A stretch of 64,000 nt of DNA from Chthoniobacterales bacterium (lineage in GTDB: Bacteria; Verrucomicrobiota; Verrucomicrobiia; Chthoniobacterales; DASVRZ01), in the NCBI GenBank assembly GCA_039930045.1, contig JBDSQB010000007.1, forward strand, positions 1-64,000, read 5' to 3'. Shown in pieces: positions 1 through 64,000 of this stretch; the first letter of the stretch is position 1, and the number at the start of each line of letters is the position of its first letter. The notes under the pieces are model-generated. The model saw only the letters and a list, made by a program, of their open reading frames with translations, had not been told where the DNA came from and did not search any database. Both the position numbers and the translations under genes were made by a program.

Positions 1-2600
1 ACGAGCCGGGCGAAAAGCGCACCATCTCCCCGGACGAACCCTTCGTCCAAATCCTCGACCCGGCCACCGGCACCGCCACCTTCCTCGTCGAAGTCATCGC
101 CGTCATCCACCGCACCCTCGCGGCGAAGTGGAAGCAGCAGCGCCTCACCGACGCCCAGCTGCGCGCCGCGTGGAACGACTACGTCCCGCAGCACCTCCTC
201 CCGCGCCTCCACGCCTTCGAGCTGATGATGGCCCCCTACGCCATCGCCCACATGAAAATCGGCCTCAAGCTCGCCGAGACCGGCTACCGCTTTGGCACTG
301 AGGAACGCGCCCGCATCTACCTCACCAACGCGCTGGAACCGTGGGTGAAACAGCTCCCGCTCATTGGCTTCGACGCCCTCGCCCACGAAGCCGCCGCCGT
401 GAACGAAATTAAACGGCACAAGCGCTTCACCGTCGTCATCGGCAACCCACCGTATGCGGGTGTCTCTTCGAACATGTCTGAGACTGCGCAGCGAATGGTG
501 GACGCATACAGAAAGGTGGACGGCGCTGCGCTAAACGAACGCAAACTTTGGCTCCAGGACGACTACGTTAAATTCATCCGCAAAGCGCAGGCCACCATCG
601 ACAACGCTGGTGTTGGAGTCTTTGGCTACATCACGAATCATGGCTATCTCGATAACCCGACCTTCCGAGGGATGCGGCAGAGCCTCATGGCGACATTCTC
701 TCGCCTTCGGGTGCTCGATCTTCACGGCAACGCGAACAAGCGCGAACAGCCGCCCGATGGCATTGACGACAAGAACGTCTTCGACATTCGGCAAGGCGTC
801 GCTATCTGCCTTGCAACGCGCGGCGGCGGTTTACCCGCTGTCGAACATACGGACGTGTGGGGGTCGCAACAATCGAAGTATGACTGGTTCGACCAACATC
901 GGGTCACCACTACCAATTTTGCGGAGTTAACACCTGACGCTCCGTTTTATTTCTTTGAGCCCCAAAACACTGACTGTCGCGCTGAATACGACGCAGGATT
1001 CAAGCTTACTGAGGCGATGCCTTGCTTCGGCCTCGGTTTTCAAAGCTCGCGCGATCACCTTGTTGTGGCCTTCGACAAAGCCGAGTTAGAGAAGCGACTA
1101 GAGTGGTTTCTAGCAAAGGAGCGCTCCGATACAGAAGTTCGCAACGAGTTGTTCCCAGGAAAGGTCGTTGCTGACTACGCAGCCGGAGACACAAGACAAT
1201 GGTCGCTCTCAAATGCACGTCGCGTTCTGCGTGCAGATCCGGATTGGCGGAGACGCATTAGGAAGTGCCTTTACCGTCCTTTCGATTCGAGGGTTATCCT
1301 TTACGACAAGCGAATGGTTGATTGGCCGCGCCCCGAAGTCCTCGGTCACATGCTGCGTCCGAATCTGTGTCTCATCACAAACCGGCAATCCAAAGAGGAC
1401 TTCGCGGCTCTTTGCACCGCCGACATTCCGGAGAGGAAAATTGCTGCCGTCTATGACGCTAGTTCATCCTTTCCACTCTACCTGTTACTTGACGATCAGG
1501 CCTTGAAGTTATCTGCTTCTAAGCAGCCAAACTTTTCGCATTCTTTCTTGAAAGCTTTGGCAGCAAATCTCGGACTTCAGCAGACAAAGCCGCACGGCCT
1601 ACCCACCGGCCTGACGCCCGAAGACATCTTCCACTACGCCTACGCGGTGTTTCACAGTCCCGGCTACCGGAGCCGCTACGCGGAGTTTCTGAAGATCGAT
1701 TTCCCGCGCCTGCCGTTGACCGGGAATCAGCAGCTCTTCCGCGCGCTGGCCCGGCTCGGCGGCGAACTCACCGCCCTGCACCTGCTGGAATCGCCCAAGC
1801 TCGCCCAGCCCATCACCGAGTTCATCGGCGACCGGAACCCGAAGGTCGAAAAAATCTCGTGGTCCAAAAACACCGTCTGGCTCGACAAAACCCAGACTAC
1901 CGGCTTTCGCGGCGTGCGCGAGGAGGTGTGGAACTTTCACATCGGCGGCTACCAGGTCTGCCAGAAATGGCTCAAAGACCGTAAAGGCCGGGAACTCACC
2001 CAAGAAGACCTCGCTCATTACCAAAAAATCGTCGTCGCCCTAGCCGAAACCATCCGCCTCATGGTCGAAATCGATATAGTAATTGGGCATCATGGTGGTT
2101 GGCCGGGCGCATTTGCAGCAGACACTCTCAAACTTCCCACGGAAAAACGCATACCTCTCACTGTTTCTCGCAACTACTGGCTCGAATTTGTGGTCGCCGC
2201 CGTTAGGTACTCCCGCAATAAACTTACTTTGCCGCTTCTCTGGGAGGCCCATCTTGTCGTCCTTGAGATTTCAAAATATCGCACGGAACTTGAGGTTGTG
2301 GTAGGCAGCGATACTACCATATGGGAAACGTCGCTTGCAACGGAGCCCATCAACCCGGGAGTTTTTCGTGAAGTCTTGGAATCACTTGCGATTAACGGAC
2401 AGCTGAAACGTGAGGAAGTAAATGGCTGCATCTGCTTAACACTGTCCAAAAATCTTTTCGTTACGCCGGGGAAATGGCGCGCATATGATGCAGCGGCAAT
2501 CCTAGCCATGCTTAAACAACGACCGGAGATCGTAGACATGGAGGAATTTATGCACAATGCGTCAACGGATTTCTATGAACTGGAAAAACTGCTTGCATGA
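1..2600 (+). CDS. Type ISP-like restriction-modification enzyme, 5'-truncated by window edge
   Basis: The frame is open from the first full codon at position 3, so the gene starts upstream; about 865 residues are visible. Near residue 19 there is an AdoMet-binding motif I (DPATGTATFL), and near residue 148 an NPPY motif IV of amino-methyltransferases. The later part (DIFHYAYAVFHSPGYRSRYA, then HGGWPGAF near residue 700) matches the target-recognition/C-terminal region of type ISP (single-polypeptide restriction, methylation and translocation) enzymes as I know them. Those proteins usually end near the HGGWPGAF motif. This one continues for about 160 residues with no recognised motif, which is unusual. 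The stop overlaps the next start (ATGA), implying translational coupling to the ATPase. The nuclease and helicase parts would lie outside the window and cannot be checked. Confidence 0.85.
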   Translation, partial: EPGEKRTISPDEPFVQILDPATGTATFLVEVIAVIHRTLAAKWKQQRLTDAQLRAAWNDYVPQHLLPRLHAFELMMAPYAIAHMKIGLKLAETGYRFGTEERARIYLTNALEPWVKQLPLIGFDALAHEAAAVNEIKRHKRFTVVIGNPPYAGVSSNMSETAQRMVDAYRKVDGAALNERKLWLQDDYVKFIRKAQATIDNAGVGVFGYITNHGYLDNPTFRGMRQSLMATFSRLRVLDLHGNANKREQPPDGIDDKNVFDIRQGVAICLATRGGGLPAVEHTDVWGSQQSKYDWFDQHRVTTTNFAELTPDAPFYFFEPQNTDCRAEYDAGFKLTEAMPCFGLGFQSSRDHLVVAFDKAELEKRLEWFLAKERSDTEVRNELFPGKVVADYAAGDTRQWSLSNARRVLRADPDWRRRIRKCLYRPFDSRVILYDKRMVDWPRPEVLGHMLRPNLCLITNRQSKEDFAALCTADIPERKIAAVYDASSSFPLYLLLDDQALKLSASKQPNFSHSFLKALAANLGLQQTKPHGLPTGLTPEDIFHYAYAVFHSPGYRSRYAEFLKIDFPRLPLTGNQQLFRALARLGGELTALHLLESPKLAQPITEFIGDRNPKVEKISWSKNTVWLDKTQTTGFRGVREEVWNFHIGGYQVCQKWLKDRKGRELTQEDLAHYQKIVVALAETIRLMVEIDIVIGHHGGWPGAFAADTLKLPTEKRIPLTVSRNYWLEFVVAAVRYSRNKLTLPLLWEAHLVVLEISKYRTELEVVVGSDTTIWETSLATEPINPGVFREVLESLAINGQLKREEVNGCICLTLSKNLFVTPGKWRAYDAAAILAMLKQRPEIVDMEEFMHNASTDFYELEKLLA

Positions 2601-4531
2601 ATACTTCCCCAATAATCTGGATAGAAGAATTACGAATCCTCCGCTCGTTCTCGCCGGACGTCAAAGAGGAAGTTAGAAAGATCACCTTTCGGCAAGGGCT
2701 AAACATTGTTTGGGCTACCGTCTCTTCGGAAACGGAGCCCGAATTGCCGGGCTTCGGCGGGCATGCCGCAGGCAAAACTTCCTTGTGCCGTTTGATTCGA
2801 TTTGTTCTTGGTGAAAGACACTATGGATCGCGATTTATGCGCGATCGAATTCTGAAAGCGTTTGAGAATGGGTGGGTGGTAGCCAAAATTTGGGTGGACC
2901 AAACTTCATGGATTGTCGCCCGCGCTTTTCGTTCCGGTCCTCACCCGGTTGCACTTCAAACCGATACGGTAGAGAGCATTTTCATAGGTGAAGAGGATCT
3001 GCTTCCCTTCGCAGAGTTTCGCAAGGCACTTGAAGAACTTGTGATTGCGCCCTTTCCATTGCACGAGTTTCCGTCAGAAAAGGAGCCGATCACATTTGGA
3101 CATCTCCTAGAATGGATGAGCCGGGATCAAGAATGTCGTTTATCAGGCCTTTTGGATTGGCGCCATCAATCCAGCGACCACGGAAGTCCAGAAATGTCAG
3201 CAGCCCAAAAGAGATTTCTAATTCGAGACTCTCTACATCTTGTGGACGATCTTGTTAGGAAAGAAATCGAAAAGCGCTCACCGCTGGAAAAGGAACTCAG
3301 CGCTATTCCAGATGAACTTGACTTTGAGCGTCGTAACTTGCAACAGGGACTATCCTCTTTGCGTAGTGCGCTATACCCGCAGGAAGTTCCTGATGTTGCA
3401 GGTTCCTTGTTTGTGGACACCATACGACGACTTGCGCAAACAAAACGTGATGCAGAATTATTGCCGTTAAAGATTTCGGAACAGGCTTTGAACGTTGGAG
3501 AACTTCAACGGAAACTGAACGAGTTAAATCAAGACCTTGGAGCCAAGAAGTTTCAGGAAAAAGAGCTTCAAGATTATCTAGAAAAGCAGCAAACGAGTTT
3601 GGAAGAAGCAAAAAATGACGGGACAGAGGCGGCATATGATCGATTTTGGGAAAACCTGCGACCTACGGATCAGCATTGTCGGGTTCCGATCTCAATAGCA
3701 CGCTTTCGCTGTCCGCTTCGGCAGGAATTTGAACCAGAGTCTTCAGCGTCATCTCTCAAGCCAGACTTTCTTGCGATTGAAGAGGCAGCGAAATCAATAA
3801 TTCAGAACCTCCAGATTGCTCTAGTTCCAATTAAAGAGGCTAAAGGCAAGTTAGAAGATGCGGTTGATGATCTGAGGTTGAAAATCGCATCGGCTGAACA
3901 ACAGGCTAGCCAAATAAGGAACGAATATTCAGAAGTCACAGCGAATCATACTTTAACCATTTTTCGTGCTGATCAAGCAGTGGCCGCTTGTGACCGAATT
4001 GAGAAACTGGAGGCGTGCGAAAAGAAGTTGGAGGTGGAAATAGAAGAATCAAAACTGAAACAAGAGGCTCTACAAGAGCGGCAAAAAAATCAACTCTCCG
4101 ATTTTTCCAGCGTTTACGAGTCTACCCTAAAAGCGTTTCTTGGCAGCGGTATCGAAGCACGCTGTAGATTCACACGAGAAGAAATCTCCTTGCATGCCGA
4201 TTATCGAGGGGAGTTATCTAGTGGAGCAATCGATACTTTAAAAACCCTCGCGTTCGATATAGCGGTTTTGCGTATGTCGATCCTTGGTAAAGGACACCAC
4301 CCGCGGTTTATAATTTTTGATAGCCCCAGAGAGGCAGACATGCATCCCATTCCTTACCAGAGAATCTTTCATCATTTAAAAAGCTTGGAAAGCGAAACCC
4401 TTCAATCCCCATTTCAGGTGATTTTAACAACTACGGAGCCACCACCAGCAAGATATCAACAGTCTAAAGAAACGGTTTTGCTTCTTGATGCTTCCAATCA
4501 AAAGGAACGGTTGTTCAGAACAGATTTTTAG
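2597..4531 (+). CDS. SMC/RecN-like ABC-type ATPase with coiled coil, probable defence partner
   Basis: This 644-residue protein has a Walker A motif (GGHAAGKT, about residues 54-61) and two central segments rich in Glu, Lys, Gln and Leu that look like coiled coil (about 210-330 and 390-500). It also has an ABC-signature-like ELSSGAIDTL (about 537-546) and a Walker B strand RFIIFDSP (about 570-577). That order is the SMC/Rad50/RecN layout. The N-terminal phrase FRQGLNIV before a long insertion and the P-loop resembles ATPases of computationally described ABC-three-component defence systems; this comparison is inference. The gene overlaps the upstream RM gene by 4 bp. Its base composition is visibly AT-richer than the rest of the window, consistent with horizontal acquisition. 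The DNA or nucleotide target is unknown. Confidence 0.8.
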   Translation: MNTSPIIWIEELRILRSFSPDVKEEVRKITFRQGLNIVWATVSSETEPELPGFGGHAAGKTSLCRLIRFVLGERHYGSRFMRDRILKAFENGWVVAKIWVDQTSWIVARAFRSGPHPVALQTDTVESIFIGEEDLLPFAEFRKALEELVIAPFPLHEFPSEKEPITFGHLLEWMSRDQECRLSGLLDWRHQSSDHGSPEMSAAQKRFLIRDSLHLVDDLVRKEIEKRSPLEKELSAIPDELDFERRNLQQGLSSLRSALYPQEVPDVAGSLFVDTIRRLAQTKRDAELLPLKISEQALNVGELQRKLNELNQDLGAKKFQEKELQDYLEKQQTSLEEAKNDGTEAAYDRFWENLRPTDQHCRVPISIARFRCPLRQEFEPESSASSLKPDFLAIEEAAKSIIQNLQIALVPIKEAKGKLEDAVDDLRLKIASAEQQASQIRNEYSEVTANHTLTIFRADQAVAACDRIEKLEACEKKLEVEIEESKLKQEALQERQKNQLSDFSSVYESTLKAFLGSGIEARCRFTREEISLHADYRGELSSGAIDTLKTLAFDIAVLRMSILGKGHHPRFIIFDSPREADMHPIPYQRIFHHLKSLESETLQSPFQVILTTTEPPPARYQQSKETVLLLDASNQKERLFRTDF

Positions 4532-4792
4532 ATTTGCTCCATTCAGGCTGACAGGCGTTGTTAACCGTAATCCTTGATTTTCTCTTTCTATCATTTGGAG
4601 CTAATGTAGTCGCTCAAACCCCAAGTGACTTACCGTTATCCCAGGCAACCAGCGGCTTCTCGAAGGCGATTCTCTTTAGCATGATCTTCTCTCCATCTGT
4701 CTTCCCTGTCCGCACATGGACGATCTCGCGCCCTACGTCACACACCCCGATCTATCGCAATTCCACGGGCGGCAGACGCCGATTAAATACTG
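4532..4792. other. Intergenic region, no supported gene
   Basis: This AT-richer stretch separates the ATPase gene from the convergent minus-strand operon. A plus-strand frame from 4558 encodes 89 residues, but it has no recognisable domain, lacks a clear ribosome-binding site and runs into the opposite gene, so I do not call it. No strong GC-rich terminator hairpin was seen. Confidence 0.5.
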
Positions 4793-5575
4793 TTAAAGAG
4801 AGGAGGAAGCCCGCAATCGGGCGTTGATGTCCAGAGCCGCTTCCAGGAGGGAGCCGGGGGCGAGTTGGTTCATGAGCATCCGGCCATCCTTCGGCAGGCA
4901 ATGGCCGCCGACTCCGGGGAGTCCGTCGGGGCCGTGGCTGGAAAGATAGCCGTGGCCCACGCGCGGATCGTGTTGCGCGGCGGCGATGACGCGGGTCCAA
5001 TCGAGGCCGCGGCTCTCGGCGAATTGCGCGAGTTGCGAGGCGAAGACGGCTTTGACGGTGGCGAAGCTGTTGAGGAAAAGCTTTACCAGTTCCGCCTCGC
5101 GAGTGGTGAGAATGATTCGGGTGGCAGGGCTATCGCAGAGGCTATCCATCGCTTGGAAAAAGGCGTTCGCGTGGTCGCCGCCATAGACGGTGAGCACGGG
5201 GTGGAGGAAGTCGGCATCGGCGCGTTCGCTCCGCAAGAACTCCGGGCTGAAGCCGAGCCGGAGTGTGGGAAATGCCGCCAGGAAGGCATCCGTCGTGCCG
5301 ACGGGAACGGTGGATCGCAGGACGATGCTGCCGGGGATTTGTTGTTCCGCAGCCTGGGCGAGCACGGAGCGAATGGCCGAAAGATCGCACACGCCTGCGG
5401 CATCGACCGGCGAGGGCACGGCGATGAAGACGACGTCTTGTGCGAGCGTTTTTTCCAGGGAATCCGGCGAGCGAGTCGGATCGATATCATAGCCGCAGAC
5501 CTCGCGGCTCAATGAGCAGAACCCGCGCCACATCGCGCCGCCAACCATGCCCAGGCCGATGATGCCTACAGACAC
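4793..5575 (-). CDS. UDP-glucose/GDP-mannose dehydrogenase family protein, short form
   Basis: The protein opens with a Rossmann NAD-binding motif (VGIIGLGMVGGAMW) and contains SPEFLRSERA and GVGGHCLPKD, the latter carrying the catalytic-cysteine motif of nucleotide-sugar 6-dehydrogenases. At about 260 residues it has the NAD and central domains but lacks the C-terminal nucleotide-sugar-binding domain of the usual 430-residue enzymes. A GTG start at 5575 is preferred: a GGAGG lies just upstream and the start overlaps the previous stop by only 10 bases. A longer ATG start would overlap by about 70. It is the last gene of the hisH-hisA-larC-ilvA-glycosyltransferase operon and probably acts in surface glycan or nucleotide-sugar metabolism. 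Whether the short form is active as an oxidase is unclear. Confidence 0.75.
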   Translation of the reverse strand: MSVGIIGLGMVGGAMWRGFCSLSREVCGYDIDPTRSPDSLEKTLAQDVVFIAVPSPVDAAGVCDLSAIRSVLAQAAEQQIPGSIVLRSTVPVGTTDAFLAAFPTLRLGFSPEFLRSERADADFLHPVLTVYGGDHANAFFQAMDSLCDSPATRIILTTREAELVKLFLNSFATVKAVFASQLAQFAESRGLDWTRVIAAAQHDPRVGHGYLSSHGPDGLPGVGGHCLPKDGRMLMNQLAPGSLLEAALDINARLRASSSL

Positions 5576-6792
5576 GCGGCCTCCGCAGTTCGGGCTTCCT
5601 CGGCGAGCGCGGCCCAGTCGGGGTGGTAGTGCCACCAGAGTTCGCGGTCGCTCAGCGGATGATAAAAGAGGGGCGACCCATCGAGCCAGGGCTGGAGCAC
5701 GCCGCTGTTGGTCTTGACCGATTCCGCATGACGAAAGGGCTGCGGCTCCGGCGCGATGGCATACGGCACGCCGAGCAGATCGCAGGCGAGGGCATACGTT
5801 TCCTTGTCGCCATAAGTGCAGGCGTAAAGGCGGCTTCCGAGGGTGTTCAGCGCGGCGGCCAGACGCAACGCCTCGCGCACGTCGGGCCGGCCCCGGTCCA
5901 CGAGGAGCTGACCCGACTCAAACTCGCAATCCGGCACAGGCAGGCCGAGCGATTGACGCAGAAAAGCGGTCTTCTCCGCGCAGCAACCCCAGGGGCCGTC
6001 GCGCCAGAGCAGGCAGCCGGGGGACGACGCAAAGAGGGCGGCGAGGTCTTGCAGGGGAAACGAATTGACGTCGAGCATGAGTGTTTTCCGAAAGCGCGAC
6101 TGGGAGAGCATCCAGGCCTTGAACCCATGGACTTCGTGGTGCCCGGACAAGCCCTCGAAGGGAGTGCCCGCCGCCTCGACGAAGCGGGCGTGGGGCCGCA
6201 GCGCCGTGAGTTGAGTGGCAGTGAATTCACCGGGCAAATGCCAGACGTCGATGGGCAGCGCGCAGCCCTGGCGGCGGATGAGCCGGAGGTTGGCATGGAG
6301 CGGGCGGAAGAGTTTGCCCGAGGCGGAAATGACGATGCCGGCCTCTGCGGTGGGCAGAGTTACCGGTGGCCAGGAAGCCGGGTCGTGCTGGATGCGGCGG
6401 ATTTTTTCCACCAACGCCGGGACCAGCGGACGCCAGTCGGTGCCATGCCGCGCGATGTAATGGAGCAGGGGATTTTCCCCGCTGTCGGCCAGCTCGGGAT
6501 GCCGCACCAGATACCAGGCGGTGTCGAAAAGCGGATGCGGGTCGCGCCCGTTCGCCGCGCCTTGGTCGAAGTATTGGACGATGGGGTTCACCCGGTTCGA
6601 CGCGGTGTCGGGATAGGTGCGACGATACCATTTCACGTCGAACAAGGGATGCGGCGACCATTTTTTGCGAAACCCGATCTGCGCGTAATGCTCCAGCGGA
6701 GTCAGACCGCTCTCAACGACTTCCGGGTGGCGCGCCAGATACCATTCCGGCGAAAGAATCTGGAGCCACGGCGGGCTGGTTTCCTGGATCAT
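5566..6792 (-). CDS. Putative alpha-mannosyltransferase-like glycosyltransferase with N-terminal WY-type repeats
   Basis: The first third holds three imperfect repeats of about 35 residues, each with a pattern like PLFDxxWYxxxxP followed by NPLxHY or a close variant. This module is common at the ends of bacterial polysaccharide glycosyltransferases. The rest resembles MNN1/GT71-like mannosyltransferases, including a TLMLDVNSFPLQD segment with an acidic motif, GCLLWRDG, and CEFESGQLLVDR. Start 6792 (MIQETS) is chosen because it follows the ilvA stop by 4 bases and is preceded by GAGG; an upstream ATG would overlap ilvA by about 100 bases. It overlaps the downstream dehydrogenase, so the two are probably coupled in making or modifying a surface glycan. 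The acceptor is unknown. Confidence 0.65.
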   Translation of the reverse strand: MIQETSPPWLQILSPEWYLARHPEVVESGLTPLEHYAQIGFRKKWSPHPLFDVKWYRRTYPDTASNRVNPIVQYFDQGAANGRDPHPLFDTAWYLVRHPELADSGENPLLHYIARHGTDWRPLVPALVEKIRRIQHDPASWPPVTLPTAEAGIVISASGKLFRPLHANLRLIRRQGCALPIDVWHLPGEFTATQLTALRPHARFVEAAGTPFEGLSGHHEVHGFKAWMLSQSRFRKTLMLDVNSFPLQDLAALFASSPGCLLWRDGPWGCCAEKTAFLRQSLGLPVPDCEFESGQLLVDRGRPDVREALRLAAALNTLGSRLYACTYGDKETYALACDLLGVPYAIAPEPQPFRHAESVKTNSGVLQPWLDGSPLFYHPLSDRELWWHYHPDWAALAEEARTAEAACL

Positions 6793-6796
6793 CCCT

Positions 6797-8002
6797 CTAC
6801 AAAACCATAGGATAACCGGCCGCTGCCAGTGCATTTCGGAGGCGGGCGAGGTGGTCGGCCCCGCGTGTCTCGACGGTGCAAACGACGCGGACGGCAAAGA
6901 CGTCGGGGCCGCTGAAGGTGCGGTCGTGGTAGATCTCGATGATGTTCGCGCCCTCGTCGGCGATCAGGCGCGAGAGGTCCGCGAGCCCGCCCGGACGGTC
7001 GATCACCTTGGTGCGAAAACGGGCGAGGCGACCGTCGGCGGCGAGGCCTTTGTCGATCACGCGGCCGAGGACGAGCGGGTCGATGTTTCCCCCGCAGAAA
7101 AGGAGGACGACGGTGCGGCCGCGGAGTTCGGGGAGTTTGCCAGCCAATAACGCTGCAAGTCCCGCTGCGCCCGCGCCTTCGACGACTTCCTTTTCCTTCT
7201 CGACGGCGCGCAGGATGGCGAGCGCGATTTCGTCCTCGGTGACTTCCACAGTTTTCCTCACATGCTGCCGCGCGATGGAAAACGCGAGGTCGCCCATCAC
7301 GGAAACGCAGAGGCCGTCGGCAAGCGTGGGCCGGGTCTCGACGGCGACGGGAGCGGGGCTGGAAAGCGAGGCGTTGTAGCCGGGGGCATGGGCCGATTGC
7401 ACTCCGTAAATGGCGACTTCCGGTCGGCTCGCATGAATGGCCGTGGCCGTGCCCGCGACGAGTCCGCCGCCGCCGATGGGCACGATCACGGCGTCCATCT
7501 CGGGGACTTGCGAGAGGAGTTCGAGTCCGATCGTGCCCTGGCCGGCGATGATTTCCGGGTCGTTGAAGCCGTTGATGTAGCGGAGGTTTTCGCGGGCGGC
7601 GATATCGAGCGCATGGTCGCGGGCCTCGTCGAAGGAGCGTCCGTGCAAAATGACGCGCGCGCCCATGCTTTCGCAGGTGCTGATCTTAATCAGCGGCGCG
7701 GCGATGGGCATGATGACGGTGACGGGCACTCCTAACAATCCGCCGTGATACGCCATGCCGAGCGCGTGATTGCCCGCGGAGGCCGCGATGACGCCGCGCT
7801 GCTTTTGCTCCGATGTTAGAAGCAGCAGGGCGTTGCGTGCGCCGCGTTCCTTAAAGCTGCCGGTGCGCTGTTTGTTATCAAACTTCACGAAGACACGCGA
7901 CCCGGTGAGCTCCGAGAGCGCGATGGATTCAAGGCACGGCGTGAGGCAAATGCTGTCGGCGATGCGGTCGTGCGCGTCGCGAATGTCCTGGATAGTGATC
8001 AT
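6797..8002 (-). CDS. ilvA: Threonine ammonia-lyase (PLP-dependent, with C-terminal ACT domain)
   Basis: This 401-residue fold-type II PLP enzyme deaminates threonine to 2-oxobutyrate, the first committed step toward isoleucine, or a catabolic equivalent. The Schiff-base lysine lies in SFKERGARNALL (about residue 50). The phosphate-binding loop is IGGGGLVAG, and a FCGGNID motif follows. The last 80 residues, from KVIDRPGGLADLSRLI, form an ACT-like regulatory domain. Start 8002 follows the larC stop by a single base. The length and single ACT domain fit the short TdcB/IlvA-like class rather than the 510-residue E. coli IlvA, so allosteric behaviour is uncertain. Confidence 0.9.
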   Translation of the reverse strand: MITIQDIRDAHDRIADSICLTPCLESIALSELTGSRVFVKFDNKQRTGSFKERGARNALLLLTSEQKQRGVIAASAGNHALGMAYHGGLLGVPVTVIMPIAAPLIKISTCESMGARVILHGRSFDEARDHALDIAARENLRYINGFNDPEIIAGQGTIGLELLSQVPEMDAVIVPIGGGGLVAGTATAIHASRPEVAIYGVQSAHAPGYNASLSSPAPVAVETRPTLADGLCVSVMGDLAFSIARQHVRKTVEVTEDEIALAILRAVEKEKEVVEGAGAAGLAALLAGKLPELRGRTVVLLFCGGNIDPLVLGRVIDKGLAADGRLARFRTKVIDRPGGLADLSRLIADEGANIIEIYHDRTFSGPDVFAVRVVCTVETRGADHLARLRNALAAAGYPMVL

Positions 8003-8003
8003 G

Positions 8004-9563
8004 TTAGAGAGCCTGCGCGGCGATGGTGGCGGCGGTGAAAATGTCGCGCAAGGGCACGCCGGTTTTGTCAGCCAACACGCGGCACGATTCAAACTCCGGT
8101 GCGCGCTGAAGGATGTGGCCGTCGCGTGAGCCGAGTTTGATTCTAACCTCGCCGTAAGCGGTGCTAACATCGCGAAATTCACGGTCCAGAATCACGCGCT
8201 GCTTTTCGCTCATGCGCATTCCAAAGGAAGTCGTCTCGCGAAAGATGAAGTCCTGGATGTTAGTCAGAAGTTCCGCGGTGGTGAGCACGGTGAGAAGAAC
8301 GCCGGGACGATTCTTCTTCATTTGCACCGGAGTTAGATAGCAATCGAGAGCGCCCATTTCCAGCAATCGCCCGACCAGGCTCCCGGTGATTTCGGGGGAG
8401 AGATCGTCGAGGTTGGTCTCGACTTGAATGACTAGCTCACCCGCTAAGTCAGGGCTTTTTTTTTTATCCAAGGTGCCGAGGACGGCGCGCAGGACATTGG
8501 GCCGTGACTCGAGTTTTCGCGTGCCGATGCCGTAGCCGACTTTCTCGACGGTGAGCTCCGGCATGTTGGTGAAGCCGCTGCCAAATTCCGCCACGATCGC
8601 CGCGCCGGTGGGCGTGATAAATTCAAACGGCTCGTCGATCTGCGAGAAGGGGATGCCAGCGAGAATCTCCAAGGTGGCAGTCGAGGGAACGGGGAAACGT
8701 CCATGCGCGCAATTGACCCAGCCTGAGCCATCGAACAATTTCGAGACGATGACCTCCTCGACGCCGAGCGCCTCGATGCCGACGCAGGTGCAAATGATGT
8801 CTGCGATGGAGTCGAGCGCGCCGACTTCGTGAAACGTGACGTCGGCGGGGGCCATGCCGTGGATTTTTCCCTCGGCGACGGCGATGCGCTGGAAGATGGC
8901 GAGGGATTTCTCCTTCACAAAATCGGAGAGCGTGCTGGCGGTGATCAATTCGCGGATTTCGCGATGGCTCCGGCCATGTTCGTGCTCCTCGTGCGAATGC
9001 TCGTGGCCGTGTTCTACGTGATGATCATCGTGGTGGCCGTGCTCGCATTCTGGCCCGTGGACGTGGGGTTCGTGCTCCTCGTGCCCGTATTGGCGGTGAA
9101 CGTGTTCATCGCCATGTCCATGCTGGCAACCCGGACCATGGACGTGAGGCTCCGTTGCCTCGTGATGGTGGTGTTCCTCTTCCTCATGATGATCGTGATG
9201 GCAGCCGGGTCCATGCACGTGGGGCCTCTCCTCGTGGCCGTAAGCCGTCTCGGGCACCGACTCATCGTGACTGTGATCGCAATGCTCTCCGTGCTCATGA
9301 TGATGCTGCTCACAGCCGGGGGTGTGGACGTGTTCCGAGGGTTCATCCTGGGCGTGCGTGTGGGTGGCGCCCTCGTGAATGCCGAACTTGATGCCAGTCA
9401 CATTCTGCCGCGATTGACGCTCGAAATGCATGTGGAAGTCGCCGAGTTCCACTTTGGAAAGCTCCCATTCAAAGGTGGACGGCTGCACTCCGAGATCGGT
9501 CAGCGCGCCGACCATCATGTCGCCGCTGATGCCGGAAAAACAGTCGAGATAGAGGACTTTCAT
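8004..9563 (-). CDS. larC: LarC, nickel-pincer cofactor nickel-insertion protein, with long His-rich insert
   Basis: The N-terminus ([20 protein letters not shown]) and the C-terminal part ([14 protein letters not shown]) identify the LarC family. LarC is a CTP-dependent cyclometallase that inserts nickel into the pincer cofactor of lactate racemase-type enzymes. At 519 residues it is about 100 longer than usual. The excess is an extreme His/Glu-rich stretch (about residues 65-200) with repeated HVHGPGC units, probably storing or delivering nickel. LarB, LarE and LarA are not in the window. The reading frame crosses an A10 run at about residues 367-370, just before the LarC2-like domain. The start overlaps hisA by 4 bases. 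Confidence 0.9.
8456..8465 (-). promoter_or_regulatory. A10 homopolymer, possible slippery site in larC
   Basis: Ten consecutive T on the plus strand (A10 in the larC sense) encode Lys-Lys-Lys in the full-length frame. Both alternative frames meet a stop within about four codons after the run. Slippage in either direction would therefore release a protein of about 370 residues ending at the LarC1/LarC2 domain boundary. Slippage itself is inferred, not shown. Confidence 0.45.
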
Positions 9564-10327
9564 AAGATTTCTGTGTGGGTGGCAACGTCGGCGTCGGCGT
9601 CGGCGTCATTATCCGCCGGATCGGCGACGTCCGACAGGGTAAACGCGCCGTCGTAGAGCGCCTTGCCAATGATCACGCCGTGAATGCCGGGGATCTCGCG
9701 CAGCCGGTGAACGTCTGCCGCAGTGCCGACACCGCCGCTGGCGATGAGCTCGCAAGGTGCGGCGGCCAGCATTTCCTGAAGCGCGGGAATGTTGGGCCCG
9801 GTCAACATCCCATCCGTAGCGATGTCGGTGTAGATGATCGTCTGGACTCCCATGTCGATCATTTGGCGGGCGAGTTCCGTGGCCTTGATACCCGAGCCAG
9901 CGGTCCAGCCGCGCAGGGAGACTTCGCCGTCCTTGGCGTCGATCCCGATGGCGATCTGGTCGGCTCCGAAGAGCGAAATGAGGTCGAAAATGAAATCCGG
10001 TGACTCGCAGGCTTTCGTGCCGATGACCACCCGGGAGACTCCGACTTTGAGCGCGGCCTCGATGGCTTTCACCGAGCGCATCCCGCCGCCGAGTTCGCAG
10101 GGAATGCCGACCGCTTCCACGATGGCTTTTACGGAGTTGAGATTGCGATGTTCTCCGGTGAATGCGGCGTCGAGATCGACGATGTGCAGCCAGTCGCCGC
10201 CCTCGGTTTCCCAGCGTTTGGCGAACGCCACGGGGTCGTTGGAATAGACCGTTTTCTGGTCGGCCCGGCCTTGTTTGAGGCGCACGACTTCGCCGCCCAT
10301 GAGATCGATTGCTGGATAAAGTTGCAT
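9560..10327 (-). CDS. hisA: Phosphoribosylformimino-5-aminoimidazole carboxamide ribotide isomerase
   Basis: HisA catalyses the Amadori rearrangement of ProFAR to PRFAR, the fourth step of histidine synthesis, as a (beta/alpha)8 barrel. The start [19 protein letters not shown] carries the catalytic Asp near residue 8. [13 protein letters not shown] supplies the second acid, and [12 protein letters not shown] and [11 protein letters not shown] are the phosphate-binding loops. The last 20 residues form an unusual Asp/Ala-rich tail not found in typical HisA. It starts on the hisH stop (TGATG) and overlaps larC by 4 bases at its end. Confidence 0.95.
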
Positions 10328-10929
10328 CAGACCGATTCCACGAAATTCTGGAGAATGCGCAAGCCATTTGCCTGACTTTTTTCCGGGTGGAATTGGACGC
10401 CGTGGACGTTGTCCTTCGAGGCGGCGGCGGCAAAGGACTCACCATATTCCGTGGTGGCACTGACGACAGACGAGTCGGTGGGTGTGGGAAAAAACGAGTG
10501 CACGAAGAAGACGAACGGGTTCTGCGGCAGCCCTTTCCAGAGCGGCGAGGGCTGCGTTTCGAGGGTGTTCCAGCCGATTTGCGGGATTTTTAACTGTGGC
10601 GTCGAGAAGCGCCGCACCTGTCCAGGGAAGAATCCAAGTCCGCTCACGCCGGGGTTTTCTTCGCTGCCCTCGAAGAGCAGTTGATAGCCCACGCAGATGC
10701 CGAGAAAGGGGCGTCCGGAGTGCAGCCAATCCTGCATCGGCTCCCAGAGGCCGCGGCTCCGGAGGTTCATTGCGCAATCGCCAAAAGCCCCAACGCCGGG
10801 CAGCACGACCGCGTCGTGAGCGCCGAGTTTTTCCGGAGAATCGACCAGCCGGACTTCGGCTCCGATGTGCAGCAATGCCTTCTCCACGGAACGCAAATTT
10901 CCACTGCCGTAATCGATCAACGCAATCAT
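10327..10929 (-). CDS. hisH: Imidazole glycerol phosphate synthase glutaminase subunit
   Basis: This class I glutamine amidotransferase feeds ammonia to HisF to make IGP and AICAR from PRFAR. The nucleophile Cys79 lies in GICVGYQLLFEG (usually GICLGMQ). The His and Glu of the triad are in GVQFHPEKS (about residues 177-185). The length of 200 residues is normal. It is the first gene of a six-gene minus-strand operon whose next gene is hisA. HisF and the other his genes are not in the window. Confidence 0.95.
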   Translation of the reverse strand: MIALIDYGSGNLRSVEKALLHIGAEVRLVDSPEKLGAHDAVVLPGVGAFGDCAMNLRSRGLWEPMQDWLHSGRPFLGICVGYQLLFEGSEENPGVSGLGFFPGQVRRFSTPQLKIPQIGWNTLETQPSPLWKGLPQNPFVFFVHSFFPTPTDSSVVSATTEYGESFAAAASKDNVHGVQFHPEKSQANGLRILQNFVESV

Positions 10930-11004
10930 GCGCGCAACCTAGCATTCGTTCTCGCGCCCCGGCAAGCGATGTCTCGGAACCGATGGGCCGGTTGCAATTT
11001 CCCC

Positions 11005-11034
11005 TTGCGAACTCCACTGGCGAAGGTTACACCT
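11005..11034 (+). promoter_or_regulatory. Possible sigma-70 promoter of tRNA-Lys
   Basis: TTGCGA is followed about 18 bases later by TACACC-like sequence, roughly 20 bases before the tRNA 5' end. The -10 match is weak, so this is a tentative call based on position. Confidence 0.25.
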
Positions 11035-11050
11035 TTACCCCGCCAAAAAC

Positions 11051-11123
11051 GGGACGTTAGCTCAATTGGTAGAGCATGCGACTCTTAATCGCCAGGTTCC
11101 GGGTTCGAGCCCCGGACGTCCCA
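11051..11123 (+). tRNA. tRNA-Lys (anticodon CTT)
   Basis: A full cloverleaf can be drawn: acceptor GGGACGT with ACGTCCC, D-arm GCTC/GAGC with loop AATTGGTA, anticodon loop CTCTTAA giving CTT, and T-arm CCGGG/CCCGG with loop TTCGAGC. The discriminator is A and CCA is not encoded. The outermost anticodon-stem pair is a T-C mismatch. The D-arm region contains one GTTAG word. Confidence 0.93.
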
Positions 11124-11152
11124 CTTTTAGCATCGTTCCTAACTCGTCTTGG

Positions 11153-12409
11153 TTACGGTGCAATGTTCACGTTAAAAGGCGCGAAGATCGTTTTTCCATC
11201 GATTACGACCTGGCAATACAAGCGCAGGAAACCTGCCTTTGGCGGATAGAACTTGAAGTCGAGCGAAGCGCCGCCGCGTGACTCTGGATTCAAAATTTCC
11301 GGTCCGGCGGGATGCAGGTGAACGACCGTGCGGTAGTCGTCGTAGAAACCAACCAGATGCGCAAAGGCGTTCATCACTGGCTCCAATTTAGCCACGGGCT
11401 GGCCTTGCGCATCGCTCACGCTCACCTGGAGCGCAGACACTTGTTGCGCGCGGACTGGAGTTGCATTGGAATCCCCGATAGTGAGTTGGAAACGGAACCC
11501 GCCGCTGGAGGAGGTGAAGGTGCTGTCGTGGGTGGTCGCCGGTTTGCTGGCACTGGTTCCGGCGAGATCGCAGAAAGTGTATTCCTGCACGCCGTTTTCC
11601 GCAGGAGTGAGATCGGCAAAAATCCGGTAGCTTTGGCTGGTCGCAGGCGTGAAAGAAAAAGCGTATTCCCCAGGCGTGCCGGTGGAGACCGGATGCTCGT
11701 GATGGTAGTCCTCCAGTGCGGGATCGATGACTAACAAATGAATCCGCTGCGTGTGCATCACGGTTAGATCTTCCGGTAGAACCGGGGAGCCGTCGCGCTT
11801 GGTTAGAAGAATGCGGACGTGGGACTCAGAGCCGGCTGCCAGGGGTTTGTCAGCAGTGGCCTGAATCTGAATCGACGGCTCACCAGGCGGCACATAGACA
11901 AAGCTGTAGGGAATGCGGCGCTGCACCAGGCTCATGCCACATTTCTCACAGAGAGTCTTCGCGTCTGGACTGCAAAAATCCGGGTGCATCGGACAAAAAT
12001 AGATGTCGCAGTTAGTTATTTTCGGATCATAGGCCGCCGCCATTTGACTCAAAGTCGAACGCAGATTTTCGAAGGTGCTGCGCGCGAAAACCTTGTCGCC
12101 TGTGACACTTGCCTGAGCCAGAGAGCTAACGGAGATGGCCGCCTTCACCGATTCGCTGGCGATCTTCTGATCCGGCAATGCAGCCAGGGCACGCAAGGCC
12201 GGACTGCAGAGGGAAATCTGGTCTGGCACCTCCGCCAGACGATCCTCCTGGAGGAGCCGGGCCACATTGCTAGTACTAAGCCGAATCACGTTCCAGGCTT
12301 CCGCTGCGGTGCGTGGATTCAGCACGCTCTCCGGCAGTGCGACATGAGCTTGCCCAGATAGAATTCCGAGTAACAGCGCTGCCAATGTTGGCAAGAATCG
12401 CCGTGTCAT
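11153..12409 (-). CDS. Secreted protein with heavy-metal-binding domain
   Basis: The start at 12409 overlaps the upstream stop (TGATG) and gives an N-terminal signal peptide (RRFLPTLAALLLGILSGQA). The middle (about residues 135-170) contains a heavy-metal-binding-domain signature: YFCPMHPD, then CEKCGM, as found in copper and cation efflux proteins. After it come beta-rich segments with several His motifs (MHTQRIHLLVIDP, EDYHHEHPV, VVHLHPAGPE) that resemble FixH/YtkA-like periplasmic domains. A periplasmic metal-binding role is likely, but the metal and partners are not shown. It is the last gene of the DUF1800/DUF1501 operon. No efflux pump is nearby. Confidence 0.7.
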   Translation of the reverse strand: MTRRFLPTLAALLLGILSGQAHVALPESVLNPRTAAEAWNVIRLSTSNVARLLQEDRLAEVPDQISLCSPALRALAALPDQKIASESVKAAISVSSLAQASVTGDKVFARSTFENLRSTLSQMAAAYDPKITNCDIYFCPMHPDFCSPDAKTLCEKCGMSLVQRRIPYSFVYVPPGEPSIQIQATADKPLAAGSESHVRILLTKRDGSPVLPEDLTVMHTQRIHLLVIDPALEDYHHEHPVSTGTPGEYAFSFTPATSQSYRIFADLTPAENGVQEYTFCDLAGTSASKPATTHDSTFTSSSGGFRFQLTIGDSNATPVRAQQVSALQVSVSDAQGQPVAKLEPVMNAFAHLVGFYDDYRTVVHLHPAGPEILNPESRGGASLDFKFYPPKAGFLRLYCQVVIDGKTIFAPFNVNIAP

Positions 12410-12954
12410 CAGCGAACCATTTCGTCGTCGTCGTTCCACATGATTTTGTCTGCCCCTGCGGAGAGCACTTCCATAGTGTCCTTGCTCAACTGATGAAAAA
12501 AATAGGGTGTGCCCCAGCGATCCACGAGTTCGCCATTCTTATTCAACTCCGACCCTTCCGGCGGACCCAGTCTGGCTTGCCGGGGGTTGCCTCCGTTGAG
12601 CGCGGCCATGATTTCGGAGTTGGTGCCAACGGGGTTTTCTCCCATGAGTGTGTGGTAGTCGGTGATCATGTGGCGAACCTTGTCCAAGTCGATCTGCGCC
12701 ATTTGTTTTGGAGTTAGAACGGAAGCAGGTGTGCTGCTGGTCTGCGTTGCAGCAACGACCGGCACTTTCTTTGTTTCGGGTTTGGCTGTAGCCAGTGAAT
12801 CTTGCGATGTGGAGAGAATAGGAGAACTCTTCGAAGTGAGTGCAGTCTCTTTAGAAGGCGACTTGTTAAGCTGTGCTTTTTGCGAAGTTAGAAATAGGAA
12901 AATCGCCAACACTAGCGCCGCAAAGACCAACAGGAGTTTTGTGGGTTTCTTCAT
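12409..12954 (-). CDS. Membrane-anchored protein with type II secretion GspG-like C-terminal segment
   Basis: This 181-residue protein has an N-terminal anchor (LLLVFAALVLAIFLFL), a Ser/Thr/Lys-rich linker, and a C-terminal region VDRWGTPYFFHQLSKDTMEV ending in ADKIMWNDDDEMV. The tail is like the C-terminal domain of GspG-type pseudopilins, where the Asp cluster binds calcium. There is no prepilin cleavage motif at the start, so it is not a standard pseudopilin. It sits between the DUF1501 gene and the metal-binding protein, coupled to the latter by TGATG. Its role is unknown. Confidence 0.6.
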   Translation of the reverse strand: MKKPTKLLLVFAALVLAIFLFLTSQKAQLNKSPSKETALTSKSSPILSTSQDSLATAKPETKKVPVVAATQTSSTPASVLTPKQMAQIDLDKVRHMITDYHTLMGENPVGTNSEIMAALNGGNPRQARLGPPEGSELNKNGELVDRWGTPYFFHQLSKDTMEVLSAGADKIMWNDDDEMVR

Positions 12955-12969
12955 GATGCTAACAAATTC

Positions 12970-14526
12970 CTAGCCCATGAATCCCAAGTCTGGAGCTGAG
13001 AAACGGTCCAGGTTAGGAAACACCGTGCTCATGTGGGTATCGTCCACGCCAAACCATCTGGCCATGGTGGCGGCAAACTGATCCACGGAAGTCGTCGGAA
13101 TCCATCGGCCTGTGCTGGTATCATCGGGTCCACCGACTACCAGAGCGGGGAATTTTCCGTAGGAGCGCTGGCCGCGAACGGCTCCGCCTAACACCAGGTG
13201 ATGACTCCCCCAGCCATGATCGCTGCCGAGGCTGTTGCTGGGCAGAGTGCGCCCAAAGTCGCTCGCGGTGAAGGCGGTGACGCGTTTCTCAAAATCCGCG
13301 TCGCCATACTGTGCGCCAATTTGAATCATGGCATTTTGAAAGGCGTTTAGACCCTGGCTGAGTTCGGCAAAAAGATTGGCCTGCGCACCAATGATCACCT
13401 TGGCATTGTTAACTGTGCTGCTTCCGGAATTGTTAGTCTGGCCCGTGTGCAAATCGTATCCGCCCACCTGGACAAAAAATACTTGGCGCTTCATTCCCAA
13501 GCCGCCCGCTGCCGCAGATCGCTGACCGGCCTCGATGATTTTGGCGACCATCTTTAACTGCGACATCAAGCTCGATGCAAAGGTGGCACCTCCATTGGGC
13601 ACGGTGACAGTCGTTGGAAACGAACTCCAGGCCGATGCGAGTTGGGTATTGTTGAGAGACGTTGTTAGTCCCGTGCCGCTGGCCAGGGCATGCTCCAGGG
13701 CCAGTGCATAGTTTTCCGTGAGCATGTTTTGCTGCACCTTGTCGATTCCTAACAATGCGTTGAGCGTGCTTGTTCGCGCAGCCTGCGCGCTGGCCGGGCC
13801 GAGGGCGCTATTCAAGGAAACCACTCCGCTGCTGGAGACGGAGTATTGCTGCACCGTGCCGCCGACTTCGAAAGTATTGGCCCCTGCTAGGGAAACGCAC
13901 ATCGAGAGGACGCTGTTGGCACCATTCTTTGGATTGTAAGTATCCAGAAGATCGGCGCAGCGACCACCCCAGCCGGTGGTGGGAGCCCGATCGGGAATCG
14001 ACGTCTGCCATTGCACCTGCTGGTCCGCATGGGAGAAGAGCTGGGGCGGCAGCGCGACGGACTTGGCTTTGTATTGCGCCTTCGTAACGGGATAAACCAG
14101 CGTGCCGACGTTGAAGATCGAAGCTAGTTTTCCACTATTGAACAACCTCTGAAGATCGGGGCATGCAGGATGAATTCCATAGGTGTGTCCATCATTGGTT
14201 AGGTTGTTGAGAGGCAGGGCCGTGGCTCCACTGCCATCGGTGTTAGGAATGGCGAGAGAAGGCGTGCGGATCGAGGCGTAGTTGGCATACTCCGATGGTA
14301 TGGTCGGGATGAAGAGATTGTTAGAATCGTTGCCGCCGTTCAGGAAGACGCAGATGAGCGCCTTGTAGTCGGTGATGGTGGAAGCCGACTGCGCCATCGC
14401 CGAGTTGATAAAGCGCAAGTCGCGAATGGTGTTGGAAAGAGCTGCGGTGCCCACGGCTGCGCACAAAGCCTGTCTAATAAAACCGCGCCGAGTCGTGCGA
14501 AGTGATGGGTAGTCTTGAGGTCTCAT
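12970..14526 (-). CDS. DUF1501 family protein, Tat-exported
   Basis: The N-terminus has a twin-arginine signal (TTRRGFIRQALCAAVGTAAL). The body shows DUF1501 features: ALICVFLNGGNDSNNLF early, QVGGYDLHTGQTNN in the middle, and DFGRTLPSNSLGSDHGWGSH near the end. These resemble the metal-binding core of the alkaline-phosphatase superfamily. The length of 518 residues is typical. DUF1501 genes commonly lie next to DUF1800 genes in Verrucomicrobiota and Planctomycetota, as here with a 19-base gap. The biochemical function of the pair is not established. Confidence 0.88.
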   Translation of the reverse strand: MRPQDYPSLRTTRRGFIRQALCAAVGTAALSNTIRDLRFINSAMAQSASTITDYKALICVFLNGGNDSNNLFIPTIPSEYANYASIRTPSLAIPNTDGSGATALPLNNLTNDGHTYGIHPACPDLQRLFNSGKLASIFNVGTLVYPVTKAQYKAKSVALPPQLFSHADQQVQWQTSIPDRAPTTGWGGRCADLLDTYNPKNGANSVLSMCVSLAGANTFEVGGTVQQYSVSSSGVVSLNSALGPASAQAARTSTLNALLGIDKVQQNMLTENYALALEHALASGTGLTTSLNNTQLASAWSSFPTTVTVPNGGATFASSLMSQLKMVAKIIEAGQRSAAAGGLGMKRQVFFVQVGGYDLHTGQTNNSGSSTVNNAKVIIGAQANLFAELSQGLNAFQNAMIQIGAQYGDADFEKRVTAFTASDFGRTLPSNSLGSDHGWGSHHLVLGGAVRGQRSYGKFPALVVGGPDDTSTGRWIPTTSVDQFAATMARWFGVDDTHMSTVFPNLDRFSAPDLGFMG

Positions 14527-14544
14527 GGCGCGGCAGAGTTGGAG

Positions 14545-17500
14545 TTATTTCTGAATGGCGTATTCGGGCGAAACAAGGATGAGTTGCACAGCGGTACGAA
14601 CTTTGTCGCGTGCGCTCGTAGTCGGAAGACTAGGAGCGGACGGAGGGGAAGTGGTGGTTCCGGTGGCAGTCGTGGTTGGTGGAAACGAAGTGGTGTTGTT
14701 GAGGAAGGCGATGATGACGTCCTTGGAACTCTGGGTAAGCATTCCACCCGTCAGAATGTCGCCCAGCTTATTCACGAGCGCGGTCGCATCCACCGTGGTG
14801 GTTGTGGTGCTGGTTACTTTCGTTCCAGAGGTAGTAGAGGTGGTGCTTACACTAACATAGGGGGCCGTCATGTAAGAGCCAAGATCGAGATTGATGGATC
14901 CGCTTTTGAAGCTGCTCAGACCATTTGTGTTAGCAGAGCTTAAAATCGTGGAGGAGATCGTGTTTGTGAGATTCACAATGTTAGTATCCGTGGTCAATTG
15001 GAACTCCGGCGTGGTGACGTGATTGGCGGAAAGGCTGCCGGGGTATTGGTAGTCGGGATAGAAGTAGTTGAATACAGTCGGCGCGTTCAGCGGCGTTTGT
15101 CCGATCAAGGCATTGGTATTGCCCATGTCGAATTTACTGGCCCCCAAGCTCACATTTCCCGAGCGAACCAAAGGCGGGGGAGCCAGTGGATAAATCGTGC
15201 ACGGCTGGTTGGTTTCTGCCTCGTAAACAGTCGAGTTGGAAACTGTAAACTTTCGTTCATCTATGATCCCGCTGACTACAAACTCAGCATCCGCCAGTTT
15301 AGTCAGACTAGTTTGCAGTTGGAAATGATCGCCCACATTCACATTGCTGTTGTAGCTAGTCGTCACGGTAAGCGTGCTTCCGGTGGAGTTGGTCACAGTG
15401 TAATAACCGGTCGCCTTGGGCATGATGACAGTTCCGCTGACAGCCGCAGTCGGGGCGGCGTCGGTCGTGATCGTAAAGTGACTGGCATCTGGCACACTCG
15501 CCACAAGATAGATCCCTTCAGGAACGCTGCTGCCGGAGATGAATTTTAAGTAAACCTTTTCGCCGACAGGTGGTCCGCTTGTGTTGATTGTTAGAGTATT
15601 GGAGTTGGCTGCTTGTGAGTAACCAACGTTAGACAAGCCGGAGGCAGTCACCGCAAAAGTGTTGGCGGTCGGCGCTGGAGTGGAAAGGACCGTATAGCTG
15701 CCCGACGACGGATTGCTCGTGGGTGCCACTGGAGGATTCCCTGTGGTGTTGGCGCTGAAGTCCAGGCCGACGGCGTCGCCTCCGCTAAGACGGTGCGGCT
15801 GGTTGGTGGTAACGGTGACGACCGACGTTCCCGATTCGCTGTAAGTGCCGCTGTTTGCAACAAAAGGAAATGTGCGGGCAGGTCCGGTGATTCTGAGCAG
15901 CGGTTCGCGTTGCTTTCCCCAAGTGTTGGATGCCTGTGCCAAGGCGGCATCGCGAGCCTCACCATCGAGCAGAATGGCCCGAACAACCGCGGCAAGATTT
16001 CCTCGAGTGTGGCTTGGGGATGCGTCGTCATTGAAGACTTGGACGACGCGCTGGAGATAGGCCGGGCTCGGATGGCTGGCGACGAGTCGCTGGATGAGTT
16101 GGCGGCAGATGTAAGGGCCGGTGTTGGGATGATAGAAAATACTGTCCAGCGTACTCTCCAGATCCTGGGTTCCATAGCTATCGTAGAGAGCGGTGCTGGG
16201 GTCGGCCTGCGAGCCAGCGACGGGAGCGCCAGTCGGATTATAGCCGGAAGCAGCCGGAAGCACGACGTTGTCCAGCAAGGTTTTGGTGCCGAGTTCGTGG
16301 TATTTTTTTACCATCACCATCGGAGCGGTGAAGTTGGATGGGGGAGAGAAACTATTTGGCAACTGACCATTGGTCTGGAGGGCTTGGTTCCAGTTCCAGC
16401 CGGTAAAGACACGGGCAAATCCATTGGTGATGACGCCCTGATCGTAGGTCGGCACCAGATTGCCCTGAGAGTCGAGCACAAGGGAACCGTCGGGCCAGAG
16501 ACGATTGAGTCCGATGGAGAAAAGCTGCATGATCTCGCGGGCGTAGTTTTCATTGGGATGATAACCCGTGGCGAGATTGCCTGGAGCATTGCCCTGCATG
16601 TTCAACCAAAAACCCATTGTCGGATGAAGCGTGACGGCCTTGAGCAGATCGCGGAAGTTACCAAATGCGTTGTCTGCGAGAGTATCGTAATACGAGGCGA
16701 GGCCATCCGCATGGATAGCCAAAGTCTGGCTGGTATCGGAAACAACGAGTATCTGGCTCAGGGCAAAAGCCATGCGCTGGCGCAACTGGTCCGGCGCGAA
16801 GACAGCGGCCCGCCACCAGGCGTTATCCACCGTGGTGCTTGCGTAGGGATTGCTGGCGATTCTGGCCGCCTGTGCCTGCACGTCGGGAAGGAGATGAGTG
16901 GCAGGCAATGTGAGTTGGTTAGATATCCAGCCGTCGTATCCGCCGCTCTTCACAATGGCCATGTCGGACGGCGCAGCCCCGAAGGCGGCTTGGTTTAAGA
17001 AACGCGCAGCTCCGGCATCCGTGGAATGATCATCTGTGAAACTAGGATCTGGCACCGGGACAGGTGCTTTCTGCGAGCCTTTGACCAAGGAGAGAAATCC
17101 ACGGATTTCACCAGAGGGATAATTCACCGTGTGGACATTCAGATACGCCAGACCCTGCTGAATGGCCGACACAATCTGGGCGGCTGTGTAGATCCCCGAA
17201 TCCGTGATATTCCAAATATAGCCTCCGTCCTCAGTGATGAGTTCCGGATGGAATTTATCCATGTCATCCAGATCGAAAACAATCTGGCCGCTGCTGGAAT
17301 GATCCGACGCGATATGAATGTGATACGCCGTGCGTGGCGAGGAGAGTCCACTGTAATTGAAGTGAAGAATAGCCTGAGCATTGCCTGGCATCATTCTCAG
17401 ATTGGCGGAACCAGTCGCCGTGGTGGCGGCAGAACCTTGCGGCGAGAGATTGGTGACGTAAAGATCACCCTCTGCCCCCACGGTTGTGGGATAGCCATAC

Positions 17501-19719
17501 TTGGAAAGCAAATACCCCGGGGCCGGCGTCGCACCCGCAGGCGGATTGGCCGTGGCTCCCAAAGGATCCAGCAGATAACTGACAGACACGTGGCTGGAAT
17601 CGCCGGAGCCGCCCGTGTTATGCAGCACCTCATAATAATAACTCTGCCCCGCTGTGAGGGCGATCCATGGGGATTTTTGATGGGGCTGTGTGGCGTCGGC
17701 CCAGTTTTGCGAAGTAGTCCCCGGAGCGGTGATCCAGGCACGGCGCACGAGATTGACGGGTTCCGCATCGTTGGAAATCCAGAGTTCGGCGTTGTTGCTG
17801 GCCGCGATCCAAAAATAATAATTTCCCGTGGCTGGGGCGACGAAATATCCGCGCAGCCGCTCACCCGTGTTATTCCCGTAGGCTGCGGAATCTTCCAGAG
17901 CGACGAGCGCATTATCCGGTGGCTGCGGCGGCGAGGACAATGCTGGTGGAATGTCCGAGATGCTGGCTCCGGGCAGACCGGGCCATAATTCGCGCGTCAC
18001 GCCGCTGCCGAGATTAAGGATTTGAATGTCGAGGACCGACGCACCCACGCCATTGGCAGTCGTGGCAGTGAGAGTCACTTGGAAGTTGCCCGCCGCGGTC
18101 GGAATGCCGCTGATCTGGCCCGTGGTCGGATTCAAAGTCAGCCCCGGCGGGAAAGGTCCGCTCCCAATCCCTCGAGCAAATGTGGCCAGCAGCCCACCAG
18201 AAACACTGGCGGTGACGTTGAAGGTGAAGGCTTGGTTAACAAACCCAACCGCTGTCGCTGGACTCGTGATCGCTGGAGGCGCTGCGGTGGTCGCCAACGG
18301 ATAAAGTCGTGAAGCCGGGATGACTTGTTTGGGCTGGCTGTTGCTATACCAATAGAGGTGAATCTGGTCACCCCCGGCGGCTTGATAATATTCCAACCGG
18401 ATGTCGTAGAGCACCCCCGCCTGGAGCGGAATGTTGGCCAGACGGTCCGCCCCAATGTAACTCCAGCTATCGAGGATGAGCTGCCCATTCACCCACAATT
18501 TCACACCGTCGTCCGACACCACATCGAAGGTGTAAGTTTCCGAATATTGCGGCTGCACTTGTCCCTGCCAGCGCACGCCAAAGTAAGTCGGATTCACCAC
18601 CCCTGGAGAAGGCGAGGCTGTGCTGCTCCAGACGTAGTCGAGCGTTGGATCGACCCGCGTCAACGCTGGCGTGCCGGTAAACAACGCCGGATTGTAAGGC
18701 GACACCGCCTTGGCGCCCGTGCTGGTGCCGTTGAAATACATCCCGGTCAGGCCCGACCCTGCCGGTTTTCCCGAGGGCGCAATCACGACGCTGGCACTGC
18801 TGGTTCCACCCAGCGTGTAGCCGCCTCCTGACATGGCGGAAATGGTCACCGTTGAGCTGGTCTGCTGGCTGGAGTTTGCCAGCGGCGTGATGGTTAGAGT
18901 GATGGAGCCAACCCTCGCGGGGAACGTGACAAATGAGGGTAGTGAGGCGAAATCCACTCCTGCCACCGCCGTGCCGGTGACGGTGATCGGAACCGTAATG
19001 GCGCTGAAATGCAGGGTGCCGCCCCGCGTGATTGTGATCGAAGCCGTGTCTGTCGCGAGAGTAGTGGAATCGACCGGTTGAGTGGCGGTCGATTTCGTCG
19101 CACGGACGGTCACGACGTTTTCCTGCATAAAATCGTGGAGCAACGCCGCATGATCATTTTCCAAAGCCCCGTGGGTGTGATCAGCGGACGCATCAAAACC
19201 GGTGATCGTCTCCGCCCAATCGCTCACTCCATCGGCATCGCTATCCACGTTCTGAACATTGATTCGATAAAAAGTATTCCGATCCAAGTCAGGTGACGGC
19301 GGGACAAACGTCAGGAGACTTCCGTTGCCCATCGTCTGCATCGGGGGAGAAAATGCAGACCAACTGGATGCATCCGTCAGATCGGTTGAAAACTGTAGCG
19401 CATAAAGCTTCCCGGTGATGGATGGAAAGGTAATCGACGGGCTGTCGGCACTGGCTAAAGCCGAGGTAATTCTAAAAGTAGAATTCGTGGTAAATGGATT
19501 CGTTCCCGCGACTAGCTCGGAGCCATTGCTAGTGCCGTCTCCATCATCATCACCGGCCAGCCAGGCGGGATCTGAAATCTGCGCATCCGTCACGCCGTAA
19601 AGCATTTTCCAAACGGTCTGGTCAATCTGGGGATCGATCTGCGCGTAGATCGGAATTGATGCACAAAAAAAGTGAAGCAACGCCAGAATGCACGGAAGCA
19701 TTTGGAGAGGACGGCGCAT
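14545..19719 (-). CDS. Giant secreted DUF1800 protein with PA14, putative-Ig and CHRD domains
   Basis: This 1,724-residue exported protein begins with a signal peptide ending near IPIYAQ. In order I see: an acidic GDDDGDGTSNGSE calcium-type repeat; a Calx-beta-like region (about 190-320); a PA14 domain (about 325-470, with YTFDVVSDDGVKLWVNGQ); a He-PIG/Ig-like domain (GLTLNPTTGQISGIPT); a second PA14-like region (about 570-720); a CHRD domain (about 745-870, HIASDHSSSGQI); then DUF1800 from about 903 (ARFLNQAAFGA) to the end. DUF1800 is split by an insertion at about 1285-1515 made of two Thr/Ser-rich beta repeats. PA14 and CHRD suggest carbohydrate or matrix contact at the cell surface. The gene heads the operon with DUF1501. 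Confidence 0.85.
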   Translation of the reverse strand: MRRPLQMLPCILALLHFFCASIPIYAQIDPQIDQTVWKMLYGVTDAQISDPAWLAGDDDGDGTSNGSELVAGTNPFTTNSTFRITSALASADSPSITFPSITGKLYALQFSTDLTDASSWSAFSPPMQTMGNGSLLTFVPPSPDLDRNTFYRINVQNVDSDADGVSDWAETITGFDASADHTHGALENDHAALLHDFMQENVVTVRATKSTATQPVDSTTLATDTASITITRGGTLHFSAITVPITVTGTAVAGVDFASLPSFVTFPARVGSITLTITPLANSSQQTSSTVTISAMSGGGYTLGGTSSASVVIAPSGKPAGSGLTGMYFNGTSTGAKAVSPYNPALFTGTPALTRVDPTLDYVWSSTASPSPGVVNPTYFGVRWQGQVQPQYSETYTFDVVSDDGVKLWVNGQLILDSWSYIGADRLANIPLQAGVLYDIRLEYYQAAGGDQIHLYWYSNSQPKQVIPASRLYPLATTAAPPAITSPATAVGFVNQAFTFNVTASVSGGLLATFARGIGSGPFPPGLTLNPTTGQISGIPTAAGNFQVTLTATTANGVGASVLDIQILNLGSGVTRELWPGLPGASISDIPPALSSPPQPPDNALVALEDSAAYGNNTGERLRGYFVAPATGNYYFWIAASNNAELWISNDAEPVNLVRRAWITAPGTTSQNWADATQPHQKSPWIALTAGQSYYYEVLHNTGGSGDSSHVSVSYLLDPLGATANPPAGATPAPGYLLSKYGYPTTVGAEGDLYVTNLSPQGSAATTATGSANLRMMPGNAQAILHFNYSGLSSPRTAYHIHIASDHSSSGQIVFDLDDMDKFHPELITEDGGYIWNITDSGIYTAAQIVSAIQQGLAYLNVHTVNYPSGEIRGFLSLVKGSQKAPVPVPDPSFTDDHSTDAGAARFLNQAAFGAAPSDMAIVKSGGYDGWISNQLTLPATHLLPDVQAQAARIASNPYASTTVDNAWWRAAVFAPDQLRQRMAFALSQILVVSDTSQTLAIHADGLASYYDTLADNAFGNFRDLLKAVTLHPTMGFWLNMQGNAPGNLATGYHPNENYAREIMQLFSIGLNRLWPDGSLVLDSQGNLVPTYDQGVITNGFARVFTGWNWNQALQTNGQLPNSFSPPSNFTAPMVMVKKYHELGTKTLLDNVVLPAASGYNPTGAPVAGSQADPSTALYDSYGTQDLESTLDSIFYHPNTGPYICRQLIQRLVASHPSPAYLQRVVQVFNDDASPSHTRGNLAAVVRAILLDGEARDAALAQASNTWGKQREPLLRITGPARTFPFVANSGTYSESGTSVVTVTTNQPHRLSGGDAVGLDFSANTTGNPPVAPTSNPSSGSYTVLSTPAPTANTFAVTASGLSNVGYSQAANSNTLTINTSGPPVGEKVYLKFISGSSVPEGIYLVASVPDASHFTITTDAAPTAAVSGTVIMPKATGYYTVTNSTGSTLTVTTSYNSNVNVGDHFQLQTSLTKLADAEFVVSGIIDERKFTVSNSTVYEAETNQPCTIYPLAPPPLVRSGNVSLGASKFDMGNTNALIGQTPLNAPTVFNYFYPDYQYPGSLSANHVTTPEFQLTTDTNIVNLTNTISSTILSSANTNGLSSFKSGSINLDLGSYMTAPYVSVSTTSTTSGTKVTSTTTTTVDATALVNKLGDILTGGMLTQSSKDVIIAFLNNTTSFPPTTTATGTTTSPPSAPSLPTTSARDKVRTAVQLILVSPEYAIQK

Positions 19720-19870
19720 AGGGGGAAGATTTGAAAGCGAGCGGATAGCTACCTAACTCCAACCCAGAACGTCGTCAAGGTCGATCTGTTCAAAAGTCCA
19801 TCTGGCCGAAGATGGCCAACAGGCGTCTAAAAGCCGAACGTATTCAGAGCCAAACCTTGGCCTTGCACTC

Positions 19871-20296
19871 CTATTTGTAGGCGTAAACCAGCGCCCAATG
19901 CGTTCGCTCCTCGGGCGATTTCTCCACCTCGACGATTAGGTAATAGCTGCCCGTGCTCGGCGGACGAAAACGGATCCCTGCGTAGGAGCCTTTTTGCCAG
20001 CCTTCCTGGTCGGCCAGCTTGCCTTCGCCATTGTAAATATGGACGTTTACCTTGGCTTTCAGCGTGTCCGTAGCCATGAAAAACCAGTAGTCGTTGCCCT
20101 TGAAAAGTGTGTGCTGAAACGCCTTCTTTTCACCCACACCGAGGTCGCCGCCCCATTGATCCTCGCGCACGGTGAAACCCTGTTTCACGTAAGGATCAGC
20201 CGCCTCCATGGCCGCCGAAATCGCGTCATCGACCGTGGCCAGCGCTGGAGTGATCAGCGTAAGACAGACGATGAGGAGGTGAACGAATTTTTTCAC
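19871..20296 (-). CDS. Secreted protein of unknown function
   Basis: This 141-residue protein has a clear signal peptide (MKKFVHLLIVCLTLITPALA). The mature part is beta-rich, with phrases such as YWFFMATDTLKAKVNVHIYN and FRPPSTGSYYLIVEVEKSP. These recall pre-peptidase C-terminal (PPC)-like sandwich domains that respond to binding. I do not recognise a family. It lies 23 bases after the next unknown exported protein in the same direction, so they are probably co-transcribed. Confidence 0.7.
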   Translation of the reverse strand: MKKFVHLLIVCLTLITPALATVDDAISAAMEAADPYVKQGFTVREDQWGGDLGVGEKKAFQHTLFKGNDYWFFMATDTLKAKVNVHIYNGEGKLADQEGWQKGSYAGIRFRPPSTGSYYLIVEVEKSPEERTHWALVYAYK

Positions 20297-20319
20297 TGGA
20301 GAGTGTGGAGTAAGCGCGA

Positions 20320-21117
20320 TTAGGAGTCTTTTTGCAAGATCGACTTTACAAGGTCACTGGTAATCGCATGAACCTTGTCCACTGACTGCTTGGAAATCTC
20401 CGGCTCGTCGATCAACGGGCTGATTTCCAGCAGGCGGCGGCGAATTTGAGTGATCAAGGAGGTCTTCCGCAGTTCGGGCGGCATCGCCTTGATCTGGGCA
20501 TTGAAATACTCCAAAAGCTGCGGCTGATGCAGCAGGTCGGAGCCGTCCTTGGAGTAGCTTTTGTTCAGGACGGAGGTGAGAACCTCTGTGCCGCGCAGCC
20601 AGCCGCCGAGGCTGACCAAGTGGGCGAGTTGGTCGTCGTTGAGCTCGGACATGGCGTTGCGCACGTCTTGCAGCGCGCCGTCGAGCTCGCGTTTCACGTT
20701 CAGCCAGTCGCCTTTGTCGGCCTTTTCAATGATGCTGTTGCTGCGTCCGAGAACGGAATCGCGCACGCCAATGGCTCCGGCGAGTTTCAAAACGTCGCGG
20801 CCAATGTTCTTCACTTTCTCGCGGTCGGTCGCCTCGACAGCCACAAAACCGTCGGCAATCACCGTCCCGAGAAGGAGCGCGATCTGATGGCGCTCGCCAA
20901 TTTTCAGGTCGGCCTCGCGCATTTCGGCCTTCCAGTTGGGAGTTCCAATCTTATCGAGGACGAGAAAAATTTCCGCCGGAACGGGGACGATGACGTTGTC
21001 GATCTGGGTCGCTTGCTGAAACTGGCTGAGATCGATCTGGGCCGGGGGCGCCGCAGCCCGAAGAGGCATGGCGGAGGCGAGTAGGACGAGGAGGGCGGCG
21101 GGGCGAAAGTAATGCAT
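20320..21117 (-). CDS. Exported helical protein of unknown function
   Basis: The start at 21117 gives a 265-residue protein with a signal peptide (PAALLVLLASAMPLRAAA). An upstream in-frame ATG would place 74 non-signal residues ahead of it and run into the gap before the hydrolase. The mature protein is mostly alpha-helical with no cysteines and no catalytic motif I can name; it contains ALLLGTVIADGFVAVEA and QLAHLVSLGGWLRGTEVL. It is probably in one transcription unit with the small secreted protein downstream. Confidence 0.7.
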   Translation of the reverse strand: MHYFRPAALLVLLASAMPLRAAAPPAQIDLSQFQQATQIDNVIVPVPAEIFLVLDKIGTPNWKAEMREADLKIGERHQIALLLGTVIADGFVAVEATDREKVKNIGRDVLKLAGAIGVRDSVLGRSNSIIEKADKGDWLNVKRELDGALQDVRNAMSELNDDQLAHLVSLGGWLRGTEVLTSVLNKSYSKDGSDLLHQPQLLEYFNAQIKAMPPELRKTSLITQIRRRLLEISPLIDEPEISKQSVDKVHAITSDLVKSILQKDS

Positions 21118-21209
21118 GACGGTATGAAAAATCTTCTCCAACAGGCGAGTCGTTGGCCCTGTAATTAGCCGTATGCCGGGGCGCAAGGCAAATGAAAACA
21201 CGCCCGCCC

Positions 21210-22103
21210 TCAGCCGTGCCGCTGGCAGACGATCTCCACAAAACGAATGATGTTGGGCCAGATCAGGGGCCAGCGCCAGACGTTGTAACAATCCGGCAGA
21301 CCCGTGTCGTGCACCGCGCCTTCCACGAGCGCAAACCACCGCGAGCGCTCTGGAAAGGTGAGCGGAGTTTCATTCGACTCACCGGCATTCGGCGTGTCCC
21401 ACCAGTCGTAAATCTGGCGAGTCGCGCGCCAGTCGTAGAAATCCCGATCTCCCATCACATAAAAGACCGGCGGACGATGCATTTGCTGCGCCGGGAAACG
21501 CCGCAAGTCGCCGTCGTTGAGGATGTCGCTGCCGAAATGCGCGTTCAGAAACCGGGCGAGCACGGACTTCTTCCGAGCGGCGCAGCGGATCGCATTCCAC
21601 GACCAGCCGGGCGTCTGCATGAGCACCGCGCCGTCGATTCGTGAGTCCTCGATGGCGGCGCGTTGCGTGGCGAGTCCGCCAAGGGAGTCGCCGATCAAAA
21701 TGTAAGGCCGGGGAGCGCGGGCGAGTTCCAATGCATTCAGAAAAGCGCGCACATCCCACGATTCGGCGGCACCGAAAGTAAACGGCGCGTCGTCCGAAAT
21801 TCCATGCGACCGCAAGTCGAATGCGGCGACGGAAAGTCCCGTTTCCTGGCTGAGATAGCGCGCCTGTTCGACGTAGCGAAAACTATCAATCGTGATGCCG
21901 TGAACGAAAACAATCGTCCCGGTTTTCCGCGACTCCGGCTGCCACCAGCCGCGAATCGTGCAACCGTCGCGCGAGCGGACTTCCAATGGAATGCAACCCG
22001 GCCAGTCGGGCACCGGCGGATGCACGCGCGGTTGCTGAATTTTTCGGAAAAACCGCGCGCCGATCGCCAGCACCCAGCGCGTGACGAAAGCGGGGAGTTT
22101 CAT
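21210..22103 (-). CDS. Alpha/beta hydrolase
   Basis: This 297-residue alpha/beta hydrolase has an oxyanion strand VFVHGITIDSF, nucleophile elbow GDSLGG (Ser of GxSxG), an acid candidate in VMGDRDFYDW, and His candidates near the C-terminus (EGAVHDTGLPD). A hydrophobic N-terminal segment (FVTRWVLAIGARFF) may tether it to the membrane. It overlaps the glycosyltransferase gene by 4 bases. The substrate is unknown; the neighbours suggest an envelope ester. Confidence 0.82.
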   Translation of the reverse strand: MKLPAFVTRWVLAIGARFFRKIQQPRVHPPVPDWPGCIPLEVRSRDGCTIRGWWQPESRKTGTIVFVHGITIDSFRYVEQARYLSQETGLSVAAFDLRSHGISDDAPFTFGAAESWDVRAFLNALELARAPRPYILIGDSLGGLATQRAAIEDSRIDGAVLMQTPGWSWNAIRCAARKKSVLARFLNAHFGSDILNDGDLRRFPAQQMHRPPVFYVMGDRDFYDWRATRQIYDWWDTPNAGESNETPLTFPERSRWFALVEGAVHDTGLPDCYNVWRWPLIWPNIIRFVEIVCQRHG

Positions 22104-23527
22104 CGCACTGGCTGCACCAGATAATAGGAATAATCGGTGTCTGTCGGATGAGCGATTTCCAGAATCGAATGCAACTCGCCTGTGTTTTTGGTGAGTTTTT
22201 TCAAGTCGCTCGAATCGACTACCGCGGCCTGAAGCGTGCCGTTTTTGAGTTGGGTTGCAGTCGTCTTTAGCTCGGTAAACGACATTTTTCCGGCATACAT
22301 GAGAAGACCTTCGTCGCGACCTTCGACGAGGGCGTAGTTCCAGTGATTCGTGGCGCAGAGTTGCCGAACTTGGGAGCCAAATTTGACGAGCCGATCAAAT
22401 TCGTGACGATACCCTTCGCGCACGACGAAAATGGTGTATCCGCCATAACCAGCGACCGCCAGCGCACCCAAAGTCACGAGCAGGCGAGGGGAGAATCGTG
22501 CCCGCAAGACAGGAAGAAGCGCGGCCAAAGTCAATGCTGCCGCTGGGATGACTGGGAAAATGCGGTCCACGCGCTTCGATGGGACGAGGCTCATGGCGAT
22601 CACGCCGCCCAGCGTCCAGCAGATGAGCCAGAGCGTGGCGGAGTTTTTTTTCCAGTCGAGTTGCATTCGTTTCAGGACGAGCGCAGCGAGGAAAAGCAGA
22701 CTCCACGGCGCGGTCTTGGTGAGGAGATGCGGCAGATAAAAATACCACGTCTGGTTGTTGTGCACCGCCTTCGCGCCGACGGTGAAACGCCCGAGAAATT
22801 CCTTCACCACGACTTGATCGTAGAATGCCGGGTCCTGCCGCATTCGCAGCCAAGTCCAGAGGAGAAAGGGCAGTAACGACGCCAGCGATGCGACGAAATA
22901 CCCGGCGACGATGCGCGATTTATTTTCCTGCGGCTCCGCAAAAATCAGCCACGCCACGAGGCCCGGTAGCAGAAAGGCGTGGTAGATCGGCCCCTTCGTC
23001 ATGGTGGCGGCGGTGAGCAAAAGCGTAAGCCAGAGCGTGCCGCGGACGGTCCATTTTTCATCGTTTTGCAGACGCCGCCAGATCAGCCAACCGCTAGCGA
23101 AAATGAAAAATGCCAGGACCATGTCCGTGCGCACCATCGTCGCCAGGCGGATCGCGAGCAGGTTCCAGGCAAAGGCCGCCGTGGCCAGATATGCGCCGCC
23201 GATGCCCGCGACTTTCAGGCCGCCCTGCCAGAGAAGGATCAAAGTCCCGATGGCCGCGAGCAGCGAGGGCAACCGCCAGGCGGCGTCCCAATTTCCGCTG
23301 ATCTTGTAGAGGCCAGCCGAGATCCAGCCGACGAGCGGTGGCTTCGTGGCGGAGTCCTGGCGCGGCGTGTGTTGATACCACCACGCGTCGCGCCCGATCA
23401 TTTCATAGGACGTGTAAGCCTGTTTCGCCTGGTCGTATTCGTCCAGATTCCACGGCAGCCCGCGTGCGATCCAGACGCCGACGATGAGGGCGAACCAGAG
23501 GACGGCGAGCCAGCGCGAGGATTTCAA
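22100..23527 (-). CDS. ArnT/PMT-like integral membrane glycosyltransferase (GT39/GT83 type)
   Basis: This 475-residue membrane protein has about ten hydrophobic segments. Its first periplasmic loop contains NLDEYDQAKQAYTSYEMI followed by TKPPLVGWI. The acidic residue and KPPL pattern are typical of ArnT and protein O-mannosyltransferase families, which use polyprenyl-phosphate sugars at the outer face of the inner membrane. It could modify lipid A or a surface glycan. It overlaps both neighbours by 4 bases (ATGA), so expression is coupled to the reductase upstream and the hydrolase downstream. Confidence 0.8.
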   Translation of the reverse strand: MKSSRWLAVLWFALIVGVWIARGLPWNLDEYDQAKQAYTSYEMIGRDAWWYQHTPRQDSATKPPLVGWISAGLYKISGNWDAAWRLPSLLAAIGTLILLWQGGLKVAGIGGAYLATAAFAWNLLAIRLATMVRTDMVLAFFIFASGWLIWRRLQNDEKWTVRGTLWLTLLLTAATMTKGPIYHAFLLPGLVAWLIFAEPQENKSRIVAGYFVASLASLLPFLLWTWLRMRQDPAFYDQVVVKEFLGRFTVGAKAVHNNQTWYFYLPHLLTKTAPWSLLFLAALVLKRMQLDWKKNSATLWLICWTLGGVIAMSLVPSKRVDRIFPVIPAAALTLAALLPVLRARFSPRLLVTLGALAVAGYGGYTIFVVREGYRHEFDRLVKFGSQVRQLCATNHWNYALVEGRDEGLLMYAGKMSFTELKTTATQLKNGTLQAAVVDSSDLKKLTKNTGELHSILEIAHPTDTDYSYYLVQPVR

Positions 23528-24672
23528 TAGACGTCGCGCTTGTAACGTTTGTCTTTTCTCAGAGCCTCCATATAGAGAGCCGCTTCCTCGGGGGTTTTGC
23601 CGCCTTCTTTTTCAATGATCTGGTGCAGGGCAAAATCCACGTCCTTGGCCATGCGTGCGCCGTCGCCGCAGACGAAGAAATGCGCGCCCTCCTCGAGCCA
23701 GCGCCAGATTTCCGGGGCGTTTTCCAGCATCCGATGCTGCACGTAGATTTTCTGTTCCTGATCGCGCGAAAAAGCCGTGGTGAGTTTGGTGAGAACGCCT
23801 TTCGCCATGGCGGCTTCCCATTCGTCTTTGTAGAAAAAATCGGAGGCCGAGCGTTGCTCGCCAAAAAACAGCCAGTTTTTACCCGTTGCGCCCGTCGCCT
23901 CGCGCTCTTGCACCATCGCGCGAAATGGAGCCACGCCAGTGCCGGGTCCGACCATGATGACGGGTAGCGTTTTGTCCTCGGGCAGGCGGAATCCTTTCGC
24001 CGTGTGAACGAATACCGGGACGGGAACTTCGTCGGTCACGCGGTCGCAAAGGAAGGTCGAGGCAACGCCTTTTCTCTGGCGTCCGTGGCTCTCGTAACGC
24101 ACGGCAGCGATGGTTAGATGAACCTGCTCCGGCTGCGCCTTCAGGCTCGAAGAAATGGAATATAGACGCGGCTGAAGTTTGCGCAGCGTGGCGACAAATT
24201 CCGCCGCCGTCCATTGGATCGACGGATGATCGAGCAGGAAATCGATGATCTCGAGGCCCCAGAGATATTCCTCCAAGTCCTTTTTGAGATCGGGCTGCAG
24301 GAGTTCGGCGATCAGAGGTGCGGCTTCGGCCTTGGCGACGATGGCTTCGAGAAATTGTTTCGATGGAGCGGTGATGACGCAATCTTTCAACAACGCGCTG
24401 CGCAGGGTGGTGGTGGCTTTGTCGGGATTCAGCACTTCCTCGTCCCCGGTGAGATGCAGAGCGTGGATGATTTCCTCGACGAGCTGCGGGCAGTTGCTGG
24501 CGAAAACGCCGAGTGAATCGCCGACCTCGTAAACCACTCCGGAACCAGCCAGCGAGATCTCGAAATGGCGGGTCTCTTTCTGCGAAGTTTCGGCGGTCAA
24601 CTTGCGATTGACGACAAGTTTCGCTGGATACGGATTTTTGCGGGAATAAAGAGCGGTTGGATCGGCGGACAT
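23524..24672 (-). CDS. CysJ-like FAD/NADPH reductase lacking a flavodoxin domain
   Basis: This protein matches the FAD and NAD(P)H modules of sulfite reductase flavoprotein: RLYSISSS (FAD binding), GVASTFL (FAD phosphate), GPGTGVAPFRAM (NADPH pyrophosphate), HFFVCGDGARMAKDV, and a C-terminal aromatic residue (RDVY). Start 24672 (MSADPTALYS) gives 382 residues; the longer frame overlaps the thioredoxin gene. There is no N-terminal FMN flavodoxin domain, unlike the 600-residue CysJ. It therefore probably takes or gives electrons to a separate flavodoxin or ferredoxin. The sulfite reductase haem subunit is not in the window. Confidence 0.82.
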   Translation of the reverse strand: MSADPTALYSRKNPYPAKLVVNRKLTAETSQKETRHFEISLAGSGVVYEVGDSLGVFASNCPQLVEEIIHALHLTGDEEVLNPDKATTTLRSALLKDCVITAPSKQFLEAIVAKAEAAPLIAELLQPDLKKDLEEYLWGLEIIDFLLDHPSIQWTAAEFVATLRKLQPRLYSISSSLKAQPEQVHLTIAAVRYESHGRQRKGVASTFLCDRVTDEVPVPVFVHTAKGFRLPEDKTLPVIMVGPGTGVAPFRAMVQEREATGATGKNWLFFGEQRSASDFFYKDEWEAAMAKGVLTKLTTAFSRDQEQKIYVQHRMLENAPEIWRWLEEGAHFFVCGDGARMAKDVDFALHQIIEKEGGKTPEEAALYMEALRKDKRYKRDVY

Positions 24673-24724
24673 AAGGCCCAAAGAGTTAGCAGATTGCTTC
24701 AATGGGTCAAGCGTGGGTCGAGCG

Positions 24725-25165
24725 TCACCACTTGTTGAGGAAGGCGAGGACCTTCTTCGCGTCGTAGTTTTTCCCGCTCTCGAAGCCGCTCGTGTCTTGG
24801 GTGAAAACCTGATTTCCACCGGAGTCGAGAACGACCAGCACGGGCAGTCCGCGCAAGGTCGGCGTGCCGTAGCGGAGGTTCACATCGTGGTTGCGGTCCT
24901 CGTTCGTATCGATCATCACGAGCACATAACTGGCGGCGAGTTTCTCGCGAATCGCGGTGTTGGACTGGAACAACTGATGCAGTGAATGACAGGGCGGACA
25001 CCAGTTCGCGCCGAAGTCGAGGAGCACGTGGCGGTTCTCTTTTTTGGCGAGTTCGAGCGCACTGGCGATGAGTTTTTTTCCATCGGCCTTCGGGTCGTAA
25101 ATGTCGGCGCCTAACATTGTCCCGCAGAAAACCGCGCAGGTGAGGAAAATCGCGAGCCGCCTCAT
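24725..25165 (-). CDS. Exported thioredoxin-family protein
   Basis: This 146-residue thioredoxin fold protein has an N-terminal signal-like segment (LAIFLTCAVFCGTMLGA) and the active site NWCPPCHSLH with Cys56 and Cys59. RGLPVLVVLDSGG supplies the cis-Pro region. Trp-Cys-Pro-Pro-Cys is the redox motif of TlpA/ResA-like and thioredoxin_7 proteins. A periplasmic disulfide reductase or cytochrome-maturation role is plausible but not shown. Confidence 0.85.
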   Translation of the reverse strand: MRRLAIFLTCAVFCGTMLGADIYDPKADGKKLIASALELAKKENRHVLLDFGANWCPPCHSLHQLFQSNTAIREKLAASYVLVMIDTNEDRNHDVNLRYGTPTLRGLPVLVVLDSGGNQVFTQDTSGFESGKNYDAKKVLAFLNKW

Positions 25166-25174
25166 GCGAGAGAA

Positions 25175-25717
25175 CTAGCGACGAACAATCACCGGCGTGC
25201 CGAGCCGAACACCGTCGTAAAATTTCTTCGCCATGAAACCGGGCAGTCGGATGCAACCATGGGATGCGGGATAGTTAGGAACGTTCCCCGCGTGCAATCC
25301 GTGGCCGCCTTGGAAGCGCAGGAAATACGGCATAGGCGCACCGATGTAAGTCGTGCCAGCGGGCGGCTTGGTCTTGCGTGTATCGACATCGGCAACGACG
25401 ATTTTACGCGTGCCTTTCAACACGTAGGCACCATAAACGCTCGAGCGATGATCGGCATCTTTCTGGATCACAGAAAAGTTGCCCGTGGGAGTATCGTAAC
25501 CTTCGCGACCCGAGGAAATGCGCGAGACGGCGGCGACTTCACGACCGCGATAGAGCCAGGCTTTTTGCTGGCTGAGATCGATCACGATCTTTGCCTTGCC
25601 AGAGGGATTGCGAAATGGATTGAGGTTCACCATCGGGTCTTCTAGCGCACTGCAACCCGTGAGGGCAGCTAGCAATAAAAGCGGAAGGAAGCGGAGGAAT
25701 TTAGAGGCGAGTGACAT
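25175..25717 (-). CDS. L,D-transpeptidase (YkuD), lipoprotein
   Basis: The protein contains the YkuD catalytic signature (HGLHAGNVP, then SHGCIRLPG with the nucleophile Cys). These enzymes form 3-3 cross-links in peptidoglycan or attach proteins to it. The preferred start at 25717 gives a lipoprotein signal FLPLLLLAALTGCSAL with a clear lipobox; an ATG at 25753 would overlap ispG. It is followed by the thioredoxin gene after 9 bases. Confidence 0.87.
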   Translation of the reverse strand: MSLASKFLRFLPLLLLAALTGCSALEDPMVNLNPFRNPSGKAKIVIDLSQQKAWLYRGREVAAVSRISSGREGYDTPTGNFSVIQKDADHRSSVYGAYVLKGTRKIVVADVDTRKTKPPAGTTYIGAPMPYFLRFQGGHGLHAGNVPNYPASHGCIRLPGFMAKKFYDGVRLGTPVIVRR

Positions 25718-25742
25718 AAGATTTTTAGTTTTTAGAACGGAG

Positions 25743-27473
25743 TTAGACAGCAATGGCGGGCTCGACCCATTTGCCGTGTTCCTGGATGAGGTCGATCAGG
25801 CGTTCGACGGCCTCGACTTCGGGGATATTAAATTTTACGGGAGTTTTGCCGACGTAAAGATTGATCTTGTTGGGAGCGCCGCCGACGTAGCCGAAATCAG
25901 CGTCCGCCATTTCGCCCGGACCATTGACGATGCACCCCATGATGGCGATTTTCACACCCTTCAAATGCGCGGTGGCGGCCTTGATTTTCGCGGTCGTGGT
26001 CTGGAGGTTGAACAAGGTTCGACCGCAACTCGGGCAGGCGACGTAGTCCGTCTTAAAGATGCGCGCGCCGGCTGCTTGCAGGATGTTATACGAGAGCCGC
26101 AGCGATTGTCCGGGCGCTTCCTCGCCGCGAACGAGGACCGCGTCGCCGATGCCGTCACAGAGAAGCGAGCCGATGTTAGTCGCGGAGGTTAGGAGCGTCT
26201 TCAAAAAGTCGGTGCGCGGAGTTTGGGAGAGTGGATCCTTCAACAAAATGGGGTGTCGCTCCGAGATGCGCGAGGCGAGCAAACGAAACGCCTCGATCAC
26301 CGGCAGCGCGACGTCATCGGCCACCGTGACTAACATTGGACTGGAACTCGCATGTAGCTCGGCAATCGCCGCCTCGTCGCGGGGATCAATGGCTCGGACG
26401 CCGCTTGTTTCCAGCACGATCTCGGGCTGGTAATCGCCCAGTTTGTCGAGCTTGTGAGCGAGCGCGTCCCACTTGGATTGCGTCGTGAAAACGCGCACCG
26501 TTTCTTCTCCGCCCAGCGAGACTGAGCCGAGTTCCATTCGACTGCTGGCGCGCCGCCGATAGGCAAAAGGATCGCAGGCCGACGCGTCGGTTTTGCCATT
26601 GAGCACGATGTTTTCCACCAAGGCACGAGCCACGGGAATCTCGTGAACGCTGTCTTCTGTCAACGACACGCGCACGGTGTCGCCGATGCCGTCGGCCAGC
26701 AAACTGCCGATGCCGATGGCCGACTTGATGCGTCCATCCTCACCATCGCCTGCCTCGGTGACACCGAGATGAATCGGGTAATTCCAGTCTGGCCCCTCGG
26801 CGTCGAGCCGCGCGACTAACAATCGGTAGGCATTGATCATCACCTTTGGATTGCTCGACTTCATCGAGAACGTAAAATTGTGATAGCCCAGATCGCGCGC
26901 AATCCGCGCAAACTCCAGCGCGCTTTCGACCATGCCGAGCGGTGTGTCGCCGTAACGATTCATGATCCGGTCGCTGAGTGATCCGTGATTTGTCCCGATA
27001 CGCATGGCGACGCCACGGCTGAGGCAAAGCTGGACCAGCGGAGTGAAACGCTCGCGAATCCGCTCCAACTCGGCCGCGTATTCGGCGTCGGTGTATTCGA
27101 GAATCTTGAACTTCTTTGAGTCGGCGAAGTTGCCCGGATTCACCCGGATTTTTTCAACCCACTTGGCGGCTTCCAGGGCGGCGTCGGGCTTGAAATGAAT
27201 GTCGGCCACGATGGGCACCTGGCAATTTTCCGCGCGCAACCCGGCGACGATGTTCTGCAAATTGGCCGCGTCCTTCACGGTCGGCGCGGTGATCCGCACG
27301 ATCTCGCAACCGACCGCCACGAGGTCGAGCGTTTGCTGGATCGACGCCGCGGTGTCCATCGTGTCGCAGGTGATCATCGACTGGACCCGGATCGGATTCG
27401 AGCCGCCGATGCCGACGTTTCCGACCATCACTTCGCGGGACAGGCGGCGGGCAGGGGAGGGAAGTTCGGACAT
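25743..27473 (-). CDS. ispG: 4-hydroxy-3-methylbut-2-enyl-diphosphate synthase, long form
   Basis: IspG reduces MEcPP to HMBPP in the MEP isoprenoid pathway with a [4Fe-4S] cluster. The N-terminal TIM barrel starts with GNVGIGGSNPIRVQSM. The C-terminal cluster domain has CPSCGRTLFNLQ and GCIVNGPGEMADADFG. At 576 residues it is about 200 longer than E. coli IspG, because it carries the extra central domain known from Chlamydia, plants and other PVC bacteria. Isoprenoids made here would feed the squalene-hopene cyclase at 57-59 kb. It heads a minus-strand gene run. Confidence 0.95.
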   Translation of the reverse strand: MSELPSPARRLSREVMVGNVGIGGSNPIRVQSMITCDTMDTAASIQQTLDLVAVGCEIVRITAPTVKDAANLQNIVAGLRAENCQVPIVADIHFKPDAALEAAKWVEKIRVNPGNFADSKKFKILEYTDAEYAAELERIRERFTPLVQLCLSRGVAMRIGTNHGSLSDRIMNRYGDTPLGMVESALEFARIARDLGYHNFTFSMKSSNPKVMINAYRLLVARLDAEGPDWNYPIHLGVTEAGDGEDGRIKSAIGIGSLLADGIGDTVRVSLTEDSVHEIPVARALVENIVLNGKTDASACDPFAYRRRASSRMELGSVSLGGEETVRVFTTQSKWDALAHKLDKLGDYQPEIVLETSGVRAIDPRDEAAIAELHASSSPMLVTVADDVALPVIEAFRLLASRISERHPILLKDPLSQTPRTDFLKTLLTSATNIGSLLCDGIGDAVLVRGEEAPGQSLRLSYNILQAAGARIFKTDYVACPSCGRTLFNLQTTTAKIKAATAHLKGVKIAIMGCIVNGPGEMADADFGYVGGAPNKINLYVGKTPVKFNIPEVEAVERLIDLIQEHGKWVEPAIAV

Positions 27474-27525
27474 GGCCGCAAAGTGTTCCCCAAAACGCGG
27501 TTTTTCGCAACCAGGGGACGCGCGG

Positions 27526-30006
27526 CTATTTAATGAGCACGATTTGGTCGCGGTCGGCCTCGGAAAGCTGGATGATTTCCCCGGCTCCAGCCTGACGCGA
27601 AAAGAGTTGGGCCGGGACGAGGAGCAGGTCGTTGTTGCGCCATTGGAGTTGGGGAGTATTCACTTCCTGGAAGTCGCCCGTTTTCACAAACGCAGGCGAG
27701 TCCGGCAGTTTTGTGGCCATGATATAGATCGTCGCCGGACGCGTCAGCCGGAAGGAAAGAGCCGTCGCCTGGCCGTCTTTCGTCACTCGCCGGGTGGCGA
27801 TCCAGCGGGTACCCTCGACTTCGGGCGGCAGGACGTCGAACGAGTTGTCGGCAGTCGAATCCAAGTCGTAATAAATCGGCCACTGCGCCTGCACCGGCAT
27901 ATCCATGAAGTAGGCGGGGTTTTTCGGATTCGACGACTGCAACGCTGTGATCGGCAGCGAATCATCGGCCACTTCCGGTGCGCCACCGGCTCCGTAAAAA
28001 TAGATCACCGCCATATCACTGTGACCCGAATCATCGGCCACGACGGCGATGTTTTTCCCGGTCCGCAACGGCGCGGGCCAGTAGAAAACATTGTCCACAT
28101 GCTGTCCGTTGCGCGCCTGCGTGTATTGTCCGTTCTCCAGCGTGGACACGGTCTGGCCGTTGAGTGTGAGCGTGAGCCGCTTCGCGCTGCTGTAGGCTTT
28201 GATCCCGTTATCAATCGCGCCCATTCGCAGGAAATAGCGCTGCGAAGTCAGGTGCACCGTCGGCTCGGCAGGCCGCAGAAACGTGCGGTAGAGATAGTAG
28301 ATGTCCTTTTTGTCGCCCGCGTAGGTGAGGAGTCCCTTCGTGTTGATGCCGACAGGTTTCTTATATTTCACGTCGCTGAAATCCCTCATGCACCACCAGA
28401 GAAACAGCCCGAGCCGGGCGTTGTCGCCGTGGAAACTTTGCTGGAAATGGTGCTCTGCCACAAGTTGCTGATATTCCTCGGGCTCGTATGTATTCACCTT
28501 CCATGTGGCTTGGGCGTAGTGGCAATGCGTCGTGACCATGCCGCCCGCGCCGATCTCGCTGATGAAACCCTGGGGCTGGTATTTTTCCATCTGGTCGCCA
28601 TACCAGCCGGGGTAAATGTTCTCGCATTTGAAGTCGGCAATGCCTCGTTTCATGTTTGCGACCACCACTGGACGCGACGGATCGAGCGCGCGGACGATGG
28701 GCACGCATTGGTCTGCGGGCTCGGGCGCGGCCTCGTTGCCCACGCTCCAAAGCGCGATGGAGGGATGGTTGTAATTCTGCTTCACCATCTCGGTCGTGAT
28801 CTGGATCGCAGTCGGACTCGCGATGTCGCCGTTCTTCACCCACATACCGTTGCTGTTGCCGTTTTCCGCCCAGCAAAGGACGCCGTTCTGGTCGCAAAGA
28901 TCGTATTCGAGCCGGGCATGAGGATAATGCGGGAGCCGGAGAAAGTTGAAACCGAGATCGCGGATGACGTCGAAGTTCTGCCGCAGATCATCGTCGGTCA
29001 CCGCCGAGCCCTTGCGCTCGATTTCCTGGTGCAGATTAGATCCGGCGAGCAGGACCTGGCGTCCGTTCACCTTCACGTTTTTTTCATTCCAGTTCCATTC
29101 GACTGTGCGGAATCCGGTCCTTTCCGTGACCTCATCCACCATTTTTCCGCCGACGAAAAGCTGCGTCTCGACAGTGTAAAGTTTCCCCTCGCCCAGTTCC
29201 CAAAGCTGCGGCTTCGTGACGGTCGCCGACAGCTCCGCTGCGCCGCGTCCATTCGACTCCAACTCGACTGACGCCGTGACGGTTTTCACTTCGTGCCCCG
29301 CTGGATCGAGGATTTTAGAGCGGACTTCGACCCGGCTCGGGCGGTCGGAGGCGTTGCGCAGGAGGACGCGAATCTTCAAGCCCGCAGAATCGGCGCTGAC
29401 ATCGTGCGGCGTGAGGTAAACGCCCGGCGCGGCGAAGTCCGTGGGATCGATATGCACGGGCGCAACGGCCAGCAGCCAGACCTTGCGATAGAGCCCGCCC
29501 CAGACTTTGTAGAGGCCGCTCATGTTCGGCAGGAGATCGACCGTGTTCGCCGTGGAATCATCGATATAAACGACGAGATCGTTGTCCGCGCCGGCATGAA
29601 GCGCCGCCGTGGCGTCGAAAACAAACCGCGTGTAAGCGCCGCGATGCTGGCCGAGGTGCAGTCCATTCACACTGACATCGGCAATGGCCGCCGCGCCCTC
29701 GAAGACGAGATAAAGTTGTTTCCCAGCGAGCGCCGGATCGACCGAAATCGAGCGCCGGTAAACGCCCTTGCTGAGGATGTCGTAAGCGCCGCGAGCTTGG
29801 AAATTATGCGGGACTTCGATATCGATCCAACTCGCCTGGGCGAATTCCGGCGTGCCGACTTGCGGCAGCGTGTCGGCGTCCATTCCGCCGAGGAATTTCC
29901 ACCCGGGACCGGCAAGGGAAATCTGTTGGCGTGGAGTCTGCGCGGCCAGGTTTGCGGAGAAAACGGCAAGCGTCAGAATGGAAAAAAGGAGTCGGGGGAG
30001 AATCAT
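27526..30006 (-). CDS. Glycoside hydrolase family 2 protein, secreted
   Basis: This 826-residue protein has a signal peptide (LLFSILTLAVFSANLAAQ), a jelly-roll sugar-binding domain, an Ig-like domain, a TIM barrel and a C-terminal domain, the GH2 order. The acid/base Glu lies in LWSVGNEAAPEP and the nucleophile Glu in GFISEIGAGG. LRLPHYPHARLEYDLCDQNG is typical of GH2 beta-galactosidases. The substrate could be a beta-galactoside, beta-mannoside or beta-glucuronide; sequence alone does not decide. It is divergent from the GH3 gene, with an 86-base intergenic region that probably holds both promoters. Confidence 0.9.
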   Translation of the reverse strand: MILPRLLFSILTLAVFSANLAAQTPRQQISLAGPGWKFLGGMDADTLPQVGTPEFAQASWIDIEVPHNFQARGAYDILSKGVYRRSISVDPALAGKQLYLVFEGAAAIADVSVNGLHLGQHRGAYTRFVFDATAALHAGADNDLVVYIDDSTANTVDLLPNMSGLYKVWGGLYRKVWLLAVAPVHIDPTDFAAPGVYLTPHDVSADSAGLKIRVLLRNASDRPSRVEVRSKILDPAGHEVKTVTASVELESNGRGAAELSATVTKPQLWELGEGKLYTVETQLFVGGKMVDEVTERTGFRTVEWNWNEKNVKVNGRQVLLAGSNLHQEIERKGSAVTDDDLRQNFDVIRDLGFNFLRLPHYPHARLEYDLCDQNGVLCWAENGNSNGMWVKNGDIASPTAIQITTEMVKQNYNHPSIALWSVGNEAAPEPADQCVPIVRALDPSRPVVVANMKRGIADFKCENIYPGWYGDQMEKYQPQGFISEIGAGGMVTTHCHYAQATWKVNTYEPEEYQQLVAEHHFQQSFHGDNARLGLFLWWCMRDFSDVKYKKPVGINTKGLLTYAGDKKDIYYLYRTFLRPAEPTVHLTSQRYFLRMGAIDNGIKAYSSAKRLTLTLNGQTVSTLENGQYTQARNGQHVDNVFYWPAPLRTGKNIAVVADDSGHSDMAVIYFYGAGGAPEVADDSLPITALQSSNPKNPAYFMDMPVQAQWPIYYDLDSTADNSFDVLPPEVEGTRWIATRRVTKDGQATALSFRLTRPATIYIMATKLPDSPAFVKTGDFQEVNTPQLQWRNNDLLLVPAQLFSRQAGAGEIIQLSEADRDQIVLIK

Positions 30007-30092
30007 GGTGGATGAGAGAGTGACCTTAAAGTTGGCAATGTTAAATGGCCTTTTTCATGGAAACGAGCCCGTTTTCTATCCAAGATGCGGCC

Positions 30093-32279
30093 ATGCGATT
30101 CCCCCTGCTGTTTTTCACTCTCTGCTTTGGTGCCCAAATTCTCCGGGCAGAACCGGATGCAACTCCCGAGCTCTTTCGCGATCCGCAGCAGCCGTTGGAA
30201 AAGCGGGTGAGCGATCTGGTTTCGCGCCTGACCCTGGAGGAAAAAGCCCAGCTCCTGAACCATAAAGGTTCGACTGTAACTCGTTTCAACATTCGCGCCG
30301 ACCAGTGGAACCAATGTCTGAACGGCGTGAAATGGGACCGACCGGCGACGCTTTTTCCCATCTGCATCGCGATGGCCGCCACCTGGAACCCCGACCTCGT
30401 GCAGCACGAAATCGCGGGCGTTCTCTCCGACGAGGCCCGCGCCATTTACAACGGCTGGCATCTCGACCCCCAAGCTCCCGGCGAGCATAAAGGACTGATC
30501 TACCGCGCGCCGGTTATCAACATCGAACGCAACCCCTACTGGGGCCGCAACCACGAGGCCTTCGGCGAAGACCCGTTCCTCACCGGCCGCATGGCCGTGG
30601 CCTATGTCCGCGGCTTGCAGGGCGACGATCCGAATCATCTCAAACTCGCCGCCACACTCAAGCATTACGCGGTCAATAACGTCGAAACCGACCGCCAAAA
30701 GCTCAACGCCAATCTTTCCGAGCGGATGTTGCGCGAATACTGGCTGCCGCATTGGCGCGATGCCGTGGTCGAGGGCAAGACCTGCTCGCTGATGGCCAGT
30801 TACAACGCCATCAACGGCACACCGAACAATATTAACCACTGGCTGCTCACCGATCTGCTCAAAAACGAATGGAAGCACGACGGCTTCGTCGTCTCCGATC
30901 TCGGCGGCGTGAAAACCATGGTCGAGGGCCATGAGAAAAGCAAAATGACCTACGTCGATGCCGTCGCCCAGTCGCTGATGGCTGGTTGTGACTTTTCCGA
31001 CAAGGAGTTCGAGGAAAACATCCCCGCCGCCGTGCGCGAGGGCAAGCTCACCGAGGAGCGCCTCGACGACGCCGTGACCCGCGTGCTGCGCGTCCGTTTC
31101 CGCCTCGGCGAGTTCGATCCATTCGACTCCGGCCCTTACAGCAAAATCTCGCCCGACGTCGTCGGTAGCCCCGCGCACCGGGCCATCGCGCTCAAGGCCG
31201 CGCAACAATCCATTGTGCTGCTCAAAAACGACAAGCAATTCCTCCCGCTCGACAAAACCAAGCTCAAGCGCATCGCCGTGCTCGGCCCCTTGGCCGACCA
31301 AATTCTGACCAACAATTACAACGGCAAAACCAGTAATGTCATCACCGCCTTGCAGGGCATCAAAGACCGTGCCGCCGGCGGCACAGAGATACTCACCACC
31401 TATGGGGACGTGGTCGATGGCGGACCAAAGCGGTGGGTCAAAGTGACGCCCGAGGACAAGATCGACAAGGACGCCGAGCTGAAAAAGGCGGTCGAACTCG
31501 CCAAACAGGCGGATGTCGCCATCGTTTTCGTCGGCACCACCGGAGCCGTCGAGCAAGAGGGCCGCGACCGCAAAACCCTCGGCTTGACCGGCAATCAGGA
31601 GGAACTCGTCAAAGTCGTCCTCGCCGCCAACCCTCGCACGGTCGTCGTGCAAATGAGCGCCGGCCCGCTGACCGTTCCGTGGCTGAAAGAAAACATCCCC
31701 GCCATCCTCCAGGCGTGGTGGCCCGGCGAGGAAGGCGGCCACGCCATCGCCGACGTGCTCTTCGGCGACGTCAACCCCGCCGGACGCCTGCCGCACACCG
31801 TCTATGCCTCCGAAAAGCAAGTGCCGCCGCTCGACGAATACGACGTCACCAAAGGCTTCACCTACATGTATCTCAACGGCGCGCCGCTCTATCCCTTCGG
31901 CCACGGGCTGAGTTACACCACATTCGCCTATTCCAACCTGCGGTTAAGGGCCAAAGAAGTTGCCACGGGTGACCAAGTCAGGGTCACCGTGGATGTCCAA
32001 AACACCGGCCAGCGCGCGGGTGACGAAGTCGTGCAGCTTTACGTTCACGAGTTGAAACCCGCCGTCAAACGTCCAGCCAAAGAACTCCGGGGCTTCAGCC
32101 GCATTGCGCTCCAACCCGGCGAAAAGAAAACCGTCAGCCTCAGCCTGCCCGCCGAAAAACTCGCCTATTGGGACGAGAAAACCCACGGCTTCGTCGTCAA
32201 TCCTGGCCCCTTCGACGTGCTCGTCGGCGCTTCCTCCGAAGACATTCGCGTGCAGGATCAACTCACCATTCGACCCTAA
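30093..32279 (+). CDS. Glycoside hydrolase family 3 beta-glucosidase-like protein, secreted
   Basis: Start 30093 gives a signal peptide (RFPLLFFTLCFGAQILRA); an earlier ATG at 30045 adds 16 non-signal residues. The GH3 N-terminal barrel has KHYAVNNVETDR and the nucleophile Asp in FVVSDLGGVK. The alpha/beta sandwich domain contains QEGRDRKTLGLTGNQEELV. A fibronectin III-like domain closes the protein (AGDEVVQLYVHEL). At about 728 residues it fits the BglX-like class, acting on beta-glucosides or xylosides. The last codon overlaps the convergent topoisomerase stop. Confidence 0.92.
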   Translation: MRFPLLFFTLCFGAQILRAEPDATPELFRDPQQPLEKRVSDLVSRLTLEEKAQLLNHKGSTVTRFNIRADQWNQCLNGVKWDRPATLFPICIAMAATWNPDLVQHEIAGVLSDEARAIYNGWHLDPQAPGEHKGLIYRAPVINIERNPYWGRNHEAFGEDPFLTGRMAVAYVRGLQGDDPNHLKLAATLKHYAVNNVETDRQKLNANLSERMLREYWLPHWRDAVVEGKTCSLMASYNAINGTPNNINHWLLTDLLKNEWKHDGFVVSDLGGVKTMVEGHEKSKMTYVDAVAQSLMAGCDFSDKEFEENIPAAVREGKLTEERLDDAVTRVLRVRFRLGEFDPFDSGPYSKISPDVVGSPAHRAIALKAAQQSIVLLKNDKQFLPLDKTKLKRIAVLGPLADQILTNNYNGKTSNVITALQGIKDRAAGGTEILTTYGDVVDGGPKRWVKVTPEDKIDKDAELKKAVELAKQADVAIVFVGTTGAVEQEGRDRKTLGLTGNQEELVKVVLAANPRTVVVQMSAGPLTVPWLKENIPAILQAWWPGEEGGHAIADVLFGDVNPAGRLPHTVYASEKQVPPLDEYDVTKGFTYMYLNGAPLYPFGHGLSYTTFAYSNLRLRAKEVATGDQVRVTVDVQNTGQRAGDEVVQLYVHELKPAVKRPAKELRGFSRIALQPGEKKTVSLSLPAEKLAYWDEKTHGFVVNPGPFDVLVGASSEDIRVQDQLTIRP

Positions 32280-33388
32280 CTCCGCGCCTTCACCGAGCGC
32301 CGGTTCGTCTTCAATTTCTGCTGAAGCAAGATGAGCACGGCGGCTTCCTCGGGCTTTAACTTCGAGAGCGACCGGTCGATTTTTCCCTCCACTCGCTGCT
32401 GGACCGTGGCGATGGTGTCGCCGGTGAGATAGCTGTCGAGGATCACCGGATGCACGTAGCATTTGCGGCAAACGGAGGGCGTGTTGCCGAGCATCTTCGC
32501 GACGGCTTCGATGGCGGAAACGACGTTTCTCTTCGCCTCGGCTTGCGCGTCAAACGCCTCAAACTCCCGCAGCGCGATCGCCGCCAGCACCGTCCCGGCC
32601 CACGTCCGGAAATCCTTGGCGCTGAAGTCCTCGCCGGCGATCCCGCGCAGGTATTCGTTCACGTCCTGCGAGGTGATCGTGTGCAGCTCGCCGTCCTCGC
32701 CTTCATACTCGAACAAATCCTGACCCGGCATCTCCTGACAACGCCGCACGATCTTCGCCAGTTGCGGATCTTTCACCGCGATCTCGTGACGCACCCCACT
32801 CTTGCCCTTGAAGGCAAACTCGATCTTCGCCCCCCGCACGCGCACGTGCCGGTTGCGCATCGTGGTCAGGCCATAGGAGCCGTTTTGCTTCACGTATTCG
32901 TCGTTGCCGACACGAATCAAAGTCCCTTCGAGCAGGCTCACCACCGTCGCGAGCACCTTCTCGCGAGGCATTCCACGGCGGGCGAGATCGCGTTTCACCC
33001 GGCGGCGAATCTTCGGCAGCACCCGCGCAAAAGCGATCATGCGGCCAAATTTATTCTCATCCCGATGCTCCCGCCATTTCGGGTGATAACGATATTGCTT
33101 CCGCCGCCGGGCATCGCGTCCGGTGGCTTGAATGTGGCAATTTTCGAGTGGGCAAATCCACACGTCCGTCCAGGCAGGCGGGATCGCCAGCCGCTTGATC
33201 CGAGTCAGGGTCGAATCATCGTCCACGGGAGTTCCATTCGGATGGAGGTAAACGATTTCCTCGCCCCGTTTCTCACGCCGGATGCCCGGTCGATCGTCGT
33301 GCGTGTAGCGTAGCCCGGCCTCCCTGGCCTCTTCCTGAAGGGCGTCCACAAACGGATTCGGGATTTCGGCGGAGGGGCCATTCATCAC
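32276..33388 (-). CDS. DNA topoisomerase IB (poxvirus/bacterial type)
   Basis: This 370-residue enzyme relaxes supercoils through a 3'-phosphotyrosyl intermediate. It shows YHPKWREHRDENKFGRM early, LIRVGNDEYVKQNGSYGLTT, and KDFRTWAGTVLAA. The active-site Tyr is probably in CYVHPVILDSYL. It lacks the long extensions of eukaryotic Top1. Its stop codon (TAG) shares bases with the GH3 stop (TAA) at 32276-32279. The Shine-Dalgarno region lies in a short gap before the tandem repeat. Confidence 0.93.
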   Translation of the reverse strand: MMNGPSAEIPNPFVDALQEEAREAGLRYTHDDRPGIRREKRGEEIVYLHPNGTPVDDDSTLTRIKRLAIPPAWTDVWICPLENCHIQATGRDARRRKQYRYHPKWREHRDENKFGRMIAFARVLPKIRRRVKRDLARRGMPREKVLATVVSLLEGTLIRVGNDEYVKQNGSYGLTTMRNRHVRVRGAKIEFAFKGKSGVRHEIAVKDPQLAKIVRRCQEMPGQDLFEYEGEDGELHTITSQDVNEYLRGIAGEDFSAKDFRTWAGTVLAAIALREFEAFDAQAEAKRNVVSAIEAVAKMLGNTPSVCRKCYVHPVILDSYLTGDTIATVQQRVEGKIDRSLSKLKPEEAAVLILLQQKLKTNRRSVKARS

Positions 33389-33444
33389 ACCTCTGATTCG
33401 ATTCTAACTCGACTCACGAGCGTGGAAAAACACGAACCGACGAC

Positions 33445-33633
33445 GCTAAGAAGCAGACCGACGGCGCTAAAAAGCAGCGTGGAGGTCTAAAAAAGTAGCG
33501 TGGAGACGCTAAATAGCGGCGTGGAGGTGCTAAAAAGTGGCGTGGAGACGCTAAAAAGCAGCGGGGAGGCCTTAAAAAGTGGCGCGGACACGTTAAAAAC
33601 CGGAGCGACGGAGCTAAAAACAGCGCGTGATCC
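33445..33633. repeat. 21-bp imperfect tandem repeat, nine units
   Basis: Nine consecutive 21-base units of the form GCTAAAAAGCRGCGTGGAGRY run from just downstream of the topoisomerase start to 2 bases before the kinase stop. Units 2-7 are most alike and the ends are degenerate. Because 21 is a multiple of three, some frames stay open: a plus-strand frame from 33500 would read heptads like ETLKSGV. I regard it as a minisatellite rather than a gene. Confidence 0.85.
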
Positions 33634-33634
33634 T

Positions 33635-35884
33635 TTACGGAGCAGTTACGGGAGCCAACACGTAGCGAAATCCATAAACCACGTCGCGCTCGTTGCGATC
33701 CGTGACATTCCGATAAGCGCTGAGGATTTCCGCCCGATCCTTCGTTCCCCAGGAGCCGCCCCGCAGCAGGCCCCAGCCGCGCTCGCTGGCGTTGTAACTG
33801 TCGGCGCACCATTCCCAGACATTGCCGCTAAGGTCGTAAAAGCCATTTGAGTTAGGTGGAAATGAAGCCACGGGCGCCGTTTGCAGATAACCGTCGGCGT
33901 ATTTCGGCAAACCCAGATTCGCGATCGCAGGCGGAGGCGGCCAGGTTTTGCCCCACGGGAAAAGCTCCTTGTTGCGCCCGTCGCGCTTCTCGGGAGTGTC
34001 GCCCGGCTCCACGGGCAGACCGGCTGCGGCGCTCCATTCGGCGTCGGTCGGCAGGCGATATTCCAGCGTCTGATCGATCTGACCCGCCGCCTGTTCCCGG
34101 GCGGTGAGCCAATGGCAAAAGGCGTTGGCGTCGTTCCAATTCACGCTCACCACGGGGTAGAGATCGGTCGAGGCAAAGTCGGGCTTCTGCCAAACCGCCC
34201 CGGTCGCCGCGCAAAATTCCAGCCAATCCCGCACGCGCGTCTCGGTGTCGGCCACCCAGAGATCGGCCACGTCGGGCAAGGGGAGAAGTTTTTGCCCGAG
34301 CGAATTCGTAAACGGCTGGCCCGGAGTTACAATCCGCTCACGCTCCAGACGCGCGGCGAGAAAGGTCTGGCTGGCGGCCTCGACCTTCCCCTGAACGTGC
34401 GCCGTGCGCCAGCCGGGAAGCTGTATTTCGTAGTCCACTTCGCCGGGCGTGATGTCGTCGAGGAGGCAGGGCGTGTGGCCGATTTCGACGCCGTTGTGCA
34501 GGACGCGCGCGCCGTTCGGGGCGCTGATGATTTTCACGCTGCCGTTGGTGAAACGGAGTTGCGCCGTGTTTGCCAGATTGGGCTGCAACTCGACTGTTTG
34601 CTCGACGGTGGCGGCGGCGATTTGCGCGACGATGCGGTATTCGCCCGTGGGCAGATTCTTGCAGGAAAACGGCGTCACGCCCTGCTGGCGAGTGGGTTTT
34701 TCATCGCGGAAATGAAGCGGCCCCTCCAGCGTGCAGGCGGCTCCGGCGGGCTCGGACGTGATCTCCAGATCGCCGTGGCTGCGAGCGAGGACAAAGGCGG
34801 CCGGGGCCGCATTCTGCTCCGGCTCGACTTTCATTCGTATGTCCACCGGCGCAAACCCGTCGCGCATGATGTGCAGCCGGTAATCGCCCGGCTCGACGCT
34901 GGAAAATTTCGCCGGACTGCTGCGCACTTTCTCGCCGAGCAGCACAGTGGCTCCCGGCGGCTCGGTCAGAATCGTGACGCTTCCCGGCTTCTCGTTCGGC
35001 GCACTTTTGGTGAAGTGAAATGCGGTCCAGCCCGCGAGCAGGAGCAGCAGCGCGGCCAGCATTCGTTTCACCGGACGCTTCTTGCGCTCGGCGTCGAGCA
35101 AGGCGAGTTCGTGTCCCATCGCGGCGGCGCTGGCGTGGCGGCGCTTCGGATCGTTGGCGCAGGCCTTCAGCAAAACCGGGTTCAGCCGCAGCAGGAGCGC
35201 GCGGTCGTCGCGTTCATCCAGATCGTCCGGCAGATCGGGAAAATCCATCCGGTCGCGGCCCATGCTGATCTCGTAGAGCACTTTGCCGAGGCTGTAGAGA
35301 TCGGCCGAATTCGAGCCCGGTCCCTCCGCCGGAACGTAGCCTTCGGTGCCGACGAACGACTTTTGGCCGGTCGCCGCGACGAGTCCGATGTCGGCCAGTT
35401 TCGGTTCGCCGCCGACAAAGATGATGTTCGCTGGTTTGATGTCGCGATGCGCCAGCCCATGACGATGCAACTCGGCCAGAGCCGACGTTAATGCGACTCC
35501 GAGGCGAATGCATTCCGCCGCAGGAAGGCGCGTTTCCCGGGTGAGTTCGCTCGCCAAAGTGCGCGGCTGATACGTCTCCGGCTCGATCTGTTTCCCGCCG
35601 CCGACGTCGTCCGCCAGCTCCATGATGTAATAAAAAAACGCGTTGTGCGGATCGCGCCCGACATGCAGCAAATGGACGAAGCCGCGATGCGCCCGCGACA
35701 CGGGTTCAAAGGCGGTCATGCCGCCAAATTCACGTTGAAAAATCCGCTCGTGATCGAAGTTGGCCCGCCAAATGACTTTCACCGCCCGCCACGCTCCGGT
35801 GATGCTTCGCGCAAGCCAGATTTCCCCGTAGGCGCCGCGTCCGATCACGCGCAGCATCTCGTGGTCTGGAATCGTGGGAGGCAT
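33635..35884 (-). CDS. Membrane Ser/Thr protein kinase with PEGA and SUMF1 domains
   Basis: Residues 1-270 are a Hanks-type kinase: GRGAYGEIWLARS (glycine loop), AVKVIW (Lys), HRDIKPANIIF (catalytic loop), and ADIGLVAATG where DFG is normally found (here DIG). One membrane helix follows (RMLAALLLLLAGWTAF). Outside come three PEGA-like domains (for example GSVTILTEPPGATVLLGEK). A C-terminal SUMF1/FGE-like domain contains YRLPTDAEWSAAAG, FYDLSGNVWEWCADSYN and RGGSWGTKDRAEILSAYR. The external SUMF1 domain may sense ligands or be enzymatic. The ECF sigma factor gene lies directly upstream on the same strand, suggesting one signalling unit. Confidence 0.9.
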   Translation of the reverse strand: MPPTIPDHEMLRVIGRGAYGEIWLARSITGAWRAVKVIWRANFDHERIFQREFGGMTAFEPVSRAHRGFVHLLHVGRDPHNAFFYYIMELADDVGGGKQIEPETYQPRTLASELTRETRLPAAECIRLGVALTSALAELHRHGLAHRDIKPANIIFVGGEPKLADIGLVAATGQKSFVGTEGYVPAEGPGSNSADLYSLGKVLYEISMGRDRMDFPDLPDDLDERDDRALLLRLNPVLLKACANDPKRRHASAAAMGHELALLDAERKKRPVKRMLAALLLLLAGWTAFHFTKSAPNEKPGSVTILTEPPGATVLLGEKVRSSPAKFSSVEPGDYRLHIMRDGFAPVDIRMKVEPEQNAAPAAFVLARSHGDLEITSEPAGAACTLEGPLHFRDEKPTRQQGVTPFSCKNLPTGEYRIVAQIAAATVEQTVELQPNLANTAQLRFTNGSVKIISAPNGARVLHNGVEIGHTPCLLDDITPGEVDYEIQLPGWRTAHVQGKVEAASQTFLAARLERERIVTPGQPFTNSLGQKLLPLPDVADLWVADTETRVRDWLEFCAATGAVWQKPDFASTDLYPVVSVNWNDANAFCHWLTAREQAAGQIDQTLEYRLPTDAEWSAAAGLPVEPGDTPEKRDGRNKELFPWGKTWPPPPAIANLGLPKYADGYLQTAPVASFPPNSNGFYDLSGNVWEWCADSYNASERGWGLLRGGSWGTKDRAEILSAYRNVTDRNERDVVYGFRYVLAPVTAP

Positions 35885-36004
35885 CGGCTAAGAAAGATTT
35901 AGCCACAACCGAGTCGGACGAGATAGCTCCTTATTTATTTTTCTCCATCAGAGGAGCAAAGAACACAGAGTTCACAGAGGAAAATCAGGTCGCTCCGCCC
36001 GTGG
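35885..36004. other. Gap between sigma factor and kinase genes, with dispersed-repeat-like segment
   Basis: This 120-base AT-rich gap contains AAGAACACAGAGTTCACAGA, a phrase that recurs between genes in many environmental genomes as I remember them. The kinase promoter or ribosome-binding region should be here. No hairpin terminator was evident. Confidence 0.35.
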
Positions 36005-36616
36005 CTAAATCTTACCCGAATCCAGCCGTTTCACCTCGGCCTTGAGCAGTCCCCGAATGCGGTGACAAATGAGGTAAACCTGCGCGATGTTCACCTGCAA
36101 TTCGGAGGCGACTTTTTGCACCGGCCATTCCTTCAACGTGTGGCAGTCGAAGACTTGATAGTGACGCGGCTCGACTCGTTTTTTGATGTTCGCCAGCGCC
36201 GCTTCGAGCAGGTGCGTGCGCCATTCTTTTTCCCAGACCTCGCTGAGCCGGCCCGCGCCATCGGGCAGCCGGTCGAGTGCGGCGGTGCGTCCGGTTTCTT
36301 CTTTTAAGAGATCGTTGTAACCCGGTTCGCGCTTCCGAAATTGATCCGCGATTCGCCAGCGGGTGATGTTCAGCAGCCAACCCTTGAAGGAGCCGATCTC
36401 GGGATCGTAGCGGAGACGACCGATGTTTTTCGAGACGGTGATGAGCGTTTCCTGCACCACCTCATCCGCCTCCGACTCGCTTAAGCCGGAGCGTCGTGCC
36501 GCGTGGTGAATCAGCTTCCGGTAAGTGGCATGGAACTCGTGCCAGAGCCGGTGATCGTCGTGGTTGGCGAGCTTCTCCACGAGACTGCGGCGCGTCGGGA
36601 GAAAGCTGTGTTTCAT
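36005..36616 (-). CDS. ECF-type RNA polymerase sigma factor
   Basis: This 203-residue sigma-70 family protein has region 2 (SESEADEVVQETLITVSKNI, then FKGWLLNITRWRIADQFRKR, the -10 recognition helix). Region 4 is near the C-terminus (KEWPVQKVASELQVNIAQVY). No anti-sigma gene is adjacent. Instead the next gene is a membrane kinase with PEGA/SUMF1 domains, an arrangement seen in PVC bacteria where the kinase may control the sigma factor. It is divergent from the alpha-2-macroglobulin gene. Confidence 0.88.
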   Translation of the reverse strand: MKHSFLPTRRSLVEKLANHDDHRLWHEFHATYRKLIHHAARRSGLSESEADEVVQETLITVSKNIGRLRYDPEIGSFKGWLLNITRWRIADQFRKREPGYNDLLKEETGRTAALDRLPDGAGRLSEVWEKEWRTHLLEAALANIKKRVEPRHYQVFDCHTLKEWPVQKVASELQVNIAQVYLICHRIRGLLKAEVKRLDSGKI

Positions 36617-36680
36617 CGCCGCAGTCTAGCGTCCGCAAAGTTTTTTGAAAGATTCCCGAAATGTCTCCGTATGGAATCTC

Positions 36681-39600
36681 ATGGGAAACATTTTATCATT
36701 CTTCAAAAAGCTGCTGCACACCCTCTTCGGGAACCTCGACTGGTCGCCGCCCGGCTGGTTGCGCTGGATCGGTCGGCATCGCCTCGCCAGCCTCGCCGTC
36801 CTCCTCATCGGAGTCTCACTCGCCTGGACCGCAAACTGGCTGCAACACCGCCCTAAGCCGCTCGCGATCCATGTCACAGCGCAAGAAATCGGGCTCATGC
36901 CGTTCGTGGAAAAAGCCACGCCGCCGCCGCTGCGAATCGACTTCGATCGTTCTGCGGCTCCGTTGTCGAACGTCGGGAAAGTCATCAAAACCGGCATTGA
37001 AATGGAACCCGCCATGCCCGGCGAATGGAGTTGGGAATCGGATCGAACGCTTCAGTTTCAGCCCAAAACCGAGTGGCCTGCGGGAGTCACCTACAAGGTT
37101 CGTTTCCAACCCGGCTTCGTCCGCCAGGATCTGCCGCTGGATCACACGAAACTAACCATTACCACGCCCGCCTTTGCGAGCCGGGTGCGCGAGTTTAGCT
37201 TCTATCAAAATCCCAAGGACCCGGCGATCCGGCAACTCGTCGCCACGCTGGAATTTACCCACCCGGTGCTGCGCGGCGAATTGGAGAATCAGATCGATCT
37301 CAGCCTCATCGGAGGCGCGCCGATTTTTGCCAGTGGAAAACCCAAGTTCACCCTCGAATACGGCTTGCAGGACCGCGTTGTTTACCTGCGAAGCGCCCCG
37401 GTTCAGCTCCCGCCCGTGGAGGACTTTGCGCGCCTGCTTCTATCCAACGAGATCCGTCCGATGCACGGGAAAACTTCCGCCAGCGAAGACGTGATTGCCA
37501 AGGTGAAAGTGCCGGATCGCTACAGCTTTTTCCGCATCGACACGATTCACGGCGACATTGTTAGGAAAGCCGACGGTGAGCTAGAGCAAATTCTCCTCGT
37601 GGACACGACCGCCGAAATCAAGCCCGAGACCGTCGCTTCCGCTCTGGAAATGTTCCTGCTCCCACCGCGCCCGAGTCATCTGCCTCGCTGGCAAAGCGCG
37701 AGCGAAATCACACCTGAGATTCTCGCGCAATCGACTAACATTCCACTTACACTCCTGCCAGCGGGGCGTCCGACGGCGACGCAGGTTTCATTCAAATTCA
37801 AGATCGAGCAAAATGGGCAGCTCTTTGTTAGGATTCACAAAAATATCGAGGCGCTCGGCGGTTATCCGCTGAAGGATGACTACCGCACGGTCCTCGCCGT
37901 GCCGGAGCCGCCCAAGGAGCTAACCTTTCAGAGCGAGGGCGGTTTGCTGGCCCTCAGCGGCGAGCGAAAACTCTCCGTAAAATCGCGCGGCATCCCTGGC
38001 ATTCGCTACGAACTCGCCCGCGTTCAGTCGAATCAAATCAACCATCTCATCAGCCAGACCGAGGGTAATTTTCAGCACCCGAATTTTCTCGGCGACTACT
38101 TCAACGAGGAGAATATATCCCGCATCGCCGAGGAGAAACAGAGCGTCGCACTGACCAGCCGTTTCTCTGCTAACTATTCCACGTTCGACTTCTCGAGTCA
38201 TCTCGCCATGCCTGCCGACGGCGGCAGCGAGCGAGGGCTTTTCTTCCTCCGCGCCCAAGCTTGGAATCCGAAAAATGATGCCATCGAGGACACGAGCGCC
38301 GCGATGCGCTTCATCCTCGTGACCGACCTCGGGCTGCTAACAAAATATAACTCCGATGGCAGCCGCGATGTCTTCGTCATGAGCATCAAAGCCGGATTAC
38401 CCGCCACCGGAGTCACAGTCGAACTACTAGGCAAAAACGGTGAGCCGCTTCTAACTCAAATCACCGGCGGCGATGGACGCGTTTCCTTCCCAAAACTCAC
38501 CGACGAGCGCCGCGAGAAAGAGCCTGTCGCCTTCGTCGCGCGGCTCGGCGAGGACGTTTCCTTTCTCCCTTGCAACCGCGAAGACCGGAAGCTGGATTTC
38601 TCGCGCTTCGACATCGGCGGCGTGACTAACATTCACCCGGAAACGCTCGACGCCTTTGTCTTTTCCGAGCGCGGAATTTATCGTCCCGGCGACACCGTTC
38701 ACCTCGCCTGGGCGATCAAACAGCGCAACTGGCTGGGCAATCTGGAAGGCCTGCCCATCGAGATCGAAGTCACCGATTCGCGAGGCAAATCGGCTTTGGT
38801 GAAACGAATGTCACTCACCCGCGACGCGTTTGCCTCGCTCGATTTTGCCACAGTCAACGAGTCGCCATCGGGACAATATGGCTGCGACATTTATCTGGTT
38901 AGAAATGGCTGGCGAGACATCCGTCTCGGCGGTGCCAATTTCACCGTGAAAGAGTTTCTGCCCGACCGAATGAAACTCGAAACGAAGCTCAACAAAACCG
39001 CCGCAATAGGCTGGATCACGCCCGACCAGATCGAGGCGGAACTCACCTTGCGCAATCTCTATGGAACTCCCGCCACCAACCGGCGGATTGTTAGCACGCT
39101 GCAAATTTCCCCGCGCGGATTTTCCTTCCCGGAATACGCCGACTTCACCTTCTACGATCGGCTGCTCGACCAGGAAAAAGAACCGCGTCTGCACGAGGTC
39201 GAGGTGTCCGATCAAACCACAGGACCAGACGGTGTCGCGCATGTGCCGTTCGGGCTGGAAAGCTACGCCAACGCGACCTGGCAGATGGATTACTATGCCG
39301 AGGCCTTCGAGGGAAACAGCGGCCGCTGCGTCACCGGCCGTGCGTCGGCGATTGTCTCCGCGCAACCGTGGCTGATCGGCCACAAATCAGACGGTGATCT
39401 GAGTTTCATCCAAGTTGGCACCCAGCGCGCCGTGCAGTTCATTGCGGTCAATCCCAAGCTCGAAAAAATAGAGCTGACTAACATCGAAATGCGACTCATC
39501 GAGCAAACACATTTGTCGATGTTAGTCAAAAAAGAAAATGGAAACTATGCCTACGAATCCGTCACGCAGGACGAGGAACTCAGCCGCGACAGGATCGCAT

Positions 39601-42323
39601 TTCCATTCGACGGATTTTCCTGGAACACGCCCTCAACACGTCCCGGCGACTTCATCTGCGAGCTCTGGAACGAAGCCGGTGAGCGCGTTTCCCGCGTGGA
39701 GTTTCGCGTCGTCGGGGCAGGGGAGCTAACACGTGGGTTGGATCGCAACGCGGAGCTGCAAATCCAGCTCGACAAGGTTGAATACAACGCGGGCGACACC
39801 ATGCAAGTGAGCCTGCGCGCGCCCTACACCGGCAGCGGTCTGATCTCCATCGAGAGCAATCACGTGCACAGCTTCGCGTGGTTCAAGGCAGACGCGGCGA
39901 GCAGCGTGCAGACGATACAAATCCCGGCTGATTTTGAGGGCACGGGCTATGTAAGTGTCGCGTTTATTCGCGGTCTCGACTCGAAAGAAATATTCACGTC
40001 GCCGTTGAGTTATGGCGTGGTTCCATTCAAAGCCAACTTCGACCGACGCCGCGTGAAGATCGAGGTTAACACCAAGTCAGAAGTCAAGCCGGGTGAAAAA
40101 CTAACCATTCATTACAAGACGGATCGCCAGTCAAAAATCGTCCTCTTCGCCGTGGACAAGGGCATCTTGCAAGTCACCAACTACCAGACGCCCGATCCGC
40201 TGGCGTGGTTCTTTCGCAAGACGCGGCTGGAGACGCAAACGTCCCAGATTGTCGATCTGCTCATCCCGGAATTTTCACTCCTGCGCCAGCTATCAGCGCC
40301 CGGTGGCGGTGAGGACAACAAGCTCAATCCATTCCGCCGCATGACGGAGAAACCAGTCGTCTGGTGGTCGGGCATCATCGATGCCAACACCACCGACCAG
40401 ACAATCGACTACGACGTTCCAGACTACTTCAACGGCACGCTGCAAGTCATGGCCGTGGCGATCAGCGGCGACTCCGTGGGCTCGTCCGAGCTGCCGGTGC
40501 TAGTAAGCGGACCATTCATCATCACACCCGGTGTTCCGCTGGCTGTGGCTCCGGGTGATGAATTCACCGCAGGCGTGACCGTAGCTAACAATCGCGCTGG
40601 TTCTGGTCCCGATGCCGTGATTCGATTGGAAGTCGAACCTTCCGCGCAACTGGAGCTGGTCGGAGCGCTGTCCGTGGACTTGAAAATCCCGGAGAATCAA
40701 GAGGTGAGCACGACGATTCGGGTGCGAGTCAAACGCAGCCTGGGTGCGGCGAGTTTGAACTTTATCGCGTCGCAAGGCGGTGAATCGAGTCACCTGGCGG
40801 CGACCTTAAGCGTACGTCCAGCGACTCCGTTTATGGTCGAGTTGCGCTCGGCCAGTTTCAAAAAAGGAACGCAGGAAATGCCATTGTTGGGAGGCTGGTT
40901 CGATGAATATCGCCAGGGCAACGCGACGATTTCCGCAGTTCCACTCGGACTCGCCAAGGGCTTGGACTTCTACTTGAAGAACTATCCCTATGGTTGCAGC
41001 GAGCAGATCATGAGCGGGGCGTTTGCGAGGTTAGTGCTGGCGGACGAGGCGGATTTCGGCCAGTCGCGCGAGTTCGTGCAGAGTCAAATGGAACTCGTCT
41101 ATGCCAGGCAGCGGACACGTCAGGCGGGCAACGGTTCTTTTGGCTACTGGACGGCGGAGGAAAGCAAAGGGCCGGATTTCATCAGCGCCTACGTGATGCA
41201 TTTCCTGATCGAGGCGAAGGCTGCCGGCTTCAACCCGCCAAATGATTTGCTGGAAAATGGACTGCGTCATCTGCGCGATGTGGCGGCGATGGAACCTCGT
41301 GATCTGGAGCAGGCGCGGGCGATTGCCTACTCCATCTATCTTCTCACGAGGGAGGAGCAAGTGACGACTAACCAAGCCCTCAATCTGCAAGACACTCTGG
41401 AACGCCGCTGGAAAAAGAAATGGCACTCTGATCTAACCTCCGCCTATCTCGCGGCCACTTGGAAAATGCTCAAGACCAGCAAAGGCGACGACCTGATCGG
41501 CGGCTACAAGTTGGGCGACATTCCCGATGAGGATCGCTGCGATTTCTACGACGAGCTTTCCGCCGACTCTCGTTATCTGGCATTGCTGGCGCGCCACTTT
41601 CCAGAACGATTGAAGAAGGTAACTCCTGAGCAATACGCCAAATATCTGGCACCCATCGGCGAGGGACATTACAGCACGATTTCTGCGGCGTATGCGGTGC
41701 TGGCGCTGAAGAGTTACTCGCAACTCATAGCCCAGCATCCACCGAAACTGAGTGTTCCCGGAGTTAAGTTAGAAGGCAATCTGGTGCAGCGCGGTGAGAT
41801 TCCCAAGGAACTTAAAAAGCTTCTCTTCGCCGTCGAGGGACAGCCAGGACCGCTGGGAGTTTTTGCGCAAACTTGGGAAGCAGGCTTCCAAGTGCAGCCT
41901 TCTAAAAAGGCTGTGAACAAAGGCATGGAAGTCTGGCACGAGCTGATCGATGAAAATGGCGCGGCTGTGACGAAGATCACCTTGGGAAAACCCGTCACCG
42001 TTCGTGTGGTTGCCCGCTCGATGGAGAAGAGCCGCATCGCCAATGTGGCCATCATCGACCTGGTGCCCGGCGGCTTTGAAATCGTGGCGGATTCCATCAA
42101 GCCCGGACGCTCCAATCTACCCGGTCTCGACTATGTCGAGGTAAGGGAGGATCGCGTGATTCTCTTCGGACAGCTAGGAAAAGACACGAGCGAATGGAAG
42201 TGGCAGTTGCGCCCGATCAGCGAGGGGAAATTCACCGTTCCACCAGCCTACGCGGAGTCGATGTATGACCGCACACTCCAGTCGCATGGCGTGGCCAGTA
42301 GCATTGAGGTCGTGCAGCCATGA
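36681..42323 (+). CDS. Bacterial alpha-2-macroglobulin family protein
   Basis: This protein of about 1,880 residues has one N-terminal membrane segment (LASLAVLLIGVSLAWTANWL). It has many macroglobulin-type beta domains and the thioester motif YGCSEQ near residue 1439, which traps proteases in the periplasm. GIYRPGDTVHLAWAIKQ and YKTDRQSKIVLFAVDKGIL are family phrases (MG3 and A2M bait-region neighbourhood). ATG 36681 is preferred; the same frame can extend to a TTG at 36645. It overlaps pbpC by 4 bases, the classic pairing thought to guard peptidoglycan breaches. There is no lipobox, unlike E. coli YfhM. It holds the densest long run of GTTAG/CTAAC words. Confidence 0.93.
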   Translation: MGNILSFFKKLLHTLFGNLDWSPPGWLRWIGRHRLASLAVLLIGVSLAWTANWLQHRPKPLAIHVTAQEIGLMPFVEKATPPPLRIDFDRSAAPLSNVGKVIKTGIEMEPAMPGEWSWESDRTLQFQPKTEWPAGVTYKVRFQPGFVRQDLPLDHTKLTITTPAFASRVREFSFYQNPKDPAIRQLVATLEFTHPVLRGELENQIDLSLIGGAPIFASGKPKFTLEYGLQDRVVYLRSAPVQLPPVEDFARLLLSNEIRPMHGKTSASEDVIAKVKVPDRYSFFRIDTIHGDIVRKADGELEQILLVDTTAEIKPETVASALEMFLLPPRPSHLPRWQSASEITPEILAQSTNIPLTLLPAGRPTATQVSFKFKIEQNGQLFVRIHKNIEALGGYPLKDDYRTVLAVPEPPKELTFQSEGGLLALSGERKLSVKSRGIPGIRYELARVQSNQINHLISQTEGNFQHPNFLGDYFNEENISRIAEEKQSVALTSRFSANYSTFDFSSHLAMPADGGSERGLFFLRAQAWNPKNDAIEDTSAAMRFILVTDLGLLTKYNSDGSRDVFVMSIKAGLPATGVTVELLGKNGEPLLTQITGGDGRVSFPKLTDERREKEPVAFVARLGEDVSFLPCNREDRKLDFSRFDIGGVTNIHPETLDAFVFSERGIYRPGDTVHLAWAIKQRNWLGNLEGLPIEIEVTDSRGKSALVKRMSLTRDAFASLDFATVNESPSGQYGCDIYLVRNGWRDIRLGGANFTVKEFLPDRMKLETKLNKTAAIGWITPDQIEAELTLRNLYGTPATNRRIVSTLQISPRGFSFPEYADFTFYDRLLDQEKEPRLHEVEVSDQTTGPDGVAHVPFGLESYANATWQMDYYAEAFEGNSGRCVTGRASAIVSAQPWLIGHKSDGDLSFIQVGTQRAVQFIAVNPKLEKIELTNIEMRLIEQTHLSMLVKKENGNYAYESVTQDEELSRDRIAFPFDGFSWNTPSTRPGDFICELWNEAGERVSRVEFRVVGAGELTRGLDRNAELQIQLDKVEYNAGDTMQVSLRAPYTGSGLISIESNHVHSFAWFKADAASSVQTIQIPADFEGTGYVSVAFIRGLDSKEIFTSPLSYGVVPFKANFDRRRVKIEVNTKSEVKPGEKLTIHYKTDRQSKIVLFAVDKGILQVTNYQTPDPLAWFFRKTRLETQTSQIVDLLIPEFSLLRQLSAPGGGEDNKLNPFRRMTEKPVVWWSGIIDANTTDQTIDYDVPDYFNGTLQVMAVAISGDSVGSSELPVLVSGPFIITPGVPLAVAPGDEFTAGVTVANNRAGSGPDAVIRLEVEPSAQLELVGALSVDLKIPENQEVSTTIRVRVKRSLGAASLNFIASQGGESSHLAATLSVRPATPFMVELRSASFKKGTQEMPLLGGWFDEYRQGNATISAVPLGLAKGLDFYLKNYPYGCSEQIMSGAFARLVLADEADFGQSREFVQSQMELVYARQRTRQAGNGSFGYWTAEESKGPDFISAYVMHFLIEAKAAGFNPPNDLLENGLRHLRDVAAMEPRDLEQARAIAYSIYLLTREEQVTTNQALNLQDTLERRWKKKWHSDLTSAYLAATWKMLKTSKGDDLIGGYKLGDIPDEDRCDFYDELSADSRYLALLARHFPERLKKVTPEQYAKYLAPIGEGHYSTISAAYAVLALKSYSQLIAQHPPKLSVPGVKLEGNLVQRGEIPKELKKLLFAVEGQPGPLGVFAQTWEAGFQVQPSKKAVNKGMEVWHELIDENGAAVTKITLGKPVTVRVVARSMEKSRIANVAIIDLVPGGFEIVADSIKPGRSNLPGLDYVEVREDRVILFGQLGKDTSEWKWQLRPISEGKFTVPPAYAESMYDRTLQSHGVASSIEVVQP

Positions 42324-44542
42324 GGAAGCGTTTGTTAGCTAGAACACTGCAACTCCTGCTGACATTAGGAGCGCTCTGGCTGCTTCTGCCAAAGCCGTCG
42401 CTGCTGGATGGCATTTCGTTTTCCAGAGAGGTATTTGACTCCCATGGACAGCGGCTGGCGGTGACGCTTTCCGCTGACGAAAAATACCGGATATACACTC
42501 CACTGCGGAAGATTGCACCCGAAGTCATTCGAGCGACACTGGAGCACGAGGATCGTTATTTCGAGACGCATCCGGGTTTCAATCCCGTGTCGCTAGTACG
42601 CGCCGCCGGGCGTTATATGAGCGGCCACAAACGCGGCGGCGCGTCCACGATTACGATGCAACTCGCGCGTCTGCGATACGGGCTGCACACACGCAGCATC
42701 GGCGGCAAGTTGAATCAAATTCTCCACGCATTGGAACTGGAGCGTCATTATTCCAAGGAGGAAATCCTCGAAGCCTACTTCAACCTCGCGCCCTACGGCG
42801 GCAATCTAGAGGGAGTCGGTGCCGCGAGTCTTGCGTTGTTTCGCAAGTCGCCTGCGGAGATTTCCAAGTATGAGGCGCTGGCCTTGAGCGTGATCCCGCA
42901 GAGTCCGGCTCGGCGCGGTCCGCTGCGAGATCGGGAGAACCCAGCGTTGCAAGCGGAAATGGTTAGAAAAGGCGGAAGCGAGGCTGGGCAGTTTTGCGTG
43001 ATCTATCGCGGAATGCCTGCCACGGAGGCGCCGCATTATGTGAGAAGCATTCTTGGAAAAAGCACCGGACGCGAGGTGAAAACGACCATCGACCGCGACT
43101 CGCAGCGGATGTTAGTCGAAGTGACTTCCTCCTATCTCCGCACACAGCAACGTCTCGATCTTCAGAATGCCTCGGTGATCCTCTTCGACTGGCAAAAAAT
43201 GCAGACGGTCGCGCATCTCGGCTCTGCGGATTTTTCCAATCGCTCGATCAGCGGCCAGGTCGATGGCGCGCGTGCCCTGCGCTCGCCAGGTTCAACGTTG
43301 AAGCCGCTGGTTTACGCGCTGGCCATGCAGCAGGGACTGATTCATCCCGACTCGATTTTGCTCGATGCGCCGCGTTCGTTTGCCGGTTACAACCCAGAGA
43401 ACAGCGACCGCGAATTTGCCGGTCCGATTCACGCATCGGATGCGCTCGCCCGCAGCCGAAATGTTCCCGCAGTGGAACTATCATCGCGTTTGCACGAGCC
43501 CGATCTCTATCAATTTCTCGGACAGTGCGGCGTGCATTTTCCGAAACCAGCGACGTGGTATGGACTAAGTCTGCCGCTCGGGGGCGGCGAGGCTAGACTG
43601 GAGGATTTGGCGCGGCTCTATGCGATGTTAGCTCGCAATGGCGAGATGAACGGACATCAGAATCTAACTCCCGAGGCGGCGTTTCTAACATTGGAGATGT
43701 TGCGCAAGACCGCGCCGCCCAATGGCTACACTTTGCACGAGCCCGTCTTCTGGAAAACGGGCACCTCGCATGGCTATCACGATGCCTGGTCGGTGGGCGT
43801 TTGCGGCCCGTATGTCCTGGCGGTATGGGTCGGGAATTTCGACGGACACGCCAATCCTGCGTTGATGGGACGCATCGCCGCGGCGCCGCTCTTTTTCCAA
43901 ATCCTGGAGACGCTGGAAAACGCGGGCCAGCTCCCATCCGTGCCGCATCTGCCGCCAGCAGGCGCGAATCTGTGCCAAGTCGAACTCTGCTCCGTCTCCG
44001 GTCAACTGCCCGGGTCGCACTGCAAGTCGCACCGCCCCGGCTGGTTCATTCCCGGGGTGTCGCCGATAGAGACTTGTGCGGTGCATCAGGAAATTTTCAT
44101 CGATTGCGAGTCGGGTCTGCGCCTGCTCACGGACCAAGGATCGCGCCCGGTGCGGAGGGAAATTTTCGAGTTTTGGCCGAGTGACATCCAGAAACTATTC
44201 GCGAAGGCGGGTTTGCCGCGCCGCCAGCCGCCGCCATTTGCACCGACGGATCAGACGTTGAACGCCACTGGCTCGACCCTTAAGATCATTTCGCCGCGAG
44301 CCGGGACGATTTATACGCGCCAATCCAACGGTGTGCGCGAACTCGCCCTGCGCGCGAATTTTTCCCCGGAAACGAAGCGTCTTTTCTGGTTCGACGGCGC
44401 ACAATTCATCGGAGCCTGCGCGCCGGAAGCCTCGCTCCATTGGTCGCCGGGAGCGGGTGCGCATCAGGTCGTGGTCATCGACCAAAACGGACGGCAGGAC
44501 GTGGCGAAGATCCAAATCGAAGTCGTCGGAAACGCTGGCTGA
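42320..44542 (+). CDS. pbpC: Penicillin-binding protein 1C
   Basis: This 740-residue bifunctional enzyme has an N-terminal membrane anchor and a glycosyltransferase 51 domain (LEHEDRYFETHPGFNP with the catalytic Glu, then GGASTITMQLARL, and EAYFNLAPYGGNLEGV). The transpeptidase domain has active Ser in SPGSTLKP (about residue 322) and a KTGTS box (about 478). The C-terminal BiPBP_C-like domain contains ISPRAGTIYTR. It makes and cross-links glycan strands in the periplasm. It is coupled by ATGA to the alpha-2-macroglobulin gene, as in other bacteria. Confidence 0.95.
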   Translation: MRKRLLARTLQLLLTLGALWLLLPKPSLLDGISFSREVFDSHGQRLAVTLSADEKYRIYTPLRKIAPEVIRATLEHEDRYFETHPGFNPVSLVRAAGRYMSGHKRGGASTITMQLARLRYGLHTRSIGGKLNQILHALELERHYSKEEILEAYFNLAPYGGNLEGVGAASLALFRKSPAEISKYEALALSVIPQSPARRGPLRDRENPALQAEMVRKGGSEAGQFCVIYRGMPATEAPHYVRSILGKSTGREVKTTIDRDSQRMLVEVTSSYLRTQQRLDLQNASVILFDWQKMQTVAHLGSADFSNRSISGQVDGARALRSPGSTLKPLVYALAMQQGLIHPDSILLDAPRSFAGYNPENSDREFAGPIHASDALARSRNVPAVELSSRLHEPDLYQFLGQCGVHFPKPATWYGLSLPLGGGEARLEDLARLYAMLARNGEMNGHQNLTPEAAFLTLEMLRKTAPPNGYTLHEPVFWKTGTSHGYHDAWSVGVCGPYVLAVWVGNFDGHANPALMGRIAAAPLFFQILETLENAGQLPSVPHLPPAGANLCQVELCSVSGQLPGSHCKSHRPGWFIPGVSPIETCAVHQEIFIDCESGLRLLTDQGSRPVRREIFEFWPSDIQKLFAKAGLPRRQPPPFAPTDQTLNATGSTLKIISPRAGTIYTRQSNGVRELALRANFSPETKRLFWFDGAQFIGACAPEASLHWSPGAGAHQVVVIDQNGRQDVAKIQIEVVGNAG

Positions 44543-44582
44543 GCGGAGTTAGATAGTTCTCTCTGCGCGTGGAAAAAACTGG

Positions 44583-44656
44583 TCGGGCTGGCGGGATTCG
44601 AACCCGCGGCCTCCTCGTCCCGAACGAGGCGCTCTACCAAGCTGAGCCACAGCCCG
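44583..44656 (-). tRNA. tRNA-Pro (anticodon CGG)
   Basis: Read on the minus strand: acceptor CGGGCTG with CAGCCCG, D-arm GCTC/GAGC, anticodon stem CCTCG/CGAGG with loop TTCGGGA giving CGG, and T-arm GCGGG/CCCGC with loop TTCGAAT. The discriminator is A and CCA is not encoded. It lies between pbpC and the PagL-like gene. Confidence 0.95.
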
Positions 44657-44713
44657 ATGTGACTAAATCTTAAACATTTTTCCGGCTCGCTGCATCCGAA
44701 TTTTTTGAGGTTA

Positions 44714-45325
44714 CTAGAAGGAAAATGAAAGGGCCAATTCCGGCCCGATCGCATTCAGACCCGGATTGGGGTTGGTCTGGCCGCCGTTCGACAGGTGCTG
44801 GAAAAGCACGCCAGTTCGCAGTGAGACGCGGTCGGCCACTTTCCAGCCGACACCAGCGCTGGCGAGAATGTTGAGGGTGAAATCCTGGCCCTGACCGCCC
44901 TTCACGCCACGGCTGTCGATGGCCCCAACCCCGCCACCCGGGCTAAAGTAAAATGAAAGTCGCTCGTCGCCGCGCCACCATTCAAAGGAAGGCCGCAGGG
45001 CCAGTCCGAAATAATGCGTTTCCGGGCCGCCAAAGATCGGTTCCGCAATCACCGTCGCCGTGTTGCGAATGCAAAACGTCCCGGAGCCCAGCGGCCAGTG
45101 CATCCAGCCCGGCGACTTCAGCGTGAGGAGCGCGGGGGCCATGCGGTATGGATGATTCGCCAGCGGAGAGATGATTTTCTTCAGAAACGCCCCGCTGAGA
45201 TCCAGCGTCCAGCTTTCGCGCTCGAGCTGGCTCGGCAAACCATGCTCCACCACCGGCATCGGCTCGCCCGCCTGCAGCGTCGAGAAAGTCCCCAGGAACA
45301 ACAGCAGCCAGGCGCGCATTTTCAT
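44714..45325 (-). CDS. PagL-like lipid A 3-O-deacylase (acyloxyacyl hydrolase family)
   Basis: Start 45325 (MKMRAWLLLFLGTF) gives 203 residues with a signal peptide ending near TLQAGE. The mature part has alternating hydrophobic strands like an eight-stranded outer-membrane barrel and ends in an aromatic residue (LALSFSF). The segment FQHLSNGGQTNPNPGLN matches the PagL active site, with His and Ser two apart. PagL removes the 3-O-acyl chain of lipid A. The overall sequence is divergent, so the substrate is inferred from the motif. A longer upstream start would overlap the divergent nucleotidyltransferase gene. Confidence 0.75.
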   Translation of the reverse strand: MKMRAWLLLFLGTFSTLQAGEPMPVVEHGLPSQLERESWTLDLSGAFLKKIISPLANHPYRMAPALLTLKSPGWMHWPLGSGTFCIRNTATVIAEPIFGGPETHYFGLALRPSFEWWRGDERLSFYFSPGGGVGAIDSRGVKGGQGQDFTLNILASAGVGWKVADRVSLRTGVLFQHLSNGGQTNPNPGLNAIGPELALSFSF

Positions 45326-45430
45326 CGTTGGAATGGACACAGCTTTGCGCCATTTGCCACCGGAAATAGCGAGCCGGGCCTCATTCGAGTTGTATTCCCA
45401 TGGCGGCGCGTGTTGGCTGGTCGGCTCCAC

Positions 45431-46366
45431 ATGATTCGCACCGCATTCGTCCTTGGCGCCGGACTCGGCACCCGGCTCAAGCCCCTCACCGAGCTCCTGC
45501 CCAAGCCGCTCATCCCTGTTTTTCACAAGCCGCTCATCACCTTCGCCTTCGATCATTTGCTCGCGCAGGGATTCGATCAATTCATCGTCAATACCCACCA
45601 TCTGCCTCAGTGCTACGACGAAGAATTTCCCGATTATCGCTATGGAAAACAAGAAATCGTCTTTCGCCACGAGAAGCGCCGACTCGAAACCGGCGGCGGC
45701 ATTAAAAACATTGAGGACCTCGTCCACGGCGAGCCGCTCCTCGTCTATAACGGCGACATTCTAACCGATCTTCCCATCGAAAAAGCCCTCGCCGATCACG
45801 AGCGCAGCGGGCGGCTCGCCACCATGATTTTGCGCTCATCCGGCGGGCCGTTGCAGGTCGCCTTTGATTCGAGTTCCAGTCATATCATCGACATCGCGCA
45901 ACGCCTCGGTGTCGCCCCAGACGCGCCACGTTATCTCTTCACCGGCATCTACATTTTGGAGGCGGAAATCTTTGCCCACATTCCGGCGGACACGCAGATT
46001 TCCATCATCCCGATTCTCTGCGATCTGATTCGCGATCAACCCGGCAGCGTCGGCGGCATTGTCCTCGACGAAGGGCATTGGTGGGACCTCGGAACGCCCG
46101 CTCAATACCTCGAAGTCCACCGCCATTTCTACGATCAATATCTCGATGCTGAGAATCCAGCCAAACTCGACTGGCCGATGCCGATCCAGCCCTCTGCCTG
46201 CATGGTGGATGTCGCTCTGGAAGGCTTGGTGAGCATTGGAAAAAATGTCGAACTCGCCCCCGGTAGCAGCCTGAAGGATATGATCGTCTGGCAGGGGACA
46301 AAATTTTCTTCGCCTGTCCATTACAGCAACGGTATTCTAACTCCACGCGGCTTTTTGACCGCCTGA
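45431..46366 (+). CDS. Sugar-phosphate nucleotidyltransferase, MurU-like
   Basis: This 311-residue nucleotidyltransferase begins IRTAFVLGAGLGTRLKPLTE with the NTP-binding GxGxRxxPLT pattern and lysine in LLPKPLIPVFHKP. Further motifs are NTHHLPQ, YNGDILTDLP (metal-binding Asp) and DEGHWWDLGTPAQYLEVH. It is followed after 8 bases by an AmgK-like sugar kinase. In Pseudomonas and relatives AmgK and MurU convert MurNAc to UDP-MurNAc for peptidoglycan recycling, bypassing the fosfomycin-sensitive step. The pairing is the main reason for this assignment. A mannose- or glucose-1-phosphate substrate cannot be excluded. Confidence 0.8.
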   Translation: MIRTAFVLGAGLGTRLKPLTELLPKPLIPVFHKPLITFAFDHLLAQGFDQFIVNTHHLPQCYDEEFPDYRYGKQEIVFRHEKRRLETGGGIKNIEDLVHGEPLLVYNGDILTDLPIEKALADHERSGRLATMILRSSGGPLQVAFDSSSSHIIDIAQRLGVAPDAPRYLFTGIYILEAEIFAHIPADTQISIIPILCDLIRDQPGSVGGIVLDEGHWWDLGTPAQYLEVHRHFYDQYLDAENPAKLDWPMPIQPSACMVDVALEGLVSIGKNVELAPGSSLKDMIVWQGTKFSSPVHYSNGILTPRGFLTA

Positions 46367-46374
46367 AACGTCTC

Positions 46375-47325
46375 ATGCTCCCCACATCGCTTCTCGATCA
46401 CACCTGCGCGAAATTCCCCGATTTTGCGCCCGAAGATATCGCTGTAACTCCGCTCGAAAAAGGTGGATCGGACCGCAAGTTCTATCGTATCGATACGGGC
46501 GGCGGACGTTCCCTCATCCTCGTGAAATACGGCGATCAACGGGAGGAAAACCGGCACTACGTCGAAGTCGCGCACTTTCTCGCCGACCGCGGAATCAACA
46601 TCCCGCAGATCTACCATCACGACGCCAGCGAAGGCCTTATCTGGATGCAGGACCTCGGCGAGATCGACCTCTGGGCGCACCGCAACGAACCTTGGGAAAC
46701 GCGGAAAGTTTACTATCAAAAAACGCTCGACCAGGCCGCCCGGCTCCACGCGCTCGATCCGCAGACATCGCTGCAACTCCAGCCCATTTTCGACTCGCAT
46801 CTCTATCAGTGGGAGCAAAATTATTTCTTCGAGAATTGCCTCGGACTTCACTTCGGAATCGAGTTTGAGGCGAGTTCCATTCCCATGTTAGAAACCATTC
46901 GCGAGCGTCTTTCTGAGCAGCCGCGAGTATTGATTCATCGCGATTTCCAGTCGCAAAACATCATGGTGCGCGACGAGGACGCCTGGCTGATCGATTTCCA
47001 GGGAATGCGTCCGGGGTTGCTTCAATACGATCTCGCTTCACTGCTCTACGATCCGTATGTCGATCTAACCAAAAGTGAGCGGAGTGAGATGCTAACATAC
47101 TATCAATCGGTCGCTGACATCGCCGATCCTAACTTCACGCGAACCTTCCACGACTGCGCCTTGCAACGTCTCATGCAAGCCCTCGGCGCCTACGGATTTC
47201 TCGGTCATCACAAAGGCAAGCCGGAGTTCCTGCGCCACATTCCCAAAGCGCTCGCGTCGTTGCGGGAAGTCATTGGCGAAATGCAGGGCATGGAGAAGCT
47301 GTCGAACATTCTCGAAGCGTTATGA
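46375..47325 (+). CDS. AmgK-like sugar kinase (aminoglycoside phosphotransferase family)
   Basis: This 316-residue kinase-like protein has LIHRDFQSQNIMV (catalytic loop) and LIDFQGMRPGLLQYDLASLL (metal-binding Asp and following segment). An N-terminal EKGGSDRKFYRI glycine-rich strand and WMQDLGEIDLW are also present. These are typical of the N-acetylmuramate/N-acetylglucosamine anomeric kinase group. It forms a compact pair with the MurU-like gene. A genuine aminoglycoside resistance function is unlikely. Confidence 0.82.
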   Translation: MLPTSLLDHTCAKFPDFAPEDIAVTPLEKGGSDRKFYRIDTGGGRSLILVKYGDQREENRHYVEVAHFLADRGINIPQIYHHDASEGLIWMQDLGEIDLWAHRNEPWETRKVYYQKTLDQAARLHALDPQTSLQLQPIFDSHLYQWEQNYFFENCLGLHFGIEFEASSIPMLETIRERLSEQPRVLIHRDFQSQNIMVRDEDAWLIDFQGMRPGLLQYDLASLLYDPYVDLTKSERSEMLTYYQSVADIADPNFTRTFHDCALQRLMQALGAYGFLGHHKGKPEFLRHIPKALASLREVIGEMQGMEKLSNILEAL

Positions 47326-47337
47326 ATCCTGCGGCGC

Positions 47338-47445
47338 ATTCTTCGGGAGCGCACGCGTCTCGCGTGCTCCAGCGGACGTCTCGAGAGCCGGCCCTTTCGC
47401 GAGACGCAAAAGGGAACACGCGAGACGCGTGCGCTCCCAAAGAAT
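47338..47445. repeat. Long inverted repeat, REP/cruciform type
   Basis: The left arm 47338-47366 and right arm 47417-47445 are complementary over 29 bases with one mismatch. The core is GGGAGCGCACGCGTCTCGCG. The roughly 50-base middle holds a smaller GTCTCG/CGAGAC inverted repeat. It sits between the AmgK-like gene and xseA. The shape fits REP or BIME elements mobilised by RAYT transposases; no RAYT gene is in the window. It could also end transcription. Confidence 0.8.
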
Positions 47446-47469
47446 CTGTGCATCCACGTTTAACTAACT

Positions 47470-48807
47470 ATGGATGAGCTTTTCACCAGCGAACCCCAGG
47501 TTCTAACCGTTGGCGAACTCACGCGCAGCATTCGCGATTTGCTGGAAGGCCGCCTTGGGGATGTGTGGGTGGAAGGGGAAATTTCCAACCATCGCAAGCA
47601 GGCTTCTGGACACCAGTATTTCACGCTAAAGGATGATCGTGCACAACTGGCTTGCGTTCTGTTTGCGCGGACGGCGACGAGGCAAAAACTCACCGACGGC
47701 ATGGCCGTGCAAGTCTTTGGCAACGTGACGGTTTACGAGGCGCGAGGGCAGTATCAGATGATCGTGCAAAAGGTCCAGCCGCGAGGGCAGGGGGCGTTGC
47801 AGGCGAAGTTCGAGGCCTTAAAGCGCAAGCTGGATGCGGAGGGTTTGTTCGATGTTAGCAGGAAGCTAGCATTGCCAAAATTTCCGAGAACCATCGGACT
47901 CGTCACGTCGCCGACCGGAGCCGCCTTGCAGGACATGGTGAACGTCTTTGCGCGTCGTGCGCCGTGGCTGCGATGGCTGCTGATTCCAGTGAAAGTCCAG
48001 GGCGCGGAAGCCGCTGCGGAAATCGCCGGCGCGATCCGGCAGTTCAACGCCGATCATGCGAGTTCCATCGATGTCTTAGTCGTCGGACGCGGCGGGGGGA
48101 GCATCGAGGATTTGTGGCCGTTCAACGAGGAAATCGTCGCCCGCGCCATCCATGCGAGTTCCATTCCTATCGTGTCGGCCGTGGGGCATGAAATCGATTT
48201 CACCATCGCCGATTTCGTCGCCGATTTGCGCGCGCCGACTCCGAGCGCCGCCGCAGAAATGGTCGTGCCGGACGGGGAGGAACTGGCTCACCGGCTGCGC
48301 GTGCTAACCTCGCGTCTGCGCCAGTGTCTCCAGGCCACGATCACTCATGAAAAAGAGAAACTCACCGGACGTCTCGCCCCGGCGTTGCAGCGGGAGGTGT
48401 TGCGGATCGTCGAGCAACACCAGCAATCCGCGGATTTTCTGGCGAGCGATCTGGCGCTGAATCTGGAGCGTCAAATGTCGGCGCTGGAACAACGTTTTGC
48501 GCGCGCGCTCGGTTCGCTGCAACAGCATCGGCCCGATCAGATTCTTGCGCTCAAGCGGCAGTCGTTTCAGCAGAAGCGGGAGCAGTTTCTAACCATCACG
48601 CGCCAATCCCTCGCGCACCGCAAAAACCGGCTCGAACAATGCGGCGGCCTCCTGCGCGTGCTCGGGCCGGAATCCACGCTGAAGCGGGGTTACAGCATTC
48701 TCACGCGGGCGGACGGATCGGTCGTCACGAGTGCGGCGGCGGTCGCGGCTGGCGAGACCCTGCGCAACCGCTTGAGCGACGGCGAGATCATTTCCACGGC
48801 CAACTAA
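47470..48807 (+). CDS. xseA: Exodeoxyribonuclease VII large subunit
   Basis: This 445-residue protein begins with an OB-fold (LTVGELTRSIRDLLEGRLGDVW, then VEGEISNHR). The nuclease core follows with FPRTIGLVTSPTGAALQDM, VGRGGGSIEDLWPFNEE, and SAVGHEIDFTIADFVADLRA. A long helical region and a C-terminal TLKRGYSILTRADG complete the family order. The enzyme degrades single-stranded DNA. The small subunit gene xseB, often next, is not found here. Confidence 0.95.
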   Translation: MDELFTSEPQVLTVGELTRSIRDLLEGRLGDVWVEGEISNHRKQASGHQYFTLKDDRAQLACVLFARTATRQKLTDGMAVQVFGNVTVYEARGQYQMIVQKVQPRGQGALQAKFEALKRKLDAEGLFDVSRKLALPKFPRTIGLVTSPTGAALQDMVNVFARRAPWLRWLLIPVKVQGAEAAAEIAGAIRQFNADHASSIDVLVVGRGGGSIEDLWPFNEEIVARAIHASSIPIVSAVGHEIDFTIADFVADLRAPTPSAAAEMVVPDGEELAHRLRVLTSRLRQCLQATITHEKEKLTGRLAPALQREVLRIVEQHQQSADFLASDLALNLERQMSALEQRFARALGSLQQHRPDQILALKRQSFQQKREQFLTITRQSLAHRKNRLEQCGGLLRVLGPESTLKRGYSILTRADGSVVTSAAAVAAGETLRNRLSDGEIISTAN

Positions 48808-48825
48808 CATTTGACTTCGATTTCT

Positions 48826-49716
48826 ATGCACAACCGAAAATCCATGAAGTCCCTGATCTCTCCCTATCAAATTTCCAGCGGGAAAAAATTTCTCCTCAAA
48901 AGCTGCGACCCATCCGACACGGGCGATTTTAAAGACAAGGAGCACGCGAAGGACAGGCTCGCCGCCGGCGTTGCGCGAATCGCCGAGTTGCAAGAAAAAC
49001 TCTACGCGCAGGATCAATGGTCGCTCCTGCTCGTCTTTCAGGCGATGGACGCGGCGGGCAAGGACAGCGTGATCAAACACGTCATGTCGGGCACCAATCC
49101 ACAGGCCTGCCAGGTGTATTCCTTTAAGCAGCCGAGCAGCGAGGATCTCGACCACGACTTCCTCTGGCGCTGCCAGAAATGTCTCCCCGAGCGCGGACGG
49201 ATCGGGATTTTTAACCGTTCCTATTACGAGGAAACGCTCGTCGTCCGCGTGCATCCAGAGTTTCTCGCGAAGCAAAAACTGCCGCGCCAGCTTGTCGGCA
49301 AAGACATCTGGGAGAATCGTTTTCAGGACATCAACGACTTTGAAAGAACTCAAACTCGCAATGGAACGATCATCCGGAAGTTTTTCCTGAACGTCTCGAA
49401 GGAGGAGCAGAAGAAGCGTTTTCTGGCGCGGCTGGATGATCCGACGAAGAACTGGAAATTTTCCGCGGCCGACGTCGCCGAGCGCGGTCATTGGGACGAA
49501 TACATGGCGGCCTACGAGGACATGATCCGTCACACCGCGACGGAGAGCGCGCCGTGGTTTGTCGTTCCGGCGGACAAGAAATGGTTCACCCGGCTGGTGG
49601 TGGTCGCGGCTGTGATCGATGCCCTGGAGTCGCTCGATCTGGAGTATCCGTCAGTGACCGAGGCGATGAAAAAAGACAACCTCGCCGCCCGGAAAATCCT
49701 TGCCTCGGAAAAGTAG
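48826..49716 (+). CDS. Polyphosphate kinase 2 family protein
   Basis: This PPK2 protein has Walker A-like FQAMDAAGKDSVIKHVMSG, the family SYYEETLVVRVHPEFL, and Walker B-like IIRKFFLNVSKEEQKKRF with FLARLDDPTKNWKFS. PPK2 enzymes move phosphate between polyphosphate and nucleotides (ADP, AMP or GDP). Start 48826 is chosen, with 48844 and a TTG at 48811 as alternatives; no strong ribosome-binding site decides. It follows xseA closely. Confidence 0.9.
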   Translation: MHNRKSMKSLISPYQISSGKKFLLKSCDPSDTGDFKDKEHAKDRLAAGVARIAELQEKLYAQDQWSLLLVFQAMDAAGKDSVIKHVMSGTNPQACQVYSFKQPSSEDLDHDFLWRCQKCLPERGRIGIFNRSYYEETLVVRVHPEFLAKQKLPRQLVGKDIWENRFQDINDFERTQTRNGTIIRKFFLNVSKEEQKKRFLARLDDPTKNWKFSAADVAERGHWDEYMAAYEDMIRHTATESAPWFVVPADKKWFTRLVVVAAVIDALESLDLEYPSVTEAMKKDNLAARKILASEK

Positions 49717-49782
49717 CGGCTGCCGATCTCCGCGATTCCGTCGAAAAAGCGTTGGAGTTTGAGTGAAATCACCACATTCTCA

Positions 49783-49810
49783 TTGCACAGGGGTTGAACC
49801 CGTGTATTTT
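49783..49810 (+). promoter_or_regulatory. Possible sigma-70 promoter before rpmI
   Basis: TTGCAC, a 16-base spacer and TATTTT give a fair match to a housekeeping promoter. Transcription from it would begin only a few bases before the rpmI ATG, giving a nearly leaderless message. The spacer contains a small GGGTTGAACCC hairpin. Confidence 0.4.
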
Positions 49811-49822
49811 CGCGGTCCTCTT

Positions 49823-50032
49823 ATGCCAAAGTCAATTGCCAGACGCAAAACCAAGAAAGCAGCGGCGAAGCGTTTTAAAATCACTGGAACTGGGAAAATT
49901 CTCCGTTCCTCTGCCAATAAACGCCACTTGTTGAGTGCCAAAAGCCCAAAACAAAAACGCCAGGCCGCCAAGTCTTGTCTCGTTGATAAAACGGACATGA
50001 AACGGGTCAAAGACTGCCTGCCTTTCCACTAG
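49823..50032 (+). CDS. rpmI: 50S ribosomal protein L35
   Basis: This 69-residue basic protein (start PKSIARRKTKKAAAKRFKIT) has the conserved HLLSAKSPKQKRQ motif and normal length. ATG 49823 matches the family start. infC, which precedes rpmI in many bacteria, is absent: the upstream gene is PPK2. A 160-base structured gap follows before rplT. Confidence 0.96.
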   Translation: MPKSIARRKTKKAAAKRFKITGTGKILRSSANKRHLLSAKSPKQKRQAAKSCLVDKTDMKRVKDCLPFH

Positions 50033-50192
50033 ACCCATGGGTCTCGTAGAGGCAGCCATCGGATTTTCCACCCAAGAGACACTCCACCGCTTTTTTAGCT
50101 GGGGTCCTCTTCACCGAATGAACGGGGTCGGGAAATCATCAACCAAACCAACAGTTCATTCGTGGAGACCGCGCCCAAGCGGATTTTAGAAC
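50033..50192 (+). promoter_or_regulatory. Structured leader between rpmI and rplT
   Basis: This 160-base gap starts with a perfect 14-base palindrome (AGACCCATGGGTCT, 50031-50044) overlapping the rpmI stop region. It also contains a 9-bp stem, CGAATGAAC (50115-50123) with GTTCATTCG (50154-50162). In other bacteria L20 represses its own operon by binding a leader RNA. An autoregulatory site or an rpmI/rplT attenuation element is plausible but inferred. Confidence 0.45.
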
Positions 50193-50576
50193 ATGCCAAG
50201 AGCCACTAACGCACCCGCCAGCCGCGAACGCCGCCGCCGGGTCATCGAAAAAGCCAAAGGTTTCCGCGGTCGCCGCTCGAAACTTTTCCGCTACGCCAAA
50301 GACGCCGTCATGAAGGCCCAATACTGGGCATATCGTGACCGCAAAACCAAGAAACGGAACTTCCGTTCCCTCTGGGTGCAACGCCTCAACGCTGCCGCCC
50401 GCGAGCAGGGGCTGACTTACAGCCGATTCATGGAAGGCCTCAAAGCCGCCAACATCGACTTGGACCGCAAGGTTCTCTCGGACATCGCCATCACGGACGA
50501 TTCGGCGTTCAAATCCATCATTGAGCAGGTGAAAGCCGCTCTGGATAAGAAGAACTCGGCGAGACAAGCGGCCTAA
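50193..50576 (+). CDS. rplT: 50S ribosomal protein L20
   Basis: This 127-residue rRNA-binding protein has the family core [34 protein letters not shown]-like spacing (here [18 protein letters not shown]), and a C-terminal helical domain. L20 assembles early on 23S rRNA and often controls its own operon. It is followed by two hairpins and then pheS. Confidence 0.96.
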
Positions 50577-50591
50577 CTCGACTGAAAAACC

Positions 50592-50653
50592 CGGTCATCA
50601 CCGGGCCATCTGAAACTTTGAAGCCGAGTCACTCACACTGACTCGGTTTTCGT
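50592..50653 (+). terminator. Hairpin plus intrinsic terminator after rplT
   Basis: A small hairpin CCCGGT/ACCGGG is followed by a stronger stem CCGAGTCA/TGACTCGG (50624-50646, loop of seven) running directly into TTTTCGTTT. This fits a rho-independent terminator, 20 bases before the pheS ATG. It could act as an attenuator for pheST. Confidence 0.75.
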
Positions 50654-50672
50654 TTCCACCTCTTTTTCACTC

Positions 50673-51686
50673 ATGGAAGACGCCCTTAGGGAGATTCAAA
50701 CCGGTGCACTCAACGACATCGCCGCCGCTGCTGATTTGGCCGCGCTGGAAACCCTGCGTGTCGCCCTCATGGGACGCTCCGGGAGCGTTTCCGTGATCGG
50801 CGAGCAGATGAAAACGGTGCCGAAAGAGCAGCGTCCGGTCTTTGGGAAATTGCTCAACGACACGCGCAACGCCATATCATTGGCACTCGAATCGAAACAG
50901 GCCGAACTCAACGCTGCCCGCGACGCGCAGGCCGTCTCCAGCATCGACGTCACGCTGCCCGCGCAGTCGCACCCGCAGCCCGGCGCATTGCATCCGGTCA
51001 CGCAAATGCAGGACCGCGTCATCCAGATTTTTCGCCGGCTCGGTTTCGCCATGGCCGACGGCCCCGACATCGACGACGAGTGGCATTGCTTCGACGCGCT
51101 GAACACACCCGCCGACCACCCCGCGCGCAACGAGACCGACACCTATTATTTGCCCGATGGCCGATTGCTGCGGACACACACTTCGACCGTGCAGATTCGG
51201 ACCATGGAAAATCAGCCGCCGCCTGTGCGGGTGATTTGCCCCGGAGCCGCCTATCGGCGCGACGAGGTGGATGCGACCCACCTCAACCAGTTCAACCAGA
51301 TCGAAGGCCTCTACGTTGCGGAAAACGTCAGCCTCGCCGATCTCAAGGGCACGCTGGAATACTTCCTCCGCGAACTCCTCGGCGCGCAGACCGAGATTCG
51401 TTTTCGTCCGCATTTTTTCCCGTTCACCGAGCCCAGTTTCGAGGTAGACGCCAAGCTGCCCGGCACCAACAAATGGCTCGAACTCGCTGGCTGCGGCATG
51501 GTCGATCCGGCGGTTTTTGAGGCCATCAATCAACGCCGGGGCGACAACGCCTTCGACCCGGAACGCGTCTCCGGTTTCGCCTTTGGCTTCGGCATCGACC
51601 GCCTCACTATGATCCTCACCGGCACCACCGACATCCGCATGTTAGTAGAAAACGACCTGCGCTACCTCCAGCAATTCCGGTCATGA
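50673..51686 (+). CDS. pheS: Phenylalanyl-tRNA synthetase alpha subunit
   Basis: PheS forms the catalytic alpha2beta2 enzyme with PheT, charging tRNA-Phe. This 337-residue class II protein has a coiled-coil N-terminus and motif 2 (VICPGAAYRRDEVDATH). Motif 3-like GFAFGFGIDRLTMIL closes the core. HPQPGALHPVTQMQDRVIQI precedes the core as usual. It overlaps pheT by 4 bases. Confidence 0.97.
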   Translation: MEDALREIQTGALNDIAAAADLAALETLRVALMGRSGSVSVIGEQMKTVPKEQRPVFGKLLNDTRNAISLALESKQAELNAARDAQAVSSIDVTLPAQSHPQPGALHPVTQMQDRVIQIFRRLGFAMADGPDIDDEWHCFDALNTPADHPARNETDTYYLPDGRLLRTHTSTVQIRTMENQPPPVRVICPGAAYRRDEVDATHLNQFNQIEGLYVAENVSLADLKGTLEYFLRELLGAQTEIRFRPHFFPFTEPSFEVDAKLPGTNKWLELAGCGMVDPAVFEAINQRRGDNAFDPERVSGFAFGFGIDRLTMILTGTTDIRMLVENDLRYLQQFRS

Positions 51687-54022
51687 AAGTCTCACTCAAC
51701 TGGCTGCGGGAATTTCTCCCGCTGACAAAAACCAACGCCGAAATTTCCGACCTCCTCACCTTCGCCGGAGTGGAAGTCGAGGGCATCGAAACAAAAGGCG
51801 TCAACATCGCGAACGTCGTCGTTGCCCAAATCCAAAGATCCGAGCAACACCCAAACGCCGACCGCCTGAGCGTCTGCAAAGTCGATGACGGCAGCGGCGT
51901 CCCTCGTCAGATCGTTTGCGGCGCAAAAAACTATCAAGTCGGCGACAAAATCCCACTCGCACTTCCCGGTGCGATCCTGCCTGGAGATTTCAAAATCAAA
52001 GTCGGCAAACTGCGCGGCATCGAAAGCGAAGGCATGATGTGCTCCGCCAAGGAACTCGGCATTTCCGAAGAATCCGCAGGCCTGCTCATCCTCTCGCCCG
52101 ACGCTCCAATCGGAACTGAAATCGGGAAATTGTTTCCAGCAGACACGATCTTCGATTTGGAAATCACCCCGAATCGTGCCGACTTGCTCAGTCATCGTGG
52201 GATTGCACGCGAGTTAGGTGCGATTCTCGGGATTCCAATCGAACTTCCCTCAAAAAACGACGTCCCGTCGAATGCTCGCTTCCCAGTCAGAATCGAATCT
52301 AACTCCGCTCTCTTTTATAGCGGGCGCATGGTTAGAAACGTAACAGTCGGCCCGAGCCCAGAGTGGTTGGTTAACAAACTCCAATCCGTCGGCCTGCGCT
52401 CGATCAACAACGTCGTCGATGTCACCAACTTCGTGATGTTAGAAATGGGCCAGCCGCTCCATGCGTTTGACCTGGCCAAAGTGGATTGTGGCATTGTTGT
52501 CCGAAACGCCGCCGATGGTGAAAAATTCCTCGCCCTCGATGGCCGTGAATACACTCTAACTCCGCTGGACTTAGTCATCGCTGACGAATCAAAAGCGCTC
52601 GCCATCGCCGGAGTCATGGGTGGTCAGGACAGCGGCGTTTCCGCCTCCACAACGGATGTGCTGTTAGAAAGCGCCCTCTTTCGCTCTACTAACATCCGTC
52701 GCACTTCGCGCGTGCTCGGGCTCGCCAGCGACTCTTCGTATCGCTTCGAGCGCGGCGTCGATCCGGGCCAGCTTCTCGCCGCCTCGGCGCGTGCCTGCCA
52801 ATTACTAGAAGAGATTGCCGGTGGCCAGGCTGAACCTGTACTTTCCATGGCTGGCGAATTACCGCCGCTGGAATGGACTGTTAGTCTCCGCAACGACCGC
52901 TGCCGCCAATTGTTAGGAGCACCGATTTCTGACGAGCGCATTCAGCAAATTTTGAGCGGACTTGGATTGCAATCTGGCGTTGGCAACGAATGGAAAATCC
53001 CCTCGTTTCGCGCCGATCTCACTCGCGAAGTCGATCTTATCGAGGAAGTCGCGCGCGTCCAAGGCATCCAGAGCATCCCGGGAAAATCAGGCGGATTCGC
53101 TGCTCCGATTTCCGACGTGGATCGTCTCTATGATTTCCAGATGGGTCTCAAGCGCGCTTTGGCTACTCGTGGCTTTTCCGAGGCACGCACGTTATCGCTG
53201 CGTCCGGCGAATGAAACGGCGCTCCGAACTGAGGCAGCGCTGAGAGTGCGTAATCCGCTGACGGAAGACCAGACGTGGTTTCGCGAGAGTCTCGTCGCTG
53301 GATTGCTAACCGTCGCCGAGTTCAATCAGCGCATGGGTGCGAGTTCCATCCGACTCGTTGAGACGGGTCGCGTCTTCAAAAAAACTGCGTCGAGTTCCAT
53401 CGAAATCTTCACGCTGGGTTTGTTAGTTACAGGTCAGGACACGCAGAGCGACTGGCGCAAAACATCGCAGCCGCTCGATTTCTTCGCTTTGAAAGCCGAT
53501 GTTAGCAGCCTGGTTGCGGCTCCGCTGGAGTTCGTCGCAGCCACCCATCCGGCAGCCGTTCTCGCCGCAGACATTTCCATCGCCGGAAAAAAAATCGGCT
53601 GGATCGGACAGCTTCAACCCGCACTCGTTCGCGACTCCGGTGTGAAGACTCCCGTTTACGTGGCGGAGATCGATCTGGCCGCATTGTTAGGAGCGTTGCC
53701 CGCGACGCGGCTATTTTCTGCGTTGCCAAAATATCCGGCAGTCACGCGCGACATTGCGATGTTAGCTCCGCTGACGCTGACGCATTCCGAAGTCGAAGCC
53801 GCATTGCTCGGGGCCAACGATCCGTTGCTTCGCGATGTCGCCATTTTCGATCTCTTCACCGACTCGACTGGAGCCAAAATTCCGGCGGATAAAAAGTCGC
53901 TCGCCTACTCGCTCACCTACCGCGCCGACGACCGCACCCTCACCCAGGACGAAGTCAATACCGCCCACGCCCGGCTGAAAAATCGGCTGGTGGAATCGTG
54001 CGGCGTCACGCTGCGGGAATAG
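51683..54022 (+). CDS. pheT: Phenylalanyl-tRNA synthetase beta subunit
   Basis: This 779-residue protein has the PheT domain order: an N-terminal tRNA-binding (EMAP-type) domain (QIQRSEQHPNADRLSVCKVD), B3/B4 editing domain (GLRSINNVVDVTNFVMLEMG), B5 domains, a catalytic-like core, and a C-terminal anticodon-binding FDX-ACB domain (PKYPAVTRDIAMLAPLTLTH). The 3' end overlaps the convergent MBL-fold gene by 17 bases. The gene contains 14 of the 15 GTTAG/CTAAC words of its dense patch. Confidence 0.97.
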   Translation: MKVSLNWLREFLPLTKTNAEISDLLTFAGVEVEGIETKGVNIANVVVAQIQRSEQHPNADRLSVCKVDDGSGVPRQIVCGAKNYQVGDKIPLALPGAILPGDFKIKVGKLRGIESEGMMCSAKELGISEESAGLLILSPDAPIGTEIGKLFPADTIFDLEITPNRADLLSHRGIARELGAILGIPIELPSKNDVPSNARFPVRIESNSALFYSGRMVRNVTVGPSPEWLVNKLQSVGLRSINNVVDVTNFVMLEMGQPLHAFDLAKVDCGIVVRNAADGEKFLALDGREYTLTPLDLVIADESKALAIAGVMGGQDSGVSASTTDVLLESALFRSTNIRRTSRVLGLASDSSYRFERGVDPGQLLAASARACQLLEEIAGGQAEPVLSMAGELPPLEWTVSLRNDRCRQLLGAPISDERIQQILSGLGLQSGVGNEWKIPSFRADLTREVDLIEEVARVQGIQSIPGKSGGFAAPISDVDRLYDFQMGLKRALATRGFSEARTLSLRPANETALRTEAALRVRNPLTEDQTWFRESLVAGLLTVAEFNQRMGASSIRLVETGRVFKKTASSSIEIFTLGLLVTGQDTQSDWRKTSQPLDFFALKADVSSLVAAPLEFVAATHPAAVLAADISIAGKKIGWIGQLQPALVRDSGVKTPVYVAEIDLAALLGALPATRLFSALPKYPAVTRDIAMLAPLTLTHSEVEAALLGANDPLLRDVAIFDLFTDSTGAKIPADKKSLAYSLTYRADDRTLTQDEVNTAHARLKNRLVESCGVTLRE

Positions 54023-54884
54023 GCACGACAAACGTCTCGCCGACATCGACGGACAGGAGGCGCTCGGGCTCGCTGGCAAAGGCGGCTCGGATGCGGTGGG
54101 CCGGTTCGTCCATCCGCTCGGAACTGAGTTTGAAGGTTTGGTGGTGGACGGGGACGAAGTGTTTCGCGCCCGCAGCCTCAGCCATGGCGTGAGCCTGCTC
54201 GGGATTGCAATGCGCCCGAATCCACGGGTCGTAAGCGCCGATGGGCATGAGGATGAGATCGATATTTTGGCCATTGGCACCGAGGTGGCGGAAGGCGTCG
54301 GTCATCGCAGTGTCGCCGGAGTAAAAGACGCGGCGGCCGGATTTCTCCAACACATAGCCGTTGTAGCCGCGATGCTCGTCGCGCAACATCCGCGCTCCCC
54401 AATGTTTCACCTCGATGCCGGTGATGGCGATGGAACCCGACTGTAACTTGAGCGTGAGGGTTTGGTTCCAATGCAACTCGTGGACGTGGTGGAAACGGCG
54501 CAGGAGATCGGACGTGTGACGGGCGGTGACGATCTGCGTGTCGCGCGGAAAGTGCCGCAAACTGGAGAGATCGAAGTGGTCGAAATGCGCGTGGCTGAGG
54601 ACGATGAGATCGATCTTGGGGAGTTCGCGAATGGAGAGAGCAGGGCGCAAATAGCGTTTCGGACCGAGAACGAACGGGCTCCAGCCGGGTCCGGCTCGCA
54701 TGGAAAAAACCGGGTCGGTAAGCACCCAGGAGCCGAGGAAATTCAGCAAAACGGTGGAGTGGCCGAGGCAGGCACCGGTGATTTTCTCATTCGACCACGA
54801 CGCCGGCGTGGGACGATGCGGCGCGGGTGGAACGGAGCGAAAACTGTCGAGAAAAAGCTGGCGAAGAATGCGGGTGCGGGCCAT
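54006..54884 (-). CDS. MBL-fold metallo-hydrolase (UlaG/NAPE-PLD-like)
   Basis: This 292-residue protein carries the metallo-beta-lactamase zinc motif LSHAHFDHFDLSSLR (HxHxDH). It also has the ACLGHSTVLLNFLGSWVLTDP phrase and later FYSGDTAMTDAF and FVPVHHQTF. These match the UlaG/YfnB-like and N-acyl-phosphatidylethanolamine phospholipase D-like branch. It has no signal peptide. The substrate cannot be assigned. It converges on pheT with overlapping 3' ends. Confidence 0.88.
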   Translation of the reverse strand: MARTRILRQLFLDSFRSVPPAPHRPTPASWSNEKITGACLGHSTVLLNFLGSWVLTDPVFSMRAGPGWSPFVLGPKRYLRPALSIRELPKIDLIVLSHAHFDHFDLSSLRHFPRDTQIVTARHTSDLLRRFHHVHELHWNQTLTLKLQSGSIAITGIEVKHWGARMLRDEHRGYNGYVLEKSGRRVFYSGDTAMTDAFRHLGANGQNIDLILMPIGAYDPWIRAHCNPEQAHAMAEAAGAKHFVPVHHQTFKLSSERMDEPAHRIRAAFASEPERLLSVDVGETFVVPIPAA

Positions 54885-54905
54885 GGGCGGCGCAACCTAG
54901 CACAC

Positions 54906-56750
54906 TTACTCGGGCAAAATGAGCGCGGCCTGGCGGTCGATGCCGGCGCGGGCATAATCGCTGCCGGGGTAGAGGCTTTGCGCCTTGAGATACCACGAAA
55001 GACTGGAGCCGGGCTGGTTTTGTTTCTCGAGCTGCTCAGCGGTGCGGAGGGTTTTCACGAAGTCCGAGGCCTCGGTGGTGAGGTTGGCGCGGACTTGGTT
55101 GAGTTTATTGTCATTGGGATATTTCTGGTAAACCTGCTCGACGTTTTCCCAGGCTCCAGCGTAGTCGCCGCGCTTCTCGATTTCCTCGGCCCTCATGAGT
55201 GCGCCCTCGATGGTTTGCATGGCGTCGAGCACTTCCTGGAGCTGTTTCTGACGCTCCGGATAGAGCGCGGCGGCGGCGATGAAGCGGACGCGGTCGTCGT
55301 AAATCCGGCGATATTCCTTGCGGCCAAGGAGTTCGTCGAGGAGGTCGAGCGCCTCGAGTTGCACGTCGGCCTGTTTGAAGATGATCCCGGAAACCTCGGC
55401 GAGCGCAGGGTTGCGCGGCCAAAGCTCGGTCGCCTCCTTGAGCTCCGACTCCAGCGTCACGCGATCACCGCTCGCGGCGGCGTTTTTGGCCTTGGCGAGA
55501 TGCATTCCGGCGACGGTCTTGGCGGTCTGGATGGCAGCCATCGGCTTCGAGGAATCGAAGTCGTGCGCCATCGTTTCGAGATCCTTCACAAGCTTTTCGG
55601 CCAGCGCGTAATCCTTCACATCGAGCGCGGAGACGAGCTGATAACTCGACTGGCTAAACTTCAGCGCCTGCCGTTTTTTATCGCGGGAAAGCGTGCGGAA
55701 CTCCGGCATGTACTCGCCGACGATAAAGCCCTCGCCGAGACGTTTGGTGGCGCTTTCCAGCTCGTCTTTCGTCAGAAGAAATTCATACGCCTGAATGCTT
55801 TCCCGGCAGTCGCGGATCGCTTCGTTGGCCATGCTATCGAGCGTGCCCACCGTCGGCGGCATCCCGGTCGTTTTGGAGAATAGATTCTTGGCGTCTTTGC
55901 CCATTCGCATCGTCGTGTCGCCATCGCGGAAAACATTGCGATAAAACCGCGTCGCAATCAGGACATGCTGATACCGCCGCTGAAAAAACAACTGAGCGCA
56001 GAGCGATTGCATCTCGATCTTCGCCTGCAACGCCGACAATTCCTTCTTGGCCTGATTCGCCAGCACGAGCGCCTTGATCTCGGCGAGCCGCGTCACATAC
56101 GGCTGCATCCGCGTATCGCGTTTCATGTCCTGATTTTTTTTGTAAACCTCCTGGGTCGCGGCATTGGCGCTGGTCGGCGGCGCATCGGTGAGGGCCATCT
56201 GGGAAGCCATGCCGGCGTTCCATTCCACGGCTTTTTGCTCCGTCAGCAGGGCATCATTGGCCTGTTGCAGACGCTGGCGCTCATTTTGCGCGCTCCAAGC
56301 TGAATAAACTGCGTCCGCTATCGAGTCGCAAAGCCGCGCGTCGGTGTCGAAGGCACTCGCTTGCGGCAGCAAACGAAACGCCTCATCCAGACTCTGCGGA
56401 TTGACTTTGGACGGGGCGAGCTTGTCGAGGATGGAGGCCAGAATCGCCTGATATTTCTTGTCCGCCTCCGTGGTTTCCTCCGGGGCATTGAGATATTTCT
56501 CGAAGCGGGCGTTGAAGAGCCGGTTGTCGTTGATGTTCCACGACTTCCCATTCCATGAAAAAACCTCCGTGTGCGGATCGAAGCTGGGGATGTCGCCGTT
56601 GCCTTTCGGAGCGCTGCTCGCTCCGCCGGAAGCCGGGGCGGATTGTGCGGCAGGCGCAGGCTGGGCCGGCGGAGCCTCCAAGGGAGCCTGAGCGAAAACG
56701 ACCGCCATCAGCATCCAACTCGAACCTAGAAAAACGGGGGCGACTTTCAT
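54906..56750 (-). CDS. Exported helical/TPR-like protein of unknown function
   Basis: This 614-residue protein has an N-terminal signal-like segment (FLGSSWMLMAVVFAQAP), a Pro/Ala-rich linker to about residue 50, then long amphipathic helices. The C-terminal part (ALMRAEEIEKRGDYAGAWEN, then VEQVYQKYPNDNKLNQ) looks like TPR repeats. I do not recognise the family. It overlaps the 131-residue OB-like protein gene by 4 bases and belongs to the unit after shc and hpnH. Confidence 0.7.
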   Translation of the reverse strand: MKVAPVFLGSSWMLMAVVFAQAPLEAPPAQPAPAAQSAPASGGASSAPKGNGDIPSFDPHTEVFSWNGKSWNINDNRLFNARFEKYLNAPEETTEADKKYQAILASILDKLAPSKVNPQSLDEAFRLLPQASAFDTDARLCDSIADAVYSAWSAQNERQRLQQANDALLTEQKAVEWNAGMASQMALTDAPPTSANAATQEVYKKNQDMKRDTRMQPYVTRLAEIKALVLANQAKKELSALQAKIEMQSLCAQLFFQRRYQHVLIATRFYRNVFRDGDTTMRMGKDAKNLFSKTTGMPPTVGTLDSMANEAIRDCRESIQAYEFLLTKDELESATKRLGEGFIVGEYMPEFRTLSRDKKRQALKFSQSSYQLVSALDVKDYALAEKLVKDLETMAHDFDSSKPMAAIQTAKTVAGMHLAKAKNAAASGDRVTLESELKEATELWPRNPALAEVSGIIFKQADVQLEALDLLDELLGRKEYRRIYDDRVRFIAAAALYPERQKQLQEVLDAMQTIEGALMRAEEIEKRGDYAGAWENVEQVYQKYPNDNKLNQVRANLTTEASDFVKTLRTAEQLEKQNQPGSSLSWYLKAQSLYPGSDYARAGIDRQAALILPE

Positions 56751-57142
56751 ACTTTTCGGAGTTCGTCCACGTGCAGAATGCCGTTTTCATCGACGGTCAA
56801 TCGAATGGCAAAGGTCTGCCCGCGCTGGATGTTCATGCTGTTCAGCGACTGCGGCACGAGCACCGGCAGCACACTTTTATTGGCATCGTCCACATCGATG
56901 GAAAAGAGCCGCCCGGAGCGGTTGCCGCGAATGAAATTGCGGATCGTGCCCGTTACGCGATAAGTGTTGCCGCGCAGACTATTGGCATTTTCGAGATAGA
57001 GCTGCGTGTCGAGGATCGCTGTCGTGCGATACGGGTCCTGCACATTGCGGAAAAGGGTGAGACCGCCGGCGATGGCGAGCACCACCAGCAAGACGCTGGC
57101 GGCGATCCAGCCGGGATGAATTTTAGAACTGGCTCTGCGTGA
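56747..57142 (-). CDS. Small membrane-anchored protein, possible OB-fold
   Basis: Start 57142 (MSRRASSKIHPGW) gives 131 residues with one N-terminal membrane helix (IAASVLLVVLAIAGGLTLF). The rest is beta-rich (NTYRVTGTIRNFI, RLFSIDVDD, FAIRLTVDENGILHVDEL) and looks like a small OB-type barrel. Its family is not recognised. It lies 55 bases after shc and overlaps the next gene by 4 bases, so a role in envelope or hopanoid biology is possible but unproven. Confidence 0.65.
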   Translation of the reverse strand, partial: SRRASSKIHPGWIAASVLLVVLAIAGGLTLFRNVQDPYRTTAILDTQLYLENANSLRGNTYRVTGTIRNFIRGNRSGRLFSIDVDDANKSVLPVLVPQSLNSMNIQRGQTFAIRLTVDENGILHVDELRKV

Positions 57143-57197
57143 CATGAGGGGATGAAACCAAAGTAGCCAACGTGGCACCGGGTGGCAATCCGGTTGT

Positions 57198-59117
57198 TCA
57201 GACTAAAATGCGCCGCACTTCGGCCAGCGCAAGCAGCGGCCAGTTGATGCGGTAGGAATCGTAGCGCAGGTAGAAGACGCCGGGGAAACCGGTGCCGGTG
57301 GTGTCGGGTTCGTGCCAGTCGCCGGCGGGTTGCTGGGTTCGGAGGAGCCAGTGCGCGCCGCGCAGGATGCGGGAACGGTCGGGCTCGTGGGCGGCGCAGA
57401 GTCCCATTAGCGCCCAAGCGGTTTGTGAGGCGGTGCCGGTGCCTTTGCCGCGCGTGGTGGGATCGAGATAGGACGCCGCCGTTTCTCCCCAACTCCCGTC
57501 TTCGTTCTGGCAACTCTCCAGCCAGTCGCGCGCACGGACAAGCCACGGTTCGCGCATGTCGTGGCCAAAGGCGGCCAAACCGCGGAGGACTTGCCACGTG
57601 CCGTAAATGTAGTTCACGCCCCAGCGTCCATACCACGAGCCATCGGCCTCCTGCGTGCGGCGCAGATAGGCAATGGCCTTTTTGATCCGGGTTCCATCCG
57701 TATCAGGGCAATGTCCTAACACTTCCAGGACTCGTGCCGTGAGGTCGCTGCACTCGGGGTCGATGATGGAGTTGTGATCCGCAAACGGCACTTCCTCCAG
57801 CCAGCGATCGGTAACATCGCGATCAAAGGCCGCCCAGCCGCCATTGCGACATTGAAAAGCCAGTAACCAATCCATCGCGCGAGCCGTGAGCGGAGTTCCA
57901 TCCCATTCTGGGAAACGGGCGAGTGCTAACAACACCATCGCGGTGTCGTCGGTGTCGGGATAGTAGATGTTAGAAAACTCAAAGGCCCAGCCTGCGGACT
58001 CAATGTTAGGAATGCGCTTCGCCCAATCGCCCGCGAATCTAACCTCGCGAGAAACTAACCAATTCACAGCGCGAGTTAGACGCGGATCATTCTCCGAAAT
58101 GCCCGATTCGCGCAAGGCGATGAGATTGATCGCAGTGTCCCAAACTGGCGAGAGACACGGCTGGATGCGGAAGTTGTTAGGTTCGTCGATGAAGAGTCCG
58201 CGCATGTCGGCGTCGGCTTTGCGGGCGAGGGGATGATCGCGTTCGTAGCCGAGACATTGCAGGGCGATCATCGAGTTCAGCATCGCTGGGAAAATCGCGC
58301 CGAGTCCGTCGGAACCTTCGCCCATGCGCTCGATCATCCAGTTTTTGGCACGAGTTAGGGCGGACTCACGCCAGGGTGGCGGGGGCAGTTTTTCGGTGAG
58401 CTTGAGTGCGCGATTCCAGAAGAGAAAAAAGTTGCGCCAGGCGAGGAGCTTGCGGTCGCGCGGGAGTGAGAGATCGGTGTTTTCGTGGCCGACCGGATAC
58501 AACTCGTGCAGTTGCAAGTGCGCCGGAAGATTTCTCACGGGCTTGAAATGATTGATGATGGCCAGCGGCACTAACATCGTGCGGCTCCAGGCGGAGACCT
58601 TGTGCAGGTTGAAGAAAAACCAGTCGGGAAAAAGCATGATCTCCAGCGGAATGGCTGGGAGATATTCCCACGGGAATTGTCCCAGCAAGGCGAGGTAGAG
58701 CTTGCTGTAAGTATTCATCGCCGGGATGCCGCCGAGCCGCAAAATCTGATTGCGCGCCTCGGTCATCCACAGCGCATCAGGCGAATCGCCTGCCAGCTTG
58801 AGTGCATAGTAAGCCTTGATCGTCGCGTTGATTTCCGGCGGACCGCCGTGATAGATATTCCAGCCGCCACCCTCGAGAGCGCGACTCCTAACATGGTCCG
58901 CGCACTTCGTTTGCAAGTCGAGTTCCATTCGATTCGACCAATGCAGATAGAGAATCCAGTCAGCGCAAAGCGTGGCATCGACGGCCAGTTCGTGAATCCA
59001 ATAACCCTCGGGTTGCAGTCGAGTTAGAAGGTAATCTTGCGCGGCGGCAATGGCCTCATCAATCGGGAAAAGACTGGCAGGTTCGTTGTTAGCAGCCTGC
59101 CGCCCGGCGGCGTTCAT
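57198..59117 (-). CDS. shc: Squalene-hopene cyclase
   Basis: This 639-residue terpene cyclase converts squalene to hopene on the inner membrane. The catalytic acid motif is in YYPDTDDTAMVLL (DxDD). QW repeats are visible (for example CRNGGWAAFDRDV, QEADGSWYGRWGVNYIYGTW, QNEDGSWGET). Start 59117 is chosen because it overlaps the hpnH stop (ATGA); an upstream ATG at 59156 would overlap by 43 bases. It is coupled to hpnH. Substrate supply comes from the MEP route that ispG belongs to. Confidence 0.96.
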   Translation of the reverse strand: MNAAGRQAANNEPASLFPIDEAIAAAQDYLLTRLQPEGYWIHELAVDATLCADWILYLHWSNRMELDLQTKCADHVRSRALEGGGWNIYHGGPPEINATIKAYYALKLAGDSPDALWMTEARNQILRLGGIPAMNTYSKLYLALLGQFPWEYLPAIPLEIMLFPDWFFFNLHKVSAWSRTMLVPLAIINHFKPVRNLPAHLQLHELYPVGHENTDLSLPRDRKLLAWRNFFLFWNRALKLTEKLPPPPWRESALTRAKNWMIERMGEGSDGLGAIFPAMLNSMIALQCLGYERDHPLARKADADMRGLFIDEPNNFRIQPCLSPVWDTAINLIALRESGISENDPRLTRAVNWLVSREVRFAGDWAKRIPNIESAGWAFEFSNIYYPDTDDTAMVLLALARFPEWDGTPLTARAMDWLLAFQCRNGGWAAFDRDVTDRWLEEVPFADHNSIIDPECSDLTARVLEVLGHCPDTDGTRIKKAIAYLRRTQEADGSWYGRWGVNYIYGTWQVLRGLAAFGHDMREPWLVRARDWLESCQNEDGSWGETAASYLDPTTRGKGTGTASQTAWALMGLCAAHEPDRSRILRGAHWLLRTQQPAGDWHEPDTTGTGFPGVFYLRYDSYRINWPLLALAEVRRILV

Positions 59118-60367
59118 GGATGCGGCAGCAGAGTCGGTTGCGAGACGGGTTTCCACGGATTCACCTCGCGCGGAATTGGATTAGGCTTCGCGCCGAAGTT
59201 GAATTTGATGTTCTTCCAGTTGTCGCCGGGTTGAGAGTCGATGCCTAAAGTGGCGGAAGGTTCGTAGCCGCAATGCATCATGCAATTCTCGCAGCGCGGA
59301 TCGCGGGCCTGACCATCGACCACTCCGTATTTTTCCCACTGAACTTTGTCGAGCAATTCCTGATAGCTAGGATAGTGGCCGTCGGTCATCAGATAACATG
59401 GCGCTTTCCAGCCACGAATGTTGCGCGTGGGGATGGCCCAGGCCGAGCAGCGCAACTGGCGTTTGCCGCTGAGAAACTCGAAGTAAATGGGAGTTCCCAG
59501 CAAATTATACTCCCGCGCCCAGCGTTCGATGTTCTGGAATTTCTCGATGGTTAGCTTGCGAGTAAGAAAGAAATCCTCGGGGGCGAGTCCGAGTCGTTTC
59601 TGCATGTCCTTCTTCGCCGCGTCGTATTCATAGCCGGGGCTGATGGTGTGTCCATCGACGCCCAGCGTGGCTAGAAACGCAAACAAATCCTCGATCTCGG
59701 TCATGTTAGTTTCTTGATAGACGGTTGTGTTAGTAGCGACTTGATAACCTAACAATTTCGCCATGCGAATCGCGGCGATGCATTCCTTGAAAACACCTTC
59801 GCGTTCCACGATGATGTCGTGCGTGGCTTCCAATCCATCGAGATGGACATTCCAATAGAGCCAGCCGCTCGGGGCGATGGTGGGCGAGTTGAATTTTTTC
59901 GGTCCGAGTCGAATGGAAGTCGCCTCGTCGTCGCTGATGAGTTGCGAGGTGAGGAGTTCCGCGATGCGCTGGTTCACCCAATCGGGGCGGCGAACGAATT
60001 CAGCCGCGAGCCACTGGCGCATTTTCTTCCGCATGAAGACGCCGTTCGTGCAGATGTAAACGATCCGGTTCTGTTCGCGCAATCCTGCGACCAGCTGCTC
60101 GATCTCGGGGTAAATCAGCGGTTCGCCGCCGCAGATGGAGATCATCGGCGCGTCGCATTCCGCCGCTGCGGCGAGGCAGTCGGCCAGCGGCATGACGTCT
60201 TTCATCGACGTGGAATATTCGCGAATGCGCCCGCAGCCGGTGCAGGAAAGGTTGCAGGTGTGGAGCGGCTCGAGCTGGAGCACGGTGGCGAACTTCGGAG
60301 TTTTGCGAAGCTTGTGCCGGACAATGTGGGAAGCGAATTTAAGAGTCAGCGGCAGAGGAAATCTCAT
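59114..60367 (-). CDS. hpnH: Hopanoid biosynthesis radical SAM protein HpnH
   Basis: HpnH joins adenosine to diploptene, giving adenosylhopane, the first step to extended hopanoids. The radical-SAM cluster motif is LHTCNLSCTGCGRIRE (CxxxCxxC). SICGGEPLIYPEIEQL and the C-terminal RCENCMMHCGYEPSATLG match the family. At 417 residues it is slightly longer than typical. It is translated immediately before shc, so hopane skeleton formation and side-chain addition are linked. Confidence 0.95.
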   Translation of the reverse strand: MRFPLPLTLKFASHIVRHKLRKTPKFATVLQLEPLHTCNLSCTGCGRIREYSTSMKDVMPLADCLAAAAECDAPMISICGGEPLIYPEIEQLVAGLREQNRIVYICTNGVFMRKKMRQWLAAEFVRRPDWVNQRIAELLTSQLISDDEATSIRLGPKKFNSPTIAPSGWLYWNVHLDGLEATHDIIVEREGVFKECIAAIRMAKLLGYQVATNTTVYQETNMTEIEDLFAFLATLGVDGHTISPGYEYDAAKKDMQKRLGLAPEDFFLTRKLTIEKFQNIERWAREYNLLGTPIYFEFLSGKRQLRCSAWAIPTRNIRGWKAPCYLMTDGHYPSYQELLDKVQWEKYGVVDGQARDPRCENCMMHCGYEPSATLGIDSQPGDNWKNIKFNFGAKPNPIPREVNPWKPVSQPTLLPHP

Positions 60368-60505
60368 GGGTTACGATTGTGCAAACGGTATGGGGGAGGT
60401 CAGAGGTGTCAACGGCGAAAGTGGATGCGTTGCAGACAGTTACCTAGAATTTATCCCGCTGGATCATGTCGTAAAAGAGGCCGGACGCGACGCGATTTCC
60501 AGGAT

Positions 60506-61678
60506 TCAGATTCCAGCCAGGAGCCGGTCGAACCGCTCCTTTTGCTCACCCCATTCCTCCAGCAGTGACTCGGCGGCTTCCCGTTCGCCCGACTTGTCGG
60601 CATAATCCCAGAGTCCGTTGTGGCAATGTCGGTGGTTCGTCCAGCCGGGATGATTGACAATGGGATACCAGCAGAGGCCCTCGACCGGCACACCCGCCTC
60701 GATGGCTGCGGCCACTTCGTCGCAGACATAGCGAAACCACTTCGGACGGAAGTCTCCCTCCGTCCCCGTCTCCGCCAGAAAGAGCGGTCGCTGATAACGC
60801 TGCCAGTTCTCCGCCAGCAACTCGCGCAGTGGCTTGTAAGCCGGGTGCCCCAAGCGCAATTGCGGCGGGTTTTTCTTCCCCGGCGCACTCTTGTGGACCA
60901 TCCATTGATTGGCTGGATAATAATTCAACCCAATGATGTCCAGATACTCCGGCTTGCCGCCCAACTCCGGTTTCCAGCGGCCGGAAATCATGTCAAAACT
61001 CTGATACTGCGCCTGGTGATAGGCGTCGGCGCGATTCTGGGCGCGCTTGCTCTGGGGATCGCCCAGCACACGGATCAGCGGATCGGTATGAACGATGCGC
61101 GTCTCGCGGGAAACTTCCCAAGCGCCCTCGATGCTGGCAATCGTGGCACGCACCAGTTGCGCCTTCAGGTCGTCGCCCCGTCCCCGGCTGCCGGGGTTGA
61201 ACATCGCTATCTGACCCCCGGCCCAGGCGAAGAACGAAATCTCGTTCACCGGCGCGATCCACGGTGCGCGCCCGGTCACCTCCAGATGCATCCGCACAAA
61301 AGCCTGGGTAAATTTCCCCATCCGCTCGACAAAGGCCGGCTTGAAGATCGCCACATCGTCCGGCCAGCCGTAGTGGCACACATCCCAGATTACTTTCAAA
61401 CCCGTCTCTTCCGCCGCCTGGAGCATCGGCAGCACCGACGAGAAATCATATTGCCCCGGCTCCGGCTCGATCTTGTGCCAGCGGAGCCCGTCGCGAACGA
61501 CTTGCACTCCGATCTCGCGCAGCCGCTGGTAATCCTCTCGGACAAATTTATCGTGCTTCGTCGAGGCGATCAGATCCAGCCGCCGCCCCGAGCCGAGGCG
61601 GTGGGTGGAGCATTCAAAGCCGCCCATCAGGAAGCCGGGAATGAGGTTTTGCGAGGAATTTGTGGAAGGCGGCGACAT
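60506..61678 (-). CDS. GH1-like family glycoside hydrolase, cytoplasmic
   Basis: This protein of about 390 residues is a (beta/alpha)8 glycosidase of clan GH-A. The acid/base Glu is in WIAPVNEISFFAWA and the nucleophile Glu in PLFLAETGTEGDFR. WYPIVNHPGWTNHRHCHNGL is a conserved late segment. No signal peptide is seen. It resembles short bacterial GH1-like proteins rather than typical 450-residue beta-glucosidases. ATG 61678, after AAGGG, is preferred over 61693. The substrate is unknown. Confidence 0.75.
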   Translation of the reverse strand: MSPPSTNSSQNLIPGFLMGGFECSTHRLGSGRRLDLIASTKHDKFVREDYQRLREIGVQVVRDGLRWHKIEPEPGQYDFSSVLPMLQAAEETGLKVIWDVCHYGWPDDVAIFKPAFVERMGKFTQAFVRMHLEVTGRAPWIAPVNEISFFAWAGGQIAMFNPGSRGRGDDLKAQLVRATIASIEGAWEVSRETRIVHTDPLIRVLGDPQSKRAQNRADAYHQAQYQSFDMISGRWKPELGGKPEYLDIIGLNYYPANQWMVHKSAPGKKNPPQLRLGHPAYKPLRELLAENWQRYQRPLFLAETGTEGDFRPKWFRYVCDEVAAAIEAGVPVEGLCWYPIVNHPGWTNHRHCHNGLWDYADKSGEREAAESLLEEWGEQKERFDRLLAGI

Positions 61679-61785
61679 CATTTCCCTTGTCATTCGGCGC
61701 TCGCCTAACCATTGCGTGCTTACTAATCGGTGGGCACGGGATCAGGCGCAAACCTGTGGGCAGCGTAGGGACGTTAAAGAAGTTT

Positions 61786-62748
61786 TCAAGGAACTTCCAG
61801 CCTGCTTTTCGGAGCCAGCAACACCGCCAGATTCGCCAGCAGGATTGCCGCGCCGCCGAGCACTAGCGCGCTCGTAAAAAGCTCATTCTCCAAGTCGAGT
61901 TCCATCCATATCGCGAGAGCGCCGGGTAAAAATAGCGCAAACACCGCCGCAAACACCGGCTCCAGACAGTATATCAGCCCCGCATCCGTCGCCGACACGT
62001 GGGGCTGCCAGCGATTCATCGCCGTAAACGTCACCAGCGTGCAGCCCACCGTCAGCGCCGCCACCAGAAACCAGCTCGGCCACCCGTGGAAAGCCTGGAA
62101 GAAATCCGACGCCTGCGCCATCGTCAGCCCCGTCACACCCGACATCGCCGCCGCGATCGCGAGAAACATGATCGTCGAGAAAACCACCGGACGATTCGAC
62201 TGAAACTCCGCCCGTTCCAGCCACAAAATCTGGCCCGCGAAGAAAACCGAGCAGACCAGCGTCTCGATTTCGCCCCGACCCAGATGCAAGTCGCCCCAGC
62301 GCACCCCCGAGAGGATCGCCACCCCCGCGATCACCAGCCCGAGGGCAAATATCTCCACCGCGCGCGGCCATTTCCGCAGCCGCACCGCCGTGTAGAGCGG
62401 CAAAATGGCGCAATACGACTGCGTGAGAAACGCCGAGACCGAGGCCGTGGTGCGAAAGAGCCCGTCGTTTTGAAAAATGAGCCCGCCGCTGGCAAAAAAC
62501 GCCAGTCCTAGACCTTGCACCCACTCCGAGCGCGTCGGCCGCATCCCGCCGCGCAGCGCCAGGCCGAGCATCACCACCCCCGCCACCCCGAAACGCACGG
62601 CCACCGTCAGCGCGGTCAGAAACCAGGTCGAGGCCAGCGGCAGATTTGCCTGCTGGGCCACCGCTAGCGCGCGGGTGAGGGGAAAGCTCAATCCCCAGAA
62701 AAGCGTCGCCCCGATGAGGTAAAGAGAGGCGCGGCGTTGGTCAGTCAT
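61786..62748 (-). CDS. EamA/DMT-family transporter
   Basis: This 320-residue membrane protein has about ten hydrophobic segments in two EamA-like halves (LIGATLFWGLSFPLTRAL at the start; VSATDAGLIYCLEPVFAAVF in the second half). Start 62748 (MTDQRRASLY) is chosen; upstream residues lack a membrane pattern. DMT transporters export amino acids, sugars or drugs. The substrate is not evident. Confidence 0.87.
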   Translation of the reverse strand: MTDQRRASLYLIGATLFWGLSFPLTRALAVAQQANLPLASTWFLTALTVAVRFGVAGVVMLGLALRGGMRPTRSEWVQGLGLAFFASGGLIFQNDGLFRTTASVSAFLTQSYCAILPLYTAVRLRKWPRAVEIFALGLVIAGVAILSGVRWGDLHLGRGEIETLVCSVFFAGQILWLERAEFQSNRPVVFSTIMFLAIAAAMSGVTGLTMAQASDFFQAFHGWPSWFLVAALTVGCTLVTFTAMNRWQPHVSATDAGLIYCLEPVFAAVFALFLPGALAIWMELDLENELFTSALVLGGAAILLANLAVLLAPKSRLEVP

Positions 62749-63018
62749 GGCGGTGGAGGAACTTGCTTTCCCGCCCCTTGCATTTCCAGCGAAATCCGAT
62801 GTTGCAGTGACGCGACCGTCCCAGACTCGGAGCGACAAAGGAACGTCCAGGCGCGGAGAGCGCGGGCGGCCCGTCGGCGGACGTTATGGGCTGATGATCC
62901 TCTGATGGGAGTCCAACTCACAGACCGCATAGTCGATAGTTCCATAGCCATTCGACTTCCAATCGTATCAGGCCCGGCCCTGACCTCTTCATGGCGACGG
63001 CATTTCGTTATTCCTAGT

Positions 63019-63294
63019 ATGCAACCAGACCCCGCTGATCCTCACAATCTCGCCAGCCCGGAACACGAGATTCTCCAGACCATCCTCATCGCCACCGAGG
63101 GCGCGCAACCGGACGCGCACGCCCGCAAAATCCGCGAACTGCTCGAGGGCCGCGATGGCGTGGATGAAGTCCGCGCCGAACCGGAAAACGCCCGCGTCGT
63201 CATCACCTTCGACTCTCGAAAAACGGACGTCGCGCTGCTTCACGAGACTATCCTCCAAGCCGGCTATCAGGCCGACGGCACCGTGGCCGACTAG
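63019..63294 (+). CDS. Small HMA-fold-like protein without CxxC
   Basis: This protein of about 91 residues has the beta-alpha-beta pattern of heavy-metal-associated domains (HARKIRELLEGRDGVDEVRA, then ARVVITFDSRKTDVALLHET, then GYQADGTVAD). The metal-binding CxxC is missing. The resemblance is to copper chaperones, where Val/Asp-rich GVxxVxV and loop 5 are kept. Metal binding is therefore doubtful. Start 63019 is chosen for the compact domain. It precedes the YetF-like gene by 28 bases. Confidence 0.6.
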   Translation: MQPDPADPHNLASPEHEILQTILIATEGAQPDAHARKIRELLEGRDGVDEVRAEPENARVVITFDSRKTDVALLHETILQAGYQADGTVAD

Positions 63295-63322
63295 CCCAAT
63301 TCTCCTCAGCCATTCCGGTAAC

Positions 63323-63847
63323 ATGCCGACGACCCTTCTTTCCACACTCGACACCCTCCTCGATCACGCCCTCGGCCTGCACCAGAAAGTCGATACCCTC
63401 ACCATCGGGCAGACCTGCACGCGCACGGTCGTCGTTTTCCTCTTCGCCATCGTTCTCATGCGACTGGCCAACAAACGTTTCATGGGCCACAGCACCGTCA
63501 TGGACGCCATGCTGGGCATCGTCTTTGGCTCCGTCCTCAGCCGGGCGATCAATGGCGCCGCGCCCTTCGTGCAAACCCTCGCCGCATCGTGCGTCCTCGT
63601 CGCCTGCCATTGGATCGCGTCGGCCCTCGCCTGTCGTTCGCATCGCCTGGGATACTTCTGGAAAGGCCATCCCACGCTGCTAGTCCGCGAGGGCATCGCG
63701 CAAGTGGACGCCATGAGGCGATGCCAGATCACCGAGCACGACCTGCACGAGGCGCTCCGCCAGCAAGGCGAGCCGCCCGACATTGCCAAAATCGCCCTCG
63801 CCAACCTGGAGCGCAACGGGCGCATCTCCATCGTGTCCGGGCACTGA
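63323..63847 (+). CDS. DUF421 (YetF-like) membrane protein
   Basis: This 174-residue protein has three hydrophobic segments (VVVFLFAIVLMRLANKRF; DAMLGIVFGSVLSRAING; LAASCVLVACHWIASALA). A soluble tail follows with HPTLLVREGIAQVDAMRRCQ and ITEHDLHEALRQQG, the DUF421 signature region. DUF421 proteins are of uncertain role, linked to spore or stress phenotypes in Bacillus. It probably shares a transcript with the HMA-like gene. Confidence 0.85.
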   Translation: MPTTLLSTLDTLLDHALGLHQKVDTLTIGQTCTRTVVVFLFAIVLMRLANKRFMGHSTVMDAMLGIVFGSVLSRAINGAAPFVQTLAASCVLVACHWIASALACRSHRLGYFWKGHPTLLVREGIAQVDAMRRCQITEHDLHEALRQQGEPPDIAKIALANLERNGRISIVSGH

Positions 63848-63927
63848 CTAACAACCTTACTTAAACAATGGCCTTGCGGAGAAAGGGAATCTCATACAAC
63901 AACTGAACTAGACACCTTTCATAGGAG

Positions 63928-64000
63928 TTAGGCGTTTTTCCATTTAGAGCGATTGCGAATCAGGTAAGCCAGAAAGCCGCCAAATAGCAAAAACTGTATT
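63928..64000 (-). CDS. C-terminal end of a membrane protein, cut by window edge
   Basis: On the minus strand a frame open to the window edge ends at a TAA at 63928-63930. Only about 23 residues are visible: a hydrophobic helix (FLLFGGFLAYLI) followed by basic residues (RNRSKWKNA). This fits the end of a membrane protein or a C-terminal sorting helix. No family can be assigned. Confidence 0.4.
   Translation of the reverse strand, partial: IQFLLFGGFLAYLIRNRSKWKNA

Follow-up and report, generated by a model that had tools for sequence, protein, structure and literature searches.

A C-terminal tail and an SMC-like ATPase shared by different restriction systems: a candidate Lamassu-like cassette at a Chthoniobacterales contig end

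At one end of a contig from a Chthoniobacterales bacterium, a restriction-modification (RM) protein runs on beyond the point at which proteins of its kind usually stop, and the gene that follows encodes an ATPase of the SMC type. What is the added tail, and is its place beside the ATPase gene more than accidental? In the first-pass annotation, a composite defence system was suspected, perhaps related to the ABC-three-component (ABC-3C) systems, in which a small middle component links ATPase and effector. The window analysed here is the whole stretch of 64,000 nucleotides, and the locus occupies its first 4531 positions.

The RM protein, its tail and the ATPase

The RM gene comprises the following features.
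3..2600, + strand: RM open reading frame, 865 aa remaining, open at the 5' end (ORF list)
3..2090, + strand: RM body, aa 1-696 of the part present, adenine methyltransferase and Type_ISP_C target-recognition domain (Pfam, PADLOC)
57..86, + strand: methyltransferase motif I, DPATGTATFL (sequence)
444..455, + strand: methyltransferase motif IV, NPPY (sequence)
1014..2063, + strand: Type_ISP_C specificity domain PF18135, aa 338-687, E 1.9e-86 (Pfam)
2091..2114, + strand: HGGWPGAF, aa 697 onward, end of the ordinary RM protein (28 relatives)
2115..2597, + strand: tail domain, aa 705-865, predicted LmuC/middle-component-like winged helix (withheld-profile match, AF2, fold matches)

As the window starts at base 1 of contig C7, it is the contig end, not the window edge, that cuts the RM gene. 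Full-length relatives mostly measure ~1040-1240 aa, and ~430-460 aa of the N-terminus probably lie beyond the contig end; this missing part could hold a nuclease. A second copy of the RM gene is located at the end of contig C8 (L150, G000:C8:1-1782, minus strand), its inner part matching window bases 1-61 exactly and showing 83% identity over 465 bases, with divergence around NPPY (window 1-454). The 3' part of this copy was looked for in the genome and not found. The assembly break falls inside the duplicated 5' region of the RM gene.

Motif I, NPPY and the HGGWPGAF end, which the first-pass annotation had read as type ISP features, are all present in the sequence. Methyltransferase and Type_ISP_C domain (the only occurrence of this domain in the genome) are placed by Pfam on one chain as in type ISP RM, an arrangement shared with the single-chain type ISP/IIG enzymes LlaBIII, LlaGI and 7lo5. 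Type ISP enzymes carry an SF2 helicase/translocase before the methyltransferase, and LlaBIII has 1578 aa; in contrast, no helicase was found by Pfam in the two close, full-length relatives of the window protein that were checked (~1170-1240 aa), nor in the C8 paralogue over its first 594 aa. The window protein matches Eco57I in Pfam (E 1.2e-8) and, weakly, mad2 in PADLOC (4.7e-5); its best PADLOC model is REase_MTase_IIG (5.4e-158, profile positions to 1076/1096) and its best PDB match is 7lo5 (1029 aa). Since the best PADLOC model, the 7lo5 match, the lengths of the relatives and the lack of a helicase match in those checked agree, the enzyme is probably type IIG-like with a type-ISP-like recognition domain and not a canonical type ISP enzyme, and the earlier label is retained for the C-terminal specificity domain only.

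Unlike the type ISP/IIG enzymes, the window protein has an extra 160-aa domain and an ATPase partner. The ~160 residues of unrecognised sequence after HGGWPGAF had been pointed out before; they extend to the stop at 2600, and no family for them was found in Pfam, PADLOC or NCBIfam. When relatives of the RM core were searched in 388 genomes of the phylum and their C-termini then read, all 28 with an intact C-terminus (28/28) ended 3-47 residues past the core, at or near GGWPGAF, leaving nothing to which the tail could align. None of the 28 gave a tail-profile match, and no ATPase was seen in the stretches fetched around them. The tail is a real domain that does not belong to ordinary relatives.

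The ATPase gene comprises the following features.
2597..4531, + strand: SMC/Rad50-like ABC ATPase of the DUF2326/LmuB kind, 644 aa (PADLOC, Pfam, fold)
2597..2600, + strand: ATGA stop/start overlap of the RM and ATPase genes, 4 bases (sequence)
2756..2779, + strand: Walker A (P-loop) GGHAAGKT, with H56, G59 and K60 invariant in 55 sequences
3119..3133, + strand: family-specific SRDQE motif, with R176, D177 and Q178 at least 90% conserved in 55 sequences
3248..4141, + strand: coiled-coil hairpin, aa 218-515, predicted helices
3677-3712, + strand: hairpin apex CxVPxxxAxxxxC, with C361 and C372 invariant in 16 sequences
4214..4237, + strand: ABC signature-like LSSGAIDT, with A544 at least 90% conserved
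4304..4339, + strand: Walker B / D-loop region RFIIFDSPREAD (sequence)

The description of this gene as overlapping by 4 bases and encoding a P-loop, coiled-coil and ABC-signature ATPase is borne out by GGHAAGKT, LSSGA and the Walker B motif. A Glu directly after the Walker B Asp is the usual arrangement, whereas FIIFDSPRE (D-S-P-R-E) has the Asp without a Glu directly after it; D575, P577 and D581 are invariant and R578 nearly so among 55 ATPase relatives, and the ATPase may possibly use an unusual ATP hydrolysis chemistry. The protein, present in one copy in the genome, was assigned to no clear family by Pfam or NCBIfam, its DUF2326 match (9e-6) lying under the Pfam gathering score, and a PDB sequence-profile search returned coiled-coil noise. 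In PADLOC it matches LmuB at 2.6e-20 over aa 58-614, far ahead of mad3 (2.6e-5) and JetC (0.0036). A fold search with its model (pLDDT 87, pTM 0.73) placed YydD first (9a6c_A, Z 31.8), followed by the LmuB chains 9uxh_F, 9nyg_B, 9hqx_B and 9hqu_A (Z 26.4-21.9), with SMC and Rad50 heads below LmuB at Z about 21 and lower. A fold search of viral models gave no match.

Recurrence of the pair on different restriction systems

Scanning genomes with the ATPase sequence alone yielded no relatives, and an alignment-based scan of a one-genome-per-species set yielded 267 places. Loci were gathered by ATPase similarity alone, from 14 of the 388 phylum genomes, 10 plasmids, the best 80 of the 267 places and 3 viral contigs. 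In nearly all of them the upstream gene on the same strand ends no more than about 100 bases from where the ATPase gene begins, and the tail was found at the C-terminus of that preceding gene in 98 of 101 loci (including the best 80 of 267). As five pairs of loci proved to be the same contig fetched twice, this corresponds to 93 of 96 distinct loci. Together with the 28 tail-less relatives lacking a nearby ATPase, the count upholds the suspected bond between added tail and ATPase. The exceptions, with an ATPase and no clear tail, are L038, L039 and L049; L039 (2-11525) is a BREX operon (PglX, PglZ, BrxL) in which the ATPase follows brxL and the tail was found on no gene.

Recognition of the tail required profiles: a single-sequence phmmer comparison of the window tail with 18 partner proteins gave no hit, and a direct tail search of plasmids gave no match. 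A profile of upstream tails built without the window and L037 matched the window RM protein at aa 706-846 (i-E 4e-7), the best reversed decoy reaching E 0.5, and the tail profile trained without the window matched aa 708-857 (E 6.7e-8). Since most loci were in the training set, the test was repeated with each partner type withheld. All withheld groups were recovered, with E values from 1.2e-4 to 5e-28 against 0.0011 for the best shuffled or unrelated ORF in all runs: HsdS at 4e-12 and 4.8e-28, Res at 4.9e-8 and 6e-22, PglX at 2e-17 and DISARM at 8.7e-20, with L037 also found. The weakest withheld member was L054 (1.2e-4), other members of its group scoring 2e-5 to 5e-8.

Chance adjacency at the contig end, meaning a frame-extended RM gene beside an unrelated ATPase gene, might be suggested by the position of the RM gene, where the assembly breaks within a duplicated 5' region. 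This break affects the 5' end and is separated from the tail by 2 kb, and the reading is contradicted by recurrence of the pair in many bacterial phyla and by its recovery with withheld-group profiles, so that it is hardly credible.

Tail and ATPase distances are correlated (r 0.93; 0 of 2000 permutations as high), a value to which shared descent contributes and which is to be read as co-inheritance, not contact. The ATPase gene had been described as AT-richer than its surroundings and consistent with transfer, and composition supports this more sharply than stated, as the GC3 drop begins near the tail start and not at the gene boundary (RM body 0.705, tail 0.491, ATPase 0.419). Of 86 coding blocks of the same size from the rest of the window, only 1.2% have a GC3 as low as that of the tail. 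The position of the step fits a joint arrival of tail and ATPase.

Partner proteins were identified by Pfam and PADLOC, and the pair was found attached to DNA restriction systems of five or more clearly distinct kinds. In total, 78 partner bodies fall into one cluster with MmeI/Eco57I-type methyltransferases (ARMADA-like and other MmeI-like). The other carriers of the tail include type I HsdS (L041, L048, L082; in L048 a type I HsdM lies next door), type III-like Res (L051, L117; in L117 a type III Mod lies next door) and a PglX-like protein in L045, a locus with BrxC, PglX and BrxL. In L055 (2072-18126), a complete class 1 DISARM system with DrmD, DrmMI, DrmA, DrmB and DrmC, the tail is on DrmMI and the ATPase gene lies between drmMI and drmA; that the tail is a part of normal DrmMI was rejected, because the DrmMI model stops at aa 1354/1522 in this protein. 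In L032 (230-15274), DruE-like and DpdE/BrxH-like helicases precede the methyltransferase. The co-occurrence of tail and ATPase beside different effectors, raised as a check in the first-pass annotation, is thereby found on HsdS, Res, PglX, DrmMI and MmeI-like bodies; the RM neighbourhood of the ATPase is strongly conserved, and the pairing is peculiar neither to the window genome nor to its RM type.

A type IIG/ISP partner was seen in the window only, among 96 distinct loci (including the best 80 of 267). The closest relative of the window ATPase over the same loci is that of L037 (59%; including the best 80 of 267), whose tail is 45% identical to the window tail and whose body has no detectable similarity to the window RM body. 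A quick ATPase tree requires at least six changes of partner type, five of which are forced by well-supported branches.

Further features were observed at individual loci. L032 and also L017-L022 are ARMADA-like operons in which the ATPase is the following fourth gene, some of them on conjugative plasmids. L117 (2101-9923), from the viral collection, contains the Mod/Res pair with the tail on Res, the ATPase and a recombinase-like gene near, and its contig is possibly a mobile element. L045 encodes, at 15543-17852, a BrxL-like protein with a C-terminal part matching the kinase-type defence models PD-T4-6 and mad6.

Relation to Lamassu and ABC-3C systems

A middle-component role for the tail was set down as a hypothesis before the fold search. 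The AF2 model of the tail, built on a 60-sequence alignment, contains a winged helix within a helical domain (pLDDT 87, pTM 0.84). In the fold search the LmuC chains 9ny5_C, 9hqu_D and 9uxh_D ranked 1st, 4th and 5th with weak Z scores of 6.2, 6.1 and 6.1; their alignments cover 119-124 residues over model positions 21-157, and those of the other listed winged helices at most 94, at tied Z. As a Z below 8 can reflect a common arrangement, the predicted likeness of the tail to LmuC is supported, not proven. Foldseek against PDB gave no significant match for the model, a PDB sequence-profile search with the tail found nothing, and by sequence the tail matched neither LmuC nor the published middle-component families in Pfam. 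With the fold of the tail leading to LmuC and that of the ATPase to YydD and LmuB, the two halves point independently to partners of one known complex. The ABC-3C link suggested at first is supported; the tail itself would be no arbitrary extension, but is a candidate middle component fused to the RM protein.

For Lamassu, a sensor role has been proposed for LmuB, with LmuC as the middle component, and all components were needed wherever tested (PMC10586767); structural work has been reported to suggest DNA-end binding (PMC12904381). The window locus resembles Lamassu type II (LmuA-LmuC-LmuB; DdmABC) in that its ATPase is related to LmuB in sequence and fold, and in that the element directly before the ATPase gene has LmuC as its longest, albeit weak, fold match. 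It differs in that the middle component is fused to the RM C-terminus with no separate LmuC gene, and in that whole RM, DISARM, BREX or ARMADA-like proteins stand where Lamassu has its LmuA effector. The LmuBs of 9ny5, 9nyg and 9uxh, several of those solved, are of the DUF3732 kind, whereas the window ATPase is nearer DUF2326. ABC-3C systems have an effector, a small middle component and a coiled-coil ABC ATPase, in that order; the window and most relatives differ from them in that the middle component is not a gene of its own and in that a modification enzyme, which marks self, serves as the partner.

A separate tail gene was found in two Planctomycetota MAGs, L088 (399-3427) and L114 (5966-9259), where it encodes 186 aa and the ATPase gene comes next. 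The gene before it has a GNAT match below threshold (E about 0.1), L114 also has a ribbon-helix-helix gene upstream of the tail gene (2.3e-6), and no methyltransferase-body-like sequence was seen upstream of the tail gene in either. The two ATPases are near-identical, the L114 copy appearing frameshifted and the L088 copy open. As predicted from the genes, this would be the ABC-3C order of effector, middle component and ATPase, and the two loci are possibly toxin-like ABC-3C systems.

The tail could also be an extra DNA-binding winged helix serving RM target recognition or dimerisation, with the ATPase a co-transcribed but independent clamp or repair protein. The predicted fold is indeed a winged helix, many DNA-binding winged helices score like LmuC, and the C-terminal wHTH and coiled-coil extension of BREX BrxX have been read in this way (PMC12839542). 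Such a function would not explain why the tail is absent from the 28 ATPase-less relatives and, with few exceptions, present wherever the ATPase is, nor why it occurs on proteins with unrelated modes of DNA recognition including type III-like Res, and as a separate gene beside the ATPase with no RM gene seen in L088 and L114; the distance correlation likewise speaks against it. This explanation is considered unlikely.

As for modification-based systems, ARMADA, DISARM class 1 and BREX resemble the window where the cassette rides on a DrmMI/PglX-like methyltransferase (L032, L055 and L045, respectively), and to our knowledge ATPase and tail are not in the core gene sets of these three. The layout of L032 resembles ARMADA type I (PMC12458937); the ARMADA preprint makes no mention of an SMC or ABC ATPase (PMC12458937), nor does the BREX survey of DUF2326 or Lamassu (PMC12839542). 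MADS likewise couples a methyltransferase to other components, and mad3 matches the C-terminal half of the ATPase; that match is much weaker than the one to LmuB, and the RM protein matches mad2 weakly. Hma (helicase, methylase, ATPase; PMC8565338) was set aside, since its methylase is of the m5C kind and no Hma model matched the ATPase. As far as the literature was checked, the kinds of components are known and their combination is not described in the ARMADA preprint or the BREX survey; the ABC-3C lists of Krishnan et al. 2020 may include such loci.

A proposed gating role and its significance

The locus is likely to encode a two-protein defence complex, in which an RM enzyme with an LmuC-like tail would dock a dimeric LmuB-like ATPase, tail and ATPase forming a swappable cassette that would gate restriction. 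The analysis shows the shared domain, its fixed partnership with the ATPase, the family of the ATPase and repeated switches of partner: the cassette has been attached more than once to RM-type proteins of different kinds, the window partner probably being a type IIG-like methylase/endonuclease. In the proposed mechanism, the winged helix of the tail would bind the SMC/Rad50-type dimer encoded by the next gene. The RM part would take the place of the effector, methylation of its target sites telling self from non-self, and the ATPase dimer would sense DNA ends or abnormal replication structures, as proposed for Lamassu. Through the tail the two signals would be coupled, and restriction would be licensed only when both are present. 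That the two proteins form a complex, that cleavage is gated and which signal is sensed are inferred by analogy with Lamassu. The position of the tail, on the target-reading subunit (HsdS, methyltransferase, PglX) or on the driver of cleavage (Res), fits a gating of restriction. A more specific version, offered tentatively and judged somewhat short of probable, is a plug-in licensing module, in which a Lamassu-type sensor of DNA structure is mounted on specificity or motor subunits and a site would be cut only if it is unmethylated and a phage-like DNA structure is present as well.

A guard against anti-restriction would be a different use of the same parts: ATPase and tail would watch over the RM protein as bait and kill the cell once a phage inhibitor had bound to it. 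Many restriction-type proteins targeted by phage inhibitors do carry the cassette. Ocr, an anti-restriction protein, is sensed by PARIS, which likewise belongs to the ABC-ATPase systems (PMC12839542), and L088 and L114 offer a GNAT-like gene as candidate effector. The window operon, in contrast, ends with the ATPase: the next long ORF (4793..5635) lies on the other strand, no separate toxin gene was seen downstream, and the long ORFs there look metabolic by eye. A guard role is regarded as quite improbable, and the licensing of restriction by two signals is preferred.

The locus joins the SMC-like Lamassu and ABC-3C systems with modification-based defence (RM types I, II and III, BREX, DISARM and ARMADA), which have been treated as separate. 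It offers a testable proposal, restriction gated by a second signal, that bears on how large systems spare their own genome, and the tail and ATPase profiles provide a handle to re-annotate loci labelled only 'chromosome segregation protein SMC' or 'DUF2326'. The pattern suggests a reusable control module for antiviral defence.
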